Assembly: GCA_021325275.1 (NCBI GenBank) | Contig: JAJPHL010000047.1 | Coordinates: forward strand, 1 to 64,000 | Origin: Terriglobia bacterium | Lineage (GTDB): Bacteria; Acidobacteriota; Terriglobia; JAJPHL01 | Direction: 5' to 3' | DNA: 64,000 nt | Part shown: positions 1 to 64,000 of the stretch, piece after piece | Layout of the letters: each line of letters opens with the position of its first letter | Position numbering within the stretch: position 1 is the stretch's first letter | Made by a program: the position numbers and the translations under genes | The notes under the pieces: model-generated | Seen by the model: the letters and a program-made list of their open reading frames with translations, nothing else | Databases searched by the model: none | Told to the model about the DNA's origin: nothing

Positions 1-1453
1 ACTTGGCGCGTTCGGCCGCCGTGCGGCACCCGGCGACGGCGACCAGCGCATCCTTGACGCCGCACACCATCATCACCGGCATTTGCTTGCCCGACTTCAT
101 GAGCGTTTCGTAGCCGGTCATCACCGTGGCCGACGATCCGGCGATGGGGATGAGTCCCGCCCAGCGCGTGGCGTAGGTGAGACCGAGACGCCACGTGCCC
201 GCGCCGCCCATCGAATGGCCGCCCAAATAAACCCGCGCCGGATCGATCGAATAGCGCGTCTTGACCAGATCCGTCACGTCGAGCACGTCCTGTTCGCCGC
301 CCGATTCCTTCGAGTAGCCCGTGACCGGGCCACGTCCGCTCACGGAAGCGAGAATGTAGCCGCGCTGCTCGGCGAGTTTCGGCCAAAGTCCACCGTAGGC
401 TTCGACGAAATTGGTTTCGTCGCCGCCCGCGCCGTGCAGCAGCACCACGAGCGGATATTTTTTCTTGGCGTCGTAGTTCGAGGGCACGAAGACGCGATAA
501 GGGACCAGTTTGCCGTCGAACGACGAGCGATACGCCATGTGCAGATCACCGCGGCCGGTGACCAGAGGATCGTGACCATCTTTCAGTGCGGCGGCCGACT
601 CCGCGGCGCGCTTCAGCGCCGGATCGAAATCGACGGCTTCGGTGGATCCCAAGCCAGCGGCGCGCATGCGCGCAAAAACAAATCCCGTCAGATTCTGGAA
701 TCCCGTTCCGAAGTACGTTTGCCGCGACACTTGCACGGTCTCGAGCACTTGCCGCACCGACAGCGCCGCGGCGGCACTGGCGTCGGGCAATGCGCCGAGC
801 GTTTTTTCGAGCTCCGCGACACGCGGGCCCAAGTCCGCCACGATGAAAAAGCTGCGGTAATACTCGTAGAGCTTGGTGCCGTGACCGTCGACCAGTGTCG
901 CGCGGATCAAGTGCAGGCCGGGCGTAGCGGATTTCGACGGATCAAAGACGTAGCCCGCGATTTCGCCGGCCTTGCGGCCGCGGACATCGCCGAGCACGAT
1001 GCCGGGTTCCACGCTTGCTTCAACCGCCCCGCCGGGCTTCAACAAATCGAGCTTCATGCGATACGGGCCGTCATTAGCGGCCGGCGCGTCGAACAGAAAC
1101 GTGGCGCGCGTCATGAGATTTTCGCCCGTGCCGACGAGTTTCGCGCCGATGGCGAAATCGAGGGCCGTAGGCAATTCGGCATTCGGCGACCATGGCGAGC
1201 CCGACATCACTACCATCGCGTGTGTCAGGCTGCGATAGGCCAACGCGCGATCGGGATTTTGTGCCGCGGACATGAGCGGCTGCACCGCGGTCATGTCGCC
1301 GCCGCGACTCTGATACGCCATCATTTCAGTGCGCGCCGAAAGTCCCGCGAACTGCGCGTCCATGGGCGCGAGTTGCGCGTACGCGGGGAGAACGGCGGCG
1401 AAAAGCGCGGCGCCAAAGAAGAACTGTTGAGCGGAAGAAGACAAAAGACGCAT
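1..1453 (-). CDS. Secreted alpha/beta-hydrolase (esterase/depolymerase-like), 3' end outside window
   Basis: The frame is open from an ATG at 1453 to the window edge (about 484 codons), so the C-terminus is missing. A signal peptide covers residues 1-27 (ends AVLPAYAQ). After about 300 residues of unrecognised sequence comes an alpha/beta-hydrolase domain: the oxyanion strand PLVVLLHGAGGDE near residue 340 and the nucleophile elbow GGHSMGGAGTW with the serine near 414. The arrangement resembles secreted esterases of the PHB-depolymerase/predicted-peptidase group (COG4099-like). The catalytic histidine would lie beyond the window. It is probably exported and acts on an ester or peptide substrate that cannot be named. 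It follows the pilin operon on the same strand, 117 bases after the pilX stop, and may be transcribed separately. Confidence 0.85.
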   Translation of the reverse strand, partial: MRLLSSSAQQFFFGAALFAAVLPAYAQLAPMDAQFAGLSARTEMMAYQSRGGDMTAVQPLMSAAQNPDRALAYRSLTHAMVVMSGSPWSPNAELPTALDFAIGAKLVGTGENLMTRATFLFDAPAANDGPYRMKLDLLKPGGAVEASVEPGIVLGDVRGRKAGEIAGYVFDPSKSATPGLHLIRATLVDGHGTKLYEYYRSFFIVADLGPRVAELEKTLGALPDASAAAALSVRQVLETVQVSRQTYFGTGFQNLTGFVFARMRAAGLGSTEAVDFDPALKRAAESAAALKDGHDPLVTGRGDLHMAYRSSFDGKLVPYRVFVPSNYDAKKKYPLVVLLHGAGGDETNFVEAYGGLWPKLAEQRGYILASVSGRGPVTGYSKESGGEQDVLDVTDLVKTRYSIDPARVYLGGHSMGGAGTWRLGLTYATRWAGLIPIAGSSATVMTGYETLMKSGKQMPVMMVCGVKDALVAVAGCRTAAERAK

Positions 1454-1570
1454 CCGAATCTCCTTGGTCTCGAAGATCGGACGAGTGTAGAACAGGGCAG
1501 CGCGCGAGGCAAGCTTCGCAACGCAGTAGCGGACGCTGGAGTGTGGCCAGCCGCCGCACTCCAACAATCT

Positions 1571-4500
1571 TTAGTAAGGCGTGAACAACTGCTGGAATCC
1601 GGTGTTTTCCACGTCGCGCAAGCGCGGTGTGCCGGGCGGTAGCAGTGCGATCGTCTGGAAATCGGTATCGAATGCGTAGGTGCGCGTCGGCGCGCCGTAC
1701 ACATCGCTGCAGCAGACGGCCGGCTTGTAGGAGCTGGTGAAGTACTCGCCGTAGAACAGGCTGACCATCGAGCCGTCGTAATAGACGCTGGCGTTATTCC
1801 AATACTCCAGGAATCGCAGGAAGTTGGACGATCCGCCGTCGGTGCCGAACTCCGGACAATTCACGCCGCCGGCGCCGTTAGGCCCGCAATAGCTGCCGCC
1901 GCCAAGATTGCTGAAGGCTGAATACGTGGCCGTGGGATTCTTGCCTTGCACGATGGCCAGCCGGTAATACGTGGCTTGCGGCGTATCGCGGCCACTGGCG
2001 GTGTTCGGGGAGTTGAAACTGTTCAAGTCGCTCCACTGATTCGAGAGAAGAATCACGGCATCGGCCATCACGGCCGCGCCCACGTGGCAACCCGTGGTTG
2101 CTGTGGAGCACGAAGGATCGCCAAACGATACACTGCTCGAAGCGTTGTATTGACCCAACACGTAGACCGGGTTCTCGCTGGCGACGGTGAATCCGCCGTA
2201 TGTATTGGTGGTGCCGCCCGACGTGACCCGATTGCCAGGCAGGGCGGTTGTTCCTCCGACGAAGCCGCCGTTGACCAGCCGAAGCGCGTGCCGCGCGCCT
2301 GACACCTTATTCTTCCAGGCGACATAGGGACTTGAAGAAGTGGGGCTGCTCGGTCCGCAAACAACCGGCTGGAACGGATCGGGCAAGCCCGTACTGCTGG
2401 TGCTGTCGGTGAATTGAGTCGCGGAAAAGCCTTTGTAGATGTTCGACTGTCCGAAGGTGTCCAGCATGTTGTTTTGGTTGGAATCCTCGCCGGCATCCAG
2501 CACACCGTTCGGGGATCCGTAAGAGCTCGAAGGATTGAAAACGTCCTCGAACCCATAGGCTCCGGTGAGTCGCGAACCGGTTCCCGTGCCGACCGGGAAA
2601 TTCGGTGCGTTGGGGTCAGGGTTCATGCCGCGTCGGTCGCTGAAGTAGAAAATGTAGCCGTTTTGGCTGGTGCTCTCGACAGTGGTTCCGGTGGAACCAC
2701 TCGTAGCCGGCGAATTGCCGATGGTTCCATAGAGCCAGCGCTGCAAATTATATACATTCAACTCCACGATGTTGATGATTCCGTTGATTCCGCAACCTGT
2801 CGAGACGGCATTGGGTTGGTACGCGTAGCTCATCGAGGTGCCGTTGCTGATGGAGAACGAACCGGCTTGTCCCGCGCCTCCCTGGGTTGCTTTGTAGTAG
2901 AAGTTGCTGGAACCCGCCGTGGTTCCGCCGAGTTTGCCGCCCGGACGGGACTCGCCTTCGCGGGTATCGTACATTTGCAACGGATAATACTTGCGCGGAT
3001 CACCGTTGATGTATGCCAGCTTAGTGCCGACAGCCGTCGGTGTTGCGCTGGTGCATCCCGCCGCGGTACTGCCGCTCACGCAATACGTCTGGGTGTAGCC
3101 CGTCGCTGAAAAATTCGGGTTGAACGGCGCACTTGTGCCGGTCGCGGAGCCGGTGAGAGCTGTTTGATTACACGGATTAGGATTCGTGGCCACCCACGAT
3201 GTGCACACGTCCACGTTGCCGTCGCCGTCGATATCGGCGTAGCGCTGGAAACTGAGGATCGCGTTGGCATCCACCACTGTCGAATTCGCGGAATCCACTG
3301 GATCGCTTTGGCCGATGCCATAACCGAGCCATTCCTGCGTTACGTCGGTGTAGCTTCCATCCGATTGCCGCGCCTGAATCAAAATGTAGCCGTCGATCAA
3401 GGGCCAGCACCACGCGTTGTCGCTGACCATGCCGGTTCCGGTGGTATTCGGATAGCTTGTGATGAAATTGCTGCTCAGTAAGATGCAACTGGGACTGGAC
3501 TGTACGGCGTTTCCGGGCAGCACGAAATCTTGCCGCGCGGCGTAGTTGGTTTTGCCGCTGCCGAAGATGCCGTTGCACGCGGTGTTCTGCTTGCCCGACG
3601 GCGTTTTCCAACACTGTGTGCCGCATGTCGCGACGCTGGTTCCCCCGTACGGGTCGGCGCCCTTCACGGTGCTCGGCGTGCAGCCGCTCGTATAGGCGTA
3701 CGCCGCGCCGCTATAAGGAGTGGGTCCCAAACCCGGTTCATAAATACAGCCCGCGGGCCAACTGCCGGTAGTTAGCTGCGCCAGGCAGTTGTTGCTGGCC
3801 GATCCTGCGCTTGCGGCAGGAAGAACGTTGGAGCTGATCTGCGTCATTCCTTCGGCGAACGCCGTACCGCAATAGGTGGCCGGCGTGGTTGTGTTGGACG
3901 TGACGCATGGGCCCGCCGCCGCCGTTCCGCCATAGGTCGGCGCCGTCGTGGTGCCGCCGACGTACGGCGACACGTTGGCGAGGCGCACCGGAGTTCCCGG
4001 CGTCGGGAACGTTCCCGATGCGTTACTATCATTGATCAGCACGCGAATCTGCGAGATCGAGTACAACCGGCTCTGCGTAATGAACGCGCAACCCGACGGC
4101 GGCTGGCCCGTGCATTGCGTCTCTCCTGTCCACGGCTGGCGCAGCAACTCGATCGGACGGTATCCGTCAGTCACGATCGGCAAGTTTAGGCTGTGTACGC
4201 CCGACTTGTAGTTGATGATCATGCTGTTGTACGTGTTGGTCGAGAGATTCACCCAGTTGGGATTGAGCGCGGATCCAATGCCGCCCTCGATGCTGCCTTC
4301 GTCGGTCAACGTCATTGCGCGGCAGGTGGAAGCCGGCAGGGTTCCATCGCAACCAGACGTCGTGGTGGGGATCAGGACGTTTGATCCGTTGTAATAGCCG
4401 CTGCCCGACGAGATCGAGTAACCGTTGGGAAGACCCAGGCGGATCACTTCACCGGCCGTGGTCATCTTGCTGTGGAAGATCAGGTTCCAGGAGTTGTTGA

Positions 4501-5122
4501 GCGTGGCCAAATACAAATTGCTGTTGGTGTGCACGCGTCCCGTCATGTTGTAAAGCGCGCCGGGATAGTAGCTGAGATCGCCGTCGGAGAAGACGCCGAA
4601 CTGGAACACCGGAATCAAAGCCACGTCCACATGGCGGATCATCGAGACGTCCGCGCCCGAGGAAGCCTGCGCGTCGACCGAAAGCGTAATCGGTACGAGC
4701 TCGGCGATCAAGCCGGCGAAGGCGCCCGAAGAGATCGTGGAGTCCGTAATGGTCGGCACGTTGCCCGAGGAAATAAAAGTCAGCGTGTAGGTGTTGTAGG
4801 TGATGCCGGAAATCGAGGGAGGATAGGCGGAGAGTCCGGTGATTTCGCTGGAGGTCGGCGAGGCCTCGCCGGAGTAGAGGCCGTTCAAGTCGCCCATCAT
4901 TTTTTCCATCGCCGCTTCTGCGCCGTAGTAGGCCTGCGTGTCCTGCAAGTCGTTGCCGTTCACGGTGCGCTCGGAGGTGACCATGTAGATGGTGCCCACC
5001 GCGATGCCCGACAACAGCAGCAGCAGGAGCAACGATGTGATCAAGGCAAAACCGCGGCTCTTGCTGAAACGCTTCGCGATGCTTCGCTTGTTCAGCTTGT
5101 TGAAGTTCAACTGTTTCAACAT
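1571..5122 (-). CDS. pilX: Giant PilX-like type IV pilus assembly protein
   Basis: A protein of 1183 residues. Residues 1-90 look like a PilX N-terminus: basic leader, SRG|FALITSLLLLLLLSG prepilin-type site and helix, then a polar helical stretch. The glutamate usual at position +5 of pilins is absent. The remaining ~1090 residues are Gly/Ser/Thr/Asn-rich with many Cys, unlike PilX proteins, which are normally around 200 residues. Two acidic Ca-binding-like loops are visible: DIDGDGNVD near residue 630 and DSNQNNMLD near 879, reminiscent of calcium sites in PilY1-type tip adhesins. It is the last gene of the fimT-pilV-pilW-pilX operon and may combine minor-pilin and tip/adhesin roles (inference). 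The start has a good Shine-Dalgarno site, AAGGAG, seven bases upstream of the ATG. Confidence 0.8.
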   Translation of the reverse strand: MLKQLNFNKLNKRSIAKRFSKSRGFALITSLLLLLLLSGIAVGTIYMVTSERTVNGNDLQDTQAYYGAEAAMEKMMGDLNGLYSGEASPTSSEITGLSAYPPSISGITYNTYTLTFISSGNVPTITDSTISSGAFAGLIAELVPITLSVDAQASSGADVSMIRHVDVALIPVFQFGVFSDGDLSYYPGALYNMTGRVHTNSNLYLATLNNSWNLIFHSKMTTAGEVIRLGLPNGYSISSGSGYYNGSNVLIPTTTSGCDGTLPASTCRAMTLTDEGSIEGGIGSALNPNWVNLSTNTYNSMIINYKSGVHSLNLPIVTDGYRPIELLRQPWTGETQCTGQPPSGCAFITQSRLYSISQIRVLINDSNASGTFPTPGTPVRLANVSPYVGGTTTAPTYGGTAAAGPCVTSNTTTPATYCGTAFAEGMTQISSNVLPAASAGSASNNCLAQLTTGSWPAGCIYEPGLGPTPYSGAAYAYTSGCTPSTVKGADPYGGTSVATCGTQCWKTPSGKQNTACNGIFGSGKTNYAARQDFVLPGNAVQSSPSCILLSSNFITSYPNTTGTGMVSDNAWCWPLIDGYILIQARQSDGSYTDVTQEWLGYGIGQSDPVDSANSTVVDANAILSFQRYADIDGDGNVDVCTSWVATNPNPCNQTALTGSATGTSAPFNPNFSATGYTQTYCVSGSTAAGCTSATPTAVGTKLAYINGDPRKYYPLQMYDTREGESRPGGKLGGTTAGSSNFYYKATQGGAGQAGSFSISNGTSMSYAYQPNAVSTGCGINGIINIVELNVYNLQRWLYGTIGNSPATSGSTGTTVESTSQNGYIFYFSDRRGMNPDPNAPNFPVGTGTGSRLTGAYGFEDVFNPSSSYGSPNGVLDAGEDSNQNNMLDTFGQSNIYKGFSATQFTDSTSSTGLPDPFQPVVCGPSSPTSSSPYVAWKNKVSGARHALRLVNGGFVGGTTALPGNRVTSGGTTNTYGGFTVASENPVYVLGQYNASSSVSFGDPSCSTATTGCHVGAAVMADAVILLSNQWSDLNSFNSPNTASGRDTPQATYYRLAIVQGKNPTATYSAFSNLGGGSYCGPNGAGGVNCPEFGTDGGSSNFLRFLEYWNNASVYYDGSMVSLFYGEYFTSSYKPAVCCSDVYGAPTRTYAFDTDFQTIALLPPGTPRLRDVENTGFQQLFTPY

Positions 5123-5134
5123 AACGAGTCTCCT

Positions 5135-5190
5135 TCGAAAACCCCAGCGCCGCAGGCGCCTTCTAAAAACCCAGCGCCACAGGCGCCCCT
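5135..5190 (-). repeat. Tandem hairpin repeat between pilW and pilX
   Basis: Two near-identical ~24-base units lie head to tail in the 87-base pilW-pilX gap. On the coding strand each reads GGCGCCTGYGGCGCTGGG followed by four or five T. Each unit can fold as a short GC hairpin (GCGCC/GGCGC) followed by a T-run, which could attenuate transcription or stabilise mRNA between the two genes. Function is inferred from shape only. Confidence 0.6.
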
Positions 5191-5209
5191 CTCACTCCTC
5201 CGGCAGATC

Positions 5210-6499
5210 TCAATAGCGGTCCACGAAAACCAAGTTTCTCGGCGACACCGCCGAGATCATGGACACCCGCGAGTAACCGCGACCCACCAACCGCTGGCTG
5301 GCCGCGCGCGCCTGCACGAAAATGTTCACCTTGCTGATCTGGTTCGGCGTGTACGACGTTGTGCCGCCGTTGCACGAACTGGGGGGACTGAATGGGTTCG
5401 CGATGTTCGGGCAGGTGATGCCCGCCGACGAATCGTAGATGTCGTAGCTGAATTGCAGATTCTCGATATTCTGCGCCACCGGCGTTGGCGGCAACGCATT
5501 CACCTGGCGCATCAGGCGCGGGTAGGAATACGTGTAGTTGTCGATGTAATACGTCACCACGATGACGCGAAATACTTTGGTCGAGGGAAACGTCCCTAGG
5601 GCCATCGCCGGGCTTACGGTCTTATCGAAGTTTTGGATGGACGATATGCCGCCGGCGACACCGGAGGTCTGTTGGCCCACCGGGAACAATGTGCTGTTGA
5701 AATTCAGCGGATCGCCCGCGGTGTTCAGGTCCACCACGAAGCCGCCCGATTCGACCGTCGTCACGGTGCCCACCGCGCTTCCATTTGTATTGTTGAAGAA
5801 CAGCACGTCGCCCACGTTTAATCCATACGCCGAATCGTTGGGCGCGGGATTGGTGGAGGGATCGAACGTCACTTTGATCGGCGTGCCCGAAATGTCGACG
5901 GTGGCCGCAACCTGGTCGAGCGAACTGGCCGTGGAGCCGTTCCACGACGAAGGATAATTGTTATCTTTGTAGACGATGGTCACTACGTCGGTCGGGACGA
6001 TGGTGGATGTCCAAGGATCGCGGTCCACGGAGCCGCTGGTCGACGCGTTCGGCTGCGACACCTGGGCGCCTTGCCCGTCTTGCGGATTGACCCAGTAAAG
6101 CCAAGAATTGGACGTTCCGCTTTGATAGTAGTTCAACGCCGAGGCGCCGCCCGGCGCGACGCCGCCGACATTCACCCAGCAGGGCAGCGACGAGGTCACG
6201 TCGCATCCCAGCTGCGGATAGGGCGGTTCCCCCAGCGGATGCGGCAATTGCAAGCCGCCGTTGGGCAATCCCGTGCCGGCCACCAGCAGATCGCGATAAA
6301 TCAAATTGATCGCCACGCGCGCGTTCTGCTGCATGTCGCCGCGCAGCGTCGCGATAGTGCTCACGTCCACGCTCTGTCCGAACATCCAGACGGCTCCCGC
6401 AAGGAGGATGCCGGAGATCGCCGTGGCCACCAGCACTTCGGCCATGGTGTATCCAGCTTGCCTGGAAAGCTTTCGAGCGTGATGTTTGGGTGTGATCAT
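5210..6499 (-). CDS. pilW: PilW-like minor pilin / prepilin-type protein
   Basis: A 429-residue protein with a class III prepilin signal: basic leader, cleavage at QAG|YTMAEVLVA, glutamate at +5, and a hydrophobic helix (ISGILLAGAVWMFGQ). Tyr rather than Phe follows the cleavage site. The segment after the helix (RGDMQQNARVAINLIYRDL) matches the PilW pattern of an N-terminal alpha-helix leading into a beta-rich globular domain. In known pili, PilW-family minor pilins join FimT/PilV/PilX in a tip-priming complex after cleavage by PilD. It lies in an operon between pilV (7 bases upstream) and pilX. It is longer than typical PilW (~270-350 residues), with a Gly/Ser-rich insertion. Confidence 0.85.
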   Translation of the reverse strand: MITPKHHARKLSRQAGYTMAEVLVATAISGILLAGAVWMFGQSVDVSTIATLRGDMQQNARVAINLIYRDLLVAGTGLPNGGLQLPHPLGEPPYPQLGCDVTSSLPCWVNVGGVAPGGASALNYYQSGTSNSWLYWVNPQDGQGAQVSQPNASTSGSVDRDPWTSTIVPTDVVTIVYKDNNYPSSWNGSTASSLDQVAATVDISGTPIKVTFDPSTNPAPNDSAYGLNVGDVLFFNNTNGSAVGTVTTVESGGFVVDLNTAGDPLNFNSTLFPVGQQTSGVAGGISSIQNFDKTVSPAMALGTFPSTKVFRVIVVTYYIDNYTYSYPRLMRQVNALPPTPVAQNIENLQFSYDIYDSSAGITCPNIANPFSPPSSCNGGTTSYTPNQISKVNIFVQARAASQRLVGRGYSRVSMISAVSPRNLVFVDRY

Positions 6500-6506
6500 G
6501 GGACGC

Positions 6507-7070
6507 CTACCTAAACCTCGAAATCAGCGTGTTGATCGTGTAACTGCGCGTGTGTCCCTTGGTGTTGGTGTACTGCACCGTCACTTGCAATTGCCGCACG
6601 TCGGGATTGATCGTTGCGCCGCTGGGCAGCGAGGTGATCGTGATCTGCCGCTGATAGTTCGACAACGTGATCGTTTGGTCGTCGGCCGTTCCCAGCACGC
6701 CGTCGGGTCCGGGCAACACCATGGTCTCGGTGGGGCCGTCGTCGGCCGTGCCGATCAGGCCGTCGGAGCCGGGCAATCCCAGCGACTGAAAGCCGGTGAC
6801 GAAAATGCCGTTGGCCGTATTGTTGTTGTTGATGTTGCTGAAATTGATTTGAGCGCTCTCCCGCGCCGTGAAGATCGCTTCCACGGCCTCGCGCGCCTTC
6901 TGCTTGCAGATCAAATCTTCCTGCGAACTGCTGATGTTGTCGATGGCGGTGCTGAACAGCGCCAACATGCTGACCAAACCGACTGACAGAATGAACATCG
7001 CGGTCATCACTTCGGCCAGCGAGAAACCGGCTTCGGGTTTGGTCTTCGTGCGGATGTTGGCGTTGTTCAT
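6507..7070 (-). CDS. pilV: PilV-like minor pilin
   Basis: A 187-residue prepilin: leader MNNANIRTKTKPEAG, cleavage before FSLAEVMTAMFILSVG, Glu at +5, then a hydrophobic helix and a small C-terminal domain. The pattern fits PilV/GspI-type minor pilins. A longer reading frame runs upstream, but it would overlap fimT and lacks a plausible start. Two close ATGs exist (7076 and 7070). The Shine-Dalgarno GAGG abuts the first but sits six bases before the second, so 7070 was chosen. The gene begins 8 bases after the fimT stop, indicating cotranscription. The middle has two repeats of the type GxDGxxGTADD (LPGSDGLIGTADD, LPGPDGVLGTADD), possibly metal-binding turns. Confidence 0.85.
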   Translation of the reverse strand: MNNANIRTKTKPEAGFSLAEVMTAMFILSVGLVSMLALFSTAIDNISSSQEDLICKQKAREAVEAIFTARESAQINFSNINNNNTANGIFVTGFQSLGLPGSDGLIGTADDGPTETMVLPGPDGVLGTADDQTITLSNYQRQITITSLPSGATINPDVRQLQVTVQYTNTKGHTRSYTINTLISRFR

Positions 7071-7078
7071 GGGCATCC

Positions 7079-7717
7079 TCACTTCCAATAATAGCCGTTG
7101 GGACCGTTGAATAACTTGTAGAGCGTGATTCGTCCCGTGCTTCCCCAAACCGTGACGCTGCGTTGCGAGGCCATGTCGCCCGAGATCGCCGTGTAGACCA
7201 CGCCGTTGCACAATTTCCCGTTGGCGTCGCGGCCCGCGCCGTCGGGTTGGAAATAAATTTGCGTCCCGGCATTGAAATCGACGGCTTGCGTGGGACACGT
7301 GCAGGGCGGCACGGCGCAACTGCAAAAGCCGTCTTGATCCTGCGGCGTTCCGCTCAAAATCTGGAAGGAAACTTGGCCCGGGATCGAGTCATTGCTGACG
7401 TTCGTGATGGTCGTCACCGTGGTGGCGACTCCACTCACGTAGCTCGTGGTACTCAGCAATTGATCGAGCACGATGCCCGAGGGCGCGTTGAACGTGAGGC
7501 GATAAACCAAGCGCTTACTGATCGCGTCTTGCCGCGCTACACGCATTTCCTGCTGAATCAACTGCGCGGCCGAATCGGCGGCCGCCAATTTCAGACTGCT
7601 CAATACGTTAATGATCGCCGCCGCGCTGACGATCAGCGCGATGGCGACCACGACGAGCACTTCGAGCAGGGACACACCTTTTTCGCGGTCCTGACCGTAT
7701 TGTGCACTTCTTTTCAT
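7079..7717 (-). CDS. fimT: FimT/GspH-like pseudopilin
   Basis: A 212-residue protein beginning with a prepilin signal: leader MKRSAQYGQDREKG, cleavage before VSLLEVLVVVAIALIVSAAA, glutamate at +5. The helix is followed by RVARQDAISKR, a segment typical of GspH/FimT, which minor-pilin complexes use for pilus initiation (and FimT for DNA binding in some species). A short Cys-rich insert (CSCAVPPCTC, near residue 133) is unusual and could form disulfides or bind metal. It is the first gene of the pilin operon; the start was taken because the upstream ATG is followed at once by a stop. Confidence 0.8.
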   Translation of the reverse strand: MKRSAQYGQDREKGVSLLEVLVVVAIALIVSAAAIINVLSSLKLAAADSAAQLIQQEMRVARQDAISKRLVYRLTFNAPSGIVLDQLLSTTSYVSGVATTVTTITNVSNDSIPGQVSFQILSGTPQDQDGFCSCAVPPCTCPTQAVDFNAGTQIYFQPDGAGRDANGKLCNGVVYTAISGDMASQRSVTVWGSTGRITLYKLFNGPNGYYWK

Positions 7718-7728
7718 CTATCCATGAA

Positions 7729-7757
7729 GTCTGCAAGAAGTAGGCTGCCCATGTCAA
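7729..7757 (-). promoter_or_regulatory. Possible promoter of the pilin operon
   Basis: On the minus strand TTGACA (complement of 7752-7757) is a perfect sigma-70 -35 hexamer 35-40 bases upstream of the fimT start. The matching -10 is poor (CAGACT at an 18-base spacing). Just upstream are two direct copies of the 6-base palindrome GGTACC (around 7759-7779). No other signal is visible in the 135-base gap. Confidence 0.3.
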
Positions 7758-7852
7758 GGGTACCAGAGGCACAGGTACCAAGTTCCTCGCATCGACACGA
7801 AGGTACTGGCGGCGATTTCCGAGCCACAGACAAAGCCTTTTCCAGCTTTTAT

Positions 7853-8341
7853 TTACGCGCCCTTTGCTAGTTCGCGCCCGGCGGCCGAAACTTGGCGTTC
7901 CAATTCGGCTGTGTCGGCCCCGATCAGGGTGTCGGCGCCGAAGTCCAAGGCGAGCTGACAGACGTTCTCGACTTGCGGGCAAAGCCGGGCTTCGATGTGC
8001 TCGACTTGAGGCAGCAGCAAGCGCGCGACGGCGACATGCTTCAGGTAGGTGTGGCCGGACATCACCGGATCCAGCGGCGGTTCAAAACGCTCGGCGGCCG
8101 GCGCGTGCAGAAGATCGTTGATGCGCTGCGCGCGATCGGCGTCCGTCATCGGCACGGCTTGCAAATCTTGGCGGATATACGCCCGACGCCCGTGGCGTTT
8201 CTCGCGGACCGAATTGGCAAGCTGCGCGATTCCCAAGAGGTCGTGCGAGCGGTAGATGGTTTGCGCGTCAGCCGAGTCGAGGGCGTGTCCCGCTGCAATT
8301 TTCGCGGAGATACTCGCCAAGCGGGAATCTTCGAAAGTCAT
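7853..8341 (-). CDS. MqnE/MqnC-like protein lacking the radical-SAM core
   Basis: A 162-residue protein. Residues 1-54 match the start of futalosine-pathway radical-SAM enzymes such as aminofutalosine synthase MqnE (MTFEDSRLASISAKI, then YRSHDLLGIAQLANSVREK). Residues 85-162 match their C-terminal end (YLKHVAVARLLLP, LALDFGADTLIG, a final alpha-helix). The ~230-residue middle of a normal enzyme, including the CxxxCxxC iron-sulfur motif and the SAM-binding barrel, is absent, and only ~30 linker residues join the two ends. It cannot be a catalytic radical-SAM enzyme. It directly follows a UbiA/MqnP prenyltransferase gene with a 9-base gap, so the menaquinone context is kept. It may be a decayed paralogue after internal deletion or a non-catalytic partner. 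The reading frame is intact. Confidence 0.7.
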   Translation of the reverse strand: MTFEDSRLASISAKIAAGHALDSADAQTIYRSHDLLGIAQLANSVREKRHGRRAYIRQDLQAVPMTDADRAQRINDLLHAPAAERFEPPLDPVMSGHTYLKHVAVARLLLPQVEHIEARLCPQVENVCQLALDFGADTLIGADTAELERQVSAAGRELAKGA

Positions 8342-8350
8342 GGAGGGAAT

Positions 8351-9220
8351 TTAGCGGCGCCAAAAAATATCCGCGGACCAAAATGCGAAAAATAACAAAC
8401 TGATCCACGCATTCACGTTGAAAAACGCCGGACTCACGCGCGACAAATCACCCGGCTTCACGAGACTGTGCTCGTAGATCAAAAGCGCGGCGACAATCGC
8501 CAGTCCCAGCGCGGCAATCCAGCCGAGATGAAAGTGCAGCGCCAGCGCGGCGAGCGGAATCATCATGACCGCGTGCATCGCGGTAGAAATCCCCAGCGCG
8601 CGTGGCACGCCCCAGCGATTGGGTATGGAGTACAGCCCCGTGGAGCGGTCGAAGTCGACGTCTTGACACGCATAAATGATGTCGAAGCCCGCGGTCCACA
8701 GCATCACGGCGGCGGTCAACAGCAAGATGGCAGGATCGAGCGATCCCCGCACCGCGATCCACGCGGCGGCGGGCGCGATTCCCAGGCTCAATCCCAGCAC
8801 CAAGTGCGACCATGCGGTGAATCGTTTGGTGTAGGAATAAAAACAAACGATCCCCAGCGCCACCGGCGAGAGCATCAGGCAAAGCGGATTCAATTGCCAC
8901 GCGGCGATGGCGAGCACCGCGGCGGAAACTGCGGCGAACGCCGCGACGAAAGCGGGCGTGAGCAATCCCGCGGGAATCGCGCGCGTGCGGGTGCGCGGAT
9001 TCGCGGCGTCCCAGCGCGCGTCGATCAAGCGATTGAACGCCATGGCGCAAGAGCGCGCGCCAACCATCGCCACGACGATCCAAAGAATCTGCCGCCCGCT
9101 CGGCCATCCTTGTGCGGCGAGCACGGCGCCGGTGAGCGCAAACGGCAGCGCGAACACGGAGTGCTCGAACTTGATCATTTCGAGCGTCACGCTCAGATTG
9201 TGGAAGAAGCGTCGGAACAT
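8351..9220 (-). CDS. mqnP: UbiA-family prenyltransferase, probably MqnP
   Basis: A 289-residue membrane protein with about eight hydrophobic helices. Both aspartate-rich motifs that bind Mg-diphosphate are present: NRLIDARWD (N63, D67, D71) and CQDVDFD (D187, D189, D191) followed by STGLYSIP. The family attaches a polyprenyl chain to an aromatic acid in quinone synthesis. The neighbouring MqnE-like gene favours the futalosine menaquinone route (MqnP) over ubiquinone UbiA, but this is context-based. The start at 9220 (MFRRFFHNL) gives the normal family length; the frame continues upstream into antisense of larB and is not used. The start lies 27 bases from the divergent larB start. Confidence 0.85.
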
Positions 9221-9247
9221 GCGCACTTCATATTGTAATCTGAATGT

Positions 9248-10054
9248 GTGACCGAAAAATCCATCCGTGACCTGCTGGGCGAAGTTCGCAACGGGAAGCT
9301 GGGTGTCGACGCGGCTGTCGAGCGATTGCGCCATCTTCCTTTCGAGGATCTCGACTACGCGAAGATCGATCATCATCGCGGCTTGCGTCAGGGAATGCCG
9401 GAAGTGATTCTCGGCTCCGGCAAGCGTCCCGAGCAAGTGGCGGGGATCGTCAAGCGGATGCTGCCGCACTCCACGAACATTTTGATCACGCGCGCCGACG
9501 CGGCGGCTTTCCAGCAAGTGCGCAAGCTCGAAAAGCGCGCGGAATACCACGAGCTATCGCGCGCCATCACCATTCATCGCGACCACACAACGCTCGGCGC
9601 GGGACGCATCGCCGTGGTGGCGGCGGGCACGTCCGATATTCCCGTGGCCGAAGAAGCGGTGGTGACGGCGCGTATCATGGGCAACGACGTGGAGCATCTC
9701 TACGACGTCGGCGTCGCGGGAATCCATCGGCTGATGAGCAATCGCGCGGTGCTGACCAACGCGCGCGTGCTGATCGTGGTCGCGGGCATGGAAGGCGCGT
9801 TGCCCAGCGTTGTCGGAGGACTGGTCGCCGTGCCGGTGATCGCCGTCCCGACGTCGGTCGGCTACGGCGCGAGTTTCAACGGACTCGCCGCGCTGTTGGG
9901 AATGCTGAATAGTTGCGCCTCGAACGTGGTGGTGGTGAACATCGATAACGGGTTTGGCGCGGGGTTTGCGGCGAGTTTGATGAATCGCGTTTGCCACGAG
10001 GGTGAACGCCCAAATCAAAAATCAAAGATCAAAAATCAAAAATCAAAAATGTGA
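9248..10054 (+). CDS. larB: LarB, nickel-pincer cofactor biosynthesis carboxylase/hydrolase
   Basis: A 268-residue protein of the LarB (PurE-like) family. Conserved blocks are [34 protein letters not shown] and [10 protein letters not shown]. LarB carboxylates nicotinic acid adenine dinucleotide at C5 and splits its phosphoanhydride, the first step to the nickel-pincer nucleotide used by lactate racemase-type enzymes. LarC, LarE and LarA are not in the window. The start is GTG at 9248. The last ~14 residues ([13 protein letters not shown]) are encoded by the left arm of a heptamer inverted repeat and are probably not part of the conserved fold. The TGA stop is the first triplet of the hairpin loop. 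Confidence 0.93.
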
Positions 10055-10105
10055 TGTGCCCTCCTCATTTTTGCCTTTTGATTTTTGATCTTTGATTTTT
10101 GATTT
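10012..10105. repeat. Inverted repeat with heptamer (AAATCAA) arms between convergent genes
   Basis: Left arm 10012-10051 and right arm 10066-10105 are 40 bases each and complementary except at two adjacent positions; the loop is 14 bases. Each arm consists of about five tandem 7-base units close to AAATCAA. The left arm encodes the LarB C-terminal tail. The last base of the right arm is the first base of the complement of the TGA stop of the opposing gene. The element could serve as a bidirectional terminator for the two convergent genes. Confidence 0.85.
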
Positions 10106-11175
10106 CACTTCGTCTGTATCTTCGTCACAACTAGGGCAACCGTTCCACCCGCGGGGATCTCTCGCTGTAATAGCTTGGTCGGCGTAACGATCCCCGTCGC
10201 AAGGTCCCATTCTTCGACGCTGCCGCTGGCCGCAAATCCAAGCCGCACGTTGACCGCGTGCTGGCGATCGCTGTTGAGCACATAAAAGTAATCGCGCTTG
10301 TCGTCGCGGCGATGTTGGTAGCGGATCGACGCCGCGCGTTCGCCCGATTCCACCAACTCGGCGTGAAAATCGCTCTGCGACGCGTAGCTCAAGCCTCGGG
10401 CGATATCGTCGGGCAAGTCGCCGACGCGCACCACGCCGGTGCGGAAGAGCAATCGCTGAATGGTGAGCGGCTGGCGTCCCACGAAAACCACGCGGCCGCC
10501 GGCGTTGATGTATTCCAGCAGCGTGTCGAGGATTTCTTCCGACCAAAAGTCGGACGGCGCGACCGCCATCACGTGATACGTCGCCGATCCCAGCGAAAAA
10601 CTGCCGGCTTGCGCTTCGCCGGAGCGATTCAGGGCCATCGGCAGCTTCGCGAATGTCTCGGGCGACGCCAAATCGAAGTCGCGATCCAAAGCCAAGAGTG
10701 CATCGACAGCCGTGCGCGTCTCTGCGGCGAGTCGCGACTCCAGGAGCAGCACGTCGCGCACCGGTTGACCTTGTCCCAGGAACCAGCAGGCGCGCGCTAC
10801 TTGCTCCTTCGTCACGCCATTCGGCAAGGCTTTTGAGAAGGCCAGTCCGTTGGCGCCCCAGGACAACAGATCTTCCATCGACGAGTTGTCGCGAACCACC
10901 GCCCCCACGCGATTCTGTCCGGTCTGATGCGCCAAGCTTGCTTCGCGCTTCACGTCCATAAGCTCCCAAGCCGCGATCATATTCGATGGCGGGAGAATCG
11001 GCGCCCAACTTGCGTCCGGCACCGGCATCATCACCGGCTTGTTCTTTCTTTGTGCCGTGACAGAAACGACAACCATGAGAACCGTTGCCACGGCGAGAAG
11101 GAAATGGGATGAAGGCACTCTGTTTCCGACGCGGACCTCGGACCTCGGAACTCGCGCCTTGTTCTTTCTGCGCAT
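10105..11175 (-). CDS. Secreted protein with GATase-like / glycosidase-type C-terminal region
   Basis: A 356-residue exported protein: an n-region rich in Arg/Lys, hydrophobic core FLLAVATVLMVVVSVTA, then mature protein from about residue 42. The segment YINAGGRVVFVGRQPLT resembles the glutamine-amidotransferase-like domain of beta-galactosidases and GH106-type rhamnosidases. The end (VEEWDLATG...PAGGTVALVV) resembles the closing beta-domain of such glycosidases. No catalytic domain is visible, so this looks like the C-terminal half of a large glycosidase existing as its own secreted protein, function unknown. The n-region (VPRSEVRVGNRVP) is encoded by a 7-base tandem repeat (CCGAGGT). The stop abuts the 10.0 kb hairpin. 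Confidence 0.6.
   Translation of the reverse strand: MRRKNKARVPRSEVRVGNRVPSSHFLLAVATVLMVVVSVTAQRKNKPVMMPVPDASWAPILPPSNMIAAWELMDVKREASLAHQTGQNRVGAVVRDNSSMEDLLSWGANGLAFSKALPNGVTKEQVARACWFLGQGQPVRDVLLLESRLAAETRTAVDALLALDRDFDLASPETFAKLPMALNRSGEAQAGSFSLGSATYHVMAVAPSDFWSEEILDTLLEYINAGGRVVFVGRQPLTIQRLLFRTGVVRVGDLPDDIARGLSYASQSDFHAELVESGERAASIRYQHRRDDKRDYFYVLNSDRQHAVNVRLGFAASGSVEEWDLATGIVTPTKLLQREIPAGGTVALVVTKIQTK
11133..11157 (-). repeat. Heptamer tandem repeat in a signal-peptide n-region
   Basis: On the minus strand CCGAGGT occurs twice in tandem, preceded by TTCCGAGGT-like and followed by CCGCG sequence. Unlike the other heptamer elements in the window, no inverted partner was found nearby. It lies inside the coding sequence just before the hydrophobic core of the signal peptide of the 10105-11175 gene. 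Confidence 0.55.
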
Positions 11176-11332
11176 CCGATCAAGTCTATAACAACAACGT
11201 CAGCGACGACACGGTACAGTACCTACGAATCGCTTAACTGCCTCAATGCGTTACGGAGCAACTCCGAATTATTCTAGAAGCAGGTAGACAACCGGTGTCA
11301 AAAGGGTGTTAAGATGCGCCAAGGGGGATTGG

Positions 11333-12682
11333 GTGGGTTCAGCTGCCAAGAACGGATTGACCGAAGTGGCTTCGGAGTGGAGCGAGGAATCGCGCGCCGC
11401 GGCACTGGCCCAACTGTCGCGCGTTCTCGAGAGCCATCACTTCCGGTCCAGCAAACGTTGCTCGCACTTTCTGCGATACGTCGTCGAGCACACCGTCAAC
11501 AGCGGCCATCCCGAACCGCTGAAGGAACGCACGCTGGGCATTGAGATTTTCGGCAGAAACGCGCTTTACGACACCGCGCAAGACCCCGTGGTTCGCACGA
11601 CCGCCGGCGAAGTTCGTAAGCGGCTCGCGCAATACTATCTGGAATCGGACACGGCGTCGGAAATTCGGATTGCGCTGCCGGCCGGCGGATACGTTCCCGA
11701 AATTCACTTTACTCCGGTGGTTCCCGCAGCGAGCGTGCCGCAACCAATCGCGTTAGCACCCGCGCCAGTCGGTGCGATGTCCGCGCCGGTTCCTGCGATC
11801 CGTGAGCGCGCCTTCAAGTGGCGACCACTCGCGGCCGGCGTGGCGTTGGCGATTGTCGCGGTCGCTGCGGTGATGGCGGCCGTTCAGTTGCGCACCACGA
11901 ATCTGGAACGCTTCTGGTCGCCGTTCGTCCAAGCGCCCGGTCCCGTGATTATCGTTCTCGGTCAGCCGAAGACATATTTGTTCGAGTTGAAGACGCAAGA
12001 TCGCCTTGATCACTTGTTCGAAAGCGGCGGCAATACCGCCGGCGCGAGCGGCGCCGACGGCGATTCCGACAGCATCGCCCCGGTGGAAACCGCGCGGCTC
12101 GAATCGATTCCTCTCCGCGAGGTCGTGCCATCCTGGGAGCGCCATCTTTCCATCGGCGACGTCATGGTTTTCTCACGCATTTCAAGTTTGCTGGTGCAGA
12201 AGGGCCAAAAAGTAGAGTTGCACGGAGTGCGCGATACATCGCTCGCCAATTTGCGCGGCAAGCCGAGCGTGCTGGTCGGCGCCTTCAACAATCAATGGAA
12301 TCTGGGACTGACCGGCGAGTTGCGTTTCTACTTTGAAGACGACGGTGATCACGCCAACTATGTGCGCGACCGCAAAAATCCCGGCGCGAACGATTGGAAA
12401 GTTATGAACACGTGGCCGCGGCCGCATCCTCCCACCGATTACGCGATCGTTTCGCGCGTGGTTAATTCGACCACCGAACAAACTGTCGTGTCGATCGCCG
12501 GAATCACCGGATTCGGCACGCAAGCAGCGGGAGAATTCCTCACCAACGAAGCGTATTTCACAGAAGCGCTGAAGAACGCGCCGCCCGACTGGAAGAAAAA
12601 GAACATGCAGGTAGTGCTCGGCACCAAGGTCATGTCGGGCGCCGCCGGGCCTCCGCAGGTGCTGGCTGTTGAATTCTGGTAA
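11333..12682 (+). CDS. Membrane-anchored protein with acidobacterial N-terminal regulatory domain
   Basis: About 449 residues. Residues ~15-120 form a domain common in Acidobacteriota (LESHHFRSSKRCSHFLRYVV, ERTLGIEIFGR, YDTAQDPVVRTTAGEVRKRL, IRIALPAGGYVP), usually joined to adenylate-cyclase, TPR or membrane segments and thought to be regulatory. A Pro/Ala linker and one transmembrane helix (LAAGVALAIVAVAAVMAAV) precede a C-terminal domain of ~260 residues that would lie outside the membrane and is not recognised. GTG at 11333 was chosen because AAGGGGG lies five bases upstream; an in-frame GTG at 11306 lacks spacing for its AAAAGG. It sits upstream of a TonB receptor on the same strand, but 236 bases apart, so coupling is uncertain. 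Confidence 0.7.
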   Translation: MGSAAKNGLTEVASEWSEESRAAALAQLSRVLESHHFRSSKRCSHFLRYVVEHTVNSGHPEPLKERTLGIEIFGRNALYDTAQDPVVRTTAGEVRKRLAQYYLESDTASEIRIALPAGGYVPEIHFTPVVPAASVPQPIALAPAPVGAMSAPVPAIRERAFKWRPLAAGVALAIVAVAAVMAAVQLRTTNLERFWSPFVQAPGPVIIVLGQPKTYLFELKTQDRLDHLFESGGNTAGASGADGDSDSIAPVETARLESIPLREVVPSWERHLSIGDVMVFSRISSLLVQKGQKVELHGVRDTSLANLRGKPSVLVGAFNNQWNLGLTGELRFYFEDDGDHANYVRDRKNPGANDWKVMNTWPRPHPPTDYAIVSRVVNSTTEQTVVSIAGITGFGTQAAGEFLTNEAYFTEALKNAPPDWKKKNMQVVLGTKVMSGAAGPPQVLAVEFW

Positions 12683-12918
12683 ACAGTGATTCTACAAACC
12701 GAAGCTAGGGATCGCCGTTCTCAACGAGAGGAATCCAAGCAATCTCAATGCGATAGGTGGATGGCAACGTTATCATGTCGGTGGGCCTACCTGGGCGCGG
12801 TAGACTACCGTACCATACTGACCCGGAATCTGAAGTTTCTTTAATATGTTACCCAGTCTTTGTAGGGAAGTGGGTAGTTGCGGGCTCGCAAGAATCATTT
12901 TGGGGTAGGAGAAAACAC
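12683..12918 (+). promoter_or_regulatory. Upstream region of the TonB receptor with a CGGTAG dyad
   Basis: This 236-base gap holds a 6+1+6 palindrome, CGGTAG-A-CTACCG at 12798-12810, about 110 bases before the receptor start; it looks like an operator. A small stem TTGCG-GGCT-CGCAA lies near 12887-12900 without a T-run. The Shine-Dalgarno AGGAG at 12907-12911 serves the receptor. No convincing -35/-10 pair was found. Confidence 0.4.
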
Positions 12919-15900
12919 ATGAAGAGCATTTTGCGGTCAAGTACGCCTTGGTTGCTTGCCTTGGCGTTAGTTCTGGCGACTTGTGCGGGGTTCGGCCAAG
13001 CGGTCAGCTCGACAATTCTCGGCACGGTTACCGATTCCTCGGGCGCGGTTGTCTCAAACGCCAAGGTGACGGTCACCAACATCGACACGCAGATCAGCCG
13101 TTCGGCGCAATCGAACGAAAGCGGAAACTTCAACTTTGCCGACATGCCTCCGGGCAACTACGTCGTCACCGTGGAAGTGGCGGGCTTCAAAAAGGAAACG
13201 CGCCGCGACATCAACGTGCTGGTGAACACGGCCTCCCGCGTGGACATCCAGTTAACGCCCGGCAACGTGTCGGAGACCATCGAAGTCACGGGCGCTCCGG
13301 CGGAGTTGAAGACGGATCGCGCCGACACCGGCCGCCAGCTCGACACCACGGCTGTGCAGGAACTGCCGGTGCTGATCAGCAATCGCAATTACCAGGCGTT
13401 GCTGGCGCTCGTTCCCGGCACTTCGCCGCCCACCGAGCAGCACTCTCAGTTTTTCAACGCCTCGGACACCTTGCAGACCGAAGTGAACGGCGCCCCGCGC
13501 GTCGCCAACAACTACCAGATCGAAGGTATCGACGACAACGAGCGCACCGGCCTGTTGCAGATCCTGATTCCACCGCTCGAGGCAGTTCAGACGGTCGACA
13601 TTTCCACCAGCAACCACACGGTCGATTTGGGCCGCGGCGCCGGCGCCGTCACGAACGTGATCCTGAAGTCGGGATCGAACCAGTGGCACGGCTCGGCGTA
13701 CGAGTTCTTACAGAACGGCGATTTCAACTCCCGCAACTTCTTCCAACCCTCTGTCGCCGCGGTTCACTACAATTACTACGGCGGCACCATCGGTGGACCG
13801 ATCAAGAAAAACAAGCTGTTCTTCTTCGCCGACTTTCTGCGCACCACCGACCACGAAGCCGTCGCCACCACGGAGACGATTCCGTCGCACTTGTCGAAGA
13901 CCGGCAACCTCAGCGAAGCGTTAGCGGGTGCGAATCCCGCGCCGGTGTACGATCCGACGACTGGAAATCTGACCACCGGTGTGGGACGACTTCAGTTCCC
14001 CAACAACGTGATTCCCACGCCGCGTTTGAACACCACGGCGTTGAAGCTCCTGGCCTTGGTGCCCGATCCCAATCAGTCGTTCAACCCGTACTCTCCCACC
14101 AACAACTACTTCGCGCTGCTGCCCTTCCACAAGGACACCAGTTTCACAGACGGCAAGATCGACTACAACATCAGCGACAAAGACCGCGTCAGCGGGCGCT
14201 TCAGCTTCCAGCGTCCGGTGATCTTCCAGGCGCCGACCTTCGGACAAGCCGGCGGCGCGGCCAATGGCGCTTTCGAGGGAACGGGCGTTCAGAAGACCTA
14301 TAGCTCAGGCATCAACTGGATCCACACGTTCTCCAACACGCTGCTGAATGAATTCCGTTTCGGCGTGGCGCACTACAACAACGTGGCGCAGGAAAGCGAT
14401 TTCGGCGCCAACGATTCCACGGCCGTGGGCATTCCGAACATCAACAACAGCCAGTTCAACAGCGGGCTGGTCGGGATCAACCTCAACGGTCCGTTTTCCA
14501 ACCCGATCGTGGGTTACTCGGCGAGCTTGCCGTGGGTCCGCGCGGAAGCCAACATCGACTTGGTGGACAACGTCACCAAGACCTTCCGCAACCATACGGT
14601 CGTGATCGGCTTCGACATGCGCCGCATTCGCGACGACTTACTACAGACGCAGACCTACAGCCCCCGCGGCGTGTACAACTTCGGAGTGAACCAAACCAAC
14701 TGCGCGGGTAGCTGCCTGCTGCCCAACGGCACCACCACCGCGGCGGGCACGGCGAACAGCACCACGTCTTGGGCCAACGATCTGGGAAGCTTCCTGCTCG
14801 ACGCGCCGTCGACCGGTTCCGGCCGCGATTTCAGCGGCACGTTCCCCACGTATCGCGCTTGGTATTTCTTCCCGTACATCGCCGATCGCTGGCAGGTGAA
14901 CAACAAGCTGACCATCGACATGGGCCTCCGCTGGGAGATTTATCCCCCAGGGCTGCCGGCGTTCCCCGGCCAGTTCTCCAACTACATTCCGTCGACGAAT
15001 TCGCTGGTGGTCGGCGGTGTGGGCGGGAACCCCAACAACGGCGGCTTGCAGAATCACCTGAACTACTTTGCGCCGCGTCTCGGCGTGGCCTACCGCTTGA
15101 CCGAAAAGACCGTCATTCGCGCGGGCATCGGCGTCAGCTACACGCCGTTTGAAGACAACACTTACATCAACAACAACTATCCGACCAAGGGCAACATCGG
15201 GGCGGTGACGGGCGCCAGTTCGTTCACGCCGGCGTTCTACGCCGGATCGCAGTTGAGCTTCGAGACCGGCCTGATCTCGCCGACGCCGGTGCCGGTGCCG
15301 TCCAACGGTATTTATAACTTGGCGACGCTCGCGTCGCTCGGCGCAGCCACCAACTTCAACGGCTCAACGGAAGATTACTTTCCGACGAACTTCAAGAACC
15401 CGCACGTGATCGCCTGGAACTTCACCGTCCAGCGAGCGCTGCCGTATCACTTCACCGTGGATTTGGCGTATGTGGGCAACCACGGCGTCGACATGGGTTC
15501 GTCGCAAAACATCAACGCCAGTCAGTTGATCGCGCCCAACAATACGTCCGCGACCGAAAACACCTTCCTGCCGTACTTCTCGGTGGGTGGACACACCGGC
15601 AACATCACGGAGTTCTTCGTGCCGGTTTCTTCGTCCTACAACGCGCTGCAGGCGAAGTTGGACCGCCGCTTCGGCGGTGGTCTGGCGATCACCACGTCCT
15701 TCACGTTCCAAAAGGGCATGGCGTACTACAACGGCGGCGACGACGATGGTTGCTACTGCTTCTATCTGCCCGGGCAATATCACCGCAACTATGCCTTGAA
15801 CGACTTCAACCGCACGGTGACGTTCGTTCAGAGCTACGTTTGGCAACTGCCCTTCGGCAAGGGGAAGAGATTCCTCAACTCCACGGGGCGCGCCGGCGAC

Positions 15901-16476
15901 ATGATCATCGGCGGATGGCAGGTGGAAGGCATCATGACCATCATGACCGGCACGCCGTTTACGGTCACCTATAGTTCGACGTACCTCAACTTGGCCCAAG
16001 GCGGTACGAACACACCGATTCAGGTGGTTTCGAGCGTCAACAAACCGCACGGAATCAACACGGCGTCGAACGGCGGAAGCCCGTGGTTCGATCCAACCGC
16101 GTTCGTTGCACCGCCATGCCAGTCGGCCACGGCCTCGGCGGCTTGCCCCACGGGCGCTCCCGATCAGGCCCCCGGCGCCGCGCAGCAGGTCGGCAACGTG
16201 GGACGCAATTCCCTCACGGGACCGGCGTTCTTCGGCGTGAATGCAGCCGTGTCCAAGAACACGGCCCTCACCGAGCGCCTGAAGATGCAGTTGCGTTTGG
16301 AAACCGTGAACATGACCAACACCCCGCAATTTGGTAACCCGAACGGCGGTTGCTGCACTTCGAACAACGCCAACTTCGGATACGTGACGGGTACGGTCGG
16401 CAGCGGTTCCGGCTCGATCAACTCGGGCACCGGTGGTCCGCGCACCATTCAGATCGCGGTGAAGTTCACCTTCTAG
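12919..16476 (+). CDS. TonB-dependent receptor, Oar-like with carboxypeptidase-regulatory N-terminus
   Basis: 1185 residues. The signal peptide ends near residue 27 (LATCAGFGQ). Next comes a carboxypeptidase-regulatory-like beta-sandwich (ILGTVTDSSGAVVSNAKVTVTN to GNYVVTVEVAGF, residues ~30-105), then a plug with ALLALVPGTSPP and VNGAPRVANNYQIEGIDDNE, and a long outer-membrane beta-barrel ending in Phe (IQIAVKFTF), the usual last residue for BAM recognition. No TonB box was pinned down. Solibacter-type genomes carry many such Oar-like receptors; substrates are mostly unknown and often assumed to be polysaccharide fragments or siderophores. The start at 12919 has AGGAG eight bases upstream; an in-frame extension to 12757 lacks a ribosome site and would put 54 residues before the signal peptide. 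Confidence 0.93.
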   Translation: MKSILRSSTPWLLALALVLATCAGFGQAVSSTILGTVTDSSGAVVSNAKVTVTNIDTQISRSAQSNESGNFNFADMPPGNYVVTVEVAGFKKETRRDINVLVNTASRVDIQLTPGNVSETIEVTGAPAELKTDRADTGRQLDTTAVQELPVLISNRNYQALLALVPGTSPPTEQHSQFFNASDTLQTEVNGAPRVANNYQIEGIDDNERTGLLQILIPPLEAVQTVDISTSNHTVDLGRGAGAVTNVILKSGSNQWHGSAYEFLQNGDFNSRNFFQPSVAAVHYNYYGGTIGGPIKKNKLFFFADFLRTTDHEAVATTETIPSHLSKTGNLSEALAGANPAPVYDPTTGNLTTGVGRLQFPNNVIPTPRLNTTALKLLALVPDPNQSFNPYSPTNNYFALLPFHKDTSFTDGKIDYNISDKDRVSGRFSFQRPVIFQAPTFGQAGGAANGAFEGTGVQKTYSSGINWIHTFSNTLLNEFRFGVAHYNNVAQESDFGANDSTAVGIPNINNSQFNSGLVGINLNGPFSNPIVGYSASLPWVRAEANIDLVDNVTKTFRNHTVVIGFDMRRIRDDLLQTQTYSPRGVYNFGVNQTNCAGSCLLPNGTTTAAGTANSTTSWANDLGSFLLDAPSTGSGRDFSGTFPTYRAWYFFPYIADRWQVNNKLTIDMGLRWEIYPPGLPAFPGQFSNYIPSTNSLVVGGVGGNPNNGGLQNHLNYFAPRLGVAYRLTEKTVIRAGIGVSYTPFEDNTYINNNYPTKGNIGAVTGASSFTPAFYAGSQLSFETGLISPTPVPVPSNGIYNLATLASLGAATNFNGSTEDYFPTNFKNPHVIAWNFTVQRALPYHFTVDLAYVGNHGVDMGSSQNINASQLIAPNNTSATENTFLPYFSVGGHTGNITEFFVPVSSSYNALQAKLDRRFGGGLAITTSFTFQKGMAYYNGGDDDGCYCFYLPGQYHRNYALNDFNRTVTFVQSYVWQLPFGKGKRFLNSTGRAGDMIIGGWQVEGIMTIMTGTPFTVTYSSTYLNLAQGGTNTPIQVVSSVNKPHGINTASNGGSPWFDPTAFVAPPCQSATASAACPTGAPDQAPGAAQQVGNVGRNSLTGPAFFGVNAAVSKNTALTERLKMQLRLETVNMTNTPQFGNPNGGCCTSNNANFGYVTGTVGSGSGSINSGTGGPRTIQIAVKFTF

Positions 16477-16486
16477 TTTTTCCCTG

Positions 16487-16602
16487 GGGCCCTTGGTCAT
16501 ACAAGGGCCCTTGGAACACGGAACAAACGCAAGACCCGGAAGAACACAGAAAAAACCACAGGCGCTCTGTTTCCAGGGCGCCTGTGATTTTTTCCGCGTT
16601 CC
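16487..16602. terminator. Composite bidirectional terminator between convergent genes
   Basis: Three nested or adjacent hairpins fill the gap between the TonB receptor (+) and the TPR protein (-). (1) GGGCCCTTG/CAAGGGCCC at 16487-16510, loop 6, no T-run. (2) CACAGGCGC/GCGCCTGTG at 16557-16586, loop 12, followed by ATTTTTT and preceded by a run of A, so it fits intrinsic termination on both strands. (3) An outer pair, GGAACACGGAA near 16512 with TTCCGCGTTCC ending at 16602 (10 of 11 match), related in sequence to the 55.9 kb repeat. Confidence 0.75.
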
Positions 16603-16604
16603 AG

Positions 16605-18476
16605 CTACTTCTTTCGGCGCTGCTCAGCCCGGGCGATGGCTAAATTCTCCTGCGCCTCCGCGGAACGCGGATCGATCTTCAGCGCCGTCTCGAAGTGCGC
16701 GATCGCCTCGGCGGTGCGGCCGGTTCCCGCGAGCACCACGCCGAGATTGTTGCGGGCATCGACGTAATCGGGCTTGATAAGCAGCGCTGCCTCAAAATGC
16801 TCGATCGCTTCGGCGGCGCGACCAGCATGCGCCAGGTCCACGCCGGTGTTGTATTCGGTTTCCGCTGAGAGCGTGAGCGCCCGTTGCAGATTGTTTCGCG
16901 CATCCGGGTAGTCCGGCTGCAGGCGGAGCGCTGTTTGATACTCCGCGATCGCTTCGTCTTGGCCGCCGGGAGTCGAGAGCAGCGCGTTCGCTAGATTGTT
17001 GTGAGAAACCGCGGCATCGGGCGCCAGTGCCACCGCGCGGCGCAATAGGACGATCCCTTCGGTGATGCGGCCCGTCTTTTCGAGTGCCGCGCCATAGTCG
17101 GTGAGCGTGGCCGCCTCGTTGGGTTCCATCCTCAATGACGCCCGATACTGCTCGATCGCTTCGGCATAGCGTTGATCGAGGGCCAGCGCGACGCCGAGAT
17201 TGTGGGCCGCAAGATAGTTGTTGTCCGTCACGTCCAACGCGTGACGGAAGAGCGCCTCGCTGTTTTTCCAATGCCGAAGTTGCAATTCCGTGCCGGCAAT
17301 CATGGCGACGCATAGGATCGCCCCTGCCGCGATCGCGGGTTTGCGCAGACCCGGTCGCCGCTCGAGTAATTCGGCTGCGCTCCAAGCCAGCATGATCGCT
17401 AAGCCGGTCATCGGAACATACGTGTAGCGGTCGGCGCGCGCTTGGACGCCCACCATCACGATGCCGATGACGGGAACGAGCGTCCCGACATACCAAAACC
17501 ATCCGACCGCGAGGTACGGCCGCGCTTTCCATGCCAGAACCACGCCCGCCGACACGCCAACTAGACACGCGGCAGCCAGCAGCGGTTGCCACAATGGAAT
17601 CGCGTGTGGATACGGGTAGAACGCAGCGAGATTCATCGGACAAAGCGTCTTGACGATGTACCAAACGTAGGAGACAAGGCTGTTCTCGACGCGCGAGCCG
17701 AGAGAAAACTCTTGACCCGTGCGTACCGCGCCGCCAGACTGCTGGACCAAGTACGTGGTCGCGGCCCCCGCGATGGTCAACGCGAGGAAGGGGATTTTTT
17801 CGAGGAACACTTGTGGCCTAAAGCGCTTCAACGGCCAGACGTCGAGCAACAATAGCAAAAACGGCAACGTCACGATCATTGGCTTCGACATCAGACCCAG
17901 GCCGAACGCCGCGAGTGTCACGGCGTACCAGGCGGCCGAGCGTTTTTCCGTGTACCGCACATACGCCCACAGGCACGCGAACCAAAACAGCGCGCTCAGC
18001 ACGTCTTTTCGCTCGGCGACCCAGGCCACCGATTCCACGTGCAGCGGATGCAGCGCGAAAACCGCCGCGACAAACGTGCTCGGCCACAGAGCATTGGTGG
18101 CGCGATACAGAAACGCCAGCAGAAAAACCGCCGCCAGCGCATGGATCAGCGCATTCGTCGCATGATGCCCGCCGGCTCCGCCGGATGATGTGCCGTAAAT
18201 CTGGCCGTCAACCAGGCGCGAGATTCGCGTCACGGGAAACCAGTTGGCTCCCTCACCTGTGGTGATGGCCCACTTGATTCCCCCCAACTTGAGTCCCGCG
18301 CGCACGTGCGGATTGCGCGACACATCGCCGGGATCGTCGAAATTCACGAAGTCGAAGCGGACCGAGGGCGCGTACACGAGCAGCGTGAGAACAAACAGCG
18401 CCGTGTACGCCCACCACGCCGGCGTGCGGCGCGGGACATTCTCTGGCGTCGGCTTTTCCTTTCGGCGCGGTTTCAT
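16605..18476 (-). CDS. TMTC-like polytopic membrane protein with TPR repeats
   Basis: 623 residues. The N-terminal ~390 residues hold about ten hydrophobic helices with features of the TMTC/PMT-like superfamily: VNFDDPGDVSRNPHV in the first loop (acidic DD pair), ALHPLHVESVAWVAERKDVLS, and FGLGLMSKPMIVTLPFLLLL. From ~residue 400 there are five or six 34-residue tetratricopeptide repeats (LGVALALDQRYAEAIEQYRASL and similar), on the far side of the membrane. Eukaryotic TMTCs are O-mannosyltransferases; the bacterial relatives are uncharacterised, so glycosyl transfer to lipid or protein is a family-based guess. The gene is monocistronic, convergent with the TonB receptor. Confidence 0.85.
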   Translation of the reverse strand: MKPRRKEKPTPENVPRRTPAWWAYTALFVLTLLVYAPSVRFDFVNFDDPGDVSRNPHVRAGLKLGGIKWAITTGEGANWFPVTRISRLVDGQIYGTSSGGAGGHHATNALIHALAAVFLLAFLYRATNALWPSTFVAAVFALHPLHVESVAWVAERKDVLSALFWFACLWAYVRYTEKRSAAWYAVTLAAFGLGLMSKPMIVTLPFLLLLLDVWPLKRFRPQVFLEKIPFLALTIAGAATTYLVQQSGGAVRTGQEFSLGSRVENSLVSYVWYIVKTLCPMNLAAFYPYPHAIPLWQPLLAAACLVGVSAGVVLAWKARPYLAVGWFWYVGTLVPVIGIVMVGVQARADRYTYVPMTGLAIMLAWSAAELLERRPGLRKPAIAAGAILCVAMIAGTELQLRHWKNSEALFRHALDVTDNNYLAAHNLGVALALDQRYAEAIEQYRASLRMEPNEAATLTDYGAALEKTGRITEGIVLLRRAVALAPDAAVSHNNLANALLSTPGGQDEAIAEYQTALRLQPDYPDARNNLQRALTLSAETEYNTGVDLAHAGRAAEAIEHFEAALLIKPDYVDARNNLGVVLAGTGRTAEAIAHFETALKIDPRSAEAQENLAIARAEQRRKK

Positions 18477-18522
18477 CGAGGGTATTCCATTTTATCCGTC
18501 CTGATGAGCGTAAACTACTGGG

Positions 18523-19911
18523 ATGCGCCGCCTTGTCTTTGTGCTTGCGTTGGCCTGTGTCGTGCACGCCCAGAAGGCGCCGCGCCCCCGCGAAATTCTC
18601 GACCTGGTGGCGCTGGCCAACGCCGCGCCGCCTGAATTCGCCGCCGACGCGCTGATTCGCATCGCCGATTCCGACAAGGTCGCCGATCCCGCCTGGAAGC
18701 GCGAACTGCTCGAACAAGCGCTGTCGCTCGCGCCTTCCGCGCAATACAAAGTGAAGCGTCCGAACGTGAGTGGCCGCAGCAATGGCGCGGAGGGCTTTCT
18801 TTCGTACGCCTTCGAAATGGAGATGGACACGCTCTCCCTCCAGTGGCGCGCCATCAAGGCGATCTACAAGATCGATCCCGCTCGCGGCCGAAAACTGCTG
18901 CGCGAACTTCCACCGCTGCGCCTCGATCCGCTGGGCTGCGGCGAGTCGATGATCTACGATGTCAGTCCGTTCTACGAGGCGGTGACGGAAATCTCCCGCG
19001 ACCAGCCGCTGGAATTCGTCGAGCCGTTTGTCACACAAATAAACTCGCACGTGCAAGTGGAGCCGGTGACGCACCTGATCGTCTCGCGCAAATCGAATCC
19101 GCGCGAGTTGGAGCGTTTGACCGGCGAATTCACGGCCGCGTTAGGGCAAATCGATCACGATCCGCGGGCGTTTCAGTTCAATCTGCGGTCCGCTGAGGTG
19201 TTGGCTCAGGCGTTGCAAAACGCCGGCATTCCGCCGCAAGCGTTCATCACGGCGTACGGCGAATACCTCGAACGCCACGTCAGCGCGCGGCAGTGCCACG
19301 GCAGCACGGTCAGGAATGTTGCTCCACGGAATCTGACCCTGATGCAGGAGTATGCCCGCAGGGACACTCCGGTGGTCGCCAGCCTGTGGGAGATCCTTTA
19401 CAAGGACCGTGAGGTGCAGTACGACGACGAGGAGCGCCCGGAGCAGCGATTTGTGGAGACACCTGAGTCTTCCAAGCTCATGAAGAGCGCTTTCGGTCTG
19501 CGCAACAACTCGGACGGGAAGCCCGCCACCGACGCCGACAAAAAAGGTATCGAGTGGCAAACGAGGTTCCAGGACTTTCGCAACGCGCTGGACGAGTGGA
19601 AGGAGCAAACCGAAGCGACGCCGCGCAATTATTTCTACCAGAAATGTCTGGTGGAAATGATGATGCTGGAAGCCGTGCCGCGCTCCGACACTGCTCTGCG
19701 CGCCGTGGTAGTGGACGGGTTCACGGCGTTTCTGGCATCGTCACCCCTTCGTGTGGCCAGCCGCATCGAATGGTGGCGGCAAGCACGCGGCACGCTGGAA
19801 AACGTGCCGGAAGCCGCGGCCTCGTTTGCGCGCTCGCAAGATGCGGTGATGCAGCTGTACGTCGCCATGGATCGCACACTGGGCGTCCAAAAAACGGTCC
19901 CGCCGCACTAA
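18523..19911 (+). CDS. Secreted protein of unknown function
   Basis: 462 residues, with signal peptide MRRLVFVLALACVVHAQ. The mature protein is predicted mostly helical, starting with PPEFAADALIRIADSD, a motif often seen in acidobacterial exported proteins; no catalytic motif was recognised. Regular alternation of charged and hydrophobic residues suggests an alpha-solenoid scaffold (inference). It is divergent from the TMTC-like gene (46 bases apart) and followed after 20 bases by the DegT aminotransferase, so it might share that transcript. Confidence 0.7.
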   Translation: MRRLVFVLALACVVHAQKAPRPREILDLVALANAAPPEFAADALIRIADSDKVADPAWKRELLEQALSLAPSAQYKVKRPNVSGRSNGAEGFLSYAFEMEMDTLSLQWRAIKAIYKIDPARGRKLLRELPPLRLDPLGCGESMIYDVSPFYEAVTEISRDQPLEFVEPFVTQINSHVQVEPVTHLIVSRKSNPRELERLTGEFTAALGQIDHDPRAFQFNLRSAEVLAQALQNAGIPPQAFITAYGEYLERHVSARQCHGSTVRNVAPRNLTLMQEYARRDTPVVASLWEILYKDREVQYDDEERPEQRFVETPESSKLMKSAFGLRNNSDGKPATDADKKGIEWQTRFQDFRNALDEWKEQTEATPRNYFYQKCLVEMMMLEAVPRSDTALRAVVVDGFTAFLASSPLRVASRIEWWRQARGTLENVPEAAASFARSQDAVMQLYVAMDRTLGVQKTVPPH

Positions 19912-19931
19912 CAACCGATAAAATGTGAGCG

Positions 19932-21182
19932 ATGCTAAAGCTCGCGATTCGCGGCGGAACTCCGGTTCGCACAACTCCGTTCCCCTCGTGGCCGGTGTGG
20001 GACGACGCGGAGCGCCGCGGGCTCTCGGAAGTCCTCGAAAGCGGCAATTGGGGCGGATTTCCGTTTCCCAACACGAAAGGCGCGGAGTTCGCGGCGCGTT
20101 TTGCCGCCGTGCACGGCGCGAAGTACGGAATCGCGGCGGCGAATGGTACGGTCGCGATCGAGTTGGCCGTGCAAGCGGCGGGAATTGGCGCGGGGGACGA
20201 GGTGATCGTGCCCGCGTACACCTGGGATTCCACGGCGGGCGCGGTGCTTTTTTCGGGCGGCGTTCCGGTTTTCGCCGACGTCGATCCGGAACGCTATTGC
20301 CTCGATCCCGCGCAGCTTGACGCCGCGCTCTCGCAGCGAACGCGCGCGATTCTGCCCGTGCATCTTGGCATGAATATGGCCGACATGGACGCGATCGGCG
20401 CGTTTGCAGCGAAACACTCGCTCGCGGTGATCGAAGATTGCGCCCACGCGCATGGAGCTTCTTGGAACGGTCGGGGCGCCGGTTCACTCGGAGACGCCGG
20501 CGCGTTCAGTTTTCAGTCGAGCAAGTTGATGAGCGCGGGTGAAGGCGGCATCGTGCTCACGAACAGCGCCGCACTGCATGAACGGGCTTCGGTGCTGATT
20601 AATTGCGGACGCTCGGCGGTGGGCGGAAATTTCCGCGCCATTGGACACAACTATCGCATGACGGAATTTCAAGCCGCCGTCTTATTGGCGCAACTCGATC
20701 GCCTGGACGCGCAAACGGAACGGCGCGAGAAAAACGCCCTTCACTTTGAATCGTGCCTCGCCGGCGTGGAGGGGATCCGCGTGGTGGCGCGCGACCCGCG
20801 GCAGACGCGCCGCGCGATCTATCATTTCGTCTTGCGCTACGACGCGGCACATTTCGGCGTGCCTCGCGACGCATTCGTCGCCGCGCTGGCGGCGGAAGGC
20901 GTTCCGGCGGAAGGCGTGTTTTACGAAGCGGTCTATCGCAGCCCATTATTTCCCGCCGCGCCGGGGACGTTTCGCGTGTTGCCGTGCCCGGTGTCGGAGC
21001 GCGCGGCGTACGAAGAGTCGGTGTGGATTCCGCATAATGTGCTGGAAGGCCGCACGCGCGATGTGGAAGACGCCGCCGCGGCGATTCGCAAGATTGTGGA
21101 CCACATTTCCGAGTTGCGAGGATTCGAGCATCCGTCGATTGCGGAGAAGGGAATGAGCCGGGCGGAGCGGCTTACGGTATGA
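19932..21182 (+). CDS. DegT/DnrJ/EryC1/StrS-type PLP aminotransferase
   Basis: 416 residues. Family marks: VIVPAYTWDSTAGAVLFSGGVP, the cofactor-contacting aspartate in VIEDCAHAHG (D169), and the Schiff-base lysine in FSFQSSKLMSAGEGG (K198). DegT enzymes transaminate keto-sugars or the scyllo-inosose-type precursors of amino-cyclitols, usually from Glu or Gln. The sequence looks closer to the amino-cyclitol/3-amino-5-hydroxybenzoate branch than to sugar-nucleotide enzymes, but this is tentative. Its TGA overlaps the ATG of the GH116 glycosidase (ATGA), so translation is coupled. The enzyme is cytoplasmic while the coupled glycosidase is exported; a role in handling a glycoside-derived amino sugar or cyclitol is possible. 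Confidence 0.88.
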   Translation: MLKLAIRGGTPVRTTPFPSWPVWDDAERRGLSEVLESGNWGGFPFPNTKGAEFAARFAAVHGAKYGIAAANGTVAIELAVQAAGIGAGDEVIVPAYTWDSTAGAVLFSGGVPVFADVDPERYCLDPAQLDAALSQRTRAILPVHLGMNMADMDAIGAFAAKHSLAVIEDCAHAHGASWNGRGAGSLGDAGAFSFQSSKLMSAGEGGIVLTNSAALHERASVLINCGRSAVGGNFRAIGHNYRMTEFQAAVLLAQLDRLDAQTERREKNALHFESCLAGVEGIRVVARDPRQTRRAIYHFVLRYDAAHFGVPRDAFVAALAAEGVPAEGVFYEAVYRSPLFPAAPGTFRVLPCPVSERAAYEESVWIPHNVLEGRTRDVEDAAAAIRKIVDHISELRGFEHPSIAEKGMSRAERLTV

Positions 21183-23728
21183 GGAACACGAAGGCAAAAG
21201 GCAAAAGGCAAAAGTCAAAAGGCAAAAGTTTGGGAGATACGCCTGCCCTCCGATACTTTTGCCTTTTGACTTTTGCCTTTTGCCTTTTGCCTTGCGTTTG
21301 CTTTTCCCAATCCATCCCAAAGGAATCCTGGACTCGCCCCATCGGCGAGCCAATGACCACGCCGATGACCGCCAAGGAAATCATCGACGACGGCCCTTGG
21401 CAAGGCTTGCCGCTCGGCGGCCTGGGCGCGGGCACGATCGGCCGAACTTATCGCGGCGATTTCGCCCGCTGGCATCTCGATATCGGCCGCCACTTTTATC
21501 GCGACGACGTCGTCGATCAATTCAGTTTGCGCGCGCGCATCGGCGATCAAGGTACGGTCGACTCGCGCGTGCTTGCCGTCGATCGCCCCACCGACGGAAC
21601 GCTGTCGTGGTGGAACTGGGACGTCAGCGTGAAGCAGGGTAATCGCTACCACGCGCTTTTTCCCAAAGCGTGGTTCCATTACACCGACCTTCCCACGCCG
21701 GGATTGGAGCTAACCTCCGAGCAATTCTCGCCGTTCATTCCCGGAAACTATAAGGAGTCGAGCTATCCGGTTGGTGTGTTTCGATGGAAGGCCGTGAATC
21801 ACGGCACGGAAAGAATCACCGTGACGCTGATGTTCACTTGGGAAAACATGATCGGCTGGTGGGCCAGCGCCGTGCCGACCCCGGGCGCCTCGGGCGACGA
21901 TCCACCGAAGTATCAACCGCGCTGGGGCGTCAGCGCGGGCAACGTGAACGAGTATCGCGAAGAAAAAATGCCGGGCGGCGCGATGAAGGGAATTGTTCAG
22001 TCGCGACGTGGCGTCGGGACCGACTTTACTGCTTACACGAATTCGGCGCTCGGGCAATACGCGATGGCCACGATGGAGTCGCCGGGCGTCACAGTAACGT
22101 ATTTCGCGAAATTCAATCCCGCCGGCGACGGCGGCGCGGTGTGGAATCCTATGGCGATTCGCGGGGAATTGACGAATCAGAATGACACGTCGCCCGCCGT
22201 GCCGGGAGAGCGCAGCGCGTCCGCGTTGGCCGTGACGTTTGTGCTGGAGCCGGGCGCGCAGCGCGAAATCCCGTTTGTGCTCGCCTGGGATTTGCCGCTA
22301 ATGGTCTTCGGCGATGGCCAAACGCCGCCGGCGACGTATTACAAGCGCTATACAAAATTCTTTGGACGCGACGGCAAGAACGCCTGGGCGATCGCGCGCG
22401 AAGGACTTTTGCGCGGCGCGGAGTGGTCCCAGCAGATCGACGATTGGATGCGTCCGTATCTCGAAGACAAACGCACGCCCGCATGGTACAAGACCGCGCT
22501 CTTCAACGAACTCGCGGCTCTCGTCGACAACGGCACGGCGTGGGAAGACGGTCGCGTCGGCGAGACGGGCGCGGGCGCCGATTTTCCTCCGCCTGGGCGA
22601 TTCAGTTACATGGAGTGTTTTGACTACGCGTTTTACTCGACGCTCGACGTAGAAGCCTACGCGTCGTTCGCGCTGGCAAAATTGTTCCCGGATCTCGACA
22701 AGCAAGAGGCGCGCATGTTCGCGTCGGCGGTGGAGTCGGAAGACCGCCGCGATCACGAGATCGGTTGGAATAAACAGAAACGTCCGCGAAAACTCGCGGG
22801 CGCCGTGCCGATGGACTTAGGCATACCGTTCGAGAGTCCTTGGATGAAGGTTGCGAATTATGCGTGGCAGGACACCAACACTTTGAAAGACGAATCCTCG
22901 AACCTCGTGCTGAAAGTCTGGCGCGACTACGTTTTCACAGGCCGCCGCGACACGGCGTTCCTCCGCGAAACGTGGCCGCACCTGCGCGCGACGCTCGCGT
23001 ACATGAAAAAGCAAGACTCGGACGGCGACGGCCTGCTCGATTCCGCCGGCGTTCCCGATCAAACCTACGACAGTTGGACCATGACCGGCCCGGGCGCATA
23101 TCTCGGCGGATTGTGGATCGCATCGCTTGAAGCGGCCATCGCCATCGGCGACATTGTCGGCGACGAAGCGGCGGTCGTCGAATATCAAGGATGGCTCGAC
23201 AAGGCGCAAAAGAGTTACGAGAGCAAATTGTGGAACGGCATGTACTACGATTTCGACAGCGGCAGCAAGGATCGAAAGGCCGTGATGGCCGATCAACTTT
23301 TCGGGCAGTTTTACGCGCAAGCCACCGGACTGCCCGACATCGTGTCGCGCGCCCATCGCGATTCGGTGCTGAAGACGGTTTATCGCTTGAACGTTCTGGG
23401 ATTTCACGGCGGGAAAATGGGCGCGGTGAACGGAATCATGCCCGACGGCAAGCCCGACACGGTCGACGAACGCTCGAATGCGTCCGAAGTTTGGACGGGC
23501 GTCACGTACGCGCTCGCCGCGTTCATGTACTCGAGCGGAATGAAGGACGAAGCGTGGAAGACGGCCGAAGGAATCTATCGCACCACCTACGAAACCGGCG
23601 GCATGTGGTTCCGCACGCCGGAAGGTTGGAAGGAAAACGCCGGCAAGTTCGACTTCCGCGCGTCGATGTATATGCGTCCGCTGGCCGTCTGGGCGATTCA
23701 ATCGGTGTTGGACCAGGAGAAAAAATGA
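21179..23728 (+). CDS. Secreted GH116 family beta-glycosidase
   Basis: 849 residues. After the signal sequence comes IPKESWTRPIGEP and the GH116 N-terminal beta-domain (LPLGGLGAGTIGRTYRGDFARWHL), then the (alpha/alpha)6 catalytic domain. By comparison with characterised GH116 enzymes, the likely nucleophile is Glu479 in FSYMEC and the acid/base is Asp631 in QTYDSW. Members act on beta-glucosides, beta-xylosides or N-acetylglucosaminides. The signal peptide is unusual: a perfect 39-base inverted repeat encodes both its basic n-region (KAKGKRQKSKGKS) and hydrophobic core (FCLLTFAFCLLPCVC). The start at 21179 is supported by the ATGA overlap with the upstream aminotransferase stop. The stop overlaps the next gene, again by ATGA. 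Confidence 0.92.
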   Translation: MRNTKAKGKRQKSKGKSLGDTPALRYFCLLTFAFCLLPCVCFSQSIPKESWTRPIGEPMTTPMTAKEIIDDGPWQGLPLGGLGAGTIGRTYRGDFARWHLDIGRHFYRDDVVDQFSLRARIGDQGTVDSRVLAVDRPTDGTLSWWNWDVSVKQGNRYHALFPKAWFHYTDLPTPGLELTSEQFSPFIPGNYKESSYPVGVFRWKAVNHGTERITVTLMFTWENMIGWWASAVPTPGASGDDPPKYQPRWGVSAGNVNEYREEKMPGGAMKGIVQSRRGVGTDFTAYTNSALGQYAMATMESPGVTVTYFAKFNPAGDGGAVWNPMAIRGELTNQNDTSPAVPGERSASALAVTFVLEPGAQREIPFVLAWDLPLMVFGDGQTPPATYYKRYTKFFGRDGKNAWAIAREGLLRGAEWSQQIDDWMRPYLEDKRTPAWYKTALFNELAALVDNGTAWEDGRVGETGAGADFPPPGRFSYMECFDYAFYSTLDVEAYASFALAKLFPDLDKQEARMFASAVESEDRRDHEIGWNKQKRPRKLAGAVPMDLGIPFESPWMKVANYAWQDTNTLKDESSNLVLKVWRDYVFTGRRDTAFLRETWPHLRATLAYMKKQDSDGDGLLDSAGVPDQTYDSWTMTGPGAYLGGLWIASLEAAIAIGDIVGDEAAVVEYQGWLDKAQKSYESKLWNGMYYDFDSGSKDRKAVMADQLFGQFYAQATGLPDIVSRAHRDSVLKTVYRLNVLGFHGGKMGAVNGIMPDGKPDTVDERSNASEVWTGVTYALAAFMYSSGMKDEAWKTAEGIYRTTYETGGMWFRTPEGWKENAGKFDFRASMYMRPLAVWAIQSVLDQEKK
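21191..21293. repeat. Perfect inverted repeat with AAAAGGC heptamer arms inside a signal-peptide coding region
   Basis: Arms 21191-21229 and 21255-21293 are 39 bases, perfectly complementary, with a 25-base loop. The arms are tandem 7-base units (AAAAGGC with one AAAAGTC variant). Because 7 is not a multiple of 3, the A-rich arm is read through all frames as Lys/Gly/Gln/Arg and the T-rich arm as Phe/Cys/Leu/Ala. Both arms are translated as residues 5-42 of the GH116 protein. The mRNA could fold into a very stable hairpin just after the start codon. Confidence 0.9.
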
Positions 23729-24105
23729 AAAAGACCATTCTTACCGCCGGCCTTGCTTTGGCCCTGCTCGCGGGAGCGCTGGTGGCGCGCGTTTCCGCGC
23801 AAGACGATGCCCTCGATCCCCTCAAGGTGGCGGGCGACACGCACAAGCTGGCGTTTGAAAACAAATTTGTGCGCGTGCTCGACGTGCGCTTGCCGCCCGG
23901 GAAGATCGAGCCGCGCCACCGCCACCCGCACGGTATGAGCGTCTACTTCACAGATTGGGACGCGCGCGTCACCGTGGACGGCGGGCAGGCGGAGACACAT
24001 CATCGCACCGCGGGATCGTTCGCTTGGAGCGAGCCGATCATTCACACGGTGCAGAACGCCGGCAAGACGGAAGGGCATATTCTGAGGATCGAGTTGAAGT
24101 TTTAA
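23725..24105 (+). CDS. Secreted cupin-domain protein
   Basis: 126 residues: signal peptide MKKTILTAGLALALLAGALVARVSAQ, then a single small cupin barrel. The motif PGKIEPRHRHPHGMSVYFTD contains the His-rich metal site (H-x-H plus a further His) and IIHTVQNAG supplies a later His. Such proteins bind a divalent metal; enzymatic or sensory roles vary, and none can be assigned here. The ATG overlaps the TGA of the GH116 gene (ATGA), completing a coupled DegT-GH116-cupin set; both GH116 and cupin are exported, so they may handle the same glycoside or its product. Confidence 0.85.
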   Translation: MKKTILTAGLALALLAGALVARVSAQDDALDPLKVAGDTHKLAFENKFVRVLDVRLPPGKIEPRHRHPHGMSVYFTDWDARVTVDGGQAETHHRTAGSFAWSEPIIHTVQNAGKTEGHILRIELKF

Positions 24106-24114
24106 CGAAGACGT

Positions 24115-24136
24115 GTCACATCTTTTTACGGTCACA
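24115..24136 (+). promoter_or_regulatory. Paired GTCACA repeats before the ECF sigma gene
   Basis: GTCACA occurs at 24115-24120 and 24131-24136, start-to-start spacing 16 bases, ending 8 bases before the sigma-factor start. The spacing of about one and a half helical turns could represent an autoregulated ECF promoter or a repressor site. No classical sigma-70 hexamers are seen in the 39-base gap. Confidence 0.35.
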
Positions 24137-24144
24137 AAAACAGG

Positions 24145-24726
24145 ATGAGCGCCGTCATAACAGGTGTGTCGGGATTCGGGGAAAGCGCCGGGGAGATCGC
24201 GCTGAATGGAGCCGGTGACGCTCTCATCGAAGAGCTCTTTCAGCAGCACTATCGCCGCATCGCCGCCATGCTCACGCGCTTAACCGGCGATCGCGCGTAC
24301 GCCGAGGAAGTGGCGTCCGACGTATTCCATAAGCTGGCGCGGCGTCCGATGCTCCTGGAAGGGCGCGCCGATCAGACCGCTTGGATTTATCGCGTGGCGA
24401 CCAACGCCGGTTTTGACGCGTTGCGCGCGCGGTCGCGACGCAGCAAGCACGAGCAGCGCGCGGCCGCCGAGGCGTTGCGTACCGAACGGCACGAGACCGC
24501 GCTCGACGACGTGTTACGCGATGAGCGCCGCCAAAGAGTTCAAGACGTACTCGAAGGATTGAAGCCGCGGGACGCGCAGTTGTTGTTGCTGCGCTCCGAG
24601 GGTTTGTCGTATCGCGACTTGGCCGATGCCGCCGGTGTTCCGGCGTCGTCGGTGGGGACGATGTTGGCGCGCGCCGAAGCGGAATTCGAACGGCGCTATC
24701 GCGCGCGGTACGGCGAGGAGGTTTAG
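24145..24726 (+). CDS. ECF-type RNA polymerase sigma factor
   Basis: 193 residues with the two ECF regions. Sigma region 2 is LIEELFQQHYRRIAAMLTRLTGDRAYAEEVASDVF through DQTAWIYRVATNAGFDALRAR; region 4 is LKPRDAQLLLLRSEGLSYRDLADAAGVPASSVGTMLARAEAEF, with the helix-turn-helix at SYRDLADAAGVPASSVGTML. The ATG at 24145 has CAGG immediately before it, a poor spacing; GTG at 24166 is an alternative. The next gene, two bases on, is a zinc-finger anti-sigma factor, and the third is a secreted protein: a typical cell-envelope signalling cassette. The signal is unknown. Confidence 0.92.
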   Translation: MSAVITGVSGFGESAGEIALNGAGDALIEELFQQHYRRIAAMLTRLTGDRAYAEEVASDVFHKLARRPMLLEGRADQTAWIYRVATNAGFDALRARSRRSKHEQRAAAEALRTERHETALDDVLRDERRQRVQDVLEGLKPRDAQLLLLRSEGLSYRDLADAAGVPASSVGTMLARAEAEFERRYRARYGEEV

Positions 24727-24728
24727 CG

Positions 24729-25367
24729 ATGAACACTTGTTGGAGTGAAGGCGAAATTCGGGCGCGTCTCGACGGCGAATCGCTACGCGATGACGCCGGA
24801 CACTTTGACGAATGCCCGGCGTGCGATGCGCTGCGCCAGGAAATCGCGGGACGCGCGGCGCGCGTCTCGGCGCTGATGTCCGCGCTCGACACACCTGTAG
24901 TCCGGCCTACTGTCGTGCTAACAATGCCGCGGCCGCTAGGTCAAAGAGTTCAACGTTGGCAAGTTGCGGGAATCGGCGCGATCGCCGCGGGACTCGTGGC
25001 CGTCGCGTTATTGCTCCCGCATCCAGTTGCGCACGTCTCGACACCAAACCCCGAGGCGTCGCATTCGTCGCCCGCGGTTGTGCCGGAAGCTCCGGTACAA
25101 ACAGCGTCGTCTTCCTATGCACGACGTCCGCGGGCGGCGGTCCCCATTCACGCACGTGCCGATTCGGCGCCTGCGCCGGCCGCCGCGCCCACCACTTCAG
25201 ACGATCATTATTTTCTGGCGCTCGACGACGAGCCTCTCGACTCAGGAGTCGTGATGCGTGTCGCCTCGCCATCGGGTGACTTTCAGGCCGACGTGATTGT
25301 CGGCCCGGATGGACGGGCCCACGCCATCCGCATCGTGAATTCAGGAAATGGAGACGACAACCGATGA
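24729..25367 (+). CDS. Membrane anti-sigma factor with zinc-finger (zf-HC2-like) N-terminus
   Basis: 212 residues. The N-terminus carries a HxxxCxxC zinc-binding anti-sigma motif (HFDECPAC, residues ~26-33), expected to clamp the ECF sigma encoded just upstream. A single transmembrane helix follows (AGIGAIAAGLVAVALLL, ~77-97), then a Pro/Ala-rich linker and a small C-terminal domain of ~50 residues (DSGVVMRVASPSGDFQADVIVGPDGRAHAIR) on the periplasmic side. The gene begins two bases after the sigma stop and overlaps the following gene by ATGA, so all three are made from one transcript. Confidence 0.88.
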   Translation: MNTCWSEGEIRARLDGESLRDDAGHFDECPACDALRQEIAGRAARVSALMSALDTPVVRPTVVLTMPRPLGQRVQRWQVAGIGAIAAGLVAVALLLPHPVAHVSTPNPEASHSSPAVVPEAPVQTASSSYARRPRAAVPIHARADSAPAPAAAPTTSDDHYFLALDDEPLDSGVVMRVASPSGDFQADVIVGPDGRAHAIRIVNSGNGDDNR

Positions 25368-26347
25368 AACGAATCCTTCTTTTCGCAGGCACGCTCGCAG
25401 CCAGTGTCCCGTTGGCGTTCGCCGCGGCCGCTTTCGCCGCCGACCAACTCACCACGGTCGGCGTGCGCAGCGTGATTTCGCCGACGATCAAGGACGCGCC
25501 GTACTCCGGCGAGGAAATCAGCACGCATGACAACACGCTGGCCGACGGCACCAAGATTCACAATGAACAGCACACCAAGGTGTATCGCGACAGCGCGGGC
25601 CGCGTGCGCCGCGAGTCCGGCGACACGATCAACATTTACGATCCGGTGGCCGGCATGTCCTACACGCTGAACTCGAAGACCATGACCGGACGGCAAACGC
25701 AGCTCAACGCGTACAAATTAGTGTCGAAGGACGGTCCCAACCTTGCGTACGTAGTTTCCGACCACGCGGACACCGTTCACTTAGGACTCGGCGGCGGTGC
25801 CGGATCGAGTGCGGGCGCCGGCGTGGATCACGAAACCGGCGCCGTGACCATCGAAGTGCGCGGCACGGAAACCAGTACCACGACGGGTTCCACCGCCGAA
25901 GCCAAGAAGCGCGCCGAGAAAGCCATGCTCGACGCACAACAATCGCTCGACAAGGTGAAGGCCGAGGCCGAGGCGCGCATGGACCTATTGAAGATGGCCG
26001 GCGGCGCGGCGGGAGCGGTAGGACCAATGTTCGTCACCACCGAGACGCAATCGACGGCGAAGCGGGAGGATCTCGGCCAGCAGGTGTTCGAGGGTGTAAC
26101 GGCGGAGGGCCTGCGTAGAACGCAAACGTTTGAAGCGGGCAGCATCGGCAACGACCGGCCCATCAACGTGGTCACCGAACGTTGGACCTCAAAGGACCTG
26201 CAAACGCTGATGATGTCGATTCACAACGATCCGCGCAGCGGTGAAGAAAAGTTCCAACTCATCAACGTGGTTCGCGGCGAGCCGGATCCTTCGCTATTCG
26301 TGTTGCCGGCGGGATACAAGATCCTCAACGAGGGTCCGCACAAGTAG
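25364..26347 (+). CDS. Secreted protein cotranscribed with the ECF module
   Basis: 327 residues with signal peptide (MKRILLFAGTLAASVPLAFAAAAFA). The mature protein contains THDNTLADGTKIHNEQHTKVYRDSAGRVRRE, and ends with LINVVRGEPDPSLFVLPAGYKI, a closing motif seen in many acidobacterial exported proteins of unknown role. An Ala/Lys/Glu-rich helical stretch (AEAKKRAEKAMLDAQQSLDK) is likely a coiled coil. It overlaps the anti-sigma stop by ATGA. Position suggests it is the output or a modulator of the sigma/anti-sigma pair. Confidence 0.8.
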   Translation: MKRILLFAGTLAASVPLAFAAAAFAADQLTTVGVRSVISPTIKDAPYSGEEISTHDNTLADGTKIHNEQHTKVYRDSAGRVRRESGDTINIYDPVAGMSYTLNSKTMTGRQTQLNAYKLVSKDGPNLAYVVSDHADTVHLGLGGGAGSSAGAGVDHETGAVTIEVRGTETSTTTGSTAEAKKRAEKAMLDAQQSLDKVKAEAEARMDLLKMAGGAAGAVGPMFVTTETQSTAKREDLGQQVFEGVTAEGLRRTQTFEAGSIGNDRPINVVTERWTSKDLQTLMMSIHNDPRSGEEKFQLINVVRGEPDPSLFVLPAGYKILNEGPHK

Positions 26348-26372
26348 CGTTCTTCGATTCGCGTGCGAAAGT

Positions 26373-26406
26373 ACGGCGCCGTCGTTACCTCGACGGCGCC
26401 GTTTTT
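26373..26406 (+). terminator. Rho-independent terminator after the ECF module
   Basis: ACGGCGCCGTCG (26373-26384), loop TTACCT, CGACGGCGCCGT (26391-26402), then a T-run through 26406. A 12-bp GC-rich perfect stem with T5 closes the plus-strand sigma operon. The right arm also encodes the last residues of the convergent minus-strand gene, whose TAA lies in the loop. Confidence 0.85.
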
Positions 26407-27545
26407 GTTACCGTGATCTCGCGCGCCAGAGTCCCGCCGTCGTCCAGCACGTCGCCGACGATTTTTACTTCGTCGCCCTTCTTCAATCCCGCAAGCGGCG
26501 TGTCGGCGTTCCATTTCTTGATCGACGTGAGCGGTGTCACGATCACGTTGCGCACGCGGCCATCGTCCGTTCGCACCTGCATCGCATCGGTCGACGTGCT
26601 TTCAACACGCCCGGTGAAAGTTCCGGTGAGCGACTTCGTATCGGGATCGGATTTCAGTGTGACCGCGGTGTCGGGCGTGTGCGCGGGCGCCGAAGTTGGC
26701 GGGGGAGCCGGCGGCGCGGGCGCCGCCGCAACTTCTTCGGAGCGATTCACGAGAATCTGACGCGCCACATAAAGCCCGGTGTCGAGTGAATCGCCGGTGA
26801 TGGCCACGCGATCGCCGACTTCCACACGCTCCAGGATCTTGTCGTGATTATCGTTGCGAACAATGCTGGTCACCGACGTTACCAGCACAGTCCGGCGCGA
26901 ACCGGTCGGTAATTCCACGGTCGCTTCGTCGTTCTTCAACGCGACAATCGTTCCGGTGATCCCCGATTGACCGCGCGGTAGCTCCGGGTACGCTGTGCCC
27001 GTCACATTGCCGGGCGTGTCCGATCGCCGCGAGACCACTGGACCATCGTGTGGCGATGCGGGCGGCAATGTTTTTGCCTCCAAACGCACCGGCGCGCCGG
27101 GTGCGTTGTCGGTGGCGGGTCCCTTCGGTAATTCCGTAGCGGGCGGCGGGGCCACCGACGTTCCTCCGCGCTGCTTGCGCGCCAGCACATCGGGGTGCGG
27201 CATGATTTCGACGGCGTACGGTCCTTTATCCTTCGTGTCCTTGATGCGCACGGCGACCGGATCGTCTTCCTTCAAGTCGGCCAGAGTGAGGGGCGTCTTG
27301 TCGACGTGAATTTTCGTTTTGTCGTCGACCACGCAAAGGATATTGCTGTTGGGGCCGCTGTCCGCGTCGAGCGCACGGATCAAGATCTTTCCCGACTCGA
27401 TGCTGCCGATCGTGCCGGTAACCGTGCGCGTGCCTTTTAGCCACGACGGCCCCGATCCGCCTCCGCCCATGCCTGGAAAATAGATTTGCGCCCCACAGAA
27501 AATGGGCGCCAGAAGAAAAGAGAATAGAGTCGCTCGCCACCGCAT
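26385..27545 (-). CDS. Secreted protein with DUF5666-like OB-fold repeats
   Basis: 386 residues with signal peptide MRWRATLFSFLLAPIFCGAQ. Three similar beta-barrel repeats follow: VTGTIGSIESGKILIRALDADSG, ITGTIVALKNDEATVELPTGSRR and LTGTFTGRVESTSTDAMQVRTDDG, each ending in a (V/I)KIxGDxxDxG-like strand. This pattern (GTIxxI...V...T) is that of DUF5666/OB-like domains, whose function is unknown. Pro/Ala linkers separate repeats. The gene is convergent with the sigma module and shares its terminator; its start faces the AAA-VWA operon 38 bases away. Confidence 0.7.
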   Translation of the reverse strand: MRWRATLFSFLLAPIFCGAQIYFPGMGGGGSGPSWLKGTRTVTGTIGSIESGKILIRALDADSGPNSNILCVVDDKTKIHVDKTPLTLADLKEDDPVAVRIKDTKDKGPYAVEIMPHPDVLARKQRGGTSVAPPPATELPKGPATDNAPGAPVRLEAKTLPPASPHDGPVVSRRSDTPGNVTGTAYPELPRGQSGITGTIVALKNDEATVELPTGSRRTVLVTSVTSIVRNDNHDKILERVEVGDRVAITGDSLDTGLYVARQILVNRSEEVAAAPAPPAPPPTSAPAHTPDTAVTLKSDPDTKSLTGTFTGRVESTSTDAMQVRTDDGRVRNVIVTPLTSIKKWNADTPLAGLKKGDEVKIVGDVLDDGGTLAREITVTKTAPSR

Positions 27546-27583
27546 GACTTCAGTTTAACGGAAAACACGGATAGAATGAACCC

Positions 27584-29074
27584 ATGTCCCGTCCCAGCAC
27601 TCTTGGCGCTCTCCGCACCAGTGAATTCAACGAACAACGCTTGACCGCGCGCGGCGTGAAAGACGAAATGCGCGACAACTTGGTTTGTCGCCTAAAACGC
27701 GGCGAAAAGCTTTTTCCAGGGATCGTCGGCTACGAAGATTCCGTAATCCCGCAGATCGTCAACGCCGTGCTCTCGCGGCACAATTTCATTTTGCTGGGCC
27801 TTCGCGGGCAAGCAAAGTCCCGCATTCTGCGCGCGCTCTCCACGTTGCTCGATCCACATTCACCCGCCGTCGCGGGTTGCGAAATTCACGATAATCCCTA
27901 TGTGCCGCTTTGCCGCGCGTGCCGCGAACTGATCGCCGCGCAAGGCGACGACACGCCGATCGTGTGGCGCACGCCCCCACAACGCTACGTGGAAAAGCTC
28001 GCCACGCCCGACGTCACCATTGCCGACATGATCGGCGACGTCGATCCCATCAAGGCGGCGCGCGGCGGACACCACTTGGGTCACGAGCTGACGATTCACT
28101 ACGGATTGTTGCCGCGGGCCAATCGCGGCATCTTCGCGATCAACGAACTGCCCGATCTCGCCGGAAAAATCCAAGTGGGATTGTTCAACATCATGCAAGA
28201 GGGCGACGTGCAGATCAAAGGCTATCCGCTGCGGCTGCCGCTCGACGTGCTGCTCGTCTTCACGGCGAACCCCGAAGACTACACGGCGCGCGGAAAAATC
28301 ATCACGCCGCTGAAGGACCGCATCGGGTCGGAGATTCGCACGCACTATCCGGCGACCGTGGAGCAGGGAATGGCCATCACCCGGCAGGAGGCGTGGATCG
28401 AGCGCGACGGCACGCGCGTGGAAGTGCCCGAGTTTATCCGCGAAGTCGTCGAGGAAATCGCCTTCCGCGCGCGCGACGACAAGAAGATCGACAAGCGCAG
28501 CGGCGTGTCGCAACGTTTGACGATCACGGCTTTGGAAAATGTCGTTTCCAATGCCGAGCGCCGCGCGCTGCACGCGAAGGAAAACATCGCCGTGCCGCGG
28601 ATCGGCGACGTCTATGCGGCGATGCCCTCGCTCACCGGCAAGTTCGAACTGGAGTACGAAGGCGAATTACGCGGCGCCGAGGCGGTGGCACGCGAGTTGA
28701 TCCGCGCGGCCGTGGCGAAAGTCTTTTCGCGCTACTACGAAGGCGTGAACTTGAATCAAGTGGTGCAATTCTTCGATCTCGGCGGCGCGTTGAAGATCAC
28801 CGAGACCGCACCGGCCGCCGAGGCGCTGCCGGAATTGCGCAAGATTCAAGGATTGCTCGATAAGGTCGGCGCGCTCGGCGTGAAGGATCGCGATCCCGCG
28901 CCGATGCTGGTGTCGGCGGCGGAGATGATCCTGGAAGGATTGCACGCCCATCGGCGAATTTCGCGCACCGAAGAGCGCGGCTTTCAGGCGGAAAAACGTC
29001 CCGAGCGCGCGGCGCAAGCGCAGGCTGGGGAAGATGCGCCGCAAGGCGGCCGTTTACGCCGGCCCTTGAATTAA
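27584..29074 (+). CDS. MoxR/Mg-chelatase-like AAA+ ATPase
   Basis: 496 residues. Walker A is GLRGQAKS (72-79). The Walker B strand reads GIFAINELPDL, with Asn in place of the usual Asp before Glu188. A sensor-1-like FTANPEDY follows, and an arginine-rich C-terminal lid. Between Walker A and B an insert carries Cys99, Cys110 and Cys113 (PYVPLCRAC), which may bind metal. Next, after four bases, lies a VWA protein: the MoxR-VWA pair is a known chaperone module that remodels or inserts metal into partner proteins. The target is unknown here; DUF711 and an ABC permease follow downstream. Confidence 0.88.
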   Translation: MSRPSTLGALRTSEFNEQRLTARGVKDEMRDNLVCRLKRGEKLFPGIVGYEDSVIPQIVNAVLSRHNFILLGLRGQAKSRILRALSTLLDPHSPAVAGCEIHDNPYVPLCRACRELIAAQGDDTPIVWRTPPQRYVEKLATPDVTIADMIGDVDPIKAARGGHHLGHELTIHYGLLPRANRGIFAINELPDLAGKIQVGLFNIMQEGDVQIKGYPLRLPLDVLLVFTANPEDYTARGKIITPLKDRIGSEIRTHYPATVEQGMAITRQEAWIERDGTRVEVPEFIREVVEEIAFRARDDKKIDKRSGVSQRLTITALENVVSNAERRALHAKENIAVPRIGDVYAAMPSLTGKFELEYEGELRGAEAVARELIRAAVAKVFSRYYEGVNLNQVVQFFDLGGALKITETAPAAEALPELRKIQGLLDKVGALGVKDRDPAPMLVSAAEMILEGLHAHRRISRTEERGFQAEKRPERAAQAQAGEDAPQGGRLRRPLN

Positions 29075-29078
29075 CGCC

Positions 29079-30320
29079 ATGAAGTACATCAAGTATTCCC
29101 GCTACGACGGCTCGGAGGGCGAAGGCGTCAACCTCGACGATCTGATGCAAGCGCTTTCCGATTTCTTGCTGCAGAGCGGATTTCAAAGCGAATACGGCAT
29201 GTACGAAATGCCGCCGGAAAACTCCATGGAAGATCTGGCGGAACAGATTCGTCAGGCGATCGAGCGCGGCGATCTCGGCGACGAGTTCGAGCATCTCCGC
29301 GGACTCTCTCCCGAGGACATGGAGAAATTGCTTCAGCGATTGATGGAGCGCATGCAGCAAGAGGGCTACATCACCGTCGACCAGCCGTTCGATCCACAGC
29401 AGTCCCTGAACAAACCGAGCGGCGGGCACTTGGGTGGCGAGTCGCGCAACGAGCGCGCCAAGTTCGAACTCACCGACAAGAGCCTCGACTTCCTGGGATT
29501 CCGCACGTTGAAAGATTTGCTGGGGTCGCTGGGAAAATCGAGCTTCGGCCGCCACGACACGCGCGACATGGCCACCGGCATCGAGGCGTCGGGCGCGGCG
29601 CGGCAGTATGAGTTTGGCGACACGATCAACCTCGACGTCACCGAAACGTTATCGAGTGCGATTCGCCGCTCGGGCGCGCAGTTGCCGCTGGAAATCGATT
29701 ATCCCGATCTGATGGTGCATCAATCGGAGTATCAATCGTCGTGTGCGACCGTGTTGATGCTCGATTGCAGCCACAGCATGATTTTGTACGGCGAGGATCG
29801 CTTCACGCCGGCGAAAAAAGTCGCCATGGCGCTCTCGCATTTGATTCGCACGCAGTATCCCGGCGACACATTGAGCTTAGTGCTGTTTCACGATTCCGCC
29901 GAGGAAGTGCCCATCGGACAATTGGCGCGCGTACAAGTGGGTCCGTATTACACGAACACACGCGAGGGCTTGCGCCTGGCGCAGCGCCTGCTGAATCGCC
30001 AGCGAAAAGACATGCGCCAGATCATCATGATCACCGACGGCAAACCATCGGCGCTAACGCTGGAGGACGGTCGAATTTACAAGAACGCGTTTGGCCTGGA
30101 TCCGCTGGTAGTGAGCCACACGCTGGAGGAAGTGTCGAAGTGCCGGCGGCAGGGAATCTTGATCAACACATTCATGCTCGCGTCCGACTACGGACTCGTG
30201 AATTTCGTGCGCAAGGTTACCGAGATTTGCCGCGGAAAAGCATACTTCACGACGCCCTACACGCTGGGTCAATACTTGTTGATGGATTACATGTCGCGAA
30301 AGACCAAGACCATCCACTAG
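29079..30320 (+). CDS. VWA-domain protein paired with the AAA+ ATPase
   Basis: 413 residues. A helical acidic N-terminus ([28 protein letters not shown], shortened here: acidic helix 50-90) precedes a von Willebrand A domain. The MIDAS motif is DCSHS at 229-233 ([10 protein letters not shown]), followed by the conserved T/D metal ligands in NTREGLRLA and ITDGKPSAL. In MoxR systems the VWA partner binds substrate through a MIDAS metal while the ATPase works on it. It starts four bases after the ATPase stop, so they form one unit. Confidence 0.88.
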
Positions 30321-30341
30321 CATCGTGCGATTCCGAGCGCT

Positions 30342-31475
30342 ATGATGGACGCCATGGTCCTTGCTGGCGTCCTTCTGGCAGTCCTCGTTCCTATTCGCAC
30401 GATCACCGCGTTCGTCAACGTTGTTCCTTCCAACGCCGAGGCCAAGCTCACCGAAGCCGCGGCGTTTCTGAAGTCGGCGCGCGCGGAAATGGAAAAGCGC
30501 GGCTACACGGTGCAAACGATCCGCGTGGCCACCGAGCCCGCGGCCGCCTACACCGCGGAACTAAGCGGAGACAATTGCATCGAGTTTTTCGCGAAGCTCG
30601 ACGCGATTGCCAAGCGTGAGGGCTTTGCGCTGTCGATCGGCCCGCTCGATTCCTCGCGCGCTCGCGTGAACGCCGAGATTTTCCGGCGGACCTCACAGAT
30701 CAACGCCAGTATGATCGTGCGCGATCCGGGATCGGCGCGCGCGGCGGCAGAGTTGATCATGGTGTTGTCGAAACAAATCCCGGACGGCAGTCAGAATTTC
30801 CGCTTTGCCGCAACCGCGGGACTCGCACCGGGATCGCCGTTTTTCCCCGGCGGCTACGCGGCGCGCGAGCTCGATCACACGTTCGCGCTGGGTGCGGAGT
30901 CGCCGGCGATCTTTCGCGAAGATCGCGATGCCGCCAAGGAATTGGGCGCCATCGCCGACGCCGGTGAACAACTCGGCAAATCGGGCGATTGGAAATATGT
31001 AGGACTCGATACCTCACCCGCGCCGGCGCCGGGAAATTCGCTCGCCGCGGCGATCGAGCACATCGCCCGCGCGAAACTCGGCACGCCGGGAACGATCGCA
31101 GCGGCCGCGTCGATCACCACGACGCTGAAGTCGCTGCCGTTCAAACAAACGGGATATTCCGGCTTGATGTTGCCGGTGCTCGAGGACGAGGTGCTCGCCG
31201 ATCGTGTCGCCGAAGGACGCTTGACGGTCTACGCGCTGCTGCTGTACTCCGCGGTTTGCGGCACGGGCCTCGACACGATTCCCATTCCCGGCGACGTTTC
31301 CGTCGATCGCGTCGCGAAGCTTCTGGAAGAAGTCGCGCTGCTCGCGCATCGCTGGAACAAACCGCTGACCGCGCGATTGTTTCCCGTGCCCGGCAAGAAG
31401 GCCGGCGACGAAGTGCGCTGGAACATCGATCATCTTGTTTCGCATTTCAAAGTAATGAAGATAGAACGGCCATGA
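30342..31475 (+). CDS. DUF711 / UPF0210 family protein
   Basis: 377 residues. The family signature GTGLDTIPIPGD is near residue 307; another conserved part is GYSGLMLPVLEDEVLA. DUF711 proteins resemble the pyruvate-formate-lyase/glycyl radical fold in structure predictions, but no reaction is known. The N-terminus (MVLAGVLLAVLVPIRTITAF) is the usual conserved beginning of this family, not necessarily a signal peptide. Several ATGs (30342, 30345, 30354) make the exact start uncertain. Its TGA overlaps the ATG of the ABC permease (ATGA). Confidence 0.8.
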   Translation: MMDAMVLAGVLLAVLVPIRTITAFVNVVPSNAEAKLTEAAAFLKSARAEMEKRGYTVQTIRVATEPAAAYTAELSGDNCIEFFAKLDAIAKREGFALSIGPLDSSRARVNAEIFRRTSQINASMIVRDPGSARAAAELIMVLSKQIPDGSQNFRFAATAGLAPGSPFFPGGYAARELDHTFALGAESPAIFREDRDAAKELGAIADAGEQLGKSGDWKYVGLDTSPAPAPGNSLAAAIEHIARAKLGTPGTIAAAASITTTLKSLPFKQTGYSGLMLPVLEDEVLADRVAEGRLTVYALLLYSAVCGTGLDTIPIPGDVSVDRVAKLLEEVALLAHRWNKPLTARLFPVPGKKAGDEVRWNIDHLVSHFKVMKIERP

Positions 31476-33901
31476 TTTCGATCCTTCGCTTCGCGCTTCG
31501 TCAATGGCGCCACAACAAGCTCCTGACCGCGGCGGCGATCCTCACGCTGGCGCTCGGCACGGGCGTCAACACCACAATCTTCAGCGTGATTCACGCGGTG
31601 ATGCTGAAACCGCTGCCGTATCCGCAACCAGATCGCCTGGTACAACTGTGGTCGACGGATCTCGATCGCCCGAACACACTGCAAGAAGCGAATCGCATCA
31701 CGTCTCACGACCGGCAATTGACGCCCCCGCCCGTGGTGGACGCGTGGAGGAAGTCGAGCCGCTTGTTCGAGAACTTCGGTGGTTATCGGCCATGGCAAGC
31801 CAACCTGGTCGCGGCGCAGGGCGAGGCCGCGCGTGTGCGTGCGGGACTCGTAGATCGCGGCTTCTTTGACACGCTCGGCGTTTCCGTCCAGAGGGGAAGA
31901 ACGTTCGCGCCGGAGGACTTTATCGCGGGGCGCGATCGTGAGGTTATCCTCAGCGACGCGATGTGGCGCGAAACGTTTCACGCGGATCCGGCGGTATCCG
32001 GTCAATCGGTGAAGATCGACGGAGAGCCGTTCACGATCGTCGGAGTCATGCCGCCCGGCACGGAAATGTTGATGGCCAACATGGGCGCGCCGGACATCTT
32101 CACGCCGATCACGAATCTCGGCGGACGCTTCGAGCGATTCCCGTCGCTCTTTCTTGTCGCGCGGCTTCGTTCCGGTGCAACGATCGAGAACGCCACGAAT
32201 GAACTGGCGTCGATGGCCAAGAATCTCGGCGCGATCGATCCTCGAAAGGGCGCGCATGGCGTGCGCCTCGCGCCGCTGCGCCAAGAAGTCGCGGGCGATC
32301 TGCAACCGGCGTTGCTCGTTTTGCTCGGTGCCGCGGCCGCCGTACTGCTGATCGCCTGCGGAAATCTGGCGAACCTGATGCTGGCGAGCGTCGGCGCGCG
32401 GCAACGCGAGATTGCCGTGCGCACGGCGTTGGGCGCGACGCGCGCGCGAATTGTCGCGCAACTCTTGAGCGAATCGTTGGCACTCTCGATGGCCGGTACG
32501 GCGTGCGGTCTGCTGTTTTCGCTGTGGTCGGTGCGCGCGGTGGTGCAGCTCTATCCCGGTTCGATTCCGCGGTTGACGGGATTCACCGCCGAGCCGGCCA
32601 TCTTCGTGTTTGCGGCGGCGCTTGCGGCCATCACAACTTTGTTGTTCGGAGCTTTGCCGGCGCTGCGTTACTCGCGGCCGGGTTTGCACGAATCGCTGAA
32701 GGAATCGGCGGCGTCCACCACGCGTCGTGGATGGATCGGCGGCGCGCTCGCGGCGAGTCAAGTGGCCATGACGTTCGTCTTGCTCGCCGGCGCCGGACTA
32801 CTGTTGCGCAGCTTTCTAGAAATGCGCGCGATCTCACCGGGATTCGCGCGCGAGCGCTTGTTGGTGACGCACCTGCGCCTCGACGACAAGAACACCTACC
32901 GGCTACCGGCGCAGCAGGCGGAATTCGCTCGCAAGCTCATCGATGAAGTACACGCGATTCCCGGCGTCGAGTCCGCGGCGTTGACGAATTCGCTGCCGCT
33001 CGATTTCAACTTGCTGCTGTCCACGCGTTTCTGGATCGAAGGCCGCTCGGAATTGGGCGCCGTCGAAGGCGACACGCGCGCCGTGACGGCGGAATATTTT
33101 CACACGCTCGGAATTCCTCTCGAAGCCGGCCGCTTCTTCGACGCCACCGACGGCGCGCACGATGACGCCGTGCTGATCAACCGAACGTTTGCGCGACAGT
33201 ACTTCGGCGACGCGAATCCCGTGGGCCGTCACTTGGTCTTCGGCGACGACAAGCCCAGCCACCCCCGCGCCATTGCCGGCGTGGTCGCGGACGTTCGCAA
33301 TTACAAATTGGAGCGCAAGACCGTGGCCGAGATTTACTTGCCATTCGAGAATTTGCCCTCGTCGTTCCTCGATCTCGCGGTGAGAACGTCGGGCGATCCG
33401 CTGGCGTTGGGAGCTTCATTGCGCGAGGCGCTGCGCCGCGTGGATGCCAACCAACCGCTCGGCAACGTGTCCACGATGGAAGCCGTGCTCGATCGCTCCG
33501 TGGCCAAGCCGCGCTGGTACGCCACACTCGTGGGATCGTTCGCGGCGCTGGCATTGTTTCTCGCCGCACTGGGAATCTACGGAGTGGTGGCTTATTCAGT
33601 GAGCCGACGCACGAAGGAGATCGGCATTCGCATGGCGATCGGTGCGCAGCGTGCTCAAGTGATGCGCATGGTGATGCGCGAGAGCATCGTGCCGGCGGCC
33701 GGCGGCGTGGTGATCGGCGTGCCGCTCGCGATTCTGGCGAGCCGCGCACTCACTTCGTTCCTTTACGGTGTGGAGCTGCTCGACGCTCGCACCTACTTCG
33801 CTGTCGCGTTGCTGCTTCCCGCCATCGCGATGGTCGCCGCGTGGATCCCAGCGCGTCGCGCGATGCGTGTGGATCCGATGACGGCGCTGCGACACGAGTA
33901 A
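31472..33901 (+). CDS. ABC transporter permease of ADOP/MacB-like family
   Basis: 809 residues. N-terminal helix (LTAAAILTLALGTGVNTTIFSVI) and MacB periplasmic core domain, then FtsX domain one with TM helices (VLLGAAAAVLLIACGNLANL, preceding ARQREIAVRTALGATRARIV), a second periplasmic domain and second FtsX domain (VVAYSVSRRTKEIGIRMAIGAQ). This is the duplicated 'acidobacterial duplicated orphan permease' layout: two MacB-FtsX units in one chain with no ABC ATPase gene adjacent. Function is unknown; MacB relatives export or act mechanically with an outer-membrane partner. The start overlaps the DUF711 stop (ATGA). Confidence 0.9.
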   Translation: MISILRFALRQWRHNKLLTAAAILTLALGTGVNTTIFSVIHAVMLKPLPYPQPDRLVQLWSTDLDRPNTLQEANRITSHDRQLTPPPVVDAWRKSSRLFENFGGYRPWQANLVAAQGEAARVRAGLVDRGFFDTLGVSVQRGRTFAPEDFIAGRDREVILSDAMWRETFHADPAVSGQSVKIDGEPFTIVGVMPPGTEMLMANMGAPDIFTPITNLGGRFERFPSLFLVARLRSGATIENATNELASMAKNLGAIDPRKGAHGVRLAPLRQEVAGDLQPALLVLLGAAAAVLLIACGNLANLMLASVGARQREIAVRTALGATRARIVAQLLSESLALSMAGTACGLLFSLWSVRAVVQLYPGSIPRLTGFTAEPAIFVFAAALAAITTLLFGALPALRYSRPGLHESLKESAASTTRRGWIGGALAASQVAMTFVLLAGAGLLLRSFLEMRAISPGFARERLLVTHLRLDDKNTYRLPAQQAEFARKLIDEVHAIPGVESAALTNSLPLDFNLLLSTRFWIEGRSELGAVEGDTRAVTAEYFHTLGIPLEAGRFFDATDGAHDDAVLINRTFARQYFGDANPVGRHLVFGDDKPSHPRAIAGVVADVRNYKLERKTVAEIYLPFENLPSSFLDLAVRTSGDPLALGASLREALRRVDANQPLGNVSTMEAVLDRSVAKPRWYATLVGSFAALALFLAALGIYGVVAYSVSRRTKEIGIRMAIGAQRAQVMRMVMRESIVPAAGGVVIGVPLAILASRALTSFLYGVELLDARTYFAVALLLPAIAMVAAWIPARRAMRVDPMTALRHE

Positions 33902-33904
33902 TCG

Positions 33905-34579
33905 CTATTTGGAGTTCTGCAATTTCAGTTGTTCCGTGTTGTTGATCGTTACGGTATCGACCACTGGCGGTTTGCCCGTCATCTTGACGATGGTGGGTCC
34001 AAGATCCGTCGTGATTTTCACTGTGATTCCATCCGCGTCGGCGTGATCAAGCATCGCTTGATTCGGAATCAGGCGCGATTGTGCGGCGTTGTAGCGTTGC
34101 CAATGAAATTCCTTGCCCGCCGCCCACGGCAGTCGCTCGATGTAGAAGTTCTGCGCGTTGTCGTCGATCACCACGCCTGGCGCATCCACCTTGCGCGTAT
34201 CGTCGGGACTGCCGCGCAGCTTTTGAAAGACGCTCAGCGTTGTGCCCTGGCGAATGGCGTGCAGGTAGCTCGCCTCCGCGCCGTTCATCGTGGCGACCAG
34301 GCGGCTCTCCTGCATGTCGAACGTCTCGGGATCCATCCACGTGATCGTTCGGCTCTCCAGTTTGCCTTGTTGCGCGCCGAAACTCATCACGCGATGCGTG
34401 AGCACTTCCACTTCGAGCAGTTTCTTGCCCTGGAGCATCACGCCGCGCAGCATGTAATCGGAAGATCCGGGAATTCCCGGCTCGCCTAGTTTGTAGGAAT
34501 GCTGCTCGATCAATCCGGGCTGCCACTTCATGCCCCCGTTTAAAGCCAAGACCAGGAATATCGTCAACAGAGAGAACAT
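33905..34579 (-). CDS. Secreted protein of unknown function
   Basis: 224 residues with an N-terminal hydrophobic stretch (MFSLLTIFLVLALNG) that probably acts as a signal peptide. The rest is beta-rich; noteworthy segments are YMLRGVMLQGKKLLEVEVLTHRVM and GKEFHWQRYNAAQ. No family was recognised. It is convergent with the ABC permease with only three bases between stops, and cotranscribed with the glycosyltransferase gene upstream (9-base gap). Confidence 0.65.
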   Translation of the reverse strand: MFSLLTIFLVLALNGGMKWQPGLIEQHSYKLGEPGIPGSSDYMLRGVMLQGKKLLEVEVLTHRVMSFGAQQGKLESRTITWMDPETFDMQESRLVATMNGAEASYLHAIRQGTTLSVFQKLRGSPDDTRKVDAPGVVIDDNAQNFYIERLPWAAGKEFHWQRYNAAQSRLIPNQAMLDHADADGITVKITTDLGPTIVKMTGKPPVVDTVTINNTEQLKLQNSK

Positions 34580-34588
34580 AAGACGATT

Positions 34589-35758
34589 TTATCGCAGGGC
34601 GGCAATTCGTTCTAGAATGTCGGCGACCTCAAACACGGCGCGATTATTCAACGCCGCCGCCGCGGCTTGATAGCCGGCGAACGCGCTGGGTTCCAGCAAT
34701 CGCTCCACCGCGCCGCCGATCTGGCTGAAGTTGCGCACCACGAGTCCCGCGCCGATCTCGGTGACGAATTCGGTGTTGTAGCGCTCCTGCGGCAGCGTCC
34801 ACGAGTTGTTCTCGACAATCACGGGTAAGCCCATGGCCAACGCCTCGCTGATGCTTCCGGGTCCCGGCTTGCCGATGAAAAAATCAGAGAGCCGCATGAA
34901 GCGCGGGACTTCCTTGGTGAATCCGTGAACGTAGATCGGCACGCGGAATTTCCGCTCGCGCAGTTCGCGCGCCACTTTGTCGTTCTTGCCGCAAATGAAA
35001 ATCATCTGCAACGCCGCTTTGCCGTCGTCAAGACGTTCGGCGATGTCGATCATCTTCCGCGATCCCTGGCCGCCGAACAGCACAAGTCCGGTGACGCGGT
35101 CTGCCTCCAAGCCGAGGGCCCGCCGCTCGGCCGCTCGATCAAGTTCAGGTTGCGCGTAGAATCGCGGATGCAAAACCATCCCCGACGTCGTGAAGATTCG
35201 TTCCGGTGGATGGCCCAAACTGCGAGCCTGTTCCACCGCGCGCTTCGATCCGCAAATGAAGAATTGCTCTTGCCGTTCGATCCAAAAGTGCGGTGGATAG
35301 TCGGCGATATCGGTGAGTAGCGTGACGTAGGGAACGTTCGGTGCGACCGTCTTGATTCCCTCGCGGATGGTCCGATTAAAGTTGGGCACGAGCGACAGCA
35401 CCAGGTCGGGCGTATCGGTACTCCACAACTTCGCGAGCAGCCGCACGGCGCGCGGGTGCAAAAGGCTTACCACACCGTGCAAAACCGGGAGGATCGCTCC
35501 GGCGCCGAGCGTCCATCCGCTACGCAACATGGAGTTGTAAACGTCCTGCATGCGAATGCGCGTGATTTTGTAGACCGGGTCGAGCGCATCTAACGTTTCC
35601 TGTAGGTTTACGAGGCGCACCCGCCATGCGGGACGCTGTTCCGCCATTACTTCGCGCAGTGCTTCAGCCGCCGCACGGTGTCCGCCGCCGGCGTCGAAGA
35701 AGATGAAATCCAGGCGCATGCCGGCTCTCATTGGTTCGCATTGTGCCATAAGAATCAA
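34589..35758 (-). CDS. MGDG-synthase-like glycosyltransferase (GT28 type)
   Basis: 389 residues. The N-terminal half has DAGGGHRAAAEAL, the Gly-loop of the MGDG synthase/MurG (GT28) fold; the C-terminal half has LVLFGGQGSRKM, MIFICGKND and the nucleotide-sugar binding block FFIGKPGPGSISEALAMGLPVIV. These enzymes transfer galactose or glucose from a UDP-sugar to diacylglycerol or a related lipid at the inner membrane. The annotated start (MILMAQCEPMRAGMRLD) could equally be 35719 (MRLDFIFF). It is divergent from a PHP-domain gene with a repeat-rich promoter between. Confidence 0.85.
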   Translation of the reverse strand: MILMAQCEPMRAGMRLDFIFFDAGGGHRAAAEALREVMAEQRPAWRVRLVNLQETLDALDPVYKITRIRMQDVYNSMLRSGWTLGAGAILPVLHGVVSLLHPRAVRLLAKLWSTDTPDLVLSLVPNFNRTIREGIKTVAPNVPYVTLLTDIADYPPHFWIERQEQFFICGSKRAVEQARSLGHPPERIFTTSGMVLHPRFYAQPELDRAAERRALGLEADRVTGLVLFGGQGSRKMIDIAERLDDGKAALQMIFICGKNDKVARELRERKFRVPIYVHGFTKEVPRFMRLSDFFIGKPGPGSISEALAMGLPVIVENNSWTLPQERYNTEFVTEIGAGLVVRNFSQIGGAVERLLEPSAFAGYQAAAAALNNRAVFEVADILERIAALR

Positions 35759-35761
35759 TAA

Positions 35762-35809
35762 AAACGTTTCTCTTCACAAACGTTTCCTTTCGCCTTAATG
35801 CTGCATTAA
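35762..35809. promoter_or_regulatory. Divergent regulatory region with two AAACGTTT boxes and a TTAATGC dyad
   Basis: Two perfect 8-base palindromes AAACGTTT lie at 35762-35769 and 35778-35785, 16 bases apart start to start. A third dyad, TTAATGC-T-GCATTAA, is at 35795-35809 and overlaps the first possible ATG of the PHP gene. Spacing and symmetry suggest binding sites for a dimeric repressor serving both genes. Confidence 0.45.
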
Positions 35810-36714
35810 TGTGCAACTGTTACTACTTAGGTATGCGATGCGATCTACATGTCCACACCGTGCATTCGGGGATGTGCGAGATCCCCGTCTTCAGATCCAT
35901 CTGCCGGGAAAGCTACAATCCGCCGGACGAAGTCTACGAGCGGTTGAAGTTCCTGGGCATGAATCTGGTCACCATCACCGACCATGATTCCATCGACGCC
36001 GCGGAATCGCTGCGCCGTCATCCTGATTTCTTTTTGAGCGAAGAAGTCAGTTGCGTGTTGCCCGGCGGAAACAAACTCCACGTGGGCGTGTACGACATCG
36101 AAGAGCGCGACCACGTCGAAATTCAGCGCCGGGCATCGGACTTTCTCTCGCTGATCGCGTATCTTCGCGAGCGCCGGTTGTTCTTCAGCGCGAACCATAT
36201 CTTCTCGAGCCTCACGGGTCCGCGGTCGCTGGGCGATTTCGCGTGGCTGGAAACGATGGCTCCGTGTTTTGAAACGCGCAACGGCACGATGCCGAAAATG
36301 AACAACGCGCAAGCCGCGTTGTTCGCCGAGATCACCGGAAAAATCGCGATGGGCGGATCGGACGCGCACGCCATGGCGACGGTCGGCGCGGCGTACACGG
36401 TGGTGGAGGGCGCGCGCAACAAACGCGAGTTTTTCGACGGACTGCGCGCAGGACGCGCGCGCGCCGAAGGACAGAACGGCAGTTACTACAAACTGACGCG
36501 CGACGTGTTGTGCGTCGCGGCCAGCATGATGCGCGAACACCCGGCCGCGGTGGCGCTGGCGCCGCTGATGCTGGTGATTCCGTTTGTGACGCTGGGCAAC
36601 TACGTGCGAGAAGCGCTGTTTGGAAATTACTGGATGACACGCCTAGAACGGGAGCGCTCGCTGCCCACGCGTCCTTCCGGCATGTTGTCGCTGAAGCCGC
36701 AAGCGGCGGCCTGA
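35809..36714 (+). CDS. PHP-domain phosphoesterase
   Basis: Up to 301 residues. PHP metal-binding motifs appear in order: CDLHVHTVHSG, TITDHDSIDA, FFSANHIFS and GGSDAHAMATV. PHP proteins use three metals to hydrolyse phosphate esters, or act as polymerase proofreading or histidinol-phosphatase domains; no substrate is evident. The C-terminal ~60 residues contain a hydrophobic span (ALAPLMLVIPFVTLG), so the protein may be membrane-associated. The start is uncertain: ATG at 35809 gives an extra CNCYYLG before MRCDLHVHT, while ATG at 35833 begins exactly at the domain; neither has a good ribosome site. The neighbour downstream is a PAP2 phosphatase, 17 bases on. Confidence 0.8.
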   Translation: MCNCYYLGMRCDLHVHTVHSGMCEIPVFRSICRESYNPPDEVYERLKFLGMNLVTITDHDSIDAAESLRRHPDFFLSEEVSCVLPGGNKLHVGVYDIEERDHVEIQRRASDFLSLIAYLRERRLFFSANHIFSSLTGPRSLGDFAWLETMAPCFETRNGTMPKMNNAQAALFAEITGKIAMGGSDAHAMATVGAAYTVVEGARNKREFFDGLRAGRARAEGQNGSYYKLTRDVLCVAASMMREHPAAVALAPLMLVIPFVTLGNYVREALFGNYWMTRLERERSLPTRPSGMLSLKPQAAA

Positions 36715-36731
36715 TTTTCCAGGTGAGTCCT

Positions 36732-37268
36732 ATGGCATTCGCGACCGCGCCATTCGATTGGATCTCGCAACGTGACCATCGCGTGATGGGACGCCTCGAT
36801 CGCTGGCGCGCACCGCGCGCGCTGCGCCTGTGGATGATCTACGCCACGCGCATCGGCGACGGTTGGTTGTGGTACGCGCTAGCCTTGTTCCTGACGTTTT
36901 TCGGTGGACAGCAACACTGGCGCGCGCTGGTCGCCTGCACCATCGCGATTATTTCGGGCGTCGCGCTGTTCTCCGTGTTGAAGCGAATCTGCCGGCGTCC
37001 GCGTCCGCGGTTCGCCGAACTGCGATCGACCGATGCGCCTGCGCCACCCGATCAATTCTCGTTCCCCTCGGGTCACACGATCACGGCATTTGCGGGTGCC
37101 GTGAGCCTGATGCACTTTTATCCCGAAGCCGCTCCGATCCTCTTGCTCGTCGCCGCCAGCATCGCGGCGTCACGCGTGCTGTTGGGCATGCACTATCCAA
37201 GCGACGTGATTGTCGGCGCAGCGATCGGAACGGGTCTGGGTTACTGGGCTTACTTGTTGATGGTCTAA
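36732..37268 (+). CDS. PAP2-superfamily membrane phosphatase
   Basis: 178 residues with about five transmembrane helices. The three PAP2 motifs are present: KRICRRPRP (K-x6-RP), PSGH in QFSFPSGHTITAFAG, and SRVLLGMHYPSD (SR-x5-H-x3-D). These enzymes dephosphorylate lipid phosphates such as phosphatidic acid or undecaprenyl diphosphate. The start at 36732 has AGGTGAG four to five bases upstream; a longer frame from 36510 overlaps the PHP gene and is rejected. Together with the lipid-type glycosyltransferase on the other side of the promoter, it points to envelope lipid metabolism. Confidence 0.9.
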   Translation: MAFATAPFDWISQRDHRVMGRLDRWRAPRALRLWMIYATRIGDGWLWYALALFLTFFGGQQHWRALVACTIAIISGVALFSVLKRICRRPRPRFAELRSTDAPAPPDQFSFPSGHTITAFAGAVSLMHFYPEAAPILLLVAASIAASRVLLGMHYPSDVIVGAAIGTGLGYWAYLLMV

Positions 37269-37285
37269 TTTCTCGATTGACTCGC

Positions 37286-37304
37286 TATTACGTCTGACGT
37301 AATA
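37286..37304. promoter_or_regulatory. Operator-like palindrome at the TIGR03435 gene start
   Basis: TATTACGTC-T-GACGTAATA, a perfect 9+1+9 dyad, ends exactly one base before the ATG at 37305 (or 9 bases before ATG 37314). It would cover the ribosome-binding or transcription-start region. The outer half resembles BlaI/MecI-type operators (TATTACA...TGTAATA), but the inner bases differ, so the regulator is not identified. Confidence 0.55.
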
Positions 37305-38174
37305 ATGCGGGGCATGAAACTCCTCTTCCTTGCCGCCCCTCTAATCGCGCTCTCGACTGCCTTCGCGCAACCCCGACCGGTAACGTTTGAAGTGGCGTCG
37401 ATTCACGCCGTGGAGGCGGTGCCCGGACGCATGGTCATAGGTATTCGTGGCGGACCGGGAACAAAGGATCCTACCAACTTCGTTATGGAGGCGCTGAGTC
37501 TCAGGGATCTAACGATGACCGCGTTCAACCTCGCGCCATACGAAATCACCGTTCCCGATTGGATGGCGAGTTCTCGCTTCACGGTCACGGCCAAGGTTCC
37601 CGCAGGCGCCACGAAAGACGACTTGAAAGTGATGCTGAGGAATTTGCTGGAGGAGCGTTTTCAACTCAAGGTCCATCACGAAAAGAAACAGATGTCGGTC
37701 TACGATCTCGTGATTGGTAGAGATGGTCCCAAGTTCCAGACCGTGGACGAACCACCGTCGCCTGATCCCGATGCGGCCGCGGCGCAAGCGAGGACCGAAC
37801 TGCAGAAGGATAAGGACGGCTTTCCCGTTTTGTGGAAGGGCGCGTCGATGGCGATGGCCAACGGTAAGGCGCGCCTGCATTTCGAGGGCAAGACCGTCGA
37901 TTACTTGGCGCAACAAGTGTCGTTCCAGTTGCGCCAGCCCGTAAAGAACTCGACGGGACTCACCGGAACCTACGATTTTCAAATGTTCTGGGACGCCGCT
38001 GCGACAATGACTGTGCCCAGCGGCGAGTCATCCGGTGGCGCGCCCACCCCCGGCGAAGGGCCAACGCTGCAGGAAGCGTTATCGCAGCAACTAGGGTTGC
38101 GTTTGGTGTCGAAGAAGGATTTGGTTGACGTGGTGATTGTGGACCACTGCGAAAAGGTTCCGAGCGCGAATTGA
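37305..38174 (+). CDS. TIGR03435-family secreted protein
   Basis: 289 residues. After a signal peptide (LLFLAAPLIALSTAFAQ) the mature protein starts with FEVASIH, the hallmark of this Solibacter/Acidobacteriota family; further conserved pieces are LRDLTMTAFNLAPYEI, LLEERFQLKVHHEKKQMSVYDLVIGRDGPK and the end GPTLQEALSQQLGLRLVSKK. The family is large in Solibacter-like genomes, exported and of unknown role; copies often stand near BlaI/MecR1-type genes (not seen here). The start could be ATG 37305 or 37314. It is preceded by a 19-base perfect palindrome. Confidence 0.88.
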   Translation: MRGMKLLFLAAPLIALSTAFAQPRPVTFEVASIHAVEAVPGRMVIGIRGGPGTKDPTNFVMEALSLRDLTMTAFNLAPYEITVPDWMASSRFTVTAKVPAGATKDDLKVMLRNLLEERFQLKVHHEKKQMSVYDLVIGRDGPKFQTVDEPPSPDPDAAAAQARTELQKDKDGFPVLWKGASMAMANGKARLHFEGKTVDYLAQQVSFQLRQPVKNSTGLTGTYDFQMFWDAAATMTVPSGESSGGAPTPGEGPTLQEALSQQLGLRLVSKKDLVDVVIVDHCEKVPSAN

Positions 38175-38194
38175 TCTCGAGTGGCCGATGGACG

Positions 38195-38731
38195 TTACTG
38201 CACGAGCGGACCTGCCGTGGGATCGTCGACCGGCACGCCCATCACCAGCGTTCGTAGCACTTCATCCCACACCGGTTCAAGGATCGCGGCGCGATCAGCC
38301 CAATAGTTCAATGAGACCAGGCAGATGATCTCGCCTCGCGCCAGCGCGACGCGGAAGCGGGCGTGGCGCTTGTGTTCGACGTCGAAGTGTCCCTGTTCCA
38401 GCCAAACGATTTCAAGATCGTCGCGTTCGGCGCGGTGAATCTCGGACTGATAGTCCGGCTTGCGCTCGCCGGCCAGCGAGCTGCGCAGCGAGTCCTCAAT
38501 GGGAAGGTCGCGAACGAGTTCCCCCGGCACGGGAAACACCGACACGCCAAGATCGCAACTCTCCAGTGATGGCGGCAGGTCGTGAAGAAGGAGCGAGTCG
38601 TCCTTCGGTTCGACATTCCACGTCTCGGGATAGTCGAAGCGCACTTGGCCGCGGTTCAAGACACAAATGGAGTATCCAGGCTTGCTCTTCCAGTTGTGCT
38701 TGTTCCTGAGTCTGAACCTTTCGATGCTCAC
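38195..38731 (-). CDS. Conserved-looking cytoplasmic protein of unknown function
   Basis: 178 residues without signal peptide or transmembrane segment. It begins with a basic stretch (MSIERFRLRNKHNWKSK) and then alternating beta-strands, e.g. GYSICVLNRGQVRFDYPETW and HARFRVALARGEIICLVSLNYWADRA. No motif was recognised. It is the last gene of the minus-strand run after the acyl-CoA dehydrogenase (18-base gap) but its function need not be related. Convergent with TIGR03435. Confidence 0.6.
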   Translation of the reverse strand: MSIERFRLRNKHNWKSKPGYSICVLNRGQVRFDYPETWNVEPKDDSLLLHDLPPSLESCDLGVSVFPVPGELVRDLPIEDSLRSSLAGERKPDYQSEIHRAERDDLEIVWLEQGHFDVEHKRHARFRVALARGEIICLVSLNYWADRAAILEPVWDEVLRTLVMGVPVDDPTAGPLVQ

Positions 38732-38749
38732 CTAGATACTTTATCCGAC

Positions 38750-40411
38750 TCAAACAAAATACCTGCCCGAATCGAGCAGCCGTCCGGCGATTCTCCGGCG
38801 CAACGCGACTGTGTTCGTCGGCGTTTGTGTGGTGAACTTCGCCGCGGCTGCAAACTGATCGTCGCTCGCACCGCAGGCGGCGAGTACGTTCTCGGCGTGT
38901 GCTGCCGCGCGACGCGTCGCATCGTAGACATGCACGGCGGTGATGTCGGCGGCTTGCGCGCTTGAACCGAGCTTGGCGTTGCGCAGCGTCGCCGTTTCTG
39001 AAGTGAACGCCTCGAACGCGATTTCACTCAGCCCCGCGAGGACTTCCTGTTGTTCCGCGAGACCTTGGCCGAACTTCGTCGCGGCGATCCCCGCGGCGTA
39101 CAGGAAAAGACCCTTGAGGCCTTGCCCCTTCGTGCCGAGCACGCCCTTCTTTAGCAGCATGTTCGTCGTCAACATGCGATTGATTTCGTTGGTGCCTTCG
39201 AAAATGCGATTGATGCGCGCGTCGCGATACGCGCGGTCCGGCGGATAATCGGCGTGGAATCCGTAGCCGCCGTAAATCTGCACCGCTTCGTCCACGCAAT
39301 ACCCGAGCGCCTCGCTGCACACCACTTTGCAGATGGAACACTCGGCAGCGTACTCCTCGATGCCTTTGCGAATGTAGTCGGGCTGCGAGTGATCGCTGGC
39401 TTCGAGTTCCGCGTCGATCATCCCCGCCGTGCGATATACGATTCCTTCGGCCGCGTAGCAGCGGATCGCCATTTCCGCGAGTTTGTGCTGGATCAATCCG
39501 TAGCTGGCGATCGGTTTGCCGAACGTGGTGCGTTCTTTCGCGTAGCGGAGGCAGTGCGTGATCGCTTGTTTCATGCCGCCGACAGCTCCAGCGCCCAGTT
39601 TTAGGCGTCCGATGTTCAGACAATTGAATGCGATCACGTGGCCGCGGCCGATTTCGCCGAGCACGTTTTCCACCGGCACGCGGCAATCGCTCAGCACCAG
39701 CGCGGTGGTCGACGCGCCGTGCAATCCCATTTTCTTTTCTTCGCCGCCCGCCGAGATTCCGCCAAACGACTTCTCGATGATGAAGCCGGTCATCTTGTCG
39801 CCGCCCACTTTGGCGAAGACGATGAACATGTCGGCGAAGCCGCCGTTGGAGATCCACATTTTTTCGCCGTTCAGCACGTAGAACTTTCCGTCGGCGCTGA
39901 GATCGGCGCGGCAGCGGCCGGCGCGCGAGTCGGAACCGGCGTGCGCTTCGGTCAAGCAGTAGCAACTCACCCATTCGGCCGCGGCGATCTTCGGCAGATA
40001 CTTTTTCTTTTGCGCTTCGGTGCCGAACCACGTGATCGGCGTCGCGCCGATGCCGGAGTGAACGTTGTAGACGTTCGAGAACGCGCCGTAGCGCGCCGTC
40101 GATTCCGTGACCACGACGCTCGACATCTTGTCGAGCTCCATGCCGCCGTATTCCTCCGGAATGTCGATGCCGGTCAGGCCGATTTCCGCGGCTTTCGTCA
40201 GTAGGCCTCGCATCTTGACGTAGTCTTTGTGGTGTTCGAGGTATTCGGCCTCGGGAAGAACTTCGTTCACCACGAAGTCCTCGGCGGTCTTGGCGATCAT
40301 GCGTTGCTGTTCGCTCAAGTCTTCGCGCGTGAAAATGTCCGCCGGAGTGCAGTCTTGCGTAAGAAACGCCCCGCCCTTCACGCGCGGCAATACGGGAGCC
40401 GATGATGCCAT
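38750..40411 (-). CDS. Acyl-CoA dehydrogenase, FadE-like paralogue
   Basis: 553 residues. Acyl-CoA dehydrogenase N-terminal, middle (CLTEAHAGSDSRAG with FAD/substrate contacts, KMWISNGGFAD) and C-terminal FAD domains are complete, with the catalytic-base region RIFEGTNEINR and the flavin site QIYGGYGFHADYP. A ~120-residue helical C-terminal extension (from about LFLYAAGIAATKFGQG) matches the Bacillus FadE type, which is longer than standard 380-residue enzymes. It oxidises acyl-CoA to trans-2-enoyl-CoA, passing electrons to ETF. It is the second such gene in this operon, ~60% similar by eye to the 41.8 kb copy, so a duplication. Ribosome site GAGGA upstream of the ATG. Confidence 0.93.
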   Translation of the reverse strand: MASSAPVLPRVKGGAFLTQDCTPADIFTREDLSEQQRMIAKTAEDFVVNEVLPEAEYLEHHKDYVKMRGLLTKAAEIGLTGIDIPEEYGGMELDKMSSVVVTESTARYGAFSNVYNVHSGIGATPITWFGTEAQKKKYLPKIAAAEWVSCYCLTEAHAGSDSRAGRCRADLSADGKFYVLNGEKMWISNGGFADMFIVFAKVGGDKMTGFIIEKSFGGISAGGEEKKMGLHGASTTALVLSDCRVPVENVLGEIGRGHVIAFNCLNIGRLKLGAGAVGGMKQAITHCLRYAKERTTFGKPIASYGLIQHKLAEMAIRCYAAEGIVYRTAGMIDAELEASDHSQPDYIRKGIEEYAAECSICKVVCSEALGYCVDEAVQIYGGYGFHADYPPDRAYRDARINRIFEGTNEINRMLTTNMLLKKGVLGTKGQGLKGLFLYAAGIAATKFGQGLAEQQEVLAGLSEIAFEAFTSETATLRNAKLGSSAQAADITAVHVYDATRRAAAHAENVLAACGASDDQFAAAAKFTTQTPTNTVALRRRIAGRLLDSGRYFV

Positions 40412-40425
40412 ACAGTTGTCCTCTT

Positions 40426-41739
40426 TTACTTTACAAATTCAGGAGATTTTCCTTCGTCCCAAGGATGATAACTCTGCGCGAAGCGAACGCGCTCTCCGAT
40501 TGATGGATGATCGTAGAGCCAAAACTCGATGAACGGCGGCGGATCGGGATCGGCGAGCGCCACTTCGCCGAGAAGCTGGAACGAATCGGCGGCGACGGTT
40601 TGCGAATTCGGCACCAGGCCGTGGATCACCTCGAGACCATAGATGTCAGCTTCGTGCTCCTGATGCCGCGACCACGCCGACGTCACCGGCTCGCCGATGA
40701 ACCCAAACGCCGACATCAGCAGAAGCAGCACGGGGAGTGCCGCCCAATCCGACTGACCACGCACGCCCCAGCGCCCTCCGTAATCCTCGATGAGCCACGC
40801 CATGCCGCGAAATCCTACGTAGAGCGCGACGAACAGCAGCACCGCGAGAAACGCCATCGTCTTCGGGATGTGATGCAGCACATAATGCCCCTGCTCGTGG
40901 CCGAACGTGAACATCAAGTCGGGAAGGGTGCATCGCGCGATCGTCGTGTCCCACACCACCACGCGCTTCGTCGCGCCGAATCCGGTGACGTAGGCGTTGA
41001 GCGATGTGACGTCCTCGCTCGCGTCCATCTCGAACATGCGGTCGACGGGAATGTCGAGTCCGCCGCGCCGCGTAACTTTTTGCACCGCCGCGACCACTTC
41101 CGGGTGCTTGACGTTCAGCGGCGTGAACTTGTGAAACATCGGATCGATCACGACCGGCGTGATGAAAACGAGGAACGCGATCAGCGGCAGCGACGCCAGC
41201 CAGCACCAAATCCACCAACGCCGGGGACTCCAGCGGATCAATCCAAAAAGGATGAGCGCGAAGACCGTGCCAAAGAGGATGCTGAGGAATTCGCCTTTCG
41301 CTTGATCCCAAGACCAAGCGCCCCAGCCTTGCACCGATTGTCCATAGACGCGCTCGAGATGCTGCAAGTAGACTTCATTCGGCAGCGTAGGAAGATCGGT
41401 GAGCAACGTGAGTAGCGGCGCGAAGATCAGTCCTTGCACCCACCAGCGTTGTGTGGCCGATTCTGCCAGCGATCGCGTGCGCGCGGACAATCCGAATCCG
41501 AGCACCCCGAGGAGGATCGCAAGACCCCAGATCTCGTCCACGAAGTGCATTGTGTACTTGATCCGCGAAAACTTGATCGCGCGTTCGCGATCTTGAGGAT
41601 TTAGCTTGTACTCGCGTTGCTGGCAGAACAATGGGGCCGCTAGAACGAACAACAACACAAAGGCAACCGCAGATGAACGCAGATGAACGCAGATATCGGA
41701 GCAGCGTTTCGTTGTTAATCTGCGTTTATCTGCGTTCAT
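40426..41739 (-). CDS. M48 (Ste24-like) integral-membrane zinc metalloprotease
   Basis: 437 residues with about six transmembrane helices. Zinc motif HEQGH at 281-285 (FTFGHEQGHYVLHH) and the third ligand Glu363 in QEHEADIYG; the layout is that of CAAX-prenyl-protease Ste24/HtpX relatives. Bacterial members degrade damaged membrane proteins. It is located between two acyl-CoA dehydrogenase genes on the same strand. The start at 41739 lies inside a dyad repeat, whose arms encode MNADKRRL and the following residues up to AVA of the signal sequence, and FVLLFVLAAPLFCQ completes it. Longer frame upstream (to 42426) is antisense-like noise over the previous gene and is not used. Confidence 0.88.
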   Translation of the reverse strand: MNADKRRLTTKRCSDICVHLRSSAVAFVLLFVLAAPLFCQQREYKLNPQDRERAIKFSRIKYTMHFVDEIWGLAILLGVLGFGLSARTRSLAESATQRWWVQGLIFAPLLTLLTDLPTLPNEVYLQHLERVYGQSVQGWGAWSWDQAKGEFLSILFGTVFALILFGLIRWSPRRWWIWCWLASLPLIAFLVFITPVVIDPMFHKFTPLNVKHPEVVAAVQKVTRRGGLDIPVDRMFEMDASEDVTSLNAYVTGFGATKRVVVWDTTIARCTLPDLMFTFGHEQGHYVLHHIPKTMAFLAVLLFVALYVGFRGMAWLIEDYGGRWGVRGQSDWAALPVLLLLMSAFGFIGEPVTSAWSRHQEHEADIYGLEVIHGLVPNSQTVAADSFQLLGEVALADPDPPPFIEFWLYDHPSIGERVRFAQSYHPWDEGKSPEFVK

Positions 41740-41749
41740 CTGCGGTTGC
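41663..41749. repeat. Inverted repeat with 10-base tandem arms at the M48 start
   Basis: Arms 41663-41694 and 41718-41749 (32 bases, one mismatch), loop 23. Arms are tandem units of GCAGATGAAC (10 bases). The M48 ATG is within one arm and both arms are translated into its N-terminus. The element lies 8 bases after the upstream fadE stop. Confidence 0.85.
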
Positions 41750-41756
41750 TTTTTTC

Positions 41757-43493
41757 TTAAACGAAATACTTGCCGCGTTCCAGCAAACGGCCGCAGATGC
41801 GGCGGCGCGCTTCGATCGTGTCGACCGATTCCTGCTTGGTGAAGCGTTTCAGGATCGCCAGGCGCGCGCGCAGGTCGTCGCCTTCGCAGCAGTGAGCGAG
41901 CGCGGCCTTGGCTTCCGCCTCGACTTTGCCGACAGCGTCGTGGACGTACACGCCGGTCATATCGTTGGCTTGCGCGCTGTTGCCAAGTTTCTGCGCGCGC
42001 AGCCGCGCTGTTTCCGATGCGAACACTTCGAATACGATGTTGGTGAGCGCGCCGATCACTTCCTGCTGGTCTTTCAAGTTCGTCATGTACTTCTTCATCG
42101 CGGCGTCGGCGGCGAAGAGGAAAATCTTCTTCATGTTCGCCACGGGATCGGTTACGCCGGACGGTCCGGCCATGATTTCGTCTTGCAGTTTCTTGCCCGC
42201 GGCCATCAGCGGCAATTCGTTCTTCATGGCGCGCTTCATCAGCATGTCGACCACGAGCAGCCGGTTGATTTCGTTCGTGCCTTCGAAGATGCGGTTGATG
42301 CGCGCGTCGCGATAAACGCGTTCCGGCGGATAGTCGGCGTGGAATCCGTAGCCGCCGTAGATTTGCACGGACTCGTCGGCGCAGTACCCAAGCGCTTCCG
42401 ATGCGAAAACCTTGTTGATCGCGCACTCCACCGCGTATTCTTCAATCGCTTTGCGCGACGCTTCCACGGAGTGGTCGCCCGACTGAAACTCGGTGTCGAT
42501 CATACCCGTGGTGCGATACAAAATTCCCTCGGACGCGTAGGCGAGAATCGCCATCTGCGCGAGTTTGTGTTGAATCAGCCCATAGCTGGCGATCGGTTTG
42601 CCGAACGTGGTGCGCTCCTGCGCGTACGCCAAGCTGTGCTTGATGGTTTGCTTCATTCCGCCCACCGCGCCGGCGGCCAGCTTCAAGCGGCCCATGTTCA
42701 AAACGTTGAACGCGATGATGTGGCCGCGTCCGACTTCGCCGAGCACGTTCTCGATTGGCACTTTGCAATCGGACATGATCACCGGCGTCGTGGACGATCC
42801 ATGGATGCCCATCTTCTTTTCTTCCGCGCCCGGCTTGATGCCGCCAAATGCTTTCTCCACGATGAACGCGGTGAACTTCTCGCCGCCGACTTTCGCGAAA
42901 ACAATGTAGAGGTCGGCGAATCCACCGTTGGTGATCCACATTTTTTCGCCGTTCAGGATGTAGTGCTTGCCGTCCGGCGACAAATCAGCGCGGGTGCGCG
43001 CGGCCAGCGCGTCCGATCCGGCGTGCGCTTCGCTCAAGCAGTACGCCGCGACAAGTTCCGCCGACGCGACCTTGGGCAGATACTTGGCTTTCTGTTCCGG
43101 CGTGCCGAACCAGTTGATGGGGTGCGTTCCGATCGAGGAATGCGCGCCATGCGCGCCGGAAAACGATGCGTATTTCGCCACGTACTCGGAGACCAGCACG
43201 CTCGACACTTTGTCGAGCTCCAGGCCGCCGTATTCCTCGGGAATGTCCATGGAGAGCAATCCCAACTCGCCGGCCTTGCGCAGCAGCGAGCGCATCATCT
43301 CGTAATCTTTGTGCTCGAGATGCTCAGCGTGCGGCACAACTTCTTCGGTGACAAAGTCGTTGGCGGTTTTGGCGATTTGCAAATGCTCTTCGGTGAAATC
43401 CTCGGGCGTGAAGATTTCCTGAGCGCTGCGATCTTCCACGAGAAAAGCTCCGCCCTTGATGCGGGGCAAAGCGGGCGCTGCGACGGTGGCCAT
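41757..43493 (-). CDS. fadE: Acyl-CoA dehydrogenase FadE
   Basis: 578 residues. Complete FadE-type acyl-CoA dehydrogenase: LSEAHAGSDALAA, KMWITNGGFAD, QIYGGYGFHADYPPERVYRDARINRIFEGTN region (shown in parts) with the catalytic glutamate in FEGTNE, plus the long helical C-terminal extension of the Bacillus FadE type. It catalyses the first step of beta-oxidation. The gene order fadN-fadA-fadE is the same as the Bacillus subtilis fadNAE operon. Start at 43493 rather than 43541: AAGGAG lies seven bases before this ATG, and the extra 16 residues would be encoded by the dyad-flanking DNA. Confidence 0.95.
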   Translation of the reverse strand: MATVAAPALPRIKGGAFLVEDRSAQEIFTPEDFTEEHLQIAKTANDFVTEEVVPHAEHLEHKDYEMMRSLLRKAGELGLLSMDIPEEYGGLELDKVSSVLVSEYVAKYASFSGAHGAHSSIGTHPINWFGTPEQKAKYLPKVASAELVAAYCLSEAHAGSDALAARTRADLSPDGKHYILNGEKMWITNGGFADLYIVFAKVGGEKFTAFIVEKAFGGIKPGAEEKKMGIHGSSTTPVIMSDCKVPIENVLGEVGRGHIIAFNVLNMGRLKLAAGAVGGMKQTIKHSLAYAQERTTFGKPIASYGLIQHKLAQMAILAYASEGILYRTTGMIDTEFQSGDHSVEASRKAIEEYAVECAINKVFASEALGYCADESVQIYGGYGFHADYPPERVYRDARINRIFEGTNEINRLLVVDMLMKRAMKNELPLMAAGKKLQDEIMAGPSGVTDPVANMKKIFLFAADAAMKKYMTNLKDQQEVIGALTNIVFEVFASETARLRAQKLGNSAQANDMTGVYVHDAVGKVEAEAKAALAHCCEGDDLRARLAILKRFTKQESVDTIEARRRICGRLLERGKYFV

Positions 43494-43521
43494 AAGTGAT
43501 CTCCTTAAATCAAAATCGTGA

Positions 43522-43594
43522 TTTCTTAGCCACCGAGACACCGAGATCGATCCGAGGCTTTCTCGGTGTTCTCGGTGCCTCGGTGGCTAAGAAA
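43522..43594. repeat. Inverted repeat with ~8-base tandem arms between fadA and fadE
   Basis: Arms 43522-43546 and 43570-43594 (25 bases, one mismatch), loop 23 bases that itself contains further CTCGGTG units. The repeating unit is close to CACCGAGA. It fills the intercistronic space after the fadA stop (43597) and before the fadE ribosome site; a stable hairpin here may adjust relative mRNA levels. Confidence 0.8.
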
Positions 43595-43596
43595 CG

Positions 43597-44778
43597 TCAT
43601 TGCAAATTCTCGAAAATACCTGCTGCGCCCATGCCGCCGCCTACGCACATGGTCACCATGCCGTAGCGGCCTTTGCGGCGCTTCAATTCATTCAAGATTG
43701 TCGCGGTCAGTTTGGCGCCGGTGCATCCCAGCGGATGTCCCAGCGCGACCGCGCCGCCGTTCACGTTCACGCGCGAGGCGTCGAGACCCGCTTCACGGAT
43801 CACCGCGAGCGCCTGCACCGCGAACGCTTCGTTCAATTCGATGACGTCGATTCTGTCGAGCGAGAGTCCCGCGAGTTTCAGCACCTTTGGGATCGCCTTC
43901 ACGGGGCCGATACCCATTTCCTCGGGCAGCACGCCGCCCGTGGCGAACGCGACAAAGCGCGCCAGCGGCTTCAGGTTCAGGCGCTGAGCTTTTTCTGACG
44001 ACATTACAACCACACCAGCGGCGCCGTCGGACGTTTGGGACGCATTACCAGCGGTAACGGTGCCGCGCGCGTGAAATGCGGGCTTCAGTTTCGCCAGCGC
44101 TTCCATCGACGTGTCGGCGCGCGGTCCTTCGTCGACGGAGAACGTGATCTTTTGCGTTACGGCTTTGGCGCCGCCATTCGGTTGCGTAAAACTCACTTCC
44201 ACCGGCGCGATTTCGTCAGCGAACTTTCGGGCGGCGATCGCGGCGATCGCTTTCTGATGGCTCGCCACGGAAAATGCGTCGGCTTCTTCGCGACCGATTT
44301 TGTATTTCCGCGCGAGATTTTCGGCGGTGAGTCCCATGTTCAAGTAAACGTCGGGATATTCCTCGACGAGCGTGGGATTCGGCGACAACTTGAAGCCGGT
44401 CATCGGGACCATGCTCATCGATTCGGTCCCGCCGGCGAGAATGCAGTCGGCAAAACCCGCGATGATGCGTTCGGCGGCCATGGCGATCGACTGCAGGCCG
44501 GAACTGCAAAAGCGATTGATGGTGACGGCGGTCGTTTCCACGGGAAGCCCGGCGCGGAGTGCGGCAATGCGCGCGACGTTCATGCCTTGCGCGCCTTCCG
44601 GCATCGCGCAGCCGAGGATCACGTCTTCAATTTCCGCGGCGTCGAGACCGGGCGCGCGGCGCAGGAGATCTTTGATGACCACGGCGGCGAGGTCGTCGGG
44701 GCGCGTGGCCCGCAGCGTTCCGCGATTCGCTTTGCCGACCGCCGTGCGTGCCGCGGCGACGATCACTGCTTCTTTCAT
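43597..44778 (-). CDS. fadA: Acetyl-CoA acyltransferase (thiolase) FadA
   Basis: 393 residues, the normal thiolase length. The active-site residues are visible: nucleophile Cys91 in NRFCSSGLQ, His348 in [11 protein letters not shown], and Cys378 in [10 protein letters not shown]. It cleaves 3-ketoacyl-CoA to acetyl-CoA and a shortened acyl-CoA. It is the second gene of the fad operon, following fadN after a dyad repeat. A Shine-Dalgarno AGGAG lies upstream of the ATG (complement near 44785-44790). Confidence 0.95.
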
Positions 44779-44798
44779 AGCTCTCTCCTTAGGATAGC

Positions 44799-44868
44799 AG
44801 TGCTGAGTCCTGAGTGCTGAGTCCTGAGTTTGGTTTCGCTCAGCACTCAGGACTCAGCACTCAGGACT
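44799..44868. repeat. Inverted repeat of AGTGCTG/AGTCCTG heptamers between fadN and fadA
   Basis: A left block at 44799-44828 of alternating AGTGCTG and AGTCCTG units and a right block at 44839-44868 with their complements, so that 23 bases pair in more than one register. It starts one base after the TAG of fadN. The same unit sequence occurs again at 53.2 kb, so this is a dispersed repeat. Confidence 0.85.
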
Positions 44869-47224
44869 AGTTTCTCAGCGGTTTGCCGGTCTTCAGCGTG
44901 AACGCCATTCGTTCCTGTGTCTTCTTTTGTCCGAGCAAACTCAAAAACGCCTCGCGCTCGAGATCGAGCAAGTATTGTTCGCTTACTTCCGGCGATCCCG
45001 TGATCGCGCCGCCGGCGAGAATGTGCGCCAGTTTGCGGCCCACTAGCGCGTCGTGTTCGCTCATGTATCCGCCGCGCAATCCCATGTGGACGCCCAGCAT
45101 CATCACGGCGCGTCCGCTTTCGCCGAGCACTTTCACTCTGCGTTGCGTCGGCGCTTGATATCCGCCGCGCGCCATTTCGAGAACGTCGGCCTTGGCGTCG
45201 GCGACTTGGCGCTCGCGATTCATCGACACGTTGTCGGACGCGCGCAGGTAGTGGAAGCGGCGTGCTTCCTCGGCGCTGGTCGAGACTTTCGCGAAACCGA
45301 TTTGTTCGAAGTATTGTTTCAGTCGCAGGAAAGGATCCTCGTCGGGCGCCAAATCTTCTTGCGCGCGAATCACCATTTCCTTGCAGCCGCCGCCGCCGGG
45401 AATCAGGCCGACGCCCACTTCGACCAGCCCCATGTACAACTCGGCCGCGGCGCGGATGCGCGGCGCGTGGAGCGGAATCTCGCATCCGCCGCCGAGCGAC
45501 AGGCCGAACGGACACACGACAACAGGCTTCGGCGAATACTTCACCGCCATGTTGACGTTCTGGAATCCGCGGATGGCCAGGTCCAGTTCGTCCCACTCTT
45601 CTTCTTGCGCGGCCAGCAGCGCGAGCATGATGTTCGCGCCGACCGAAAAATTCGCCGCCTGATTCGCGATGACGAGTCCCGTGCCGTTCGCTTCCGATTC
45701 TTTCAGTCCTTCGCGGATCATCGAAAAAGTGTCGGCGCCGAGCGAATTCATCTTCGAGTGGAACTCGACGCAGAAAACGCCGTCTCCCAAGTCGAGCAGG
45801 CTTGCGCCGGAGTTTTTCTTGACGATGGAATTGCGATACTTCTGCTGCTTCAGGTAAAGGACGCCCGCCGGGGGATCGATCTGGTGATACGCCATCGTGG
45901 GGAAATCGAAATACAGCGTGGCTTTCTCTTCCTTCTTGAAGAACGATTTTACGCCGGCGTCGAGCATCGACTTCACGTTCGCCGGCACGCTCGGGAGCTT
46001 CGAACAAACTTGCTCCACGCCGAGCGCGTCCCACATTTCGAACAATCCCGCCTCCCAGGCGAATCCCCACTTTACGCAGCGATCCACTTCCACGATGCGC
46101 TCGCAGACTTCGGGAATCCGCGAGGCGGCGTAAGCGAACGACGCCGGCAGCGTTTTTTGCGTGAACGCGCCGGCGCGGTCCGCCGAGTTGTAGACCATCG
46201 CGGCGCGTTCGAGCGGGCTGTCGACGTTCTTGGTCATTTCGAGAACGGGGAAGCGCGGCTTTTGCTGCGCGCGATACTCCATCGTCTTCCAATCCAGCAC
46301 CAGCGTCTCGCGCGATCCGTCGGCGGCCTTCGTCTTCTTGTAAAAACCTTGGCCTGCTTTGTCGCCGAGCCATCCACGCTTTAGCATTTCTTCCATGAAC
46401 GGCGGAACCACGAACCAATCGCGCTTTTCGTCGTGCACCGCGTTTTCGTGCAGGTTGCGGATCACGTTGCAACAGGTGTCGAGGCCCACCAAATCGATCA
46501 GGCGGAACGTGGCGGTCTTCGGTAGACCGAGCGCGGGCCCGGTGAGTGCGTCGACTTCTTCGATCGTGTAATCGTCGGTTTGCATCACGCGCAGGATGTT
46601 CACCATCGAAAACGTGCCGATCCGGTTGGCAATGAAATTTGGCGCATCGTTGGCGTTCACCACGCCTTTTCCGAGATGCAGGCTGCAAAAATCGGAGATC
46701 AGCGCCATTGCCTCGGGCGCGGTGCCGGGTCCCGGAATCAGTTCCAGCAGGAACATGTAGCGCGGCGGATTAAAAAAGTGCGTGCCGAAGAAATGACGGC
46801 GGAAATCCTCGCTGCGTCCTTCGGCGATGGATGCCACGGGGAGTCCGCTGGTGTTCGTCGTGACAATTGAGCCGGGCTTGCGCACTTTTTCCACGCGCTC
46901 GAAGAGGCTGCGCTTGATCTCCAGTTTTTCGGCGACCGCCTCGATGATCCAATCGCATTCTGCGAGGCGGTTCAGGTGATCGTCGAAATTGCCGGGCGTG
47001 ACGAGCGCGGCGTTGTCGGGATGAAAGAACGCTGCGGGCTTCGACTTCACCGCGGCTTCAAGTCCGGCGGCGACAATCTTGTTGCGCGATTTTTCGTCCG
47101 TCGCGCCGGGGGCGGGGATGTCGAGCAAATGGACGGGCACGCCCGCGTTGGCGAGGTGCGCGGCAATGCGTGCGCCCATCACTCCCGCACCAAGGACGCC
47201 GGCACGCTGAATGGTTTTGATCAT
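44867..47224 (-). CDS. fadN: Bifunctional 3-hydroxyacyl-CoA dehydrogenase / enoyl-CoA hydratase FadN
   Basis: 785 residues, close to Bacillus FadN (789). The order is the reverse of E. coli FadB: the NAD-binding dehydrogenase is N-terminal (AGVLGAGVMGARIAAHLANAG, residues 8-28; then TTNTSGLPVASIAEG and GTHFFNPPRYM) and the crotonase-like hydratase C-terminal (~470-690; FCVEFHSKMNSLGAD, GLSLGGGCEIPLHAP, GLIPGGGGCKEM). It hydrates trans-2-enoyl-CoA and oxidises the product to 3-ketoacyl-CoA. First gene of the operon with fadA and fadE; the promoter upstream contains a TGAATGA-N4-TCATTCA operator. Confidence 0.94.
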   Translation of the reverse strand: MIKTIQRAGVLGAGVMGARIAAHLANAGVPVHLLDIPAPGATDEKSRNKIVAAGLEAAVKSKPAAFFHPDNAALVTPGNFDDHLNRLAECDWIIEAVAEKLEIKRSLFERVEKVRKPGSIVTTNTSGLPVASIAEGRSEDFRRHFFGTHFFNPPRYMFLLELIPGPGTAPEAMALISDFCSLHLGKGVVNANDAPNFIANRIGTFSMVNILRVMQTDDYTIEEVDALTGPALGLPKTATFRLIDLVGLDTCCNVIRNLHENAVHDEKRDWFVVPPFMEEMLKRGWLGDKAGQGFYKKTKAADGSRETLVLDWKTMEYRAQQKPRFPVLEMTKNVDSPLERAAMVYNSADRAGAFTQKTLPASFAYAASRIPEVCERIVEVDRCVKWGFAWEAGLFEMWDALGVEQVCSKLPSVPANVKSMLDAGVKSFFKKEEKATLYFDFPTMAYHQIDPPAGVLYLKQQKYRNSIVKKNSGASLLDLGDGVFCVEFHSKMNSLGADTFSMIREGLKESEANGTGLVIANQAANFSVGANIMLALLAAQEEEWDELDLAIRGFQNVNMAVKYSPKPVVVCPFGLSLGGGCEIPLHAPRIRAAAELYMGLVEVGVGLIPGGGGCKEMVIRAQEDLAPDEDPFLRLKQYFEQIGFAKVSTSAEEARRFHYLRASDNVSMNRERQVADAKADVLEMARGGYQAPTQRRVKVLGESGRAVMMLGVHMGLRGGYMSEHDALVGRKLAHILAGGAITGSPEVSEQYLLDLEREAFLSLLGQKKTQERMAFTLKTGKPLRN

Positions 47225-47259
47225 AAGGATACGACGCGGGGAGAAGGCCCCGTTTGAGA

Positions 47260-47289
47260 ATCATACTGAATGAACGCTCATTCAGTCAA
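47260..47289 (-). promoter_or_regulatory. fadN promoter with FadR(TetR)-type operator between -35 and -10
   Basis: On the minus strand: -35 TTGACT (complement of 47284-47289), an 18-base spacer and -10 TATGAT (complement of 47260-47265). The spacer is filled by the palindrome TGAATGAACGCTCATTCA (47267-47284; the dyad extends to 47265-47286). It matches the published Bacillus FadR box TGAATGA-N-TA-N-TCATTCA except for the two central bases. A TetR-family FadR-like repressor, released by acyl-CoA, would block RNA polymerase here. No such repressor gene is in the window. Confidence 0.85.
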
Positions 47290-47318
47290 GATGCGTGAGG
47301 GCATGCTAAGATACGCGT

Positions 47319-47840
47319 ATGGCGACGACCGCTCTCATCCCGGTGGAAGAATACCTCTCGACCAGCTACACGGACGGGGATCGCGAGTACGTAGATGGCG
47401 AAGTATTGGAGCGTAATGTGGGAGAACGCAATCATGCGCGGCTGCAATTGCTCATCGCGTCGTTTCTCAATGCGAATTACGGTAAGTTTTGGTCGGCCAC
47501 CGAGTGCCGCGTGCGAATGTCCCCCACGCGCTTCCGGATTCCCGATATTTGCCTCGCTACGGTACGCCCGGGCCCCGAAGACGGACCGTTGACCGATCCG
47601 CCGTTCCTCGCGATCGAAGTCCTTTCTCCCGACGACCGCGCCAGCGACCTCGAGGAAAAAATCCGCGATTATCTTGCTTGCGGCGTGAAATTCGTCTGGG
47701 TGATCAATTCGCGCACGCGCGCGGGATTCGTTTACACCTCCGACGGCATGCGCGAAGCCAAAGACGGCGTGCTGCGCACCGAAGACCCTTGCATTGAACT
47801 TCCCCTCGCGAACATCTTTGAAGATGGCTCGTCGCGCTAA
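47319..47840 (+). CDS. Uma2-family (DUF820) putative restriction-endonuclease-like protein
   Basis: 173 residues. Typical Uma2 features: VEEYLSTSYTDGDREYVDGEVLER near the start and the PD-(D/E)xK core RIPDICLATVRPG...AIEVLSPDDRASDLEEKI with a Lys later in the same helix. Members are abundant in cyanobacteria and Acidobacteria; their DNA-cleavage role is not proven. It is divergent from fadN (94 bases) and overlaps the next gene's start by 17 bases. Confidence 0.85.
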   Translation: MATTALIPVEEYLSTSYTDGDREYVDGEVLERNVGERNHARLQLLIASFLNANYGKFWSATECRVRMSPTRFRIPDICLATVRPGPEDGPLTDPPFLAIEVLSPDDRASDLEEKIRDYLACGVKFVWVINSRTRAGFVYTSDGMREAKDGVLRTEDPCIELPLANIFEDGSSR

Positions 47841-48354
47841 GCTCCGCTCTCAACTAATTGCCGCGCTCTCCGACGCCGGACGCGAGTCGTCGACCGCGAC
47901 GGTTCTGCTGCACACCGCGATCGCTGGACGCATTGGGCTATCGGCCAGCGATACCAAGACGCTCGACGTGCTGCTGCGCCAGGGACCATGCACCGCCGGT
48001 GAGTTGGCGCGTCACACGGGATTGACCACGCCGTCGGTGACCAGCTTGATCGATCGTTTGGAGTCGAAGCGGCTCGTCGAGCGGGAGCGCGATCCGCGCG
48101 ACCGCCGGCGCGTGATGGTGCATCCCGTTCTCTCGCGCATCGCGCGATTCGCGCCGTTGTACGGGGCCATCGGGAAGCAATTCGAGGAGTTTTTCGGTCA
48201 GTACAGCGACGCGCAGCTCAAAACCATTCTCGATTTCATGACGAAATCGGCGGAACGCTCGCGGCAGATCGCCGCGTCTATTTCCAAAGCGAAATCTCGA
48301 AGCCAATCCCTTCGGCGCGGACCTCGGAGCGCTCGAACGGCGTCCGCGAAATAA
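47824..48354 (+). CDS. MarR-family transcriptional regulator
   Basis: 176 residues from ATG 47824 (a longer start at 47794 lies inside Uma2). The winged helix-turn-helix is VLLRQGPCTAGELARHTGLTTPSVTSLIDRLESKRLVERERDPRDRRRV, shown here in parts: LARHTGLTTPSVTSLIDRLE is the recognition region, DPRDRRRV the wing. MarR dimers bind palindromes and are released by small ligands. Its 3' end overlaps the convergent methyltransferase gene by 77 bases, giving an Arg/Ser-rich tail. A candidate operator (CTCGATGyATC pair) lies upstream of that methyltransferase gene. Confidence 0.88.
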   Translation: MARRAKLRSQLIAALSDAGRESSTATVLLHTAIAGRIGLSASDTKTLDVLLRQGPCTAGELARHTGLTTPSVTSLIDRLESKRLVERERDPRDRRRVMVHPVLSRIARFAPLYGAIGKQFEEFFGQYSDAQLKTILDFMTKSAERSRQIAASISKAKSRSQSLRRGPRSARTASAK

Positions 48355-48937
48355 ATTCTTCGAACTGGCGGCGCGTGTAGGCGCGCTTCAAAAGCATGTG
48401 GCGGAAGGTCCACTTCATCATGACAGCGCTGAAGAAGCCGACGCCGGCGTGTTCGATGTAATGGTCGATCTCGGCGATGGAGGCGTCTTTCTGCAAATCG
48501 ATCACCAGCGCGCGTCCGCCGGGTTTCAGTACGCGATGCATTTCGACAAGCGCTTTCACCGGCTCACTGAAATTCTTGAAAGCGGCGCGGCAGACCACAA
48601 AGTCGAATGAATCGCCTGAGAAAGGCATGGCCGACGCGTTGCCTTGCCGCACGTCGATTGAGATGCCCGCGTCGGCCGCGTTTTTTCGCACGATCTCGAC
48701 GAACGAAGGGCTGATCTCGAGCGCCGTTACATCGACGCGCCCGCTTTTCGCGAGCGCGACTGAAAGATATCCCGGGCCGGGCGCGACTTCGAGAACCTTG
48801 CTGCCTGCGTCAAGTTGAGCGGCCAGCGTGCGGGCCAATTCCTGCTGCGCGTTGTCCTTGCCGGTGTTCTTGGCATACCAGCGCGCCAGCCAGCCGTTCA
48901 TCCCGATGCCCCGATAGCCTTTGATCGTTTGTTCCAT
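48278..48937 (-). CDS. Class I SAM-dependent methyltransferase
   Basis: 219 residues. SAM-binding motif I is VLEVAPGPGYLSVALA (residues ~48-63), followed by TALEISPSFVEIVRKNA, QGNASAMPFSGDSFDFVVC and LKPGGRALVID. The core is that of the UbiE/Methyltransf_11 group. Substrate unknown. It overlaps the end of the MarR gene on the opposite strand by 77 bases, and has a pair of 11-base direct repeats just upstream of its start. Confidence 0.87.
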   Translation of the reverse strand: MEQTIKGYRGIGMNGWLARWYAKNTGKDNAQQELARTLAAQLDAGSKVLEVAPGPGYLSVALAKSGRVDVTALEISPSFVEIVRKNAADAGISIDVRQGNASAMPFSGDSFDFVVCRAAFKNFSEPVKALVEMHRVLKPGGRALVIDLQKDASIAEIDHYIEHAGVGFFSAVMMKWTFRHMLLKRAYTRRQFEEFISRTPFERSEVRAEGIGFEISLWK

Positions 48938-48944
48938 CTATTAC

Positions 48945-48972
48945 CTCGATGTATCGAATATCTCGATGCATC
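48945..48972 (-). promoter_or_regulatory. Paired CTCGATGyATC repeats before the methyltransferase gene
   Basis: CTCGATGTATC at 48945-48955 and CTCGATGCATC at 48962-48972, 17 bases start to start; the second contains the 8-base palindrome GATGCATC. They begin 8 bases upstream of the methyltransferase start, a position suited for a MarR-type repressor site, perhaps for the neighbouring MarR protein (inference). Confidence 0.45.
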
Positions 48973-49006
48973 TAGATAATATCCAGAAGCCTTTGGCTTG
49001 TCAAGA

Positions 49007-51442
49007 TCACTCGTCGCGCAACGCCATTGACGGCTCCACGCGCATCGCGCGACGCGCCGGCGCGAGAATCGCCGACGCCGCCGTCAACGCGAGCATGGCC
49101 GCCACCCCGACCATCGTCAGCGGATCGGCCGCGCCCACGCCGAAGAGCAAGCTGCCCAGCACGCGCCCCAGCGCGATCGCACCGGTAGCGCCGACAAGAA
49201 GCCCCGCGGCAACGGGCGCAAGACCTTGGCGCATCACCATGGTCAAGATGCGCGCGGGCGGCGCGCCCAAGGCCATGCGCACGCCGATTTCGTTGGTGCG
49301 CTGCGTCACGGTGTAGGAGACAACCCCGTAGATTCCGAGACTCGCCAGAAGCAGCGCGGCCGCGGCGAACAGCAGCACCAGATTCATTTGGAAGCGGCGC
49401 GTGGCCACCGATCCCGCGAGGACTTGGTCCATGGTTTGAAATTCGGGGACGGGAAGCGCGGCGTCGCCTTCATGGATCACGCGACGGATTTCTCCCGCGA
49501 GGATCGTGGGTTCGGCGTTCGTGGTGCGCACCGCGAGCGTTGCGCTGCGCAGTGATCGTTGCCAATACGCTTGGTAGACCGTCGGGCGCGGAGCGCTGGC
49601 GAGGCCCGCGCCGCGAATGTCGCCGACCACGCCGGTCACTTCCATCCACGGGGAATTCGGGCCGGTCCATTGCTGTAAGCGGCGTCCCACCGGATCGCGT
49701 CCGGGCCAAAAGCGCGCCGCCGCCATCTCCGACACGACACACTCTTGGTGTTCGCCGTCGCGTTGTTCGAAAATTCGTCCGTGGCGCAGGGCAATTCCCA
49801 TGGTGCGGAAATAATCCGCGCTCACCCGGCGAAAATCCGCCAAGGGCCGCTCGGACATCGGAAGATTCTCGCCTTCCACGACCACCGAGTTGTTGCCGCC
49901 CTCGCCACTCAGCGGCAAGCGATTCACAATTCCCGCCGACTCCACGCCGGGCAGCGCCGCGGTGCGGCGCAACAGGTCGCGGAAGAATGTGATCGCCGCC
50001 GGGTCGTTGGGATAGCGCTGCTGTGGCAGGTTCACCGACACGGTGACAATGCGATGCGTTTCGAAGCCGCGATCGACGTTGACGAGTTTCGCGAAGCTGC
50101 GCAGCAATAATCCGCCGGCGATCAAGCATACGACGCTGAGGCCGACCTCGGTGCTTACCAGCACGGCTCGCAATCGCCCGGCTGAACGTCCGGAAGACGT
50201 GCCGCGGCCTCCGGTGCGCAGCGCGTCCTGCGGCGCCGCGCGCGTGAAGCGCCACGCGGGCAACAGCGCGAAGAGCAATCCGGCCGCGGTGGAAATGCAC
50301 AAAGTAAAGAGCAGCACGCGCGGATCCAGGCGGATTGTTTCGGCGCGAGGTAGATCGGCGGGAAGGTTCGCGAGAATCGCACGCAACAACGCCCACGCCG
50401 TGGCGATCCCTAGCAGACCTCCTGTGCCCGAAAGCATCAAGCCCTCAACTAACACTTGACGCACGAGTCTTGCGCCGCTGGCGCCGACGGCGCGGCGAAT
50501 CGCGGCTTCACGCTGCCGTCGCGCGCTGCGCGCCAGCATCAAATTGGCGATGTTCACGCAGCCGATCAGGAGAACCGCGCCGACCGCCGCGAGCATCAAG
50601 CGCAGTCCCGTGCCGGAGCGCGACACGAGCTGTTCTTGCAGCGGGACCAACACCGCGTCGATCTCGATTTTGTCCGGCTCCTTTTCCATGAGCCCCGCGA
50701 CGATGGCGTTCATCTCGGAAGCCGCTTGTTCCGGGCGAGCACCCGGCCGTAGCCGCACGATGCCGGCGTAATTGAAATCCCCGAGCGCGGAAAGTTCGTT
50801 CTCGCGAATCACGAACGGACGCCAAAGGAGCGGCTGCTTCTCCGCCGTTTCGAGCGCATAGAGATGGTTGAGCTTGGGAAAATGAAAATCGTCGGCGAGC
50901 ACGCCGATCACTTCGAACGGCGTGTCGTCGAGCGTGATTTTCGTGCCCACGATGTTGGGATTGGCGCTGAAACGCTCGCGCCACAACTTTGCGTCGAGCA
51001 CTACGACGCGATCATGGCCGTCTTCGTCGTCGCCCTCGGCGATCACGCGGCCGAGTTGCACGCGCAATCCCAGCATCGGGAACAGCGACGGCGTGGCGCG
51101 CGCCGTGGCGACCAGTTCCGGATCGCCCGCGCCGGTGAGGTTCTTCTCGCTTCCGTCCAGCAACGCGATTTGCTCCGCGGAGTGCACGCCTCGCGCCCAG
51201 TTCCTGTAGTGCAGCGCGTTCACCGGGATCAGCGGAGCGATCTTGGCGAATTTCGGCGCGTGTTCGTGGATGGCGTAGAGGCGATCGGCGGCCGGGAAAC
51301 CGAGTGGGCGAATCACCACGGCGTCGACCACCGAGAAGATCGCCGTGTTGGCGCCGATGGCCAGCGCCAGTGTAAGGACCGCGACGACGGTGAAACCCCA
51401 GTCTTTGCGTAACGTGCGGAAAGCGTAGCGGATGTCGTGCAT
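49007..51442 (-). CDS. ABC transporter permease of ADOP/MacB-like family (second copy)
   Basis: 811 residues with the same two-unit MacB_PCD-FtsX layout as the 31.5 kb protein. N-terminal helix [21 protein letters not shown]; first FtsX domain [42 protein letters not shown] (in parts); second [21 protein letters not shown]; the end [10 protein letters not shown] is typical. No ATPase gene is adjacent. Monocistronic on the minus strand. The two copies are only moderately similar, so they are probably old paralogues. Confidence 0.9.
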
Positions 51443-51531
51443 ACTCGTTATACGATGCGATTAACGGCACGTTCCCTAAAGATTGAGCAACGACGGTAAG
51501 GATCGAAACGTCTTTCTAGTAGGAGCTGCTT

Positions 51532-52244
51532 ATGACGCGCATGATGGTGTTGGCGCTTTGTGTGGCGGCGATTGCGGCGGCCATTCCGGTGAACGCCCAA
51601 CGCGGCGGCGGTCGCGTTGGCGGTGGCGGCGGACATGCGATGTCCGGCGGCGCGCACTCCTCCGGTGGCGGCGCGCATTTTTCAGGCGGGTTTCGCGCCC
51701 GTCGGCGCCGGCATTTCGCGGCGGTCTGGCGCCGGGTGGCGGATTGCGTCGTGGGGTAATCGGTGGATCGCGTTCGATCATCGCACCGCGCAGATTCGGT
51801 GCCGGCCGATTCACGAATCGCTTCGGGCGCGGCCGGGGCTTAGGGTTGTACTATGGCGGCTATTATCCCGGTGATTATGGTTGTGGCTACTCGTCGCCGT
51901 ACTATGCGTATCCCGATTGTTATGGGGCCGCACCGTACGTAGCTTCCGACTATGCCGCGCCCGCGCCGGTCGATCCTGGCTACAACTACTATCCGCAATA
52001 CGCGCCGCCTGCAGCGCTGGCACTAACGGCCCCGCAGCCTCCTCCCACGCCCGTCACGCTGACGCGCATCGTTTTCAAGGATCACACCACGCAAACGGCC
52101 GTGGCGTACTCGCTCGATCGCGGAAATCTGGTGTACATCAACGAGGCCGGCGCGCGCCGAACCGTGCCCATGGATCAAGTGGACATGGAGGCGTCGCGCA
52201 AGATGAACCAGGATCGCGGCGTGACGTTCGACCCGCGCTCATAA
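51532..52244 (+). pseudogene. Glycine-rich secreted protein interrupted by a frameshift
   Basis: Ribosome site AGGAG seven bases before ATG 51532. The first frame gives a signal peptide (MMVLALCVAAIAAAIPVNAQ) and a Gly/His/Ser-rich run (GGGRVGGGGGHAMSGG, GGGAHFSGGF) to about 51697, then turns into Arg-rich, unlike-protein sequence and stops at 51759. The reading continues sensibly in another frame from about 51735 (LAPGGGLRRGVIGGS, then YYGGYYPGDYG) to the TAA at 52244, with a C-terminal domain (RIVFKDHTTQTAVAYSLDRGNLVYINEAGA) common in acidobacterial secreted proteins. A single indel in 51695-51735 explains it: true mutation or sequencing error. Function unknown. Confidence 0.7.
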
Positions 52245-52298
52245 CGGCGAAGGAAAAACATATTTGGAAGCGACCGGGCAAAGGAGTATACTAGCCCT

Positions 52299-52520
52299 AT
52301 GTTTGAAGGCTTGTTCCAACCGATGCACTTGTTGGTGATTCTGGTCGTGGCGCTGCTGATCTTTGGTCCGCAGAAGCTTCCCGAGCTCGGCAAAGGGCTC
52401 GGCGAGGGAATCCGCGGATTCAAGCGGGCCATGCGCGACACGGATCCGGATGACCACAAGAATCCGCCACCTCCCCCGCCTGCGAATACGGGGTCCGGCG
52501 GAAACACCGCGGCACACTAG
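52299..52520 (+). CDS. tatA: TatA/E-type Sec-independent translocase subunit
   Basis: 73 residues: one transmembrane helix ([13 protein letters not shown]), the [15 protein letters not shown] hinge and amphipathic helix, and a Pro/charged C-terminal tail ([10 protein letters not shown]). TatA multimers form the passage for folded proteins through the inner membrane. tatB/tatC are not nearby. A GGAG site lies 12 bases upstream, rather far. Preceded by a 54-base gap after the frameshifted gene. Confidence 0.9.
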
Positions 52521-52586
52521 GGGCTCATACCTTTTCTGCTGCTGAGGCGACCTTGGGCCCCGTCCCGGGGGCGCGCCCTCGTTCCT

Positions 52587-53123
52587 TTACATCAACTGTT
52601 CCATCAGCTCGGCGAGATAGCTGTCGTCGACAGGACCCGACTTGTAGCTGCGTCCATTCCAGAAGAGCCACGCGCCTTGGCGGCGGCCCGAGGAATCCTT
52701 GACGCCTTCGCCGGGACAATAGAAGAGTCCATGCTCTTCCACGCGGGAGTCGTCGAGCAGTTCCTGATTGAAGAAGCGCACCTCGCCTTGCATGATGTAC
52801 GGCTTGCGGAATAGCTCGGTGGAAACCAGTTGCGGCGGCGGTTCCAGATCGATCAGCAAAACGCGTCCGCGCACGTTCAGCATGTATTGCCAGCGGCTGT
52901 CCTCGACGCCCTCACCGGCAAACTCGCCGGGCACCAAGCTCATTTGATCTTCCTTGATGAGCTTGTTCACGTTGCCGACAAAAGTTTCGCACACGCAGTG
53001 CAGAATGCGCGCGGCTTCCACGCGCTGGCGGTGGATTTCCTTGCGTCGCGTGGCCGACGATTCGTCCTTGCGGCGCAGATCTTCGATTTTGCGAGCCAAG
53101 CGGCGAATGCGGTCTTCGGCCAT
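52587..53123 (-). CDS. Cytoplasmic protein of unknown function
   Basis: 178 residues. The N-terminal ~60 residues are highly charged and helical (RIRRLARKIEDLRRKDESSATR), likely a coiled coil, and the rest is alpha/beta with RGRVLLIDLEPPPQL and EEHGLFYCPGEGVKD, no signal peptide. Not recognised. Located downstream of the O-antigen ligase gene on the same strand after a dyad repeat. Confidence 0.55.
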   Translation of the reverse strand: MAEDRIRRLARKIEDLRRKDESSATRRKEIHRQRVEAARILHCVCETFVGNVNKLIKEDQMSLVPGEFAGEGVEDSRWQYMLNVRGRVLLIDLEPPPQLVSTELFRKPYIMQGEVRFFNQELLDDSRVEEHGLFYCPGEGVKDSSGRRQGAWLFWNGRSYKSGPVDDSYLAELMEQLM

Positions 53124-53154
53124 CGGTCAAGATGCTAACACAAAGCTACTGCCT

Positions 53155-53230
53155 AGTGCTGAGTGCTGAGTCCTGAGTGCTGAGTCCTGAGTTTTTTCCA
53201 CTCAGCACTCAGGACTCAGCACTCAGGACT
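53155..53230. repeat. Inverted repeat of AGTGCTG/AGTCCTG heptamers, second copy
   Basis: Left block 53155-53192, right block 53200-53230, loop TTTTTCC-like 7 bases; 24 bases (53169-53192 with 53207-53230) pair perfectly. Same heptamers as at 44.8 kb. The right block encodes the last residues (SPEC) and stop of the O-antigen ligase. Confidence 0.85.
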
Positions 53231-54484
53231 TTCCGTCCGCGCGGCGTATCCCAGCACCAGCAGGAAGAGCCACAACATCACCACTTGCGATCCGCCGAAG
53301 TTGTACTCGAACGCGCCTTCTACGTAGTACGCAATGGTCGCGGCCGTTGCGCCGCGGGCGAGCCACGCGTTTGACGCGGCGTTCGACGTGGGGCCCGAGG
53401 CGAGGCGATGCTGATCGCGAATCGCCAGCGCGAAAAACCACAGCAGGAATGCCAGCGCCGGAAGGCCGCGACTCGCGGCGGTCTGCAAGTAGTCGCTGTG
53501 GAGATGTCCGTACCACGCCAGCGGGATGTAGGCGTCCGGTTTGTAGCGGTCGAATTCGTATTGCACGCCTTCCGGCCCCACGCCGAAGACGGGATGCGCC
53601 TTGATCATCGACCAGCCGGCGCGATACATCACGCGGCGCGCGCCCGCCGAGTAGTCGGCGCGATTTTCGAGGATGGACCGCGCGCGTTCCTGCAAGAAAT
53701 CGGGTGCGGCGAAGTATCCTCCGAGCGCCACAAGCGGCAACACGGGAATCAGCATGCGTTTGTAGTGCCACAGCAAGTACGCCGTGCCGAGCGCGGCGCC
53801 CAACCAAGCTCCGCGCGTGAATGAGAGCAACAATCCCACGGAAATCACCGCCGCAAAAAACACGGCCATCGCGATTTCCCATTTCGCGCGAGGACGGGCG
53901 TGCTTGGCCAACAGGAACGCGCCCGCCAGCATCAACACCAGCATCATTTGTCCGCTAAACGCCATCCAGTGACCGGCGCCGTTGAATCCGCCGATGCGGT
54001 CGAGCTGATAGTTGTCGTAAAAATCCTGATGCTTGGCTTGCCAGTGGCGATATTTCTGCACGAATTGCACGATCCCCGCGAGCGATGAGAGAAACGCCGT
54101 CGTGACGACGGCGCGCACCGTCCAGCGCGCCAGTGCTCGTGGTTCACGAAACCATGCGGGACCAAGCGCCGCGTAGCCGACGGGCAAAATCGCCAGCACA
54201 TACATTTTTTTGATCTGCGGGAAGTGATGCGCCATGGGCGGCGAGAACAACATCGAGAGAATCGTCCACACCATGTAGAGCGCCAGCGGAATCCAGATCG
54301 AGGGCCATTCAAAACGCGGGCGCGGCGCGCGCCCATAGGCGAGCAAGTAGCAAGCCAGCGCGATTCCCAGCAGAATCTCACCGCCGGCGATGGAAAAAAG
54401 TACCGCGGCGGCGCCCGCCGCCAGCGACACCGCGGCGACTTCGGTCAGTCGCGTGGGTGTAGTGGAGTTTTCCCCGGCCGGCAT
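53216..54484 (-). CDS. O-antigen ligase family (Wzy_C) membrane protein
   Basis: 422 residues with ten or more transmembrane helices. The Wzy_C core has the large periplasmic loop with GVGPEGVQYEFDRYKP and the conserved His in YGHLHSDYLQTAASRGLP. Such proteins ligate O-antigen to lipid A core or polymerise polysaccharide units. No other LPS gene is adjacent. Its C-terminus (ARTESPEC) runs into the dyad repeat, which provides the stop codon. Divergent from a PQQ-type propeller gene, with GTTACAA and its complement TTGTAAC near the two starts. Confidence 0.88.
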   Translation of the reverse strand: MPAGENSTTPTRLTEVAAVSLAAGAAAVLFSIAGGEILLGIALACYLLAYGRAPRPRFEWPSIWIPLALYMVWTILSMLFSPPMAHHFPQIKKMYVLAILPVGYAALGPAWFREPRALARWTVRAVVTTAFLSSLAGIVQFVQKYRHWQAKHQDFYDNYQLDRIGGFNGAGHWMAFSGQMMLVLMLAGAFLLAKHARPRAKWEIAMAVFFAAVISVGLLLSFTRGAWLGAALGTAYLLWHYKRMLIPVLPLVALGGYFAAPDFLQERARSILENRADYSAGARRVMYRAGWSMIKAHPVFGVGPEGVQYEFDRYKPDAYIPLAWYGHLHSDYLQTAASRGLPALAFLLWFFALAIRDQHRLASGPTSNAASNAWLARGATAATIAYYVEGAFEYNFGGSQVVMLWLFLLVLGYAARTESPEC

Positions 54485-54572
54485 TGTTACAAACTATCAC
54501 GGTGCTGTAAAAGTTGGTCAATCGCGCGGCCGATACGGCGCGATCACCAGCGATCTGTTGTAACTTGGTGAC
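54485..54572. promoter_or_regulatory. Divergent promoter region with mirrored GTTACAA/TTGTAAC
   Basis: GTTACAA at 54486-54492 (next to the O-antigen ligase start) and its complement TTGTAAC at 54558-54564 (just before the propeller gene), 72 bases apart, plus a 7-bp stem ATCGCGC/GCGCGAT (54521-54544) halfway. The mirror arrangement suggests one regulator acting on both genes, but no canonical promoters could be set. Confidence 0.3.
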
Positions 54573-55880
54573 ATGATCAGCTTGCTTTTGTTTTTTGTTC
54601 TGGCGCCGGCTCCGGATTCCGGCACAACCAACTGGCCGCAGTGGCGCGGTCCGCAAGGTCAAGGCGTCGCCGAAGGAAAGAATCTTCCTTCGGAATGGAG
54701 CGCCAGCGCACACGTGGCGTGGAAGACGGCGCTGCCGGGCCGCGGACATTCTTCGCCCATCGTTTGGGACAAGACGATCTTTCTCACCACGGCGGAGCAA
54801 GGCGATCCCATCGAAGGCCGGCCCAAGGGAAAGACCCACAAAATCCCCGAGGATTTCGTGCATCCCGACGCGCAAGGTTACGATCACAAGCAGATCATGA
54901 AGGTGTTGGCGCTGAACGCCGTCACGGGAAAAATCCTGTGGGAGAAAACCGTCTACAACGGGCCGACGTTCGATTCGGCGCATCGCGCCGGCAGTTTCGC
55001 CTCGCCCACGCCGGTCACCGATGGAAAGTACGTCTACAGTTTTTTCGGACCCGAAGGATTGTACGCGCACGATTTTCAAGGCAAGGAAATTTGGAAAGCC
55101 TCGGTCGGCGAGTTCGGATCGGTGAGCGTTGGATACGGATCGTCGCCGGTGCTGTATGAAAACCTGGTGATCGTGCTGTGCGACGACGACACCGGCGCGA
55201 ACTCCACGATTCAAGCGTTCGACAAGAAGACCGGCAAGCAGGTTTGGTCCTCGAAGCGCCCGGTGGAAGTGACCTGGACCACTCCCGTTCTGGCGAAAAC
55301 GGCGAAACGCACCGAGCTGCTGACCAACGGCAATGAGTTCATCATCTCGTACGATCCCGCTACGGGCAAGGAATTGTGGCGCGCGCCGGGCCTGGAATCA
55401 AACGCCATCGCCACGCCGCTGGTGAAGGATGACATCGCCGTTTTCTCGACGGGATATCCGAAGAAAAAAACGATCGCCATCCGCCTCGGCGGATCGGGCG
55501 ACCTTAAAGGAACGCCGAACATCTTGTGGAGCTACACGAAAGGCACCGGCTACACGCCGTCGGAGATTCTCTACGGCGATTACGTGTATCTGCTGGCCGA
55601 CAACGGCGTGCTCACCTGCCTGGATCTGAAAACGGGCGAAGTGAAGTACGACAACGGGCGTCCCGCGAAGGCCGGCCGCTACACGTCGTCGCCGATCGCG
55701 TATGACGGAAAGATTCTGATCACCAGCGAAGAAGGCGACACGACGGTGGTGCAGACCGGTCCCGAGTTCAAAGTGCTGAACACCAACTCGGTCGACGAAC
55801 CGGTGTATGCGTCGATTGCGGTGGCGGGCGGGAGCTTGTATATCCGTGGCGTGAACGATCTGTTCAAGATCGCGAAGTAG
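54573..55880 (+). CDS. PQQ-like beta-propeller secreted protein
   Basis: 435 residues with a short signal peptide (MISLLLFFVLAPAPDS). The motif NWPQWRGPQGQGVAEGKNLP is the characteristic start of this BamB/PQQ-like propeller family. Repeats contain AxDxxTGKxxW (ALNAVTGKILWEK, AFDKKTGKQVWSS, SYDPATGKELWRA, CLDLKTGEVKYD). The propeller is probably structural or substrate-binding rather than a PQQ dehydrogenase, since the catalytic residues of the latter are not evident. Monocistronic; a dyad repeat follows. Confidence 0.85.
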   Translation: MISLLLFFVLAPAPDSGTTNWPQWRGPQGQGVAEGKNLPSEWSASAHVAWKTALPGRGHSSPIVWDKTIFLTTAEQGDPIEGRPKGKTHKIPEDFVHPDAQGYDHKQIMKVLALNAVTGKILWEKTVYNGPTFDSAHRAGSFASPTPVTDGKYVYSFFGPEGLYAHDFQGKEIWKASVGEFGSVSVGYGSSPVLYENLVIVLCDDDTGANSTIQAFDKKTGKQVWSSKRPVEVTWTTPVLAKTAKRTELLTNGNEFIISYDPATGKELWRAPGLESNAIATPLVKDDIAVFSTGYPKKKTIAIRLGGSGDLKGTPNILWSYTKGTGYTPSEILYGDYVYLLADNGVLTCLDLKTGEVKYDNGRPAKAGRYTSSPIAYDGKILITSEEGDTTVVQTGPEFKVLNTNSVDEPVYASIAVAGGSLYIRGVNDLFKIAK

Positions 55881-55893
55881 GTTGGCGGGTTTT

Positions 55894-55968
55894 GGAACAC
55901 GGAACGCACGGAGTACACGGAAGAACACGGAGTTTTTCAGTGTCCTCCGTGTTTCTCTGTGTTCCCAA
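55894..55968. repeat. Imperfect dyad of ACACGGA units after the propeller gene
   Basis: Left side has four near-repeats around ACACGGA(A) (TTTGGAACACGGA..., then GCACGGA, TACACGGA, AACACGGAG), right side CTCCGTGTT and GTGTTCCCAAA. Inner AACACGGAG pairs with CTCCGTGTT, outer TTTGGAACAC with GTGTTCCCAAA (one bulge). Related sequence (GGAACACGGAA) occurs in the 16.5 kb terminator. It probably ends transcription of the propeller gene. Confidence 0.6.
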
Positions 55969-56060
55969 ACCGCCGGGTCGTGGCTCAATTTGAATTCGAT
56001 CGCTGTGGAACTGGGAGCCAATCGTCTGCGCAGCCGCTTTGTATCTCTCTTGTATCAAGG

Positions 56061-56234
56061 TTTGTATCAGGGCACGGCTTCAGCCGTGCCGACCCCAGAC
56101 GTTTGGAAAAAGTGGGCTTTAGCCCCGGCAAACAACGGCTGATCCACAATTTTGCCAAGTGGAAAGCCGCAGGGGCTAAAGCCACAGGAACAATGCCTGC
56201 TGGCGGCACGGCTGAAGCCGTGCCCTGATACAAA
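56061..56234. mobile_element. 174-base REP/MITE-like element with 31-base perfect terminal inverted repeats
   Basis: Left end 56061-56091 and right end 56204-56234 are perfect 31-base inverted repeats; each end contains its own palindrome GGCACGGCTTCAGCCGTGCC. Inside are nested pairs (GTGGGCTTTAGCCCC with GGGGCTAAAGCCAC; GGCAAA with TTTGCC), so the whole element can fold on itself. There is no gene in it. The preceding 11 bases repeat TTGTATCA, as at the element border. Size and structure suit a BIME or a MITE moved in trans. It occupies most of the 434-base space between the propeller gene and rnhA; the rest (55969-56060, 56235-56314) shows nothing. Confidence 0.75.
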
Positions 56235-56314
56235 GCATACCTACTCGCAAGGGTTCGATTTCGGCAAGGCCTGCGATCGGAATTCAAATGGAGCCAGTAC
56301 CAAAACTGCCGGCA

Positions 56315-56755
56315 CTAAGTGGATATCTGCATCTTCGCGGCTTCCGACGCCAGCTTATCCGCGCGATTGTTATCGGGATGATCGGCGTGACCCTTCACCC
56401 ATTGCCAGTGGATTTCGTGGCCGCCCAGGCAATCTTCGAGCGTGATCCATAGTTCTTTGTTCTTCACCGGCTGTTTGTCGCGCGTCATCCAGCCGTTTTT
56501 CTTCCAACCGTGGATCCATTCGGTGATGCCCTGGCGCACATACTCGGAGTCCGTCACGATCGTGACCTTACACGCTTGCTTTAGCGCGCGCAGTCCTTCG
56601 ATCACCGCGGTCAATTCCATTTTGTTGTTGGTGGTGTGGACCGCACAGCCGTAGAGTTCGCGATAATGCCGGCCGGATCGCAACAACACCGCCCATCCAC
56701 CCGGACCGGGGTTGCCGAGACACGCGCCGTCAGTTGTGAGGGTGACTTCTTTCAA
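56315..56755 (-). CDS. rnhA: Ribonuclease HI
   Basis: 146 residues, normal length. The four catalytic carboxylates and the general-base His are present: Asp9 in [11 protein letters not shown], Glu47 in [12 protein letters not shown], Asp69 in VTDSEYV, His123 in [11 protein letters not shown], Asp133 in NRADKLA. The basic handle ([19 protein letters not shown]) is there too. It cleaves the RNA of RNA-DNA hybrids. It lies 11 bases after the FecR-domain gene on the same strand. Confidence 0.95.
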
Positions 56756-56766
56756 GGACGCGACTC

Positions 56767-57765
56767 TTAAGGACGAGGGCGGGAAGACGGGCTGGCCCCA
56801 GATCCGGATGAAGATCCGCCACCGCCGCCACTGGAGCCAGAGCCGGAACCGGTGCCAGTGCCAGTGCCTGTGCCCGGCGACGTGCTGTCACCGTTGTTGC
56901 CCGATCCATTGCCGCGACCGTTCGAAGGAGGATTGCTCGTACCGCTGCCGGCTTGCGTCGTTCCGCCGACCGTCGCGGGAGGCGTGTTGGAAGCGGTCGT
57001 GTTGCCGCCGGTGGTCGGGGTTGTGCCGACGCCGCGCGTGCCGCCCATTTGGCGCATTACGTCAATGGTGCGTTCCGCGACTTCTACGCCGATCTTGACG
57101 GCGTCGCGAAGCCGGGGACCAACCTTCGATTGCGCGAGGGGCTCGTTGGCGTACACGGTGATCATTTGGCCCGGCAGCAGGCGCACGGTCTTGCCGTCAT
57201 TCAAGCGATGCGTGACATCGACCGCGCCTTCTTCCACTTCAACGGTTGTGCTGTCGTCCGCGCCGACCGTGACATCGAAAGTGGTGCCCCGCACGGCGAT
57301 CAACGCCGTCGGCGATGTCATGCGGTAGGGATTCGGCAGGCCGCCGATTTTTTCGATATGCACGCGCACCTTGCCGAGGATCAGATTCATCAGATCCTTC
57401 CAGTCCACAACTTTCGCGCGGAAGACCAAGCGCGAGTTCGGGAAAACTTCCACCCGGCTGGTGTCGGAAAGTTCGAGAAGGGCGTGCCCGTCGGGTCCGG
57501 AAATAATTTCCTGACCGGCCGGCACCAAGTCGTTGGGCATCATGGCCCAAAGATCGCCGTTGCTCCTGACCACGGAAACTTGTCCGGATTGCGAGATCAC
57601 GCGCGCCGCGCCATCGGGTAGCGCTTGAGCTTTTGGTGTGACATTCGGTGCGGGAGAGCCGGGCGAGTGTATTTGAGCGTGCAAAATCCCGGAAGCCACG
57701 AGAAACACGATCCCTAGGACCGCTCCTCGAAGCGTCTTACCGGCGAATTGAGTTTTTACACACAC
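56767..57765 (-). CDS. FecR-domain secreted/anchored protein with low-complexity tail
   Basis: About 332 residues. N-terminal signal sequence ([21 protein letters not shown]), then a FecR domain ([24 protein letters not shown], then [18 protein letters not shown], and [25 protein letters not shown]). From ~residue 220 a Thr/Gly/Ser/Asn-rich tail ending [11 protein letters not shown]. FecR domains occur in envelope signalling, but here no sigma gene is near. GTG at 57765 was chosen, with GGAG seven bases upstream; the longer frame from a TTG at 57795 overlaps nothing useful and has no ribosome site. Downstream of the BNR-repeat gene by 19 bases. Confidence 0.75.
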
Positions 57766-57784
57766 TCTCGTGCTCCAGTCTAGC

Positions 57785-60640
57785 CTAGTGCACAACGATT
57801 GTCACTGTATTACTTGATCGGCCCGCCGACTGAATCACCACAGGCACCGGGCCGGTGATTCCCGACGGAACCGCCACATTTACCTGATCTACTCCAATCC
57901 CCGTGATTCCCGCAAATTGCACCGCCGCCGCCGTGCCGCCGATGGTCGCCGTCACAGCCGAAGCAAGCGGCACCGTTGCCGAAGCCGGCGCCGCGCCGGT
58001 GGTCGCACCCGGTGTGGTGTTGCCCAATCCGTCCGCCGCAATCACCAAAACTTCGCCGGCCGTAGCGGGATTCGCCGCCGTCACTGCCGTGCCGTTCGCG
58101 TGCGTCACCGCGAAAATCCCAGGAGCGGCGGCCGCCATCGCCACGTACGTGCCAGCGGCGCCGTTTGGCGTGGTCACCACGACGTACGCTTGGGAGTTGG
58201 TGCTTTCAAACGGCATTTGGAAATTGATCTGCGTCGGCGACGCGTAGAAGAGCGGCGCTTGCACGCCATTCACCGTGACCGTGGTGAGCAACAAGTTGCC
58301 CGCTACCGGCGATCCCGACGCCGTGCCCGTCGCCAAGTTCGTGCCGTAGATGATCGCGGTGGTTCCCGGAGCCAACACCTGCGAATTGCCGGCGGCGTCC
58401 ACGACGCCGCCCGCGGCAATCGAAGGCCCGGGCGCGCCGGGCGCTTGCAGCGCCACTTGATACGCGCCGCGTCCGTACGTTCCAGCCACCAGCGCGTTCG
58501 ACGGCGGGTCGAGCGCCAGCGACGTGATGAACGTGGTCGGCAAACCGTCGTTGAACGACGTCCAGATGCTCGCGCCATCGGCGTTGCGGAACACGCCCGC
58601 GTCGGTGGCTACGTAGATCGGTCCACGCGGATCGACCACCACCGCGTTCGCCGGCGCGTCGGGCAACTGCAGGTTCGTGCCGATGTTCTGCCACGTGGCG
58701 CCGCCGTCGAGGGTGCGATAAACGTGACCGTTCAGGAATCCCCACGCCGTGAGGTATGCCTTCAGCGGATTCTGCGGATCGAACGCCACGCCGGTAAGAT
58801 AGAGTCCCGACGGCAATCCCGCGCCGGCCGTCCACGCCGTTGCGCCGTCGGCCGAATAGAACACGTTGCCGTACGCCGTCACGCCGATGGTTCGCGGCGA
58901 TCCCGTGGCCACCGCGAGCGCGGTGTAGTAATCGCCTTTGGTGGGGAGTTGCGGGCTCACCGCAGCCCACGAAGCGCCTTGATTCGTCGACCGCCAGATT
59001 TGCGACGAGCCGAACAGCACGTTACCCGCGTTGTTGGGATCGGCCACGAACGGCGCGTAATACTCCAGGCTCGGCGTCGTGGTGGGCGGATTCACCGAAG
59101 ACCAATCGGATCCCGCATCGCTCGACCGGCTGAGCGAAGTTTGAATTTGTCCGGCGTAAAACGTGCTGGGCGTCGCGGGATCGACGAACAGCGATCCCAC
59201 GTATCCACTCAAGAGTTGGCTCCAACCGGCGAACTGTCCGCTGATCGCGGAGACGCCGACGGCCTCGCCGCCCTGGAGGATTTGCGAGCCGCCGGGATAG
59301 ATCGCCACGGCGTTGATCAATGAAATCGGCAGCGAGGCATTCAGATTGAACCAAGTTGCCGCGTTGTCAACCGTGTAATAGAGGCCGCCTTCGGTGCCCA
59401 CCAGGAACGTTCCGCTCTGTCCGGGCAAAAACGCCATCGAGAAAATCGCTTGATGAATCACCGGCTGGCCCTGCGCGTTCTGGGAGAGCGTCTGCCACGT
59501 TTGGCCGCCGTCGTTCGAGCGATAAAGATCCCAGCCGCCCAGGTAAATCACGTTGGACGAAGAGGGATCCATCGCCAAAAGTTGATCGTAGCCGCCGTTG
59601 AAGTATGAGCCGTTGTAGAAAAGTCCCGGAGGAACCGAGAGCGCGCGCCACGTTCCGCCGAAATCGTCGGAGCGATAGACGCCGTTCAGCGTGCCGTTGC
59701 CGTTGGCCATCAGCACCACGACCGCTTGCGAACTGGCCGGCGTTTTCGCGATAGAAATGCGCCCAATAGCATTGCCCGATGGCAGCGCGGTGAGCAGCGT
59801 CCAGGTATTTCCTCCGTCGAGCGAGCGATAGACGCCGTTGGTCGCGGCGCCCGAAGGATTGTAGAGCGTGGCGAACGCCAAGTTCGGCGTGTTGGCGTCG
59901 ATCGCCACATCGGTGATGCTGCCGGATGCATTTGAGTTGAGCGTGCGCGTCCACGTGTTGCCGCCGTCGTTGGTGATCCAAATGCCGGAGTCGCGCGCCA
60001 CCAGCAGCGTTTGCGCCGCCGTGGGATGCAGCGCGATGCGATACGTGAATCCGCCCGAGAAATTCGCGCCCATCTGGCGCCAGGTGATTCCCGCGTCGGT
60101 GGACTTGAAGACGCCCGCGCCGTAAGCGATGCCTGAAAACGCGTCGCCGGTGCCGTAGTACAGCGTGTTATTGCGTCCGTCGAAAACCAGCGCGCCGCTC
60201 GACATCGAGGACATTGCGTTCTGCGTCGGCTGCCAGAATCCGCCGTAATTGTCCGAGCGCCACACGCCGCCACCGGCGGGAGCCATGTAGATGCGTCCCG
60301 GATTGTTGGGGTCGGCGGTGATCGCGTTGACGCGTCCGCTTTGCGCGCCCGCGGTCAGCGACGTGATTCCCAGCGGCCCCAAGGGGAGCCAAGTGGCGGG
60401 CGGCGTTGGCTGCGCAAGTCCCGCGGCGTTCAGCGTGACGTCGTTGGTATGCCGCGGTTCCAGCTTCTTGCGCGCGGCGAGCGCGGTGGCCAAGTCGTCG
60501 GCGGGAGAGGTCGAGGGGTTGGTTCGGGCTTGTTGTTGGGTTGCGCGCGAGGGTGCCGGGGCCGTTTGCGAAACGGCGAGGGTCGCGGCGAGTGCAGCCG
60601 CTGCTAAAGTTCCGGCGACAGAAAAAAAGGCGCGCTTCAC
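57785..60640 (-). CDS. Secreted BNR/Vps10-type propeller with TIGR03437 (Solibacter) C-terminal domain
   Basis: 951 residues. Signal peptide MKRAFFSVAGTLAAAALAATLAVSQ, then ~10 BNR/sortilin-like repeats with SxDxGxTW (KSTDAGITWRQM, ITNDGGNTWTRT, RSLDGGNTWTLL, RSDDFGGTWRAL, RSNDGGQTWQTL, RTLDGGATWQNI) forming one or more beta-propellers. From residue ~740 a C-terminal TIGR03437-type domain: GVVDAAGNSQVLAPGTTAIIYGTNL, VTVNGVQAPLFYASPTQINFQMPFE, IFAVTHANGTAV. This domain family is characteristic of Solibacter. The repeats could bind glycans, but this is not shown. Confidence 0.9.
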   Translation of the reverse strand: MKRAFFSVAGTLAAAALAATLAVSQTAPAPSRATQQQARTNPSTSPADDLATALAARKKLEPRHTNDVTLNAAGLAQPTPPATWLPLGPLGITSLTAGAQSGRVNAITADPNNPGRIYMAPAGGGVWRSDNYGGFWQPTQNAMSSMSSGALVFDGRNNTLYYGTGDAFSGIAYGAGVFKSTDAGITWRQMGANFSGGFTYRIALHPTAAQTLLVARDSGIWITNDGGNTWTRTLNSNASGSITDVAIDANTPNLAFATLYNPSGAATNGVYRSLDGGNTWTLLTALPSGNAIGRISIAKTPASSQAVVVLMANGNGTLNGVYRSDDFGGTWRALSVPPGLFYNGSYFNGGYDQLLAMDPSSSNVIYLGGWDLYRSNDGGQTWQTLSQNAQGQPVIHQAIFSMAFLPGQSGTFLVGTEGGLYYTVDNAATWFNLNASLPISLINAVAIYPGGSQILQGGEAVGVSAISGQFAGWSQLLSGYVGSLFVDPATPSTFYAGQIQTSLSRSSDAGSDWSSVNPPTTTPSLEYYAPFVADPNNAGNVLFGSSQIWRSTNQGASWAAVSPQLPTKGDYYTALAVATGSPRTIGVTAYGNVFYSADGATAWTAGAGLPSGLYLTGVAFDPQNPLKAYLTAWGFLNGHVYRTLDGGATWQNIGTNLQLPDAPANAVVVDPRGPIYVATDAGVFRNADGASIWTSFNDGLPTTFITSLALDPPSNALVAGTYGRGAYQVALQAPGAPGPSIAAGGVVDAAGNSQVLAPGTTAIIYGTNLATGTASGSPVAGNLLLTTVTVNGVQAPLFYASPTQINFQMPFESTNSQAYVVVTTPNGAAGTYVAMAAAAPGIFAVTHANGTAVTAANPATAGEVLVIAADGLGNTTPGATTGAAPASATVPLASAVTATIGGTAAAVQFAGITGIGVDQVNVAVPSGITGPVPVVIQSAGRSSNTVTIVVH

Positions 60641-60881
60641 GTAACCACCCTACCGATGCCGTCTCTCTTCAAAGTGGCGAAAAAGCCGCCTCTCTGTTCC
60701 AGACACTATCAACGCTACCTGTAACAGAGAGGCAGGTAAGAGAGTACAAGCATCTGAACCACCCATGGTAAGAGCAACGTGGAAACCAAACGAAATGGCT
60801 GTGAAATCAATTAGATAGCGGCGACTCGCCGGGAGGGTACGTATACTTACGACACGGAGTTGTGGCATTCTGTGTATCCAT
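60641..60881 (-). promoter_or_regulatory. Intergenic region with structured 5' leader of the BNR gene
   Basis: On the minus strand (leader of the BNR gene) an 11-bp perfect hairpin GCCTCTCTGTT/AACAGAGAGGC (60688-60698 with 60723-60733, loop 24) is followed by a small stem GGC/GCC with a T-rich loop, then GCATCGGTAGGGTGGTTACG just before the start. The layout looks like a cis-regulatory leader, but I could not match a known riboswitch. The part nearest 60882 has only a possible GGGAGG at 60831. Confidence 0.35.
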
Positions 60882-61169
60882 ATGACGCTAGACGCCTTTC
60901 GCGCATCCCTCGCCCACCCCTCGCCGCCCGCAGGCCTGAGCTTGGCGCTCCAAGGCCTCTGGTGGGATGCCAAGGGCGATTGGACGAAGGCGCACGAGTC
61001 CGCGCAGCAGGACGAGGGTCGCGACGGCTCGTGGGTCCACGCGTACTTGCATCGCAAGGAAGGCGACGCGTCGAATGCGGGCTACTGGTATCGCCGCGCG
61101 GCCAAGCCGCACTCGCGTTTGCCGCTTGAAGACGAATGGACGGAGATTGCCGGTGCGCTGTTGGGGTAG
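60882..61169 (+). CDS. Small TPR-like protein of unknown function
   Basis: 95 residues. Begins MTLDAFRASLAHPSPPAGLSLALQGLWWDAKGDWTKAH (here in two parts: LALQGLWWDAKGDW and AHESAQQDEG) and contains WVHAYLHRKEGDASNAGYWYRRA, a helix-turn-helix pair like a TPR/Sel1 half-repeat. Homologous small proteins are widespread in bacteria without a known role. It lies 1 base before the pectinase start, so they share a transcript, probably by chance. Confidence 0.7.
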   Translation: MTLDAFRASLAHPSPPAGLSLALQGLWWDAKGDWTKAHESAQQDEGRDGSWVHAYLHRKEGDASNAGYWYRRAAKPHSRLPLEDEWTEIAGALLG

Positions 61170-61170
61170 C

Positions 61171-64000
61171 ATGGGGATGATGAAAGCGGCCGCCCTTCTC
61201 TTGTTGCTCCCATTGGCGCACGCGGCGTCTGGAAACGGTTCCGTCGTTTCCAAAGACGGTTCCGGCGACTTCCGCACGGTGCAGGAAGCGGTCAACGCCG
61301 CGCCGTCGCACTCGCACACGCGCTTCACGATTCACGTGAAGCCCGGCAAGTACGACGAAATCGTCGTGATTCCCTCGGAAAAAACTTGGCTAGCACTTGT
61401 CGGTGACGACGCGATGTCGACGATCATCACCGGCAACCGCCATACCGGCATGCCGCTTCCGCCAGGCGTGTCGCCCGGCGGCCGCGCGACTATGATCACG
61501 TTCGATACGCCGACCGTTTTCGTGCAAGCCACCGATTTCCTCGCCGAAAACATCACGTTTGAGAATTCCGCCGGCAATGTCGGGCAAGCGGTCGCGCTCA
61601 CGATCATGGCCGATCGCGGTGTCTTCCGGAACTGCCGGTTCCTCGGCTATCAGGACACGCTGCTTGCGCAAGCCGGGCGGCAATACTTCGATCACTGCTA
61701 CATCGAAGGCGCGACGGATTTCATTTTCGGCGGATCGCGCGCGTTCTTCGATCACTGTCACATCCACGCGACGGCCAACGGTTATCTCACGGGCGCGAAT
61801 ACGACCAAGGATCAGCCGATCGGCTACGTTTTTTCCGAATGCCAAGTCACCGGCGCGCCAGGGGTACAAACTTTTCTCGGGCGGCCGTGGCGTCCGTGGG
61901 CTGCGGCGGCCTTTTTGAACACGGAAATGTCGGACGTGGTGCGTCCGGCGGGTTGGAACAGTTCGAACGATCCGGCGCGCGAGAAGACCGTGCGCTACGC
62001 CGAGTTCGGGAGTCGCGGAGTAGGCGGGGAAATGAAAGATCGCGTGGCATGGGCGCGACGCCTCACCGCCGCCGAGGCCGCGGATTACTCGATGGAAAAA
62101 GTGCTTGCCGGCGACGATGGATGGGATCCGCGGACTGGCACTGTGAAGACCCGCGTCCGCGTGATTCGCGCGACGGGCGTGCGGAAACCCGTTTTGCCCG
62201 CGGGACAAATGCTCGTCGCTATTGTCAACCGCGGCGAATCGAACGCCACCCTGCGCTTGGCCTACAGCGAGAACGGCGTAGTGTGGGAGGCGATTCGCGC
62301 TCCGATCGCTTGGATGCCCACTGGAAAGCACGTCCGTGATGCGAGATTCCTCCGCGGCCCCGACGACGTCTTTCACGTCGTGTGGGCGGGCGATCCGGGC
62401 GAGGGTATCGTGTACTCGAGCACGTCCGACTTTGTGGAAAAGAAGGACTCGCGGTTTTTTGAGGCAATGGTCGGGCAAAATGCGCTCAATATCGCATCGC
62501 CGAACATTTTTTACGACGAAGCGTCAATGGAATTCGTGATCACGTGGTCGTCGACGCTCGCGAAGAACGCGATCCAGGCGTTTCAAGAGGAAGTGGGAAC
62601 GAATCCGCGCATCTGGTACGCAACGACGCGCGATTTCAAAAAGCTTTCGCCGCCCGCCTTGTTATTCGACAATAATTACGCCACTCGCGATGCCGTGATT
62701 CTGCGCGACGGTGCACGATTCGCCTTGCTGCACTCCGATAGCACGTTTCCCGTGCACAGTTTGCGCGTGGCTTTCTCCAGAAATGTAGGGGGCCCGTGGG
62801 GAGCATCGTCCGACGCCTTCGCGGATAGATTCACGGAATCCCCCGCGGCGGTGCGTGTCGGTGATGCCTGGTGGATTTACGGCTTCAACTCGGAAACCGG
62901 CGCTTCCAATCTGTGGACCACTCGCGATTTCCGCACGTTCACCGAAACTTCGGGCGTGCAGATGCCCAAGGACTATCACCTAACCAGTGTCATGATGCTG
63001 CCCAAGAGCGTTGTTGAATCCCTCCGCGCCGCGCTAAAGCTGGGCGAGCCGTACAACCCGCCGGTGGAACCGACGTGGCACATGCTCGAACGGCCGATCA
63101 AAATCGCGTTGGCCGGCGACTCCACCGTGAACGACGAAGGCGGCTGGGGAATCGGCTTCCGCGCGTCATTTGGACAGCCGGTGAAGGTCGTGAATCTCGC
63201 CCGCAATGGACGCTCGACGAAAAGCTTCCGCGACGAAGGATCATGGAATAAAGTGCTCGCTGAGCACGCCGACTATGTGCTGATCCAATTCGGCCACAAT
63301 GACGTTCCCGGCAAAGGCGCCGACCGTGAGACGGACGCCGCCACAACGTATCGCGAAAATCTTTCGCGCTTCGTCGACGAAGTTCGCGCCTATGGGGGCA
63401 AGCCGGTGCTCGTGACGTCGATTGTCCGCCGCAATTTCGACGAACACGGCAGGATCAAAGCGGATTCGCTCGTGCCTTACGTCGAAGCGGCGCGCGAGGT
63501 CGCGCGAGAAAAGCAAGTTCTGCTAATCGATTTGTACGAACAAACCAAAGCGCAAGCCGAAGCGCGCGGTGTCGCAGGCAGCGAGGCTTTGGGTCGAAGA
63601 GACGCGCAGGGCAAACTCGACACAACCCATCTCGGCCCGATCGCACAAAAGGAAATCGGCGTGATGGCCGCGAAAAGTTTGGTTTCCGCCGTGCCGGAGC
63701 TGGCGCCGTATTTACACGAGCTGATCCTGTGGCGCGACGCGATGCACCAATCGTCCTCTTGGTACGAAAGCGCGGAGGCGATGCGTGTGGCCGATAATTT
63801 ACTCCTCTATCAGCACGACAACGGCGGATGGGACAAGAACATCGATATGGCCGCGCCGCTTGGTCCTGTGGAATTGGCCGGGCTCGAGAAAGAGAAACAC
63901 ACCAGCACCGGCCACACCACCATGGACAACGACGCCACGTGGACGCAAACGCAATTCCTGGCGCGCGTCGTCCCGTTTGCGAAAGGGCAGCGCGCCGAGA
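61171..64000 (+). CDS. Multimodular secreted pectin-degrading enzyme (CE8 / GH43-like / CE12 / PL10), C-terminus beyond window
   Basis: Open frame to the window edge (943 codons). Signal peptide (MMKAAALLLLLPLAHAA). Residues 20-330 are a CE8 pectinesterase: GYQDTL at 159-164, DFIFGG 183-188, LGRPWRPW 236-243, containing the two catalytic Asp and Arg. Residues ~330-640 look like a five-bladed propeller of GH43/62 type (VNRGESNATLRLAYS, VVWAGDPGEGIVYSSTSDF, WYATTRDFKKL). Residues ~645-850 are an SGNH/CE12 rhamnogalacturonan acetylesterase: LAGDSTVND (Ser651), FGHND (His709, Asn710), DTTH (Asp817, His820). From ~860 a PL10 pectate lyase begins (WYESAEAMRVADNLLLYQHD, GGWDKNID, MDNDATWTQTQFLARV). 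Together it would remove methyl and acetyl groups and cut the backbone. Module names are from motifs only. Confidence 0.85.
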   Translation, partial: MGMMKAAALLLLLPLAHAASGNGSVVSKDGSGDFRTVQEAVNAAPSHSHTRFTIHVKPGKYDEIVVIPSEKTWLALVGDDAMSTIITGNRHTGMPLPPGVSPGGRATMITFDTPTVFVQATDFLAENITFENSAGNVGQAVALTIMADRGVFRNCRFLGYQDTLLAQAGRQYFDHCYIEGATDFIFGGSRAFFDHCHIHATANGYLTGANTTKDQPIGYVFSECQVTGAPGVQTFLGRPWRPWAAAAFLNTEMSDVVRPAGWNSSNDPAREKTVRYAEFGSRGVGGEMKDRVAWARRLTAAEAADYSMEKVLAGDDGWDPRTGTVKTRVRVIRATGVRKPVLPAGQMLVAIVNRGESNATLRLAYSENGVVWEAIRAPIAWMPTGKHVRDARFLRGPDDVFHVVWAGDPGEGIVYSSTSDFVEKKDSRFFEAMVGQNALNIASPNIFYDEASMEFVITWSSTLAKNAIQAFQEEVGTNPRIWYATTRDFKKLSPPALLFDNNYATRDAVILRDGARFALLHSDSTFPVHSLRVAFSRNVGGPWGASSDAFADRFTESPAAVRVGDAWWIYGFNSETGASNLWTTRDFRTFTETSGVQMPKDYHLTSVMMLPKSVVESLRAALKLGEPYNPPVEPTWHMLERPIKIALAGDSTVNDEGGWGIGFRASFGQPVKVVNLARNGRSTKSFRDEGSWNKVLAEHADYVLIQFGHNDVPGKGADRETDAATTYRENLSRFVDEVRAYGGKPVLVTSIVRRNFDEHGRIKADSLVPYVEAAREVAREKQVLLIDLYEQTKAQAEARGVAGSEALGRRDAQGKLDTTHLGPIAQKEIGVMAAKSLVSAVPELAPYLHELILWRDAMHQSSSWYESAEAMRVADNLLLYQHDNGGWDKNIDMAAPLGPVELAGLEKEKHTSTGHTTMDNDATWTQTQFLARVVPFAKGQRAE

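Follow-up and report, generated by a model that had tools for sequence, protein, structure and literature searches.

A core-less MqnE homologue beside mqnP in Terriglobia and Bacillota, a candidate pseudoenzyme of menaquinone synthesis

In the 64,000-nucleotide stretch of a Terriglobia bacterium contig analysed here (JAJPHL010000047.1, the window), a short gene following mqnP was found to encode the two ends of an MqnE-type enzyme, joined without the radical-SAM core that normally lies between them. Comparable short forms occur in other Terriglobia and in Bacillota, and the short MqnE is very probably a selected pseudoenzyme. Its working as a partner or scaffold is proposed tentatively, at a little under even odds. 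The reading as a whole, in which a native mqnE had its core excised and selection then retained the product as a pseudoenzyme that assists the synthesis of menaquinone (vitamin K) without catalysis, as a partner or scaffold, is assigned a probability of about 0.5.

Anatomy and surroundings of the short gene

Searches with TIGR03700, the NCBIfam model for MqnE, gave a two-piece match to the window protein, in which residues 11-58 correspond to profile positions 1-48 and a C-terminal piece corresponds to positions 255-318; the score was 52.6 bits, which does not reach the curated cut-off of 434.55. In place of profile positions 49-254 (about 206) stands a linker of some 35 residues, and no Radical_SAM Pfam match was found in the protein. 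The preliminary description had reported both ends of an MqnE/MqnC-type enzyme joined with the radical-SAM middle gone, which these matches bear out, although its estimate of about 230 missing residues was somewhat too high. In the alignment to full-length MqnE and MqnC that it had called for, the core was absent from the window protein, together with the CX3CX2C [4Fe-4S] motif and the GGGAE motif, and a second deletion near the C terminus was seen to have removed the VVEEKI..AG loop. As judged from its sequence, the protein is unable to bind a [4Fe-4S] cluster or SAM, and because these sites are missing, aminofutalosine synthase activity is excluded by inference.

The N-terminal half shows 40-53% identity to MqnEs of the class, with E-values down to 4e-13, which excludes a chance match. 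The best match to the MqnC model (42 bits) lies in the C-terminal part, and the match there to PF19288, the CofH/MqnC C-terminal region, scored 21 bits (E 3e-4), below a gathering cut-off of 27 bits that is passed by relatives (67.1 bits for L177, 37.2 for L038 and 52.5 for L091). The frame had been described as clean, and it is indeed open over its full length with gene-like codon usage, its GC3 of 0.75 being the same as that of neighbouring genes. Both ends are homologous to MqnE and the slot after mqnP is conserved across relatives, which shows common descent with mqnE. Compared with MqnE from Pedobacter heparinus (PDB 6xi9/6xig), the window protein retains homologous N-terminal helices, beta-8 module and C-terminal helix as well as the post-mqnP position, but lacks the CX3CX2C motif, the SAM-binding inner barrel strands and the VVEEKI..AG loop. 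With MqnC, the cyclic dehypoxanthinyl futalosine synthase (TIGR03699), it has the C-terminal module in common, but its gene lies in the position of mqnE and its score is higher with the MqnE model; the intact MqnC of the organism is on a contig other than that of the window.

Table 1. Features of the window and of two related loci. Coordinates without a prefix refer to the window
Feature	Coordinates	Strand	Evidence or remark
Core-less MqnE (pseudo-MqnE)	7853..8341	-	162 aa plus stop; two-piece TIGR03700 match
Retained N-terminal helices to barrel strand 1, residues 1-57	8171..8341	-	TIGR03700 1-48; alignment; model
Variable linker in place of radical-SAM core, residues 58-93	8063..8170	-	Alignment; model
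Retained beta-8 module, residues 94-141	7919..8062	-	TIGR03699 252-299 and CofH_C 29-89 matches
C-terminal helix, residues 142-162	7856..7918	-	VVEEKI..AG loop ahead deleted; alignment to full-length MqnE/MqnC
mqnP (UbiA-type prenyltransferase)	8351..9220	-	PF01040 2.5e-54; NCBIfam MqnP model 1.6e-91
larB, divergent, marks conserved mqnP-mqnE slot	9248..10054	+	NF033503 3.2e-87
Core-less MqnC, G180	L090:4997-5479	-	Directly after mqnA
Core-less MqnC, G416	L091:3637-4149	+	Directly after mqnA; L242 is the same sequence

The gene had been said to adjoin mqnP, and the immediately upstream neighbour matches the MqnP model, with the short gene beginning 9 nt past its stop. The longest mqnP frame extends a further 110 codons upstream (window 9221-9550) over the start of the divergent larB, and translation of mqnP probably begins at the ATG at 9220. 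Divergent neighbours of the same kind as larB, named by eye, were seen in L038, L040, L041 and L095. A sigma-70-like promoter was not found between window positions 7600 and 9400. Downstream of the short gene, the minus strand carries a type IV pilin-like cluster (window 1571-7717), named by eye from prepilin-type N-termini.

The genome to which the window belongs (G000) is a 6.86-Mb draft in 75 contigs, 97.6% complete, in which futalosine-pathway genes were sought by profile searches. An intact MqnC (470 bits, above the cut-off) lies beside MqnA on contig 66, and a second PF02621 gene, on contig 15, was taken as MqnD. Neither a full-length MqnE nor fragments of its core were found in the draft by profile search at E up to 0.01; in the one other genome of the same order that was examined, a full MqnE is present. 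The expectation that true MqnE and MqnC would be needed elsewhere in the genome was therefore borne out for MqnC, with full MqnE not found in this draft.

Short forms in two phyla and second full-length copies

Among the matches listed from 399 genomes of the class, three other genomes (G337, G334 and G227) matched both halves of MqnE in short frames, in each case directly after mqnP. A divergent larB lies nearby in G337 and G334, and in G337 the start of the short gene overlaps the mqnP stop. Where a match covered profile positions 31-168 and the frame was about 400 aa long, the gene was counted as full-length. Core-less MqnC genes were found in G180 and G416 (Table 1), both of genus g79, and by alignment the same parts had been removed as in core-less MqnE; nine other g79 genomes encode a normal MqnC, and in G180 the post-mqnP slot is occupied by a full mqnE. 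Short forms are uncommon, family f5 (237 genomes) having at least three genomes with short MqnE and at least two with short MqnC. In a survey of the phylum with a six-sequence profile, none of the matches with E of 1e-24 or lower was a new short form. One candidate, a 174-aa frame on contig C110 of G878, was ruled out as a full-length gene cut by the contig end.

Two irregular genes were also noted. In an Acidobacteriota metagenome-assembled genome, L251:3941-4819 encodes a 292-aa MqnE after mqnP, with the cluster motif destroyed and the core partly missing, which is possibly an intermediate form. In G346, the post-mqnP mqnE (L041:4037-5039) lacks about 54 profile positions and is divided between two overlapping frames, which may reflect an assembly error or early decay.

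A scan of contigs queried with the window protein alone gave no matches, whereas a profile built from four short MqnEs succeeded. Core-less MqnE was found in at least ten Bacillota genomes of Desulfosporosinus and its relatives, the carriers including Desulfosporosinus metallidurans, Desulfosporosinus sp. BG, Paradesulfitobacterium ferrireducens and several metagenome-assembled genomes; Desulfosporosinus sp. Tol-M also encodes one. The usual gene order there is mqnP, short mqnE and mqnC, followed by tat genes and a polyprenyl synthase (named by eye). A single junction, from the region of the first cluster cysteine to TNATM, was common to all five Desulfosporosinus short forms aligned. That the short form might be confined to one assembly, or be a misassembly, is contradicted by the search of related genomes: three further Terriglobia genomes and members of a second phylum carry it at the corresponding locus.

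A second full-length enzyme was found elsewhere in 14 of the 19 genomes with a short form. In G227 and G334 a full MqnE adjoins an mqnA, a full MqnE lies elsewhere in ten Bacillota genomes that encode a short form (two of these being partial genes at contig ends), and G180 and G416, with core-less MqnC, encode a divergent full MqnC-like gene. Second copies in Terriglobia show 45-46% (MqnE) and 35-36% (MqnC) identity to the reference, compared with 60-72% for native copies, and they were therefore probably acquired. No second full enzyme was found in G000, G337, G890, G893 and G894. G337 lacks both mqnA and full mqnE, which are neighbours in its sister G334, so that a single unassembled locus would explain both absences. 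Two full MqnEs were found in G888 (Desulfosporosinus FKB; L250 and L271) and in G898 (L257 and L272), one beside mqnC and the other at a separate locus. Between mqnP and mqnC, Desulfosporosinus FKB carries a full mqnE.

Origins, selection and predicted structure

Tests of origin were carried out on columns shared across sequences, with 15 short MqnEs. A single clade of all 15 was rejected (p-AU 0.00125), whereas the tests did not reject monophyly of the Bacillota short forms (p 0.146) or of those from Acidobacteriota, although long branches meet in these groupings. The Acidobacteriota short forms lie on long, mutually attracting branches, that of the window gene amounting to 2.6 changes per column. 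Taken with the case of MqnC, the origins of short MqnE imply at least three independent excisions.

Estimates of dN/dS and of regional constraint were obtained from genes of relatives, the window gene having no relative close enough. For the short MqnE of G334 and G337, dN/dS was 0.14 (mqnP 0.11), and for the short MqnC it was 0.20 (mqnA 0.07); in both comparisons synonymous sites were close to saturation. The Desulfosporosinus short MqnEs gave 0.17-0.29 against 0.04-0.10 for the neighbouring mqnP and mqnC, and this weaker selection suggests that some of the sequence can drift. Within the Desulfosporosinus short forms, pN/pS was 0.19 (0.11-0.27) for the N-terminal helices and 0.18 (0.10-0.25) for the beta-8 module, the C-terminal section under the strongest constraint in relatives, but 0.45 for alpha-6/beta-7 and 0.53 (0.36-0.70) for the catalytic loop. 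The corresponding values in full second copies were 0.22, 0.09, 0.04 and 0.06. This pattern indicates that in Desulfosporosinus the catalytic constraint has gone, whereas the N-terminal helices and the beta-8 module largely remain constrained.

An AlphaFold2 model of the window protein, computed from an input of six short sequences, had a pLDDT of 87.5 and a pTM of 0.83, with helices at residues 7-16, 23-31 and 35-50, a strand at 53-57, and the lowest inner-residue pLDDT at 61-80, in the linker. With VIA-align, all 162 residues superposed on MqnE 6xig (Z 13.0, rmsd 2.9), followed by biotin synthase, PylB and HydE (Z 11-12); Foldseek alone matched MqnE at E 1.1e-3. For the D. metallidurans short form, the model (pLDDT 83.7, pTM 0.83) was confident apart from two loops, one of which lies within the former catalytic loop. 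In both models the first strand and the last barrel strands are retained, and these would stay neighbours once the inner strands between them are excised. The short protein is thus predicted to be a compact wedge of the MqnE barrel.

Function of the retained protein and alternative explanations

The preliminary description had left open a deletion product kept by chance and a conserved non-catalytic protein, and same-locus short forms in two phyla under purifying selection favour the latter. The retention of this stripped-down kind of protein by unrelated bacteria, in most cases in the corresponding slot, suggests a separate function for what is left of the enzyme without its core. In the route proposed here, the native mqnP-linked mqnE would have lost its radical-SAM core by in-frame excision. 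Redundancy would have come first, a second full MqnE taking over catalysis, and the operon copy would then have lost its core; although this order of events is inferred, genomes with two full MqnEs, such as G888 and G898, are the intermediate expected from such a takeover. The remainder, a small folded barrel wedge with N- and C-terminal helices, would have been kept by selection, and its retained surface could serve as a protein-binding platform, so that it would act, in the manner of a prozyme, as a non-catalytic partner or scaffold for enzymes of the futalosine pathway; the second MqnE, MqnC and membrane-bound MqnP are the likeliest candidates.

The same history could instead have left a decaying relic, the operon copy having lost its core after a second MqnE arrived and its protein doing nothing, with in-frame remnants outlasting others because a frameshift or stop would interfere with the neighbouring genes through coupled translation or transcription. 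The loss of core and catalytic loop, the fast-evolving middle, a dN/dS several times that of neighbouring genes in Desulfosporosinus, the short distance to mqnP (9 nt in the window, an overlap in G337), the position within the operon ahead of mqnC in Bacillota and the half-eroded 292-aa form at L251 all fit such decay. It would account for in-frame survival but not for dN/dS values of 0.14-0.29, which confirm purifying selection on the short forms of relatives and are far from 1, nor for constraint concentrated in two modules; similar boundaries recur in two phyla and also in MqnC, and the models are predicted to fold compactly. A relic is accordingly considered unlikely. Less probable still is a sensor or carrier that binds a pathway intermediate (aminofutalosine or a precursor) or a regulator rather than joining a complex. 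Part of the barrel is kept, and the 6xi9 structure of MqnE has aminofutalosine bound, but alpha-6/beta-7 and the VVEEKI loop, the most conserved regions of the full copies (0.04 and 0.06), are those that have been released, so that a kept ligand pocket is hard to fit.

Two further explanations turn on the draft state of the genomes. Loss of the middle of a full gene during assembly could be imagined in a 75-contig draft, and the G346 gene in two frames may be such an error; the window gene, however, carries two separate excisions and a diverged sequence, no core fragment lies elsewhere in G000, and the same form recurs in many assemblies, including those of named strains (NZ_MLBF01, NZ_JAFLRH01 and NZ_MASS01), leaving an artefact hardly credible. 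Alternatively, the organism may truly lack a full MqnE, the short protein and MqnC (or another enzyme) carrying out the aminofutalosine step in a new way. G000 has MqnA, MqnC and MqnD without a full MqnE having been found; G890 and G893 show the same pattern and G894 has an eroded 292-aa MqnE, the MqnC of these three being presumed from one full-length match each. All four genomes are drafts whose gaps may explain the absences, as in G337, and the MqnC of G000 looks ordinary by its score; such chemistry is regarded as very improbable. A broader version, in which core-less MqnE and MqnC form a recurrent, convergent class of radical-SAM pseudoenzymes and an obligatory subunit of menaquinone synthesis, the short protein and MqnC supporting the aminofutalosine step in the few lineages without full MqnE (the window's included), is likewise thought quite improbable.

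For the preferred reading of a selected non-catalytic partner, the nearest precedent is, by analogy, the prozymes, paralogues that have lost catalysis but activate AdoMetDC and deoxyhypusine synthase in trypanosomatids (PMC5201418, PMC3663545). Prozymes resemble the short MqnE in being homologues without a catalytic motif kept beside an active copy, but they have demonstrated partners and activation, whereas the short MqnE is known here from sequence and models and has had the catalytic core itself excised. No description of core-less MqnE or MqnC was found in the open-licence papers searched.

Pseudoenzymes usually lose point residues; in short MqnE and MqnC the same catalytic wedge of the radical-SAM barrel has been cut out repeatedly, with the rest kept by selection. 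The short forms thereby provide a natural experiment on the role of those regions of MqnE and MqnC that lie outside catalysis, for instance in complex formation or the channelling of intermediates. The futalosine pathway is absent from humans and is discussed as a drug target, e.g. in Helicobacter pylori (PMC7666284). For annotation, a gene named MqnE in the mqnE slot need not be MqnE, so calls of pathway presence that rely on it can be wrong. Named strains carry the short form, which makes its function testable.

Follow-up and report, generated by a model that had tools for sequence, protein, structure and literature searches.

A palindromic dyad, one copy of a family dispersed through the genome of a Terriglobia bacterium, lies in frame at the 5′ end of a GH116 glycosidase gene, whose predicted signal peptide probably now takes its n-region and hydrophobic core from the dyad, at a site where a rebuilding of the signal that is blind to frame and strand would be tolerated. 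We put the probability of this reading at about three in four. The start codon, which overlaps the stop codon of the upstream gene, and the cleavage region would come from the host gene, with the dyad giving the n-region and core. On either strand, the dyad would offer a basic segment followed by a hydrophobic one, and its insertion between a start codon and a cleavage site would tend to rebuild a Sec signal peptide in any frame or orientation, provided that the loop is open. Insertions into signal peptides would then survive, and those elsewhere in coding sequence would not. Tolerance, and not selection for new export, would account for the pattern.

The GH116 gene occupies positions 21179–23728 on the forward strand of the window (the whole 64,000-nucleotide stretch of DNA analyzed). 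From ATG 21179 it is translated without internal stop as MRNTKAKGKRQKSKGKSLGDTPALRYFCLLTFAFCLLPCVCFSQSIPKESW and onward, giving 849 residues with two complete Pfam domains: PF12215 (residues 76–416; 302.9 bits against a cut-off of 30.2) and PF04685 (residues 473–840; 439.6 bits against 26.3). The ATG overlaps the TGA (as ATGA) of a DegT/DnrJ/EryC1 aminotransferase gene on the same strand (19932–21182). Homology begins at residue 45–46 with IPKxxW, immediately after the dyad, as a preliminary description of this DNA had stated, and relatives in the PDB (5bvu and others, named as β-glucosidase or glucosylceramidase) align from residue 45 onward. Further in-frame starts are TTG 21230, 21266, and 21287, all within the dyad, and ATG 21353. 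The last of these, which the preliminary description had named as a start that would count against its proposal, is ruled out because it deletes the motif IPKxxWxRxIG (21314–21352, forward strand), conserved in orthologues as the start of the mature enzyme. There is no start codon between the dyad and IPK, and the conserved N terminus can therefore be reached only via dyad sequence. A codon-usage gene caller nonetheless places the start at ATG 21353, missing both the dyad and IPKxxW, a warning for annotation that dyad-coded N termini can be skipped in this way.

The dyad itself spans 103 bp (21191–21293) and consists of two perfectly complementary 39-bp arms of AAAAGGC-type heptamers, both with a period of 7 and, as had been described, both translated, as part of residues 5–39. 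On the forward strand, the A-rich arm (21191–21229; AAGGCAA three times, then AAGTCAA, AAGGCAA, and AAGT) reads as KAKGKRQKSKGKS, a putative basic n-region; the 25-bp loop (21230–21254) reads as LGDTPALR and begins with the in-frame TTG; and the T-rich arm (21255–21293) reads as YFCLLTFAFCLLP(C), the putative hydrophobic core. The segment CVCFSQS (21294–21313) would form the c-region, with candidate signal peptidase I sites, judged by eye, between CFS and QS or between SQS and IPK. A charge of +8 followed by a hydrophobic core of ~10 residues near the N terminus fits the Sec/SPI pattern, and the maximum 10-residue hydropathy of the core (2.69) lies within the range of native orthologue signal peptides (1.85–3.03). 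The n-region is atypically long for a Sec/SPI signal peptide. A lipoprotein signal was ruled out by eye, LLPC having proline ahead of the cysteine and no lipobox. Chance is ruled out as the origin of the inverted repeat, for which the expectation is ~1e-16 in a random 64-kb window of matching GC content. An assembly artefact in the form of an inverted chimera is likewise ruled out by the occurrence of identical arms with differing loops at 23 dyads, and of unpaired arrays. As RNA, the hairpin alone folds at about −74 kcal/mol, and the surrounding 221 nt give a folding z of −9.7 against dinucleotide shuffles. This very stable hairpin opens 12 nt past the ATG and should hinder initiation.

Orthologue N termini were compared, as the preliminary description had proposed. 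Ordinary signal peptides stand at the place of the dyad in ~20 orthologues from the class and in one 60%-identical orthologue from the same order; a same-order example reads MTLRLMGVLLCLAACLPAAE followed by IPKVAW. The residues at −3/−1, immediately ahead of IPK in the orthologues, are comparable with the small residues found here. The comparison revealed no further, native signal peptide 3′ of the dyad, the finding that would have counted against the proposal. Only ~11 host residues lie outside the dyad, fewer than in a normal signal peptide, and thus some original sequence has probably been lost or changed; the GH116 case does not appear to be a clean insertion, unlike that of the LolA-like gene described below.

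The ability of the element to code in this way has a simple arithmetic basis. Because 7 = 1 mod 3, the A-rich strand gives the same heptapeptide cycle, KAKGKRQ, in all three frames, and its complement gives FCLLPFA, in every case without stops. Among 1,170 heptamer dyads, only 21 behave in this way. An in silico count classed 50 of the 138 dyad frames as open and signal-like; the corresponding figures were 26 among 6,900 shuffles and, for the other dyad families, 6 among 330 frames. Other families in the window, the AAATCAA dyad (10012–10105), the AGTGCTG/AGTCCTG dyads (44799–44868 and 53155–53230), and a 10-mer dyad (41659–41753), were rejected as signal peptides, having stops in most frames and 0–3% of frames signal-like.

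Across the genome, the AAAAGGC heptamer pattern has 301 matches (two mismatches or fewer), compared with none for a reversed control. The family comprises ~40 elements, of which 23 are dyads with a common arm order (GGC-GGC-GGC-GTC-GGC) and variable loops; unpaired arrays also occur. Most copies sit in short intergenic gaps; neither an unbiased sample of 849 kb nor the complete element catalogue has one inside a gene body. No clear direct repeats indicative of target-site duplication flank the 20 dyads examined (mean 1.05 nt, compared with 0.63 nt in shuffled sequence, P = 0.05). About half of the dyads adjoining gene starts precede the native start of genes for cytosolic or membrane proteins (AccC, TruB, TldD, GspE, an FtsX-like protein, and a histidine kinase). 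For this reason, and because the other dyad families of the genome carry stops or yield no signal-like peptide, the earlier proposition, which credited every such dyad close to a 5′ end with being an export signal, was too broad. The AAAAGGC type is special, and its use recurs in seven other genes.

In these seven genes, whose products are exported or probably so, as in GH116, the element supplies the putative n/h-region, and it replaces the signal peptide rather than preceding one, there being no other signal peptide in the eight proteins. They encode a LolA-like protein (PF17131; C62), an outer-membrane-like protein (C62:78214), a C6 protein, a TPM_phosphatase (C8), a PF08924 protein (C55), a pectinesterase (C72:90136), and a protein with the T-rich arm only, MKPFR-TFAFRLLTFAFCL-PLSA (C72:80516). 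All three reading phases are used (0 in GH116, 1 at C62:78214, and 2 in the LolA-like gene). In a second genome from the class (G171, L149), too, what is likely a signal peptide has a heptamer array as its core. The n-regions read from dyads are unusually long and charged, with 16–36 residues ahead of the core and charges of +3 to +11. The cleanest apparent case of a dyad inserted in frame within a pre-existing signal peptide is the LolA-like gene, where an ATG overlapping the upstream gene fixes the start codon; this overlap is conserved in orthologues, as is the upstream C terminus, VRGSLVEALEYE before the stop. The predicted signal peptide has 50 codons, equal to 16 plus the 34 of a 102-nt dyad, whereas those of orthologues have 15–18, and it follows that the dyad entered in frame with nothing lost. 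That existing signal peptides have been replaced or extended by these elements is, on such comparisons, well supported; the further suggestion of the preliminary description, that insertion can create them, goes beyond this evidence, which speaks for entry into an existing signal and not for export arising from nothing.

Several other readings must be set against the one we prefer. Translation of GH116 could begin from the loop codon TTG 21230 or from TTG 21266, such that the T-rich arm alone would form the signal peptide and the A-rich arm an untranslated leader. These codons are in frame, the product MGDTPALRYFCLLTFAFCLLPCVCFSQS is of more conventional length, and the gene at C72:80516 uses a lone T-rich array after MKPFR. 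We nonetheless consider such a start unlikely: ATGA overlap is a common coupling arrangement, the remaining cases likewise have an ATG just 5′ of the dyad, and TTG is rarer as a start codon and would here sit in a hairpin loop. ATG 21179 is thus the likely start rather than the firm one originally claimed, given that TTG 21230 would yield a shorter and more conventional n-region and would keep the T-rich arm in use. It is similarly improbable that the dyad is mainly an RNA or DNA device between operon genes, acting in mRNA processing, attenuation, or expression tuning, with its reading as a signal peptide a functionless by-product. The great stability of the hairpins and the short intergenic gaps that house most copies would suit such a role, but not the eight genes in which the element stands in for a signal peptide, nor the fact that exported genes retaining an intact signal peptide have the element at least 97 nt upstream.

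An insertion that damages export, leaving GH116 on its way to becoming a pseudogene or a cytoplasmic enzyme, would be consistent with the long, charged n-region and with perfect arms, which may point to a recent event; the intact 849-residue frame with both domains complete, a core as hydrophobic as native ones, and recurrence across eight intact genes make this very unlikely. The opposite view, that the elements seek out signal-peptide regions, or are kept there by selection because they bring about or increase export, draws on two excesses: approximately 7 of 36 elements lie in signal peptides, compared with ~3.3 expected if such codons were merely as permissive as intergenic DNA (P ~0.04, with the number of exported genes assumed), and dyad length is a multiple of 3 for 5 of the 7 signal-peptide cases, compared with 3 of the 14 others (P = 0.056). 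Both are weak and dependent on assumptions, and tolerance alone suffices, so we regard targeting as quite improbable. More broadly, AAAAGGC dyads and arrays might act throughout bacteria as a general signal-peptide module, indifferent to frame and strand, that repeatedly replaces, and sometimes newly creates, export signals, leading to recurrent signal-peptide turnover. This is a tentative and rather doubtful extension. What the present genome offers is a concrete multi-copy element that makes repeat-driven turnover of signal peptides directly testable, and that explains how genes can accommodate a dispersed repeat at exactly one type of site.

Our literature searches found nothing on these particular dyads, but several known systems invite comparison. 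REP and REPIN elements are linked to the RAYT transposase. They are described as imperfect palindromes of 20–40 nt, with large classes tagged GTAG or CGTC (PMC3733652). The arms here are heptamer arrays with variable loops; five matches to Y1_Tnp (PF01797) are present in the genome. The STRRs of cyanobacteria are dispersed, many-copy tandem repeats of 7 nt. The present elements are like them in structure, being dispersed tandem 7-nt units in many copies, and differ in forming paired dyads, in the fixed unit order of many copies, and in being translated as predicted signal peptides. Heptameric short repeats of bacteria have also been noted in PMC4692102. A survey of signal peptide gain and loss in Enterobacterales identified insertion or deletion of whole signal peptides as a main route and asked whether transposable elements were responsible, ISEScan finding none near the N termini concerned (PMC5952966); a scan of that type would not look for heptamer dyads, which are not insertion sequences. 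In having dispersed copies with terminal inverted repeats (the 23 dyads among ~40 elements), the family resembles MITE- or RPE-like mobile palindromic elements. Rickettsia palindromic elements (RPEs) are in frame and translated in many unrelated conserved genes (reviewed in PMC10969869). They insert within the coding sequences of metabolic genes, whereas the elements here lie only between genes, at signal-peptide positions, or at gene ends, without internal insertions. The closest precedent is a single locus in Yersinia, YPO1552, where RU-2/YPAL provides residues 1–30 of a 41-residue signal peptide predicted by SignalP (Delihas 2007, PMC2759123; reviewed in PMC2229807) and homologues elsewhere have unrelated signal sequences (PMC2759123; PMC2229807). 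In both systems, a small dispersed palindromic element forms part of a predicted signal peptide. The Yersinia case concerns a small putative exported protein and an element of 168 bp for which no heptameric structure was described, whereas here at least eight genes of one genome, belonging to known enzyme families, are involved, the coding is independent of frame and strand, and an in-frame insertion has been mapped against orthologues.

A family A dyad of 103 bp, an A-rich array of AAAAGGC-type heptamers (21191-21229) followed by its T-rich complement (21255-21293), occupies the 5' end of the GH116 glycosidase gene, between an upstream DegT-family aminotransferase gene (19932-21182) and the catalytic part. 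The 39-bp arms, with the heptamer order GGC-GGC-GGC-GTC-GGC, are perfectly complementary and enclose a 25-bp loop. That both are translated, as the preliminary description held, is borne out: one frame of 849 aa, free of internal stops, runs through the dyad from the ATG at 21179 to the stop at 23728. The protein contains both GH116 domains; relatives of solved structure, named as beta-glucosidase or glucosylceramidase, align from residue 45, and the closest named relatives (Silvibacterium and Granulicella) are 44-46% identical, which makes an acidobacterium the probable source.

The translated dyad is the predicted signal peptide of this enzyme. The orthologue in G001, a genome of the same order (60% identity), has an ordinary signal peptide ending no more than a few residues from the conserved IPKxxWxRxIG, and in about 20 genomes of the class GH116 likewise opens with an ordinary signal peptide ending close to this motif. 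Signal peptides thus sit where the window's own genome, G000, has the 45 residues before IPK, made up of MRNT, the translated dyad and CVCFSQS. Two alternatives raised earlier, a native signal peptide downstream of the dyad and translation from a start near 21353, find no support. The dyad is the sole hydrophobic stretch before IPK, and the in-frame starts (ATG 21179, TTG 21230, TTG 21266, TTG 21287 and ATG 21353) include none between dyad and IPK, the last falling within the conserved region; any product that keeps the conserved N terminus would therefore have to include the dyad, in whole or in part, in its leader. Its hydrophobic core (hydropathy 2.69 over 10 residues) lies within the range of native orthologue signal peptides (1.85-3.03); well-known E. 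coli signal peptides span 1.92-3.08. The n-region is atypical, being strongly basic and about 25 residues long. The dyad region also folds strongly (z = -9.7; about -74 kcal/mol for the mRNA hairpin alone), and because so stable a hairpin begins 12 nt past the ATG, lowered translation initiation is expected, which coupling to the upstream gene could perhaps ease. Many family A copies run A/purine-rich leftward beyond their arms (e.g. C49:119609 and window 21180-21310) and many have CGTTTT/pyrimidine-rich right flanks; the element may extend past its arms, and part of CVCFS could derive from it.

The clearest view of an insertion comes from a LolA-like gene (PF17131; C62:79058), the start codon of which lies inside the end of an upstream FtsX-like gene (...VRGSLVEALEYE*), an overlap kept in those orthologues where it is readable. 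Its signal peptide takes 15-18 codons in orthologues versus 50 in G000, 34 of which are dyad (102 nt); the remaining 16 residues read MNEANA and LLLSGSRCLAQ, followed by DAR, with a boundary slack of one residue. The dyad thus entered this gene in frame, separating n-region from core, without any loss. Only about 11 host residues remain outside the dyad in the GH116 leader, so that something there was lost or changed.

In seven genes other than GH116 the n/h-region is likewise an in-frame translation of the element: the LolA-like gene; an outer-membrane-like protein (C62:78214), its start overlapping the LolA-like stop; a C6 protein (MKAKGKNEKAPFHPFAFCLLPFAFCLAFSGLLHGQ); a TPM_phosphatase (PF04536; C8); a PF08924 protein (C55); a pectinesterase (PF01095; C72:90136); and the C72:80516 protein, where a T-rich array alone serves (MKPFR-TFAFRLLTFAFCL-PLSA). 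Predicted export is backed by orthologue signal peptides for GH116, the LolA-like protein and the pectinesterase; we take the TPM_phosphatase and PF08924 proteins to be exported from what is known of their families, and the leader itself and general look suggest as much for the C6, C72:80516 and C62:78214 proteins. Three exported genes near elements retain their own signal peptide, the element lying at least 97 nt upstream (C49:119609, both sides; C17:207916), and cytosolic or membrane genes adjoining elements (AccC, TruB, TldD, GspE, FtsX-like, histidine kinase) begin after them. The FtsX-like permease, LolA-like and outer-membrane-like genes are consecutive in one operon (C62:78214-81910; L094-L095), each with a 5' heptamer dyad, which is signal-peptide-coding in the last two. 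Another pectinesterase-like region, at 61246-62130 within a large open frame of the window (61177-64752), shares 45% identity with the C72 enzyme.

Within the 6.86-Mb genome the heptamer pattern has 301 matches (up to 2 mismatches), and the reversed control has 0. The catalogue, compiled by BLAST and by reading stretches, comprises 40 elements, 23 of them dyads (at least 2 units on each side) with common arms and different loops; the assembly breaks at AAAAGGC arrays, so the count is a lower bound. Long tandem arrays stand at contig ends C7, C12, C42, C47, C56 and C75. Most elements fill short intergenic gaps. An unbiased 849-kb sample with 11 elements and the full catalogue both lack any copy within the body of a gene; contacts with genes are confined to 5' signal-peptide positions, an array at the 5' end of MurQ, and the C termini of GlmU and C38:28272. 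The MurQ-like protein (C13:182578; L171), for which no alternative start lies close by, apparently begins with an array-coded Lys-rich extension (VKARGKRQKAKGKSE...), and dyads at C62:26440 and C38:29569 give Lys-rich C-terminal tails to GlmU (...NEGKRQKAKDKRQK*) and the C38:28272 protein (...GEGKRQKAKVKRQK*). No clear target duplications were seen at dyad flanks, and G000 also contains five Y1_Tnp genes. Other heptamer dyads lie between genes in the window (10012-10105, 44799-44868 and 53155-53230; AAATCAA and AGTGCTG/AGTCCTG types), and 9-mer and 10-mer dyads also occur in the genome (CACAGAGGA, ACGCAGATGA).

The basis of this coding is arithmetic. Because 7 = 1 mod 3, all frames of a heptamer array translate into one and the same repeating heptapeptide: AAAAGGC yields KAKGKRQ and the complement FCLLPFA, both without stops. 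Because the element is a dyad, the basic part comes first and the hydrophobic part second on either strand; all three reading phases occur among the natural cases. Only 21 of 1,170 distinct heptamer dyads are both stop-free and basic/hydrophobic, and AAAAGGC is one of four with a net charge of +4 or more. The 23 dyads have 138 frames; 72 of these are open, closed ones owing their stops mainly to loops, and 50 are signal-like, as against 26/6,900 in shuffles and 6/330 in other dyad families. An element landing between start codon and cleavage site would thus often rebuild a signal peptide. Positive selection for such insertions is not required: element density in signal-peptide codons is similar to that of intergenic DNA or slightly above it (P about 0.04 under rough assumptions, namely about 1,100 exported genes with 66 nt of signal-peptide codons each), so tolerance suffices as an explanation.

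Among 299 genomes of the class, 8 contain the 24-nt pattern of the element, G000 included; G001 lacks it. In G171, another genome of the class, a heptamer array (FAFCLLAFAFCLLP; C49, L149/L256) lies in the N terminus of a probable exported protein of >370 aa, where it is likely the core of the signal peptide (ESRLFAFCLLAFAFCLLPCSSSAAD...), preceded by a second array, CCCGAGT, read as RVPSPESR. A survey of signal-peptide gain and loss sought mobile elements as a cause and found none (PMC5952966). A palindromic repeat, RU-2, has been described as part of the signal peptide of Yersinia YPO1552 (PMC2759123, PMC2229807), and Rickettsia palindromic elements likewise lie in frame in genes (PMC10969869). 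What G000 adds is that the phenomenon recurs, that it is independent of frame and strand for an arithmetic reason, that one insertion has been mapped in frame, and that known enzyme families are among the hosts.

Follow-up and report, generated by a model that had tools for sequence, protein, structure and literature searches.

The window, i.e., the whole stretch of 64,000 nucleotides of a Terriglobia bacterium that was analyzed, carries on its minus strand the genes fadN, fadA, and fadE, in the same relative order as in Bacillus, which confirms the order read by a first-pass annotation of this DNA. The gene fadN (44867..47224) encodes a protein of 785 aa in which a 3-hydroxyacyl-CoA dehydrogenase is fused to an enoyl-CoA hydratase-like domain (Pfam 3HCDH_N, 3HCDH, and ECH; the best NCBIfam model, Staph_FadB, is matched over its full length). 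It is followed by fadA (43597..44778), encoding an acetyl-CoA C-acyltransferase of 393 aa (Pfam Thiolase_N and Thiolase_C; TIGR01930 above its cut-off), and by fadE (41757..43541), whose longest frame encodes a Bacillus FadE-type acyl-CoA dehydrogenase (594 aa; NCBIfam NF058590, 789 bits with a cut-off of 600). On the same strand, an M48-type membrane peptidase gene (40426-41700) is located between fadE and a second fadE paralogue (38750..40411), 61% identical to the first one (tblastn) and scoring 613 bits with NF058590, or 670.8 bits with its in-frame neighbor. The peptidase gene and the paralogue possibly belong to the same transcript as fadNAE. Between fadE and the peptidase gene (41660-41750), a short sequence is repeated in inverted orientation (CGCAGATGAACGCAGAT at 41668 and ATCTGCGTTTATCTGCG at 41718), resembling a small interspersed element. 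On the other side of the operon, a gap of 94 bp separates the start of fadN (47224) from a divergent Uma2 gene (47319, plus strand).

Read on the minus strand, positions 47289-47260 of this gap consist of TTGACT-N18-TATGAT. As the first-pass annotation had observed, a sigma-70-like -35 hexamer (TTGACT, 47284..47289) and a sigma-70-like -10 hexamer (TATGAT, 47260..47265) surround an 18-base palindrome, TGAATGAGCGTTCATTCA, at 47267-47284. The palindrome does not, as that annotation had it, exactly fill the spacer, which extends over 47266-47283: it is offset by one base, so that it takes in the final base of the -35 hexamer and ends one base short of the -10. The symmetry reaches 22 bases (47265-47286, ACTGAATGAGCGTTCATTCAGT), with 10/11 pairs symmetric. 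This 22-bp dyad has the core TGAATGAN4TCATTCA, proper of the regulon of the Bacillus-type TetR regulator FadR, and it is a predicted FadR operator on the basis of its sequence, its matches in the genome, and the co-occurrence with FadR across the phylum (see below). The promoter scores 10/12 (p = 0.0005 with the box fixed and the flanks shuffled) and represents the sole sigma-70-like match within the 10.6 kb around; since 2.2 such matches are expected in shuffled sequences, they are not rare as a class. Both hexamers recur in relatives, with TATnAT at the -10 place of their promoters and TTGC/TTGAC at the -35 place of the fadN promoters of the Acidobacteriota families f2 and f23.

No further operator match was found in the 64-kb window, even at three mismatches. 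The whole genome (6.86 Mb) contains exactly two matches to TGAATGAN4TCATTCA at 0 or 1 mismatch, both of them perfect, and the reversed pattern, used as a control, gave zero. Matches with two mismatches were not counted as sites, being equal in number to those of the reversed control (5 places). One of the two perfect boxes is that of fadN; the other is located on contig C72, 2 bp before the start codon of a TetR gene, referred to as fadR (33123-33719), where it could serve for autoregulation. A TTGACC-N18-AATAAT match is present upstream of fadR, which would place the -10 inside the box, and the stop codon of fadR overlaps by ATGA the start of an acyl-CoA synthetase gene (AMP-binding acyl-CoA ligase). 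The genes accompanied by a box are, in this genome, those of beta-oxidation, an acyl-CoA synthetase gene, and fadR itself. These counts, together with those obtained in the phylum, rule out a chance palindrome.

The sequence and the predicted fold of the protein encoded by the TetR gene both indicate a FadR of the Bacillus kind. Among the solved proteins, it matched Bacillus halodurans FadR (5GP9, E 6e-38) and Bacillus subtilis FadR (3WHB/1VI0, E 3e-32), of which it is a full-length homologue, the next solved protein having an E value of 2e-13. It contains the Pfam TetR_C_4 ("YsiA-like") C-terminal domain (99 bits), and its best NCBIfam model is that of Bacillus FadR, ahead of any other by more than 120 bits; the score of 181.7 bits is below the equivalog cut-off of 200, so that the protein just misses automatic naming. 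In the AlphaFold model (mean pLDDT 90), the first 13 PDB fold matches are all Bacillus FadR chains (TM 0.87-0.90), and B. subtilis FadR has exactly the same residues in the helix region VADGTIYLYF.

In order to assess the co-occurrence of box and regulator, 396 Acidobacteriota genomes were analyzed, FadR being called present at E below 1e-30 or from one contig-end fragment. FadR was found in 121/396 genomes, and 201 perfect boxes were found in 89/396, the reversed pattern occurring in 2/396. FadR is encoded in 84 of the 89 genomes with a perfect box; that is, the perfect box is present in 84/121 genomes with FadR and in 5/275 genomes without it. When only the 212 genomes possessing fadN are considered, the box is present in 78/110 genomes with FadR and in 0/102 without it. 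These genomes are related, and nominal p-values would overstate their independence. At the family level, a perfect box is found in 23 of the 29 families bearing FadR, and three of the other six (f35, f36, and f78) have a box with one mismatch. Of the 30 best acidobacterial loci, 29 have a box (no more than one mismatch) within 250 bp of fadR. A TetR-FadR homologue in the same genome and a box kept upstream of fadN in relatives, on which the annotation had made its FadR-type operator depend, were both found. An in-frame stop in the FadR of family f27 is only apparent and corresponds to the natural gene end (one of three genomes checked). In three of the five FadR-less genomes with a box, the latter adjoins another, distant TetR gene. 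In L014, L015, and L016, which lack a clear FadR, the gene next to a perfect box encodes a distant TetR (27-43% identity in the matched part) that may be a diverged regulator recognizing the same site. No paper describing FadR in Acidobacteriota was found in a literature search of incomplete coverage.

Different organization strategies for these genes have been found in Acidobacteriota. In some families (f12, f34, f41, f71, and f72), they form one cluster, box-fadR-fadD-fadN-fadA-fadE; in others (f17, f26, f31, f35, f46, f48, f60, and f64), the order is box-fadR-fadN-x-fadA-fadE. In a third, split layout (the window, part of f2, f16, f23, f47, and f78), a separate box accompanies fadN-fadA(-fadE), and fadR is located elsewhere; a perfect site is found at both parts in the window, f16, f23, and f47, as would be expected of a site under selection. 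Further acidobacterial boxes adjoin fadE, etfB, and alpha/beta-hydrolase genes. In family f34 (L017, L020, and L021), FadR boxes also adjoin alpha/beta-hydrolase-like genes (possible lipase/esterase), which suggests a wider lipid-use regulon in this family.

FadR might bind the operator and control the divergent Uma2 gene as well as, or instead of, fadNAE, given that the site lies within the fadN-Uma2 gap and that Uma2-MarR transcription runs away from it. This is unlikely, since the only promoter-like match of the gap points to fadN and the genes found at the box in relatives are fadR, fadN, fadE, or etfB. It is even less probable, to the point of being very doubtful, that the palindrome is the operator of another local regulator, such as the MarR-family protein encoded two genes from it on the other strand (47824-48354), and that its likeness to a FadR box is coincidental: the MarR gene is close by and divergently placed, and MarR proteins, too, recognize palindromes of roughly this length, but the second site is at fadR on another contig, the box accompanies fadR/fadN in relatives, and it is missing from all the fadN-bearing genomes without FadR.

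The association of box and FadR extends to other phyla. When named genomes were scanned with a FadN profile, 80 loci were retrieved, in which a box with at most one mismatch precedes fadN in 30 of the 36 Bacillota-type loci; such a box before fadN was also found in several Acidobacteriota, three Desulfobacterota-type genomes, and one Myxococcota genome, and not at the Bacteroidota, Chloroflexota, or Acidimicrobiia fadN loci among the 80. A FadR search in 50 of these genomes gave 21 stronger matches (>140 bits), from several phyla, and at 16 of them the gene is preceded by a box that deviates at one position at most. Box and FadR are, therefore, present in at least four phyla, in agreement with the first-pass suggestion of a widely conserved regulatory code. 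One record, titled Pseudomonas sp. ISL-84 (L220), contains a fadNAE locus that is, like its promoter, of Bacillales type; the record is probably mislabelled or contaminated.

The position of the box within the promoter varies. Of 19 acidobacterial fadN-operon promoters, counting that of the window, 13 have the box sandwiched between a -35-like and a -10-like hexamer (at least 8/12 matches) spaced 17-18 bases apart. These promoters were found in f1, f2, f16, f23, and named Blastocatellia, with many loci coming from one family, and the single-locus p-values with shuffled flanks are modest outside the window (0.0015 to 0.11). In Bacillales fadN, unlike in the window, no such -35/-10 sandwich was seen; an A-rich stretch abuts the left arm of the box and, in our own interpretation, could represent the -10. 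The operator has thus been kept, and its position in the promoter differs.

In some families, FadR is kept and the site is altered. In family f2 (L254-L265), belonging to the same class as the window, FadR is about 37% identical to that of the window, and the boxes, located 115-165 bp upstream of fadR, are mostly degraded (e.g., TGAATGTATAAACATTCA, TGAATGACAGTTCATTCT, and AATGAATCCTAATTCATT). Other altered sites (L122 5508-5520, L124 7822-7834, L123 6191-6204, and L284) belong to families f28, f7, f69, and f42, all retaining FadR: the site has apparently changed to TGAACTTAGTTCA and TGAACGCCGTTCA in f28 and f7, to TGAATGATCATTCA, where the 4-base center is missing, in f69, and to TGAATGGCCATTCA in f42. 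The changed sites of these four families are possible natural specificity shifts.

The first-pass annotation had also proposed horizontal transfer of the module, and the operator core and the gene order are indeed equal to those in Bacillales, with a patchy distribution of FadR in Acidobacteriota. The phylogenetic analysis does not agree with a recent gain of operator, regulator, and fadNAE from a Bacillus-like donor. In the FadR tree, whose root was not inferred, the 43 acidobacterial proteins, including that of the window, form one side of a branch (100/94), and those of Bacillota form a separate clade (99/95); the grouping of the window FadR with the Bacillota clade was rejected (AU test, p = 0.0023). 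The Syntrophaceae sequence L244 was removed from the later FadR trees because of its very long branch. The phylogeny of FadN (31 rows; root not inferred) groups the window sequence (99/99) with f2, a family belonging to the same class, so that neither protein is nested within Bacillota. Moreover, the Bacillales promoter is differently laid out, and the neighbors of fadR across Acidobacteriota are fadD and fadN. A recent transfer is, on this evidence, extremely unlikely; an ancient one, between phylum stems, is possible.

The histories of regulator and enzyme appear to be different. A single clade of acidobacterial FadN sequences was rejected (p = 4e-11), and those of f47, f78, and f16 adjoin in the tree Myxococcota and Desulfobacterota sequences; FadN has several origins within Acidobacteriota. 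The same families (L108, L109, L111, and L112) possess an acidobacterial FadR and a box before fadN, or before fadA in L108. The presence of a fadN of foreign lineage under an acidobacterial FadR and its box suggests that regulator and operator were inherited within the phylum and that some of the enzymes were exchanged. More tentatively, and with somewhat less confidence than doubt, it can be proposed that the repressor-operator pair, common to Bacillota, Desulfobacterota, and Myxococcota, has remained almost unchanged in sequence from around the time Acidobacteriota arose, that in several families FadN gave way to enzymes of foreign lineages, and that the promoter was variously rebuilt around the 18 bases, i.e., that the code is older than its genes and promoters.

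On the whole, the palindrome very probably serves as operator for a Bacillus-type FadR that represses beta-oxidation and is released by acyl-CoA, regulator and operator having been inherited within Acidobacteriota and not recently gained from Bacillus. This reading draws on the sites, the gene content, the co-occurrence, and the trees, as well as on the homology of the regulator and its predicted fold. In B. subtilis, FadR is known as a repressor of fadN-fadA-fadE and lcfA-fadR-fadB-etfB-etfA, and C14-C20 acyl-CoA inhibits it (PMC4525379). By analogy with Bacillus FadR, the acidobacterial protein would bind the palindrome as a dimer or a pair of dimers, covering the space between the -35 and the -10 of the fadNAE promoter and keeping RNA polymerase off. 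The long-chain acyl-CoA accumulating in the cell might then bind FadR, as its fold and homology suggest, causing it to leave the DNA and turning on together beta-oxidation and fatty acid activation; through the box at fadR, the repressor may also limit its own synthesis.

The system shares with the B. subtilis FadR (YsiA) regulon the TetR regulator with a YsiA-like C-terminal domain, the core TGAATGAN4TCATTCA, the targets fadN-fadA-fadE, acyl-CoA synthetase, and fadR itself (PMC4525379), and, in related Acidobacteriota, an etfB gene under the box. It differs from it in having two confident sites rather than five operons, in the arrangement of fadR followed by fadD instead of lcfA-fadR-fadB-etfB-etfA, and in the fadN box lying between the -35 and the -10. 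Thermus thermophilus FadR likewise has a TetR fold, an acyl-CoA ligand (presumed in the present case), and fatty acid degradation genes as targets; however, its operator is TTRNACYNRGTNYAA (PMC5597230), and its structure (3ang) is matched at E 1e-7, against 6e-38 for B. halodurans FadR. PsrA/FadP of Proteobacteria are also TetR regulators of fatty acid degradation (PMC5343134), but the Vibrio PsrA model gives 28.9 bits on the window genome's FadR, against the 181.7 of the Bacillus model. The Escherichia coli FadR has in common the name and the (here putative) control of beta-oxidation by acyl-CoA, and belongs to the GntR rather than the TetR family.

The system is, therefore, ordinary in kind, yet it is shared more widely than the Bacillus model suggests, and a well-studied Gram-positive switch is extended, with a definite predicted regulon, to one of the major phyla of soil, Acidobacteriota. 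It offers a comparative system in which repressor and site are constant against changes in operon order, in promoter layout, and even in enzyme lineage, and the families with drifted sites (f2, f7, f28, f42, and f69) may represent natural cases of specificity change.

Follow-up and report, generated by a model that had tools for sequence, protein, structure and literature searches.

A predicted secreted pectinase of four fused modules in a soil-type acidobacterium

The DNA analysed here, a stretch of 64,000 nucleotides from a Terriglobia bacterium (the window), ends inside a reading frame that resembles several pectin-degrading enzymes in succession. This poses the question whether one secreted molecule could remove both ester decorations of pectin and cleave its backbone, as the initial annotation had claimed, and from which simpler enzymes such a chain may have arisen.

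Reading frame, modules and genomic setting

The contig of the window's genome (C36, 98,894 bases) continues past position 64000, and so does the frame, which is still open there. It starts at the ATG at 61171 with ATGGGGATGATGAAAGCG..., runs on the plus strand without internal stops to a TAG ending at 64752 (L003:3172-6753) and encodes a product of 1193 aa (P0001). Followed along the contig beyond the window, the frame stays the same. The expectation that more modules may follow did not hold, as PL10 ends at residue 1176 of the 1193. A further module behind it is ruled out by the stop codon at 64750-64752, position 64000 being only the edge of the window. The features are as follows.

60882..61169, plus strand: 95-aa ORF, ending 1 base before the enzyme ATG (from the sequence)
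61171..61224, plus strand: Sec-type signal peptide MGMMKAAALLLLLPLAHA, residues 1-18 (translation read by eye)
61243..62115, plus strand: CE8 pectin methylesterase module, residues 25-315 (PF01095, 233 bits, E 4e-69)
62221..63045, plus strand: strongly diverged GH43-like propeller, approximately residues 351-625 (by homology to relatives, not Pfam)
63097..63720, plus strand: SGNH/GDSL esterase module of CE12 type, approximately residues 643-850 (PF13472, E 1.6e-14)
63811..64698 (in the window to 64000), plus strand: PL10 pectate lyase module, residues 881-1176 (PF09492, 341 bits, E 9e-102)

The module order of CE8, propeller, GDSL/CE12-like esterase and PL10 follows from profile, structure and homology matches, and linkers of ∼20-30 residues lie between the modules. 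Read by eye, the signal peptide has a short charged start, a hydrophobic core and an A-H-A end, and lacks a lipobox cysteine. Third-position GC is 0.60-0.82 per 60 codons along the chain, linkers included, and 0.70-0.77 in each of the four modules. Since it stays steady and high across modules and linkers alike, the chain reads as one coding gene, and neither a shift of frame nor inserted foreign DNA is indicated. Neither stops nor frameshifts separate the modules between 61171 and 64752, and composition is even over the junctions. The open frame, signal peptide, profiles and homology bear out the claim of four pectin-related modules in one exported chain. Pfam assigns the CE8, GDSL/CE12-like and PL10 modules; the propeller has no Pfam match and is GH43-like by homology to relatives. 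NCBIfam profiles agree with Pfam on the lyase and match the esterase modules partially, while structures of pectin methylesterase (PME), rhamnogalacturonan acetylesterase and PL10 lyases align to the same parts of the chain as the Pfam modules.

The 95-aa ORF matches no Pfam family. Relatives with up to 67% identity occur in 28 of the 101 genomes sampled from the class, so we take it as a real gene, probably co-translated with the enzyme in the same operon; any link to pectin is conjectural. A pectin utilisation locus was looked for around the enzyme gene and none was found, the neighbours being a sortilin/BNR-type protein, FecR and a class V aminotransferase. The first of these (57785-60640, minus strand) is an exported-looking sortilin/BNR-repeat protein of 951 aa beside the FecR-domain protein, and no pectin link was seen for it. 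Elsewhere, the genome holds four matches to GH28 and two weak matches of GH88 type. A second pectin locus on contig C72 (L004:302-10541) carries a CE8 gene followed by a GH28 polygalacturonase, near an apparent GH2 enzyme and an apparent esterase. On contig C15, a 658-aa frame (L007:667-2640) contains two tandem GDSL/CE12-type esterase modules.

The enzyme gene is flanked by two copies of a dispersed element of ∼170 bp with inverted arms (TTTGTATCAGGGCACGGCT...), at 56061-56234 and, on the contig, at 64946-65119 (L003:6947-7147). The arms have 85 matches in the genome, several near contig ends, against 0 for a reversed control, and as single-stranded DNA the copy in the window has an extremely strong fold (z -12.6). 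A search of Rfam gave no match to the repeat, which looks like a REPIN/MITE-type element.

Predicted activities of the modules

The Pectinesterase profile (PF01095) is matched from position 3 to 298 of 298, that is over the whole domain, and the CE8 module also matches the carrot PME structure 1gq8 (E 4e-46). In the alignment to 1gq8, residues Q139, Q161, D162, D183, R238 and W240 coincide with the PME active site, where we assign the roles of the two catalytic aspartates, the arginine and the oxyanion glutamines from established template knowledge. At the other end of the chain, the match to PF09492 (Pec_lyase) covers 1-291 of 292 positions, and the NCBI equivalog TIGR02474 scores 327 bits, above its cut-off of 190. 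The PL10 module matches the pectate lyase structures 1r76 and 1gxm; D919, D984, R1055 and R1147 correspond to D389, D451, R524 and R610 of Pel10A in the alignment to 1gxm. Here, the catalytic arginine and the calcium- and substrate-binding aspartates are presumably those established for the PL10 template.

The Lipase_GDSL_2 match (PF13472) spans residues 654-796, and the surrounding module matches rhamnogalacturonan acetylesterase 1deo (E 3e-6). S651, G680 and N710 align with the serine and oxyanion residues of 1deo, whose catalytic roles we take from established template knowledge. The module also contains a DTTH motif (D817-x-x-H820), which lies beyond the end of the structural alignment to 1deo. 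GDSL esterases vary in their substrates. By homology, the second esterase is of CE12 type and a putative acetylesterase. As the aligned catalytic residues are kept in CE8, CE12 and PL10, these three modules are probably active.

The propeller is a different case. Profile search of the 1193-aa protein gave no Pfam match in this region, the GH43 family profile PF04616 included, and a weak NCBIfam match to GH43 arabinofuranosidase. Its closest profiles are the alpha-arabinofuranosidase and BT_3657-like arabinosidase families. It is 29-34% identical, and 34% at most, to stand-alone secreted proteins and PL10-fused propellers of the phylum; the PL10-fused relatives pass the cut-offs of GH43 (PF04616) and BT_3657-like arabinosidase (PF22847). 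This homology to secreted GH43-like propellers upholds the naming of the second module as GH43-like; a direct Pfam GH43 match is missing, and we do not count the module as a working enzyme.

An alignment of 19 sequences shows three invariant carboxylates (D77, D194 and E243 in P0002 numbering), which we presume from family knowledge to occupy the GH43 base, pKa modulator and acid positions. Yet 21 of 44 family-conserved columns (those at least 90% conserved among the other sequences of the alignment) are altered in the propeller, against 0-3 in relatives, one truncated row excepted. The changes include the W of WAPE, the K of KDET, the D of YYDxYR and the G of EGP. With so many conserved columns changed although the carboxylates are kept, the propeller is probably altered, that is re-specialised, or non-catalytic. 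An AlphaFold2 model built from two sequences is all-beta and poor (mean pLDDT 45); its best fold matches are GH32/GH43 propellers and also sialidases, and at this model quality they lend weak support only.

Partial fusions in relatives and the closest known systems

The full chain appears to be rare, its parts do not. Among ∼800 sampled Acidobacteriota genomes (399 genomes of the class and 20 relatives in single-protein searches, 396 of the phylum in domain searches), the four-module chain was found only in the window's genome. A scan of an 84,980-species genome collection with two PL10 patterns, which requires an exact pattern match in PL10 and through which alone Bacteroidota and Verrucomicrobiota were covered, returned 330 relatives, and none of the best 80 carries the four-module chain. 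In the literature, we found pairwise fusions of these pectin modules and not the full chain. The assertion that such modules are usually separate genes therefore needs qualification: two-module fusions are frequent in Acidobacteriota and Opitutae and have been published, while the full chain was found in no other genome searched here.

Nearest to the chain are the CE12-PL10 enzymes of Candidatus Solibacter and Bryobacterales, which share both modules, their order, a short linker and export, and differ in that the signal peptide leads directly into CE12, with neither CE8 nor propeller. Such fusions (L068-L071, L074, L075, L092 and L148-L150, some of them the same record; 58-66% identity) are present in eight or more related genomes, which belong mainly to Solibacter or Acidobacteriia, and most show this identity. 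Those inspected have their own signal peptide and are stand-alone, secreted enzymes; in L072, an Fn3-like stretch precedes CE12-PL10. A Thermoanaerobaculia protein of ∼1000 aa (L061, identical to L073) is the one case found with CE8-like, Fn3-like, CE12 and PL10 parts in this order in one polypeptide. It resembles our chain in having a CE8-type module first and CE12 and PL10 last. It differs in its divergent CE8 without the usual QDT motif, in the Fn3-like stretch that takes the place of the propeller and in an overall identity of 42%.

Other pairings recur. CE8-PL10 fusions of Pyrinomonadaceae/Blastocatellia (e.g. L062, L063, L103, L115, L126, L133, L141 and L145) share the methylesterase and PL10 with the chain and lack acetylesterase and propeller. 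PL10-CE8 fusions are reported from Ruminococcus albus, alongside CE8-PL1 in ruminococci, with dockerin or CBM (PMC4081043), and from Maribacter (PMC8072126); these have the same two activities in reversed order as written, again without acetylesterase or propeller. In L065 (G291) and L083, a propeller of the same GH43-like family is joined to PL10 as in the chain, but with its motifs kept and without esterases. CE12 is fused to CE8 in L164 and, judged from coordinates, in G533 and G500, as in Bacteroides xylanisolvens (PMC4769552), and CE8 to CE12 in the Opitutae L080, L093 and L120, with PL10 adjoining. L086 carries CE8 (with an esterase), GH28-CE12 and PL10 as three tandem unfused genes in the order of the chain. 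PmeC5 of Butyrivibrio fibrisolvens, likewise large and secreted, combines CE8 with a pectate lyase module, in this case PL9; it has adhesin and cell-wall-binding domains and lacks CE12 and PL10 (PMC12109409).

At two of the Opitutae loci (L080:6960-7060 and L093:6975-7080), PL10 and CE8-CE12 are encoded by adjoining genes that share a reading frame. The PL10 gene of L080 ends with a stop that overlaps or directly adjoins the following ATG, and in L093 a single stop codon lies between the frames; a PL10-CE8-CE12 chain would be just one step away. Another large pectin-related fusion is a 1114-aa frame (L163:5362-8703) in which PL10 is followed by acetyl-xylan-esterase-like and peptidase/esterase-like matches.

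Proposed function, origin and alternative readings

We consider an exported multi-activity pectinase, consisting of a CE12-PL10 core and a gained CE8 and propeller, to be the best explanation (probability about 0.78), and the chain probably works as a single secreted pectinase with three or more predicted activities. After secretion via the Sec route, CE8 would strip methyl esters from homogalacturonan by a two-aspartate mechanism, and the CE12 serine esterase would take off acetyl groups. PL10 would then beta-eliminate the exposed polygalacturonate with its catalytic arginine and calcium. PL10 enzymes act on unesterified polygalacturonate, so a molecule that also carries a demethylase and a deacetylase would prepare this substrate on the spot. 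The resulting oligogalacturonides could be completed by the GH28 and weak GH88-type enzymes of the genome. The activities, the cooperation of the modules and the role of the propeller are what we infer here. Of the original proposal that one molecule de-methylates, deacetylates and cleaves pectin, the module identities, their order, export and the proposed role in pectin degradation are supported, and the propeller is left out of the count of enzymes.

Because eight or more related genomes encode CE12-PL10 as a stand-alone, secreted two-module enzyme, we regard it as the conserved core. Its modules have close relatives, mostly already fused (58-70% identity for CE12 to the modules of CE12-PL10 enzymes, ∼58-64% for PL10), whereas CE8 (at most 52% identity) and the propeller have distant ones only, which suggests that CE8 and propeller joined at the N-terminus. 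The likeliest history, in which we infer the order of events, is that genes for CE8 and a propeller were added at the N-terminus of a secreted CE12-PL10 ancestor from the Solibacter/Bryobacterales group, which lost its inner signal peptide.

That the same module families are fused pairwise or adjacent in relatives speaks for the multi-activity pectinase. Against it stand the position of the gene apart from other pectin genes, the many conserved residues lost from the propeller, the assignment of CE12 by homology and the occurrence of the complete chain in a single genome. This uniqueness among the sampled genomes, together with the dispersed repeat that lies on either side of the region, could also point to an assembly or gene chimera that is not one gene in the organism. 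We judge this very improbable: both repeats lie outside the gene, the frame is unbroken, composition and codon-position bias are even over all junctions and every partner family fuses in relatives. Another reading, in which the whole chain is exported and then cut at its linkers into separate enzymes, so that fusion serves co-expression and not cooperation, draws on the length of the linkers and on the same genes being adjacent operon members elsewhere. It is unlikely, as no protease site was recognised by eye and an inner signal peptide before CE12 is absent.

Within the multi-activity pectinase, the propeller between the two esterases may be a spacer, a sugar-binding module or an altered side-chain-cutting one; the estimates for these sub-readings do not add to that for the whole. 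The odds lean slightly towards a three-activity enzyme whose GH43-like module only spaces the chain or binds pectin. The extent of its altered columns and the short Fn3-like stretch (by eye) ahead of CE12 in L061 and L072 favour this, but a fully dead module need not retain all three catalytic carboxylates. The same triad, the arabinosidase-type profiles and the propeller-PL10 fusions with intact motifs speak instead for an active glycosidase of shifted specificity that trims arabinose or galactose side chains of rhamnogalacturonan. Such a four-activity enzyme is conceivable although doubtful, given the heavy loss of signature residues and the absent Pfam GH43 match. Tentatively, a former side-chain glycosidase may have lost its catalysis or been re-specialised and may now bind pectin or act as a spacer, linking two esterases and a lyase in one pectin-stripping molecule, a combination not found elsewhere in our search.

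Taken together, what stands out is the predicted union of three activities and a propeller in one chain, which extends the well-known habit of fusing pectin modules and is not a new kind of system. It shows the reach of fusion among adjacent pectin genes in Acidobacteriota, an understudied soil phylum, where a single secreted chain is predicted to act on both ester decorations and on the backbone. How such enzymes are assembled can be tested on the series of partial fusions that relatives carry, and the chain may offer a natural template for de-esterifying and cleaving highly esterified, acetylated pectin, such as that of sugar beet, in one pot.
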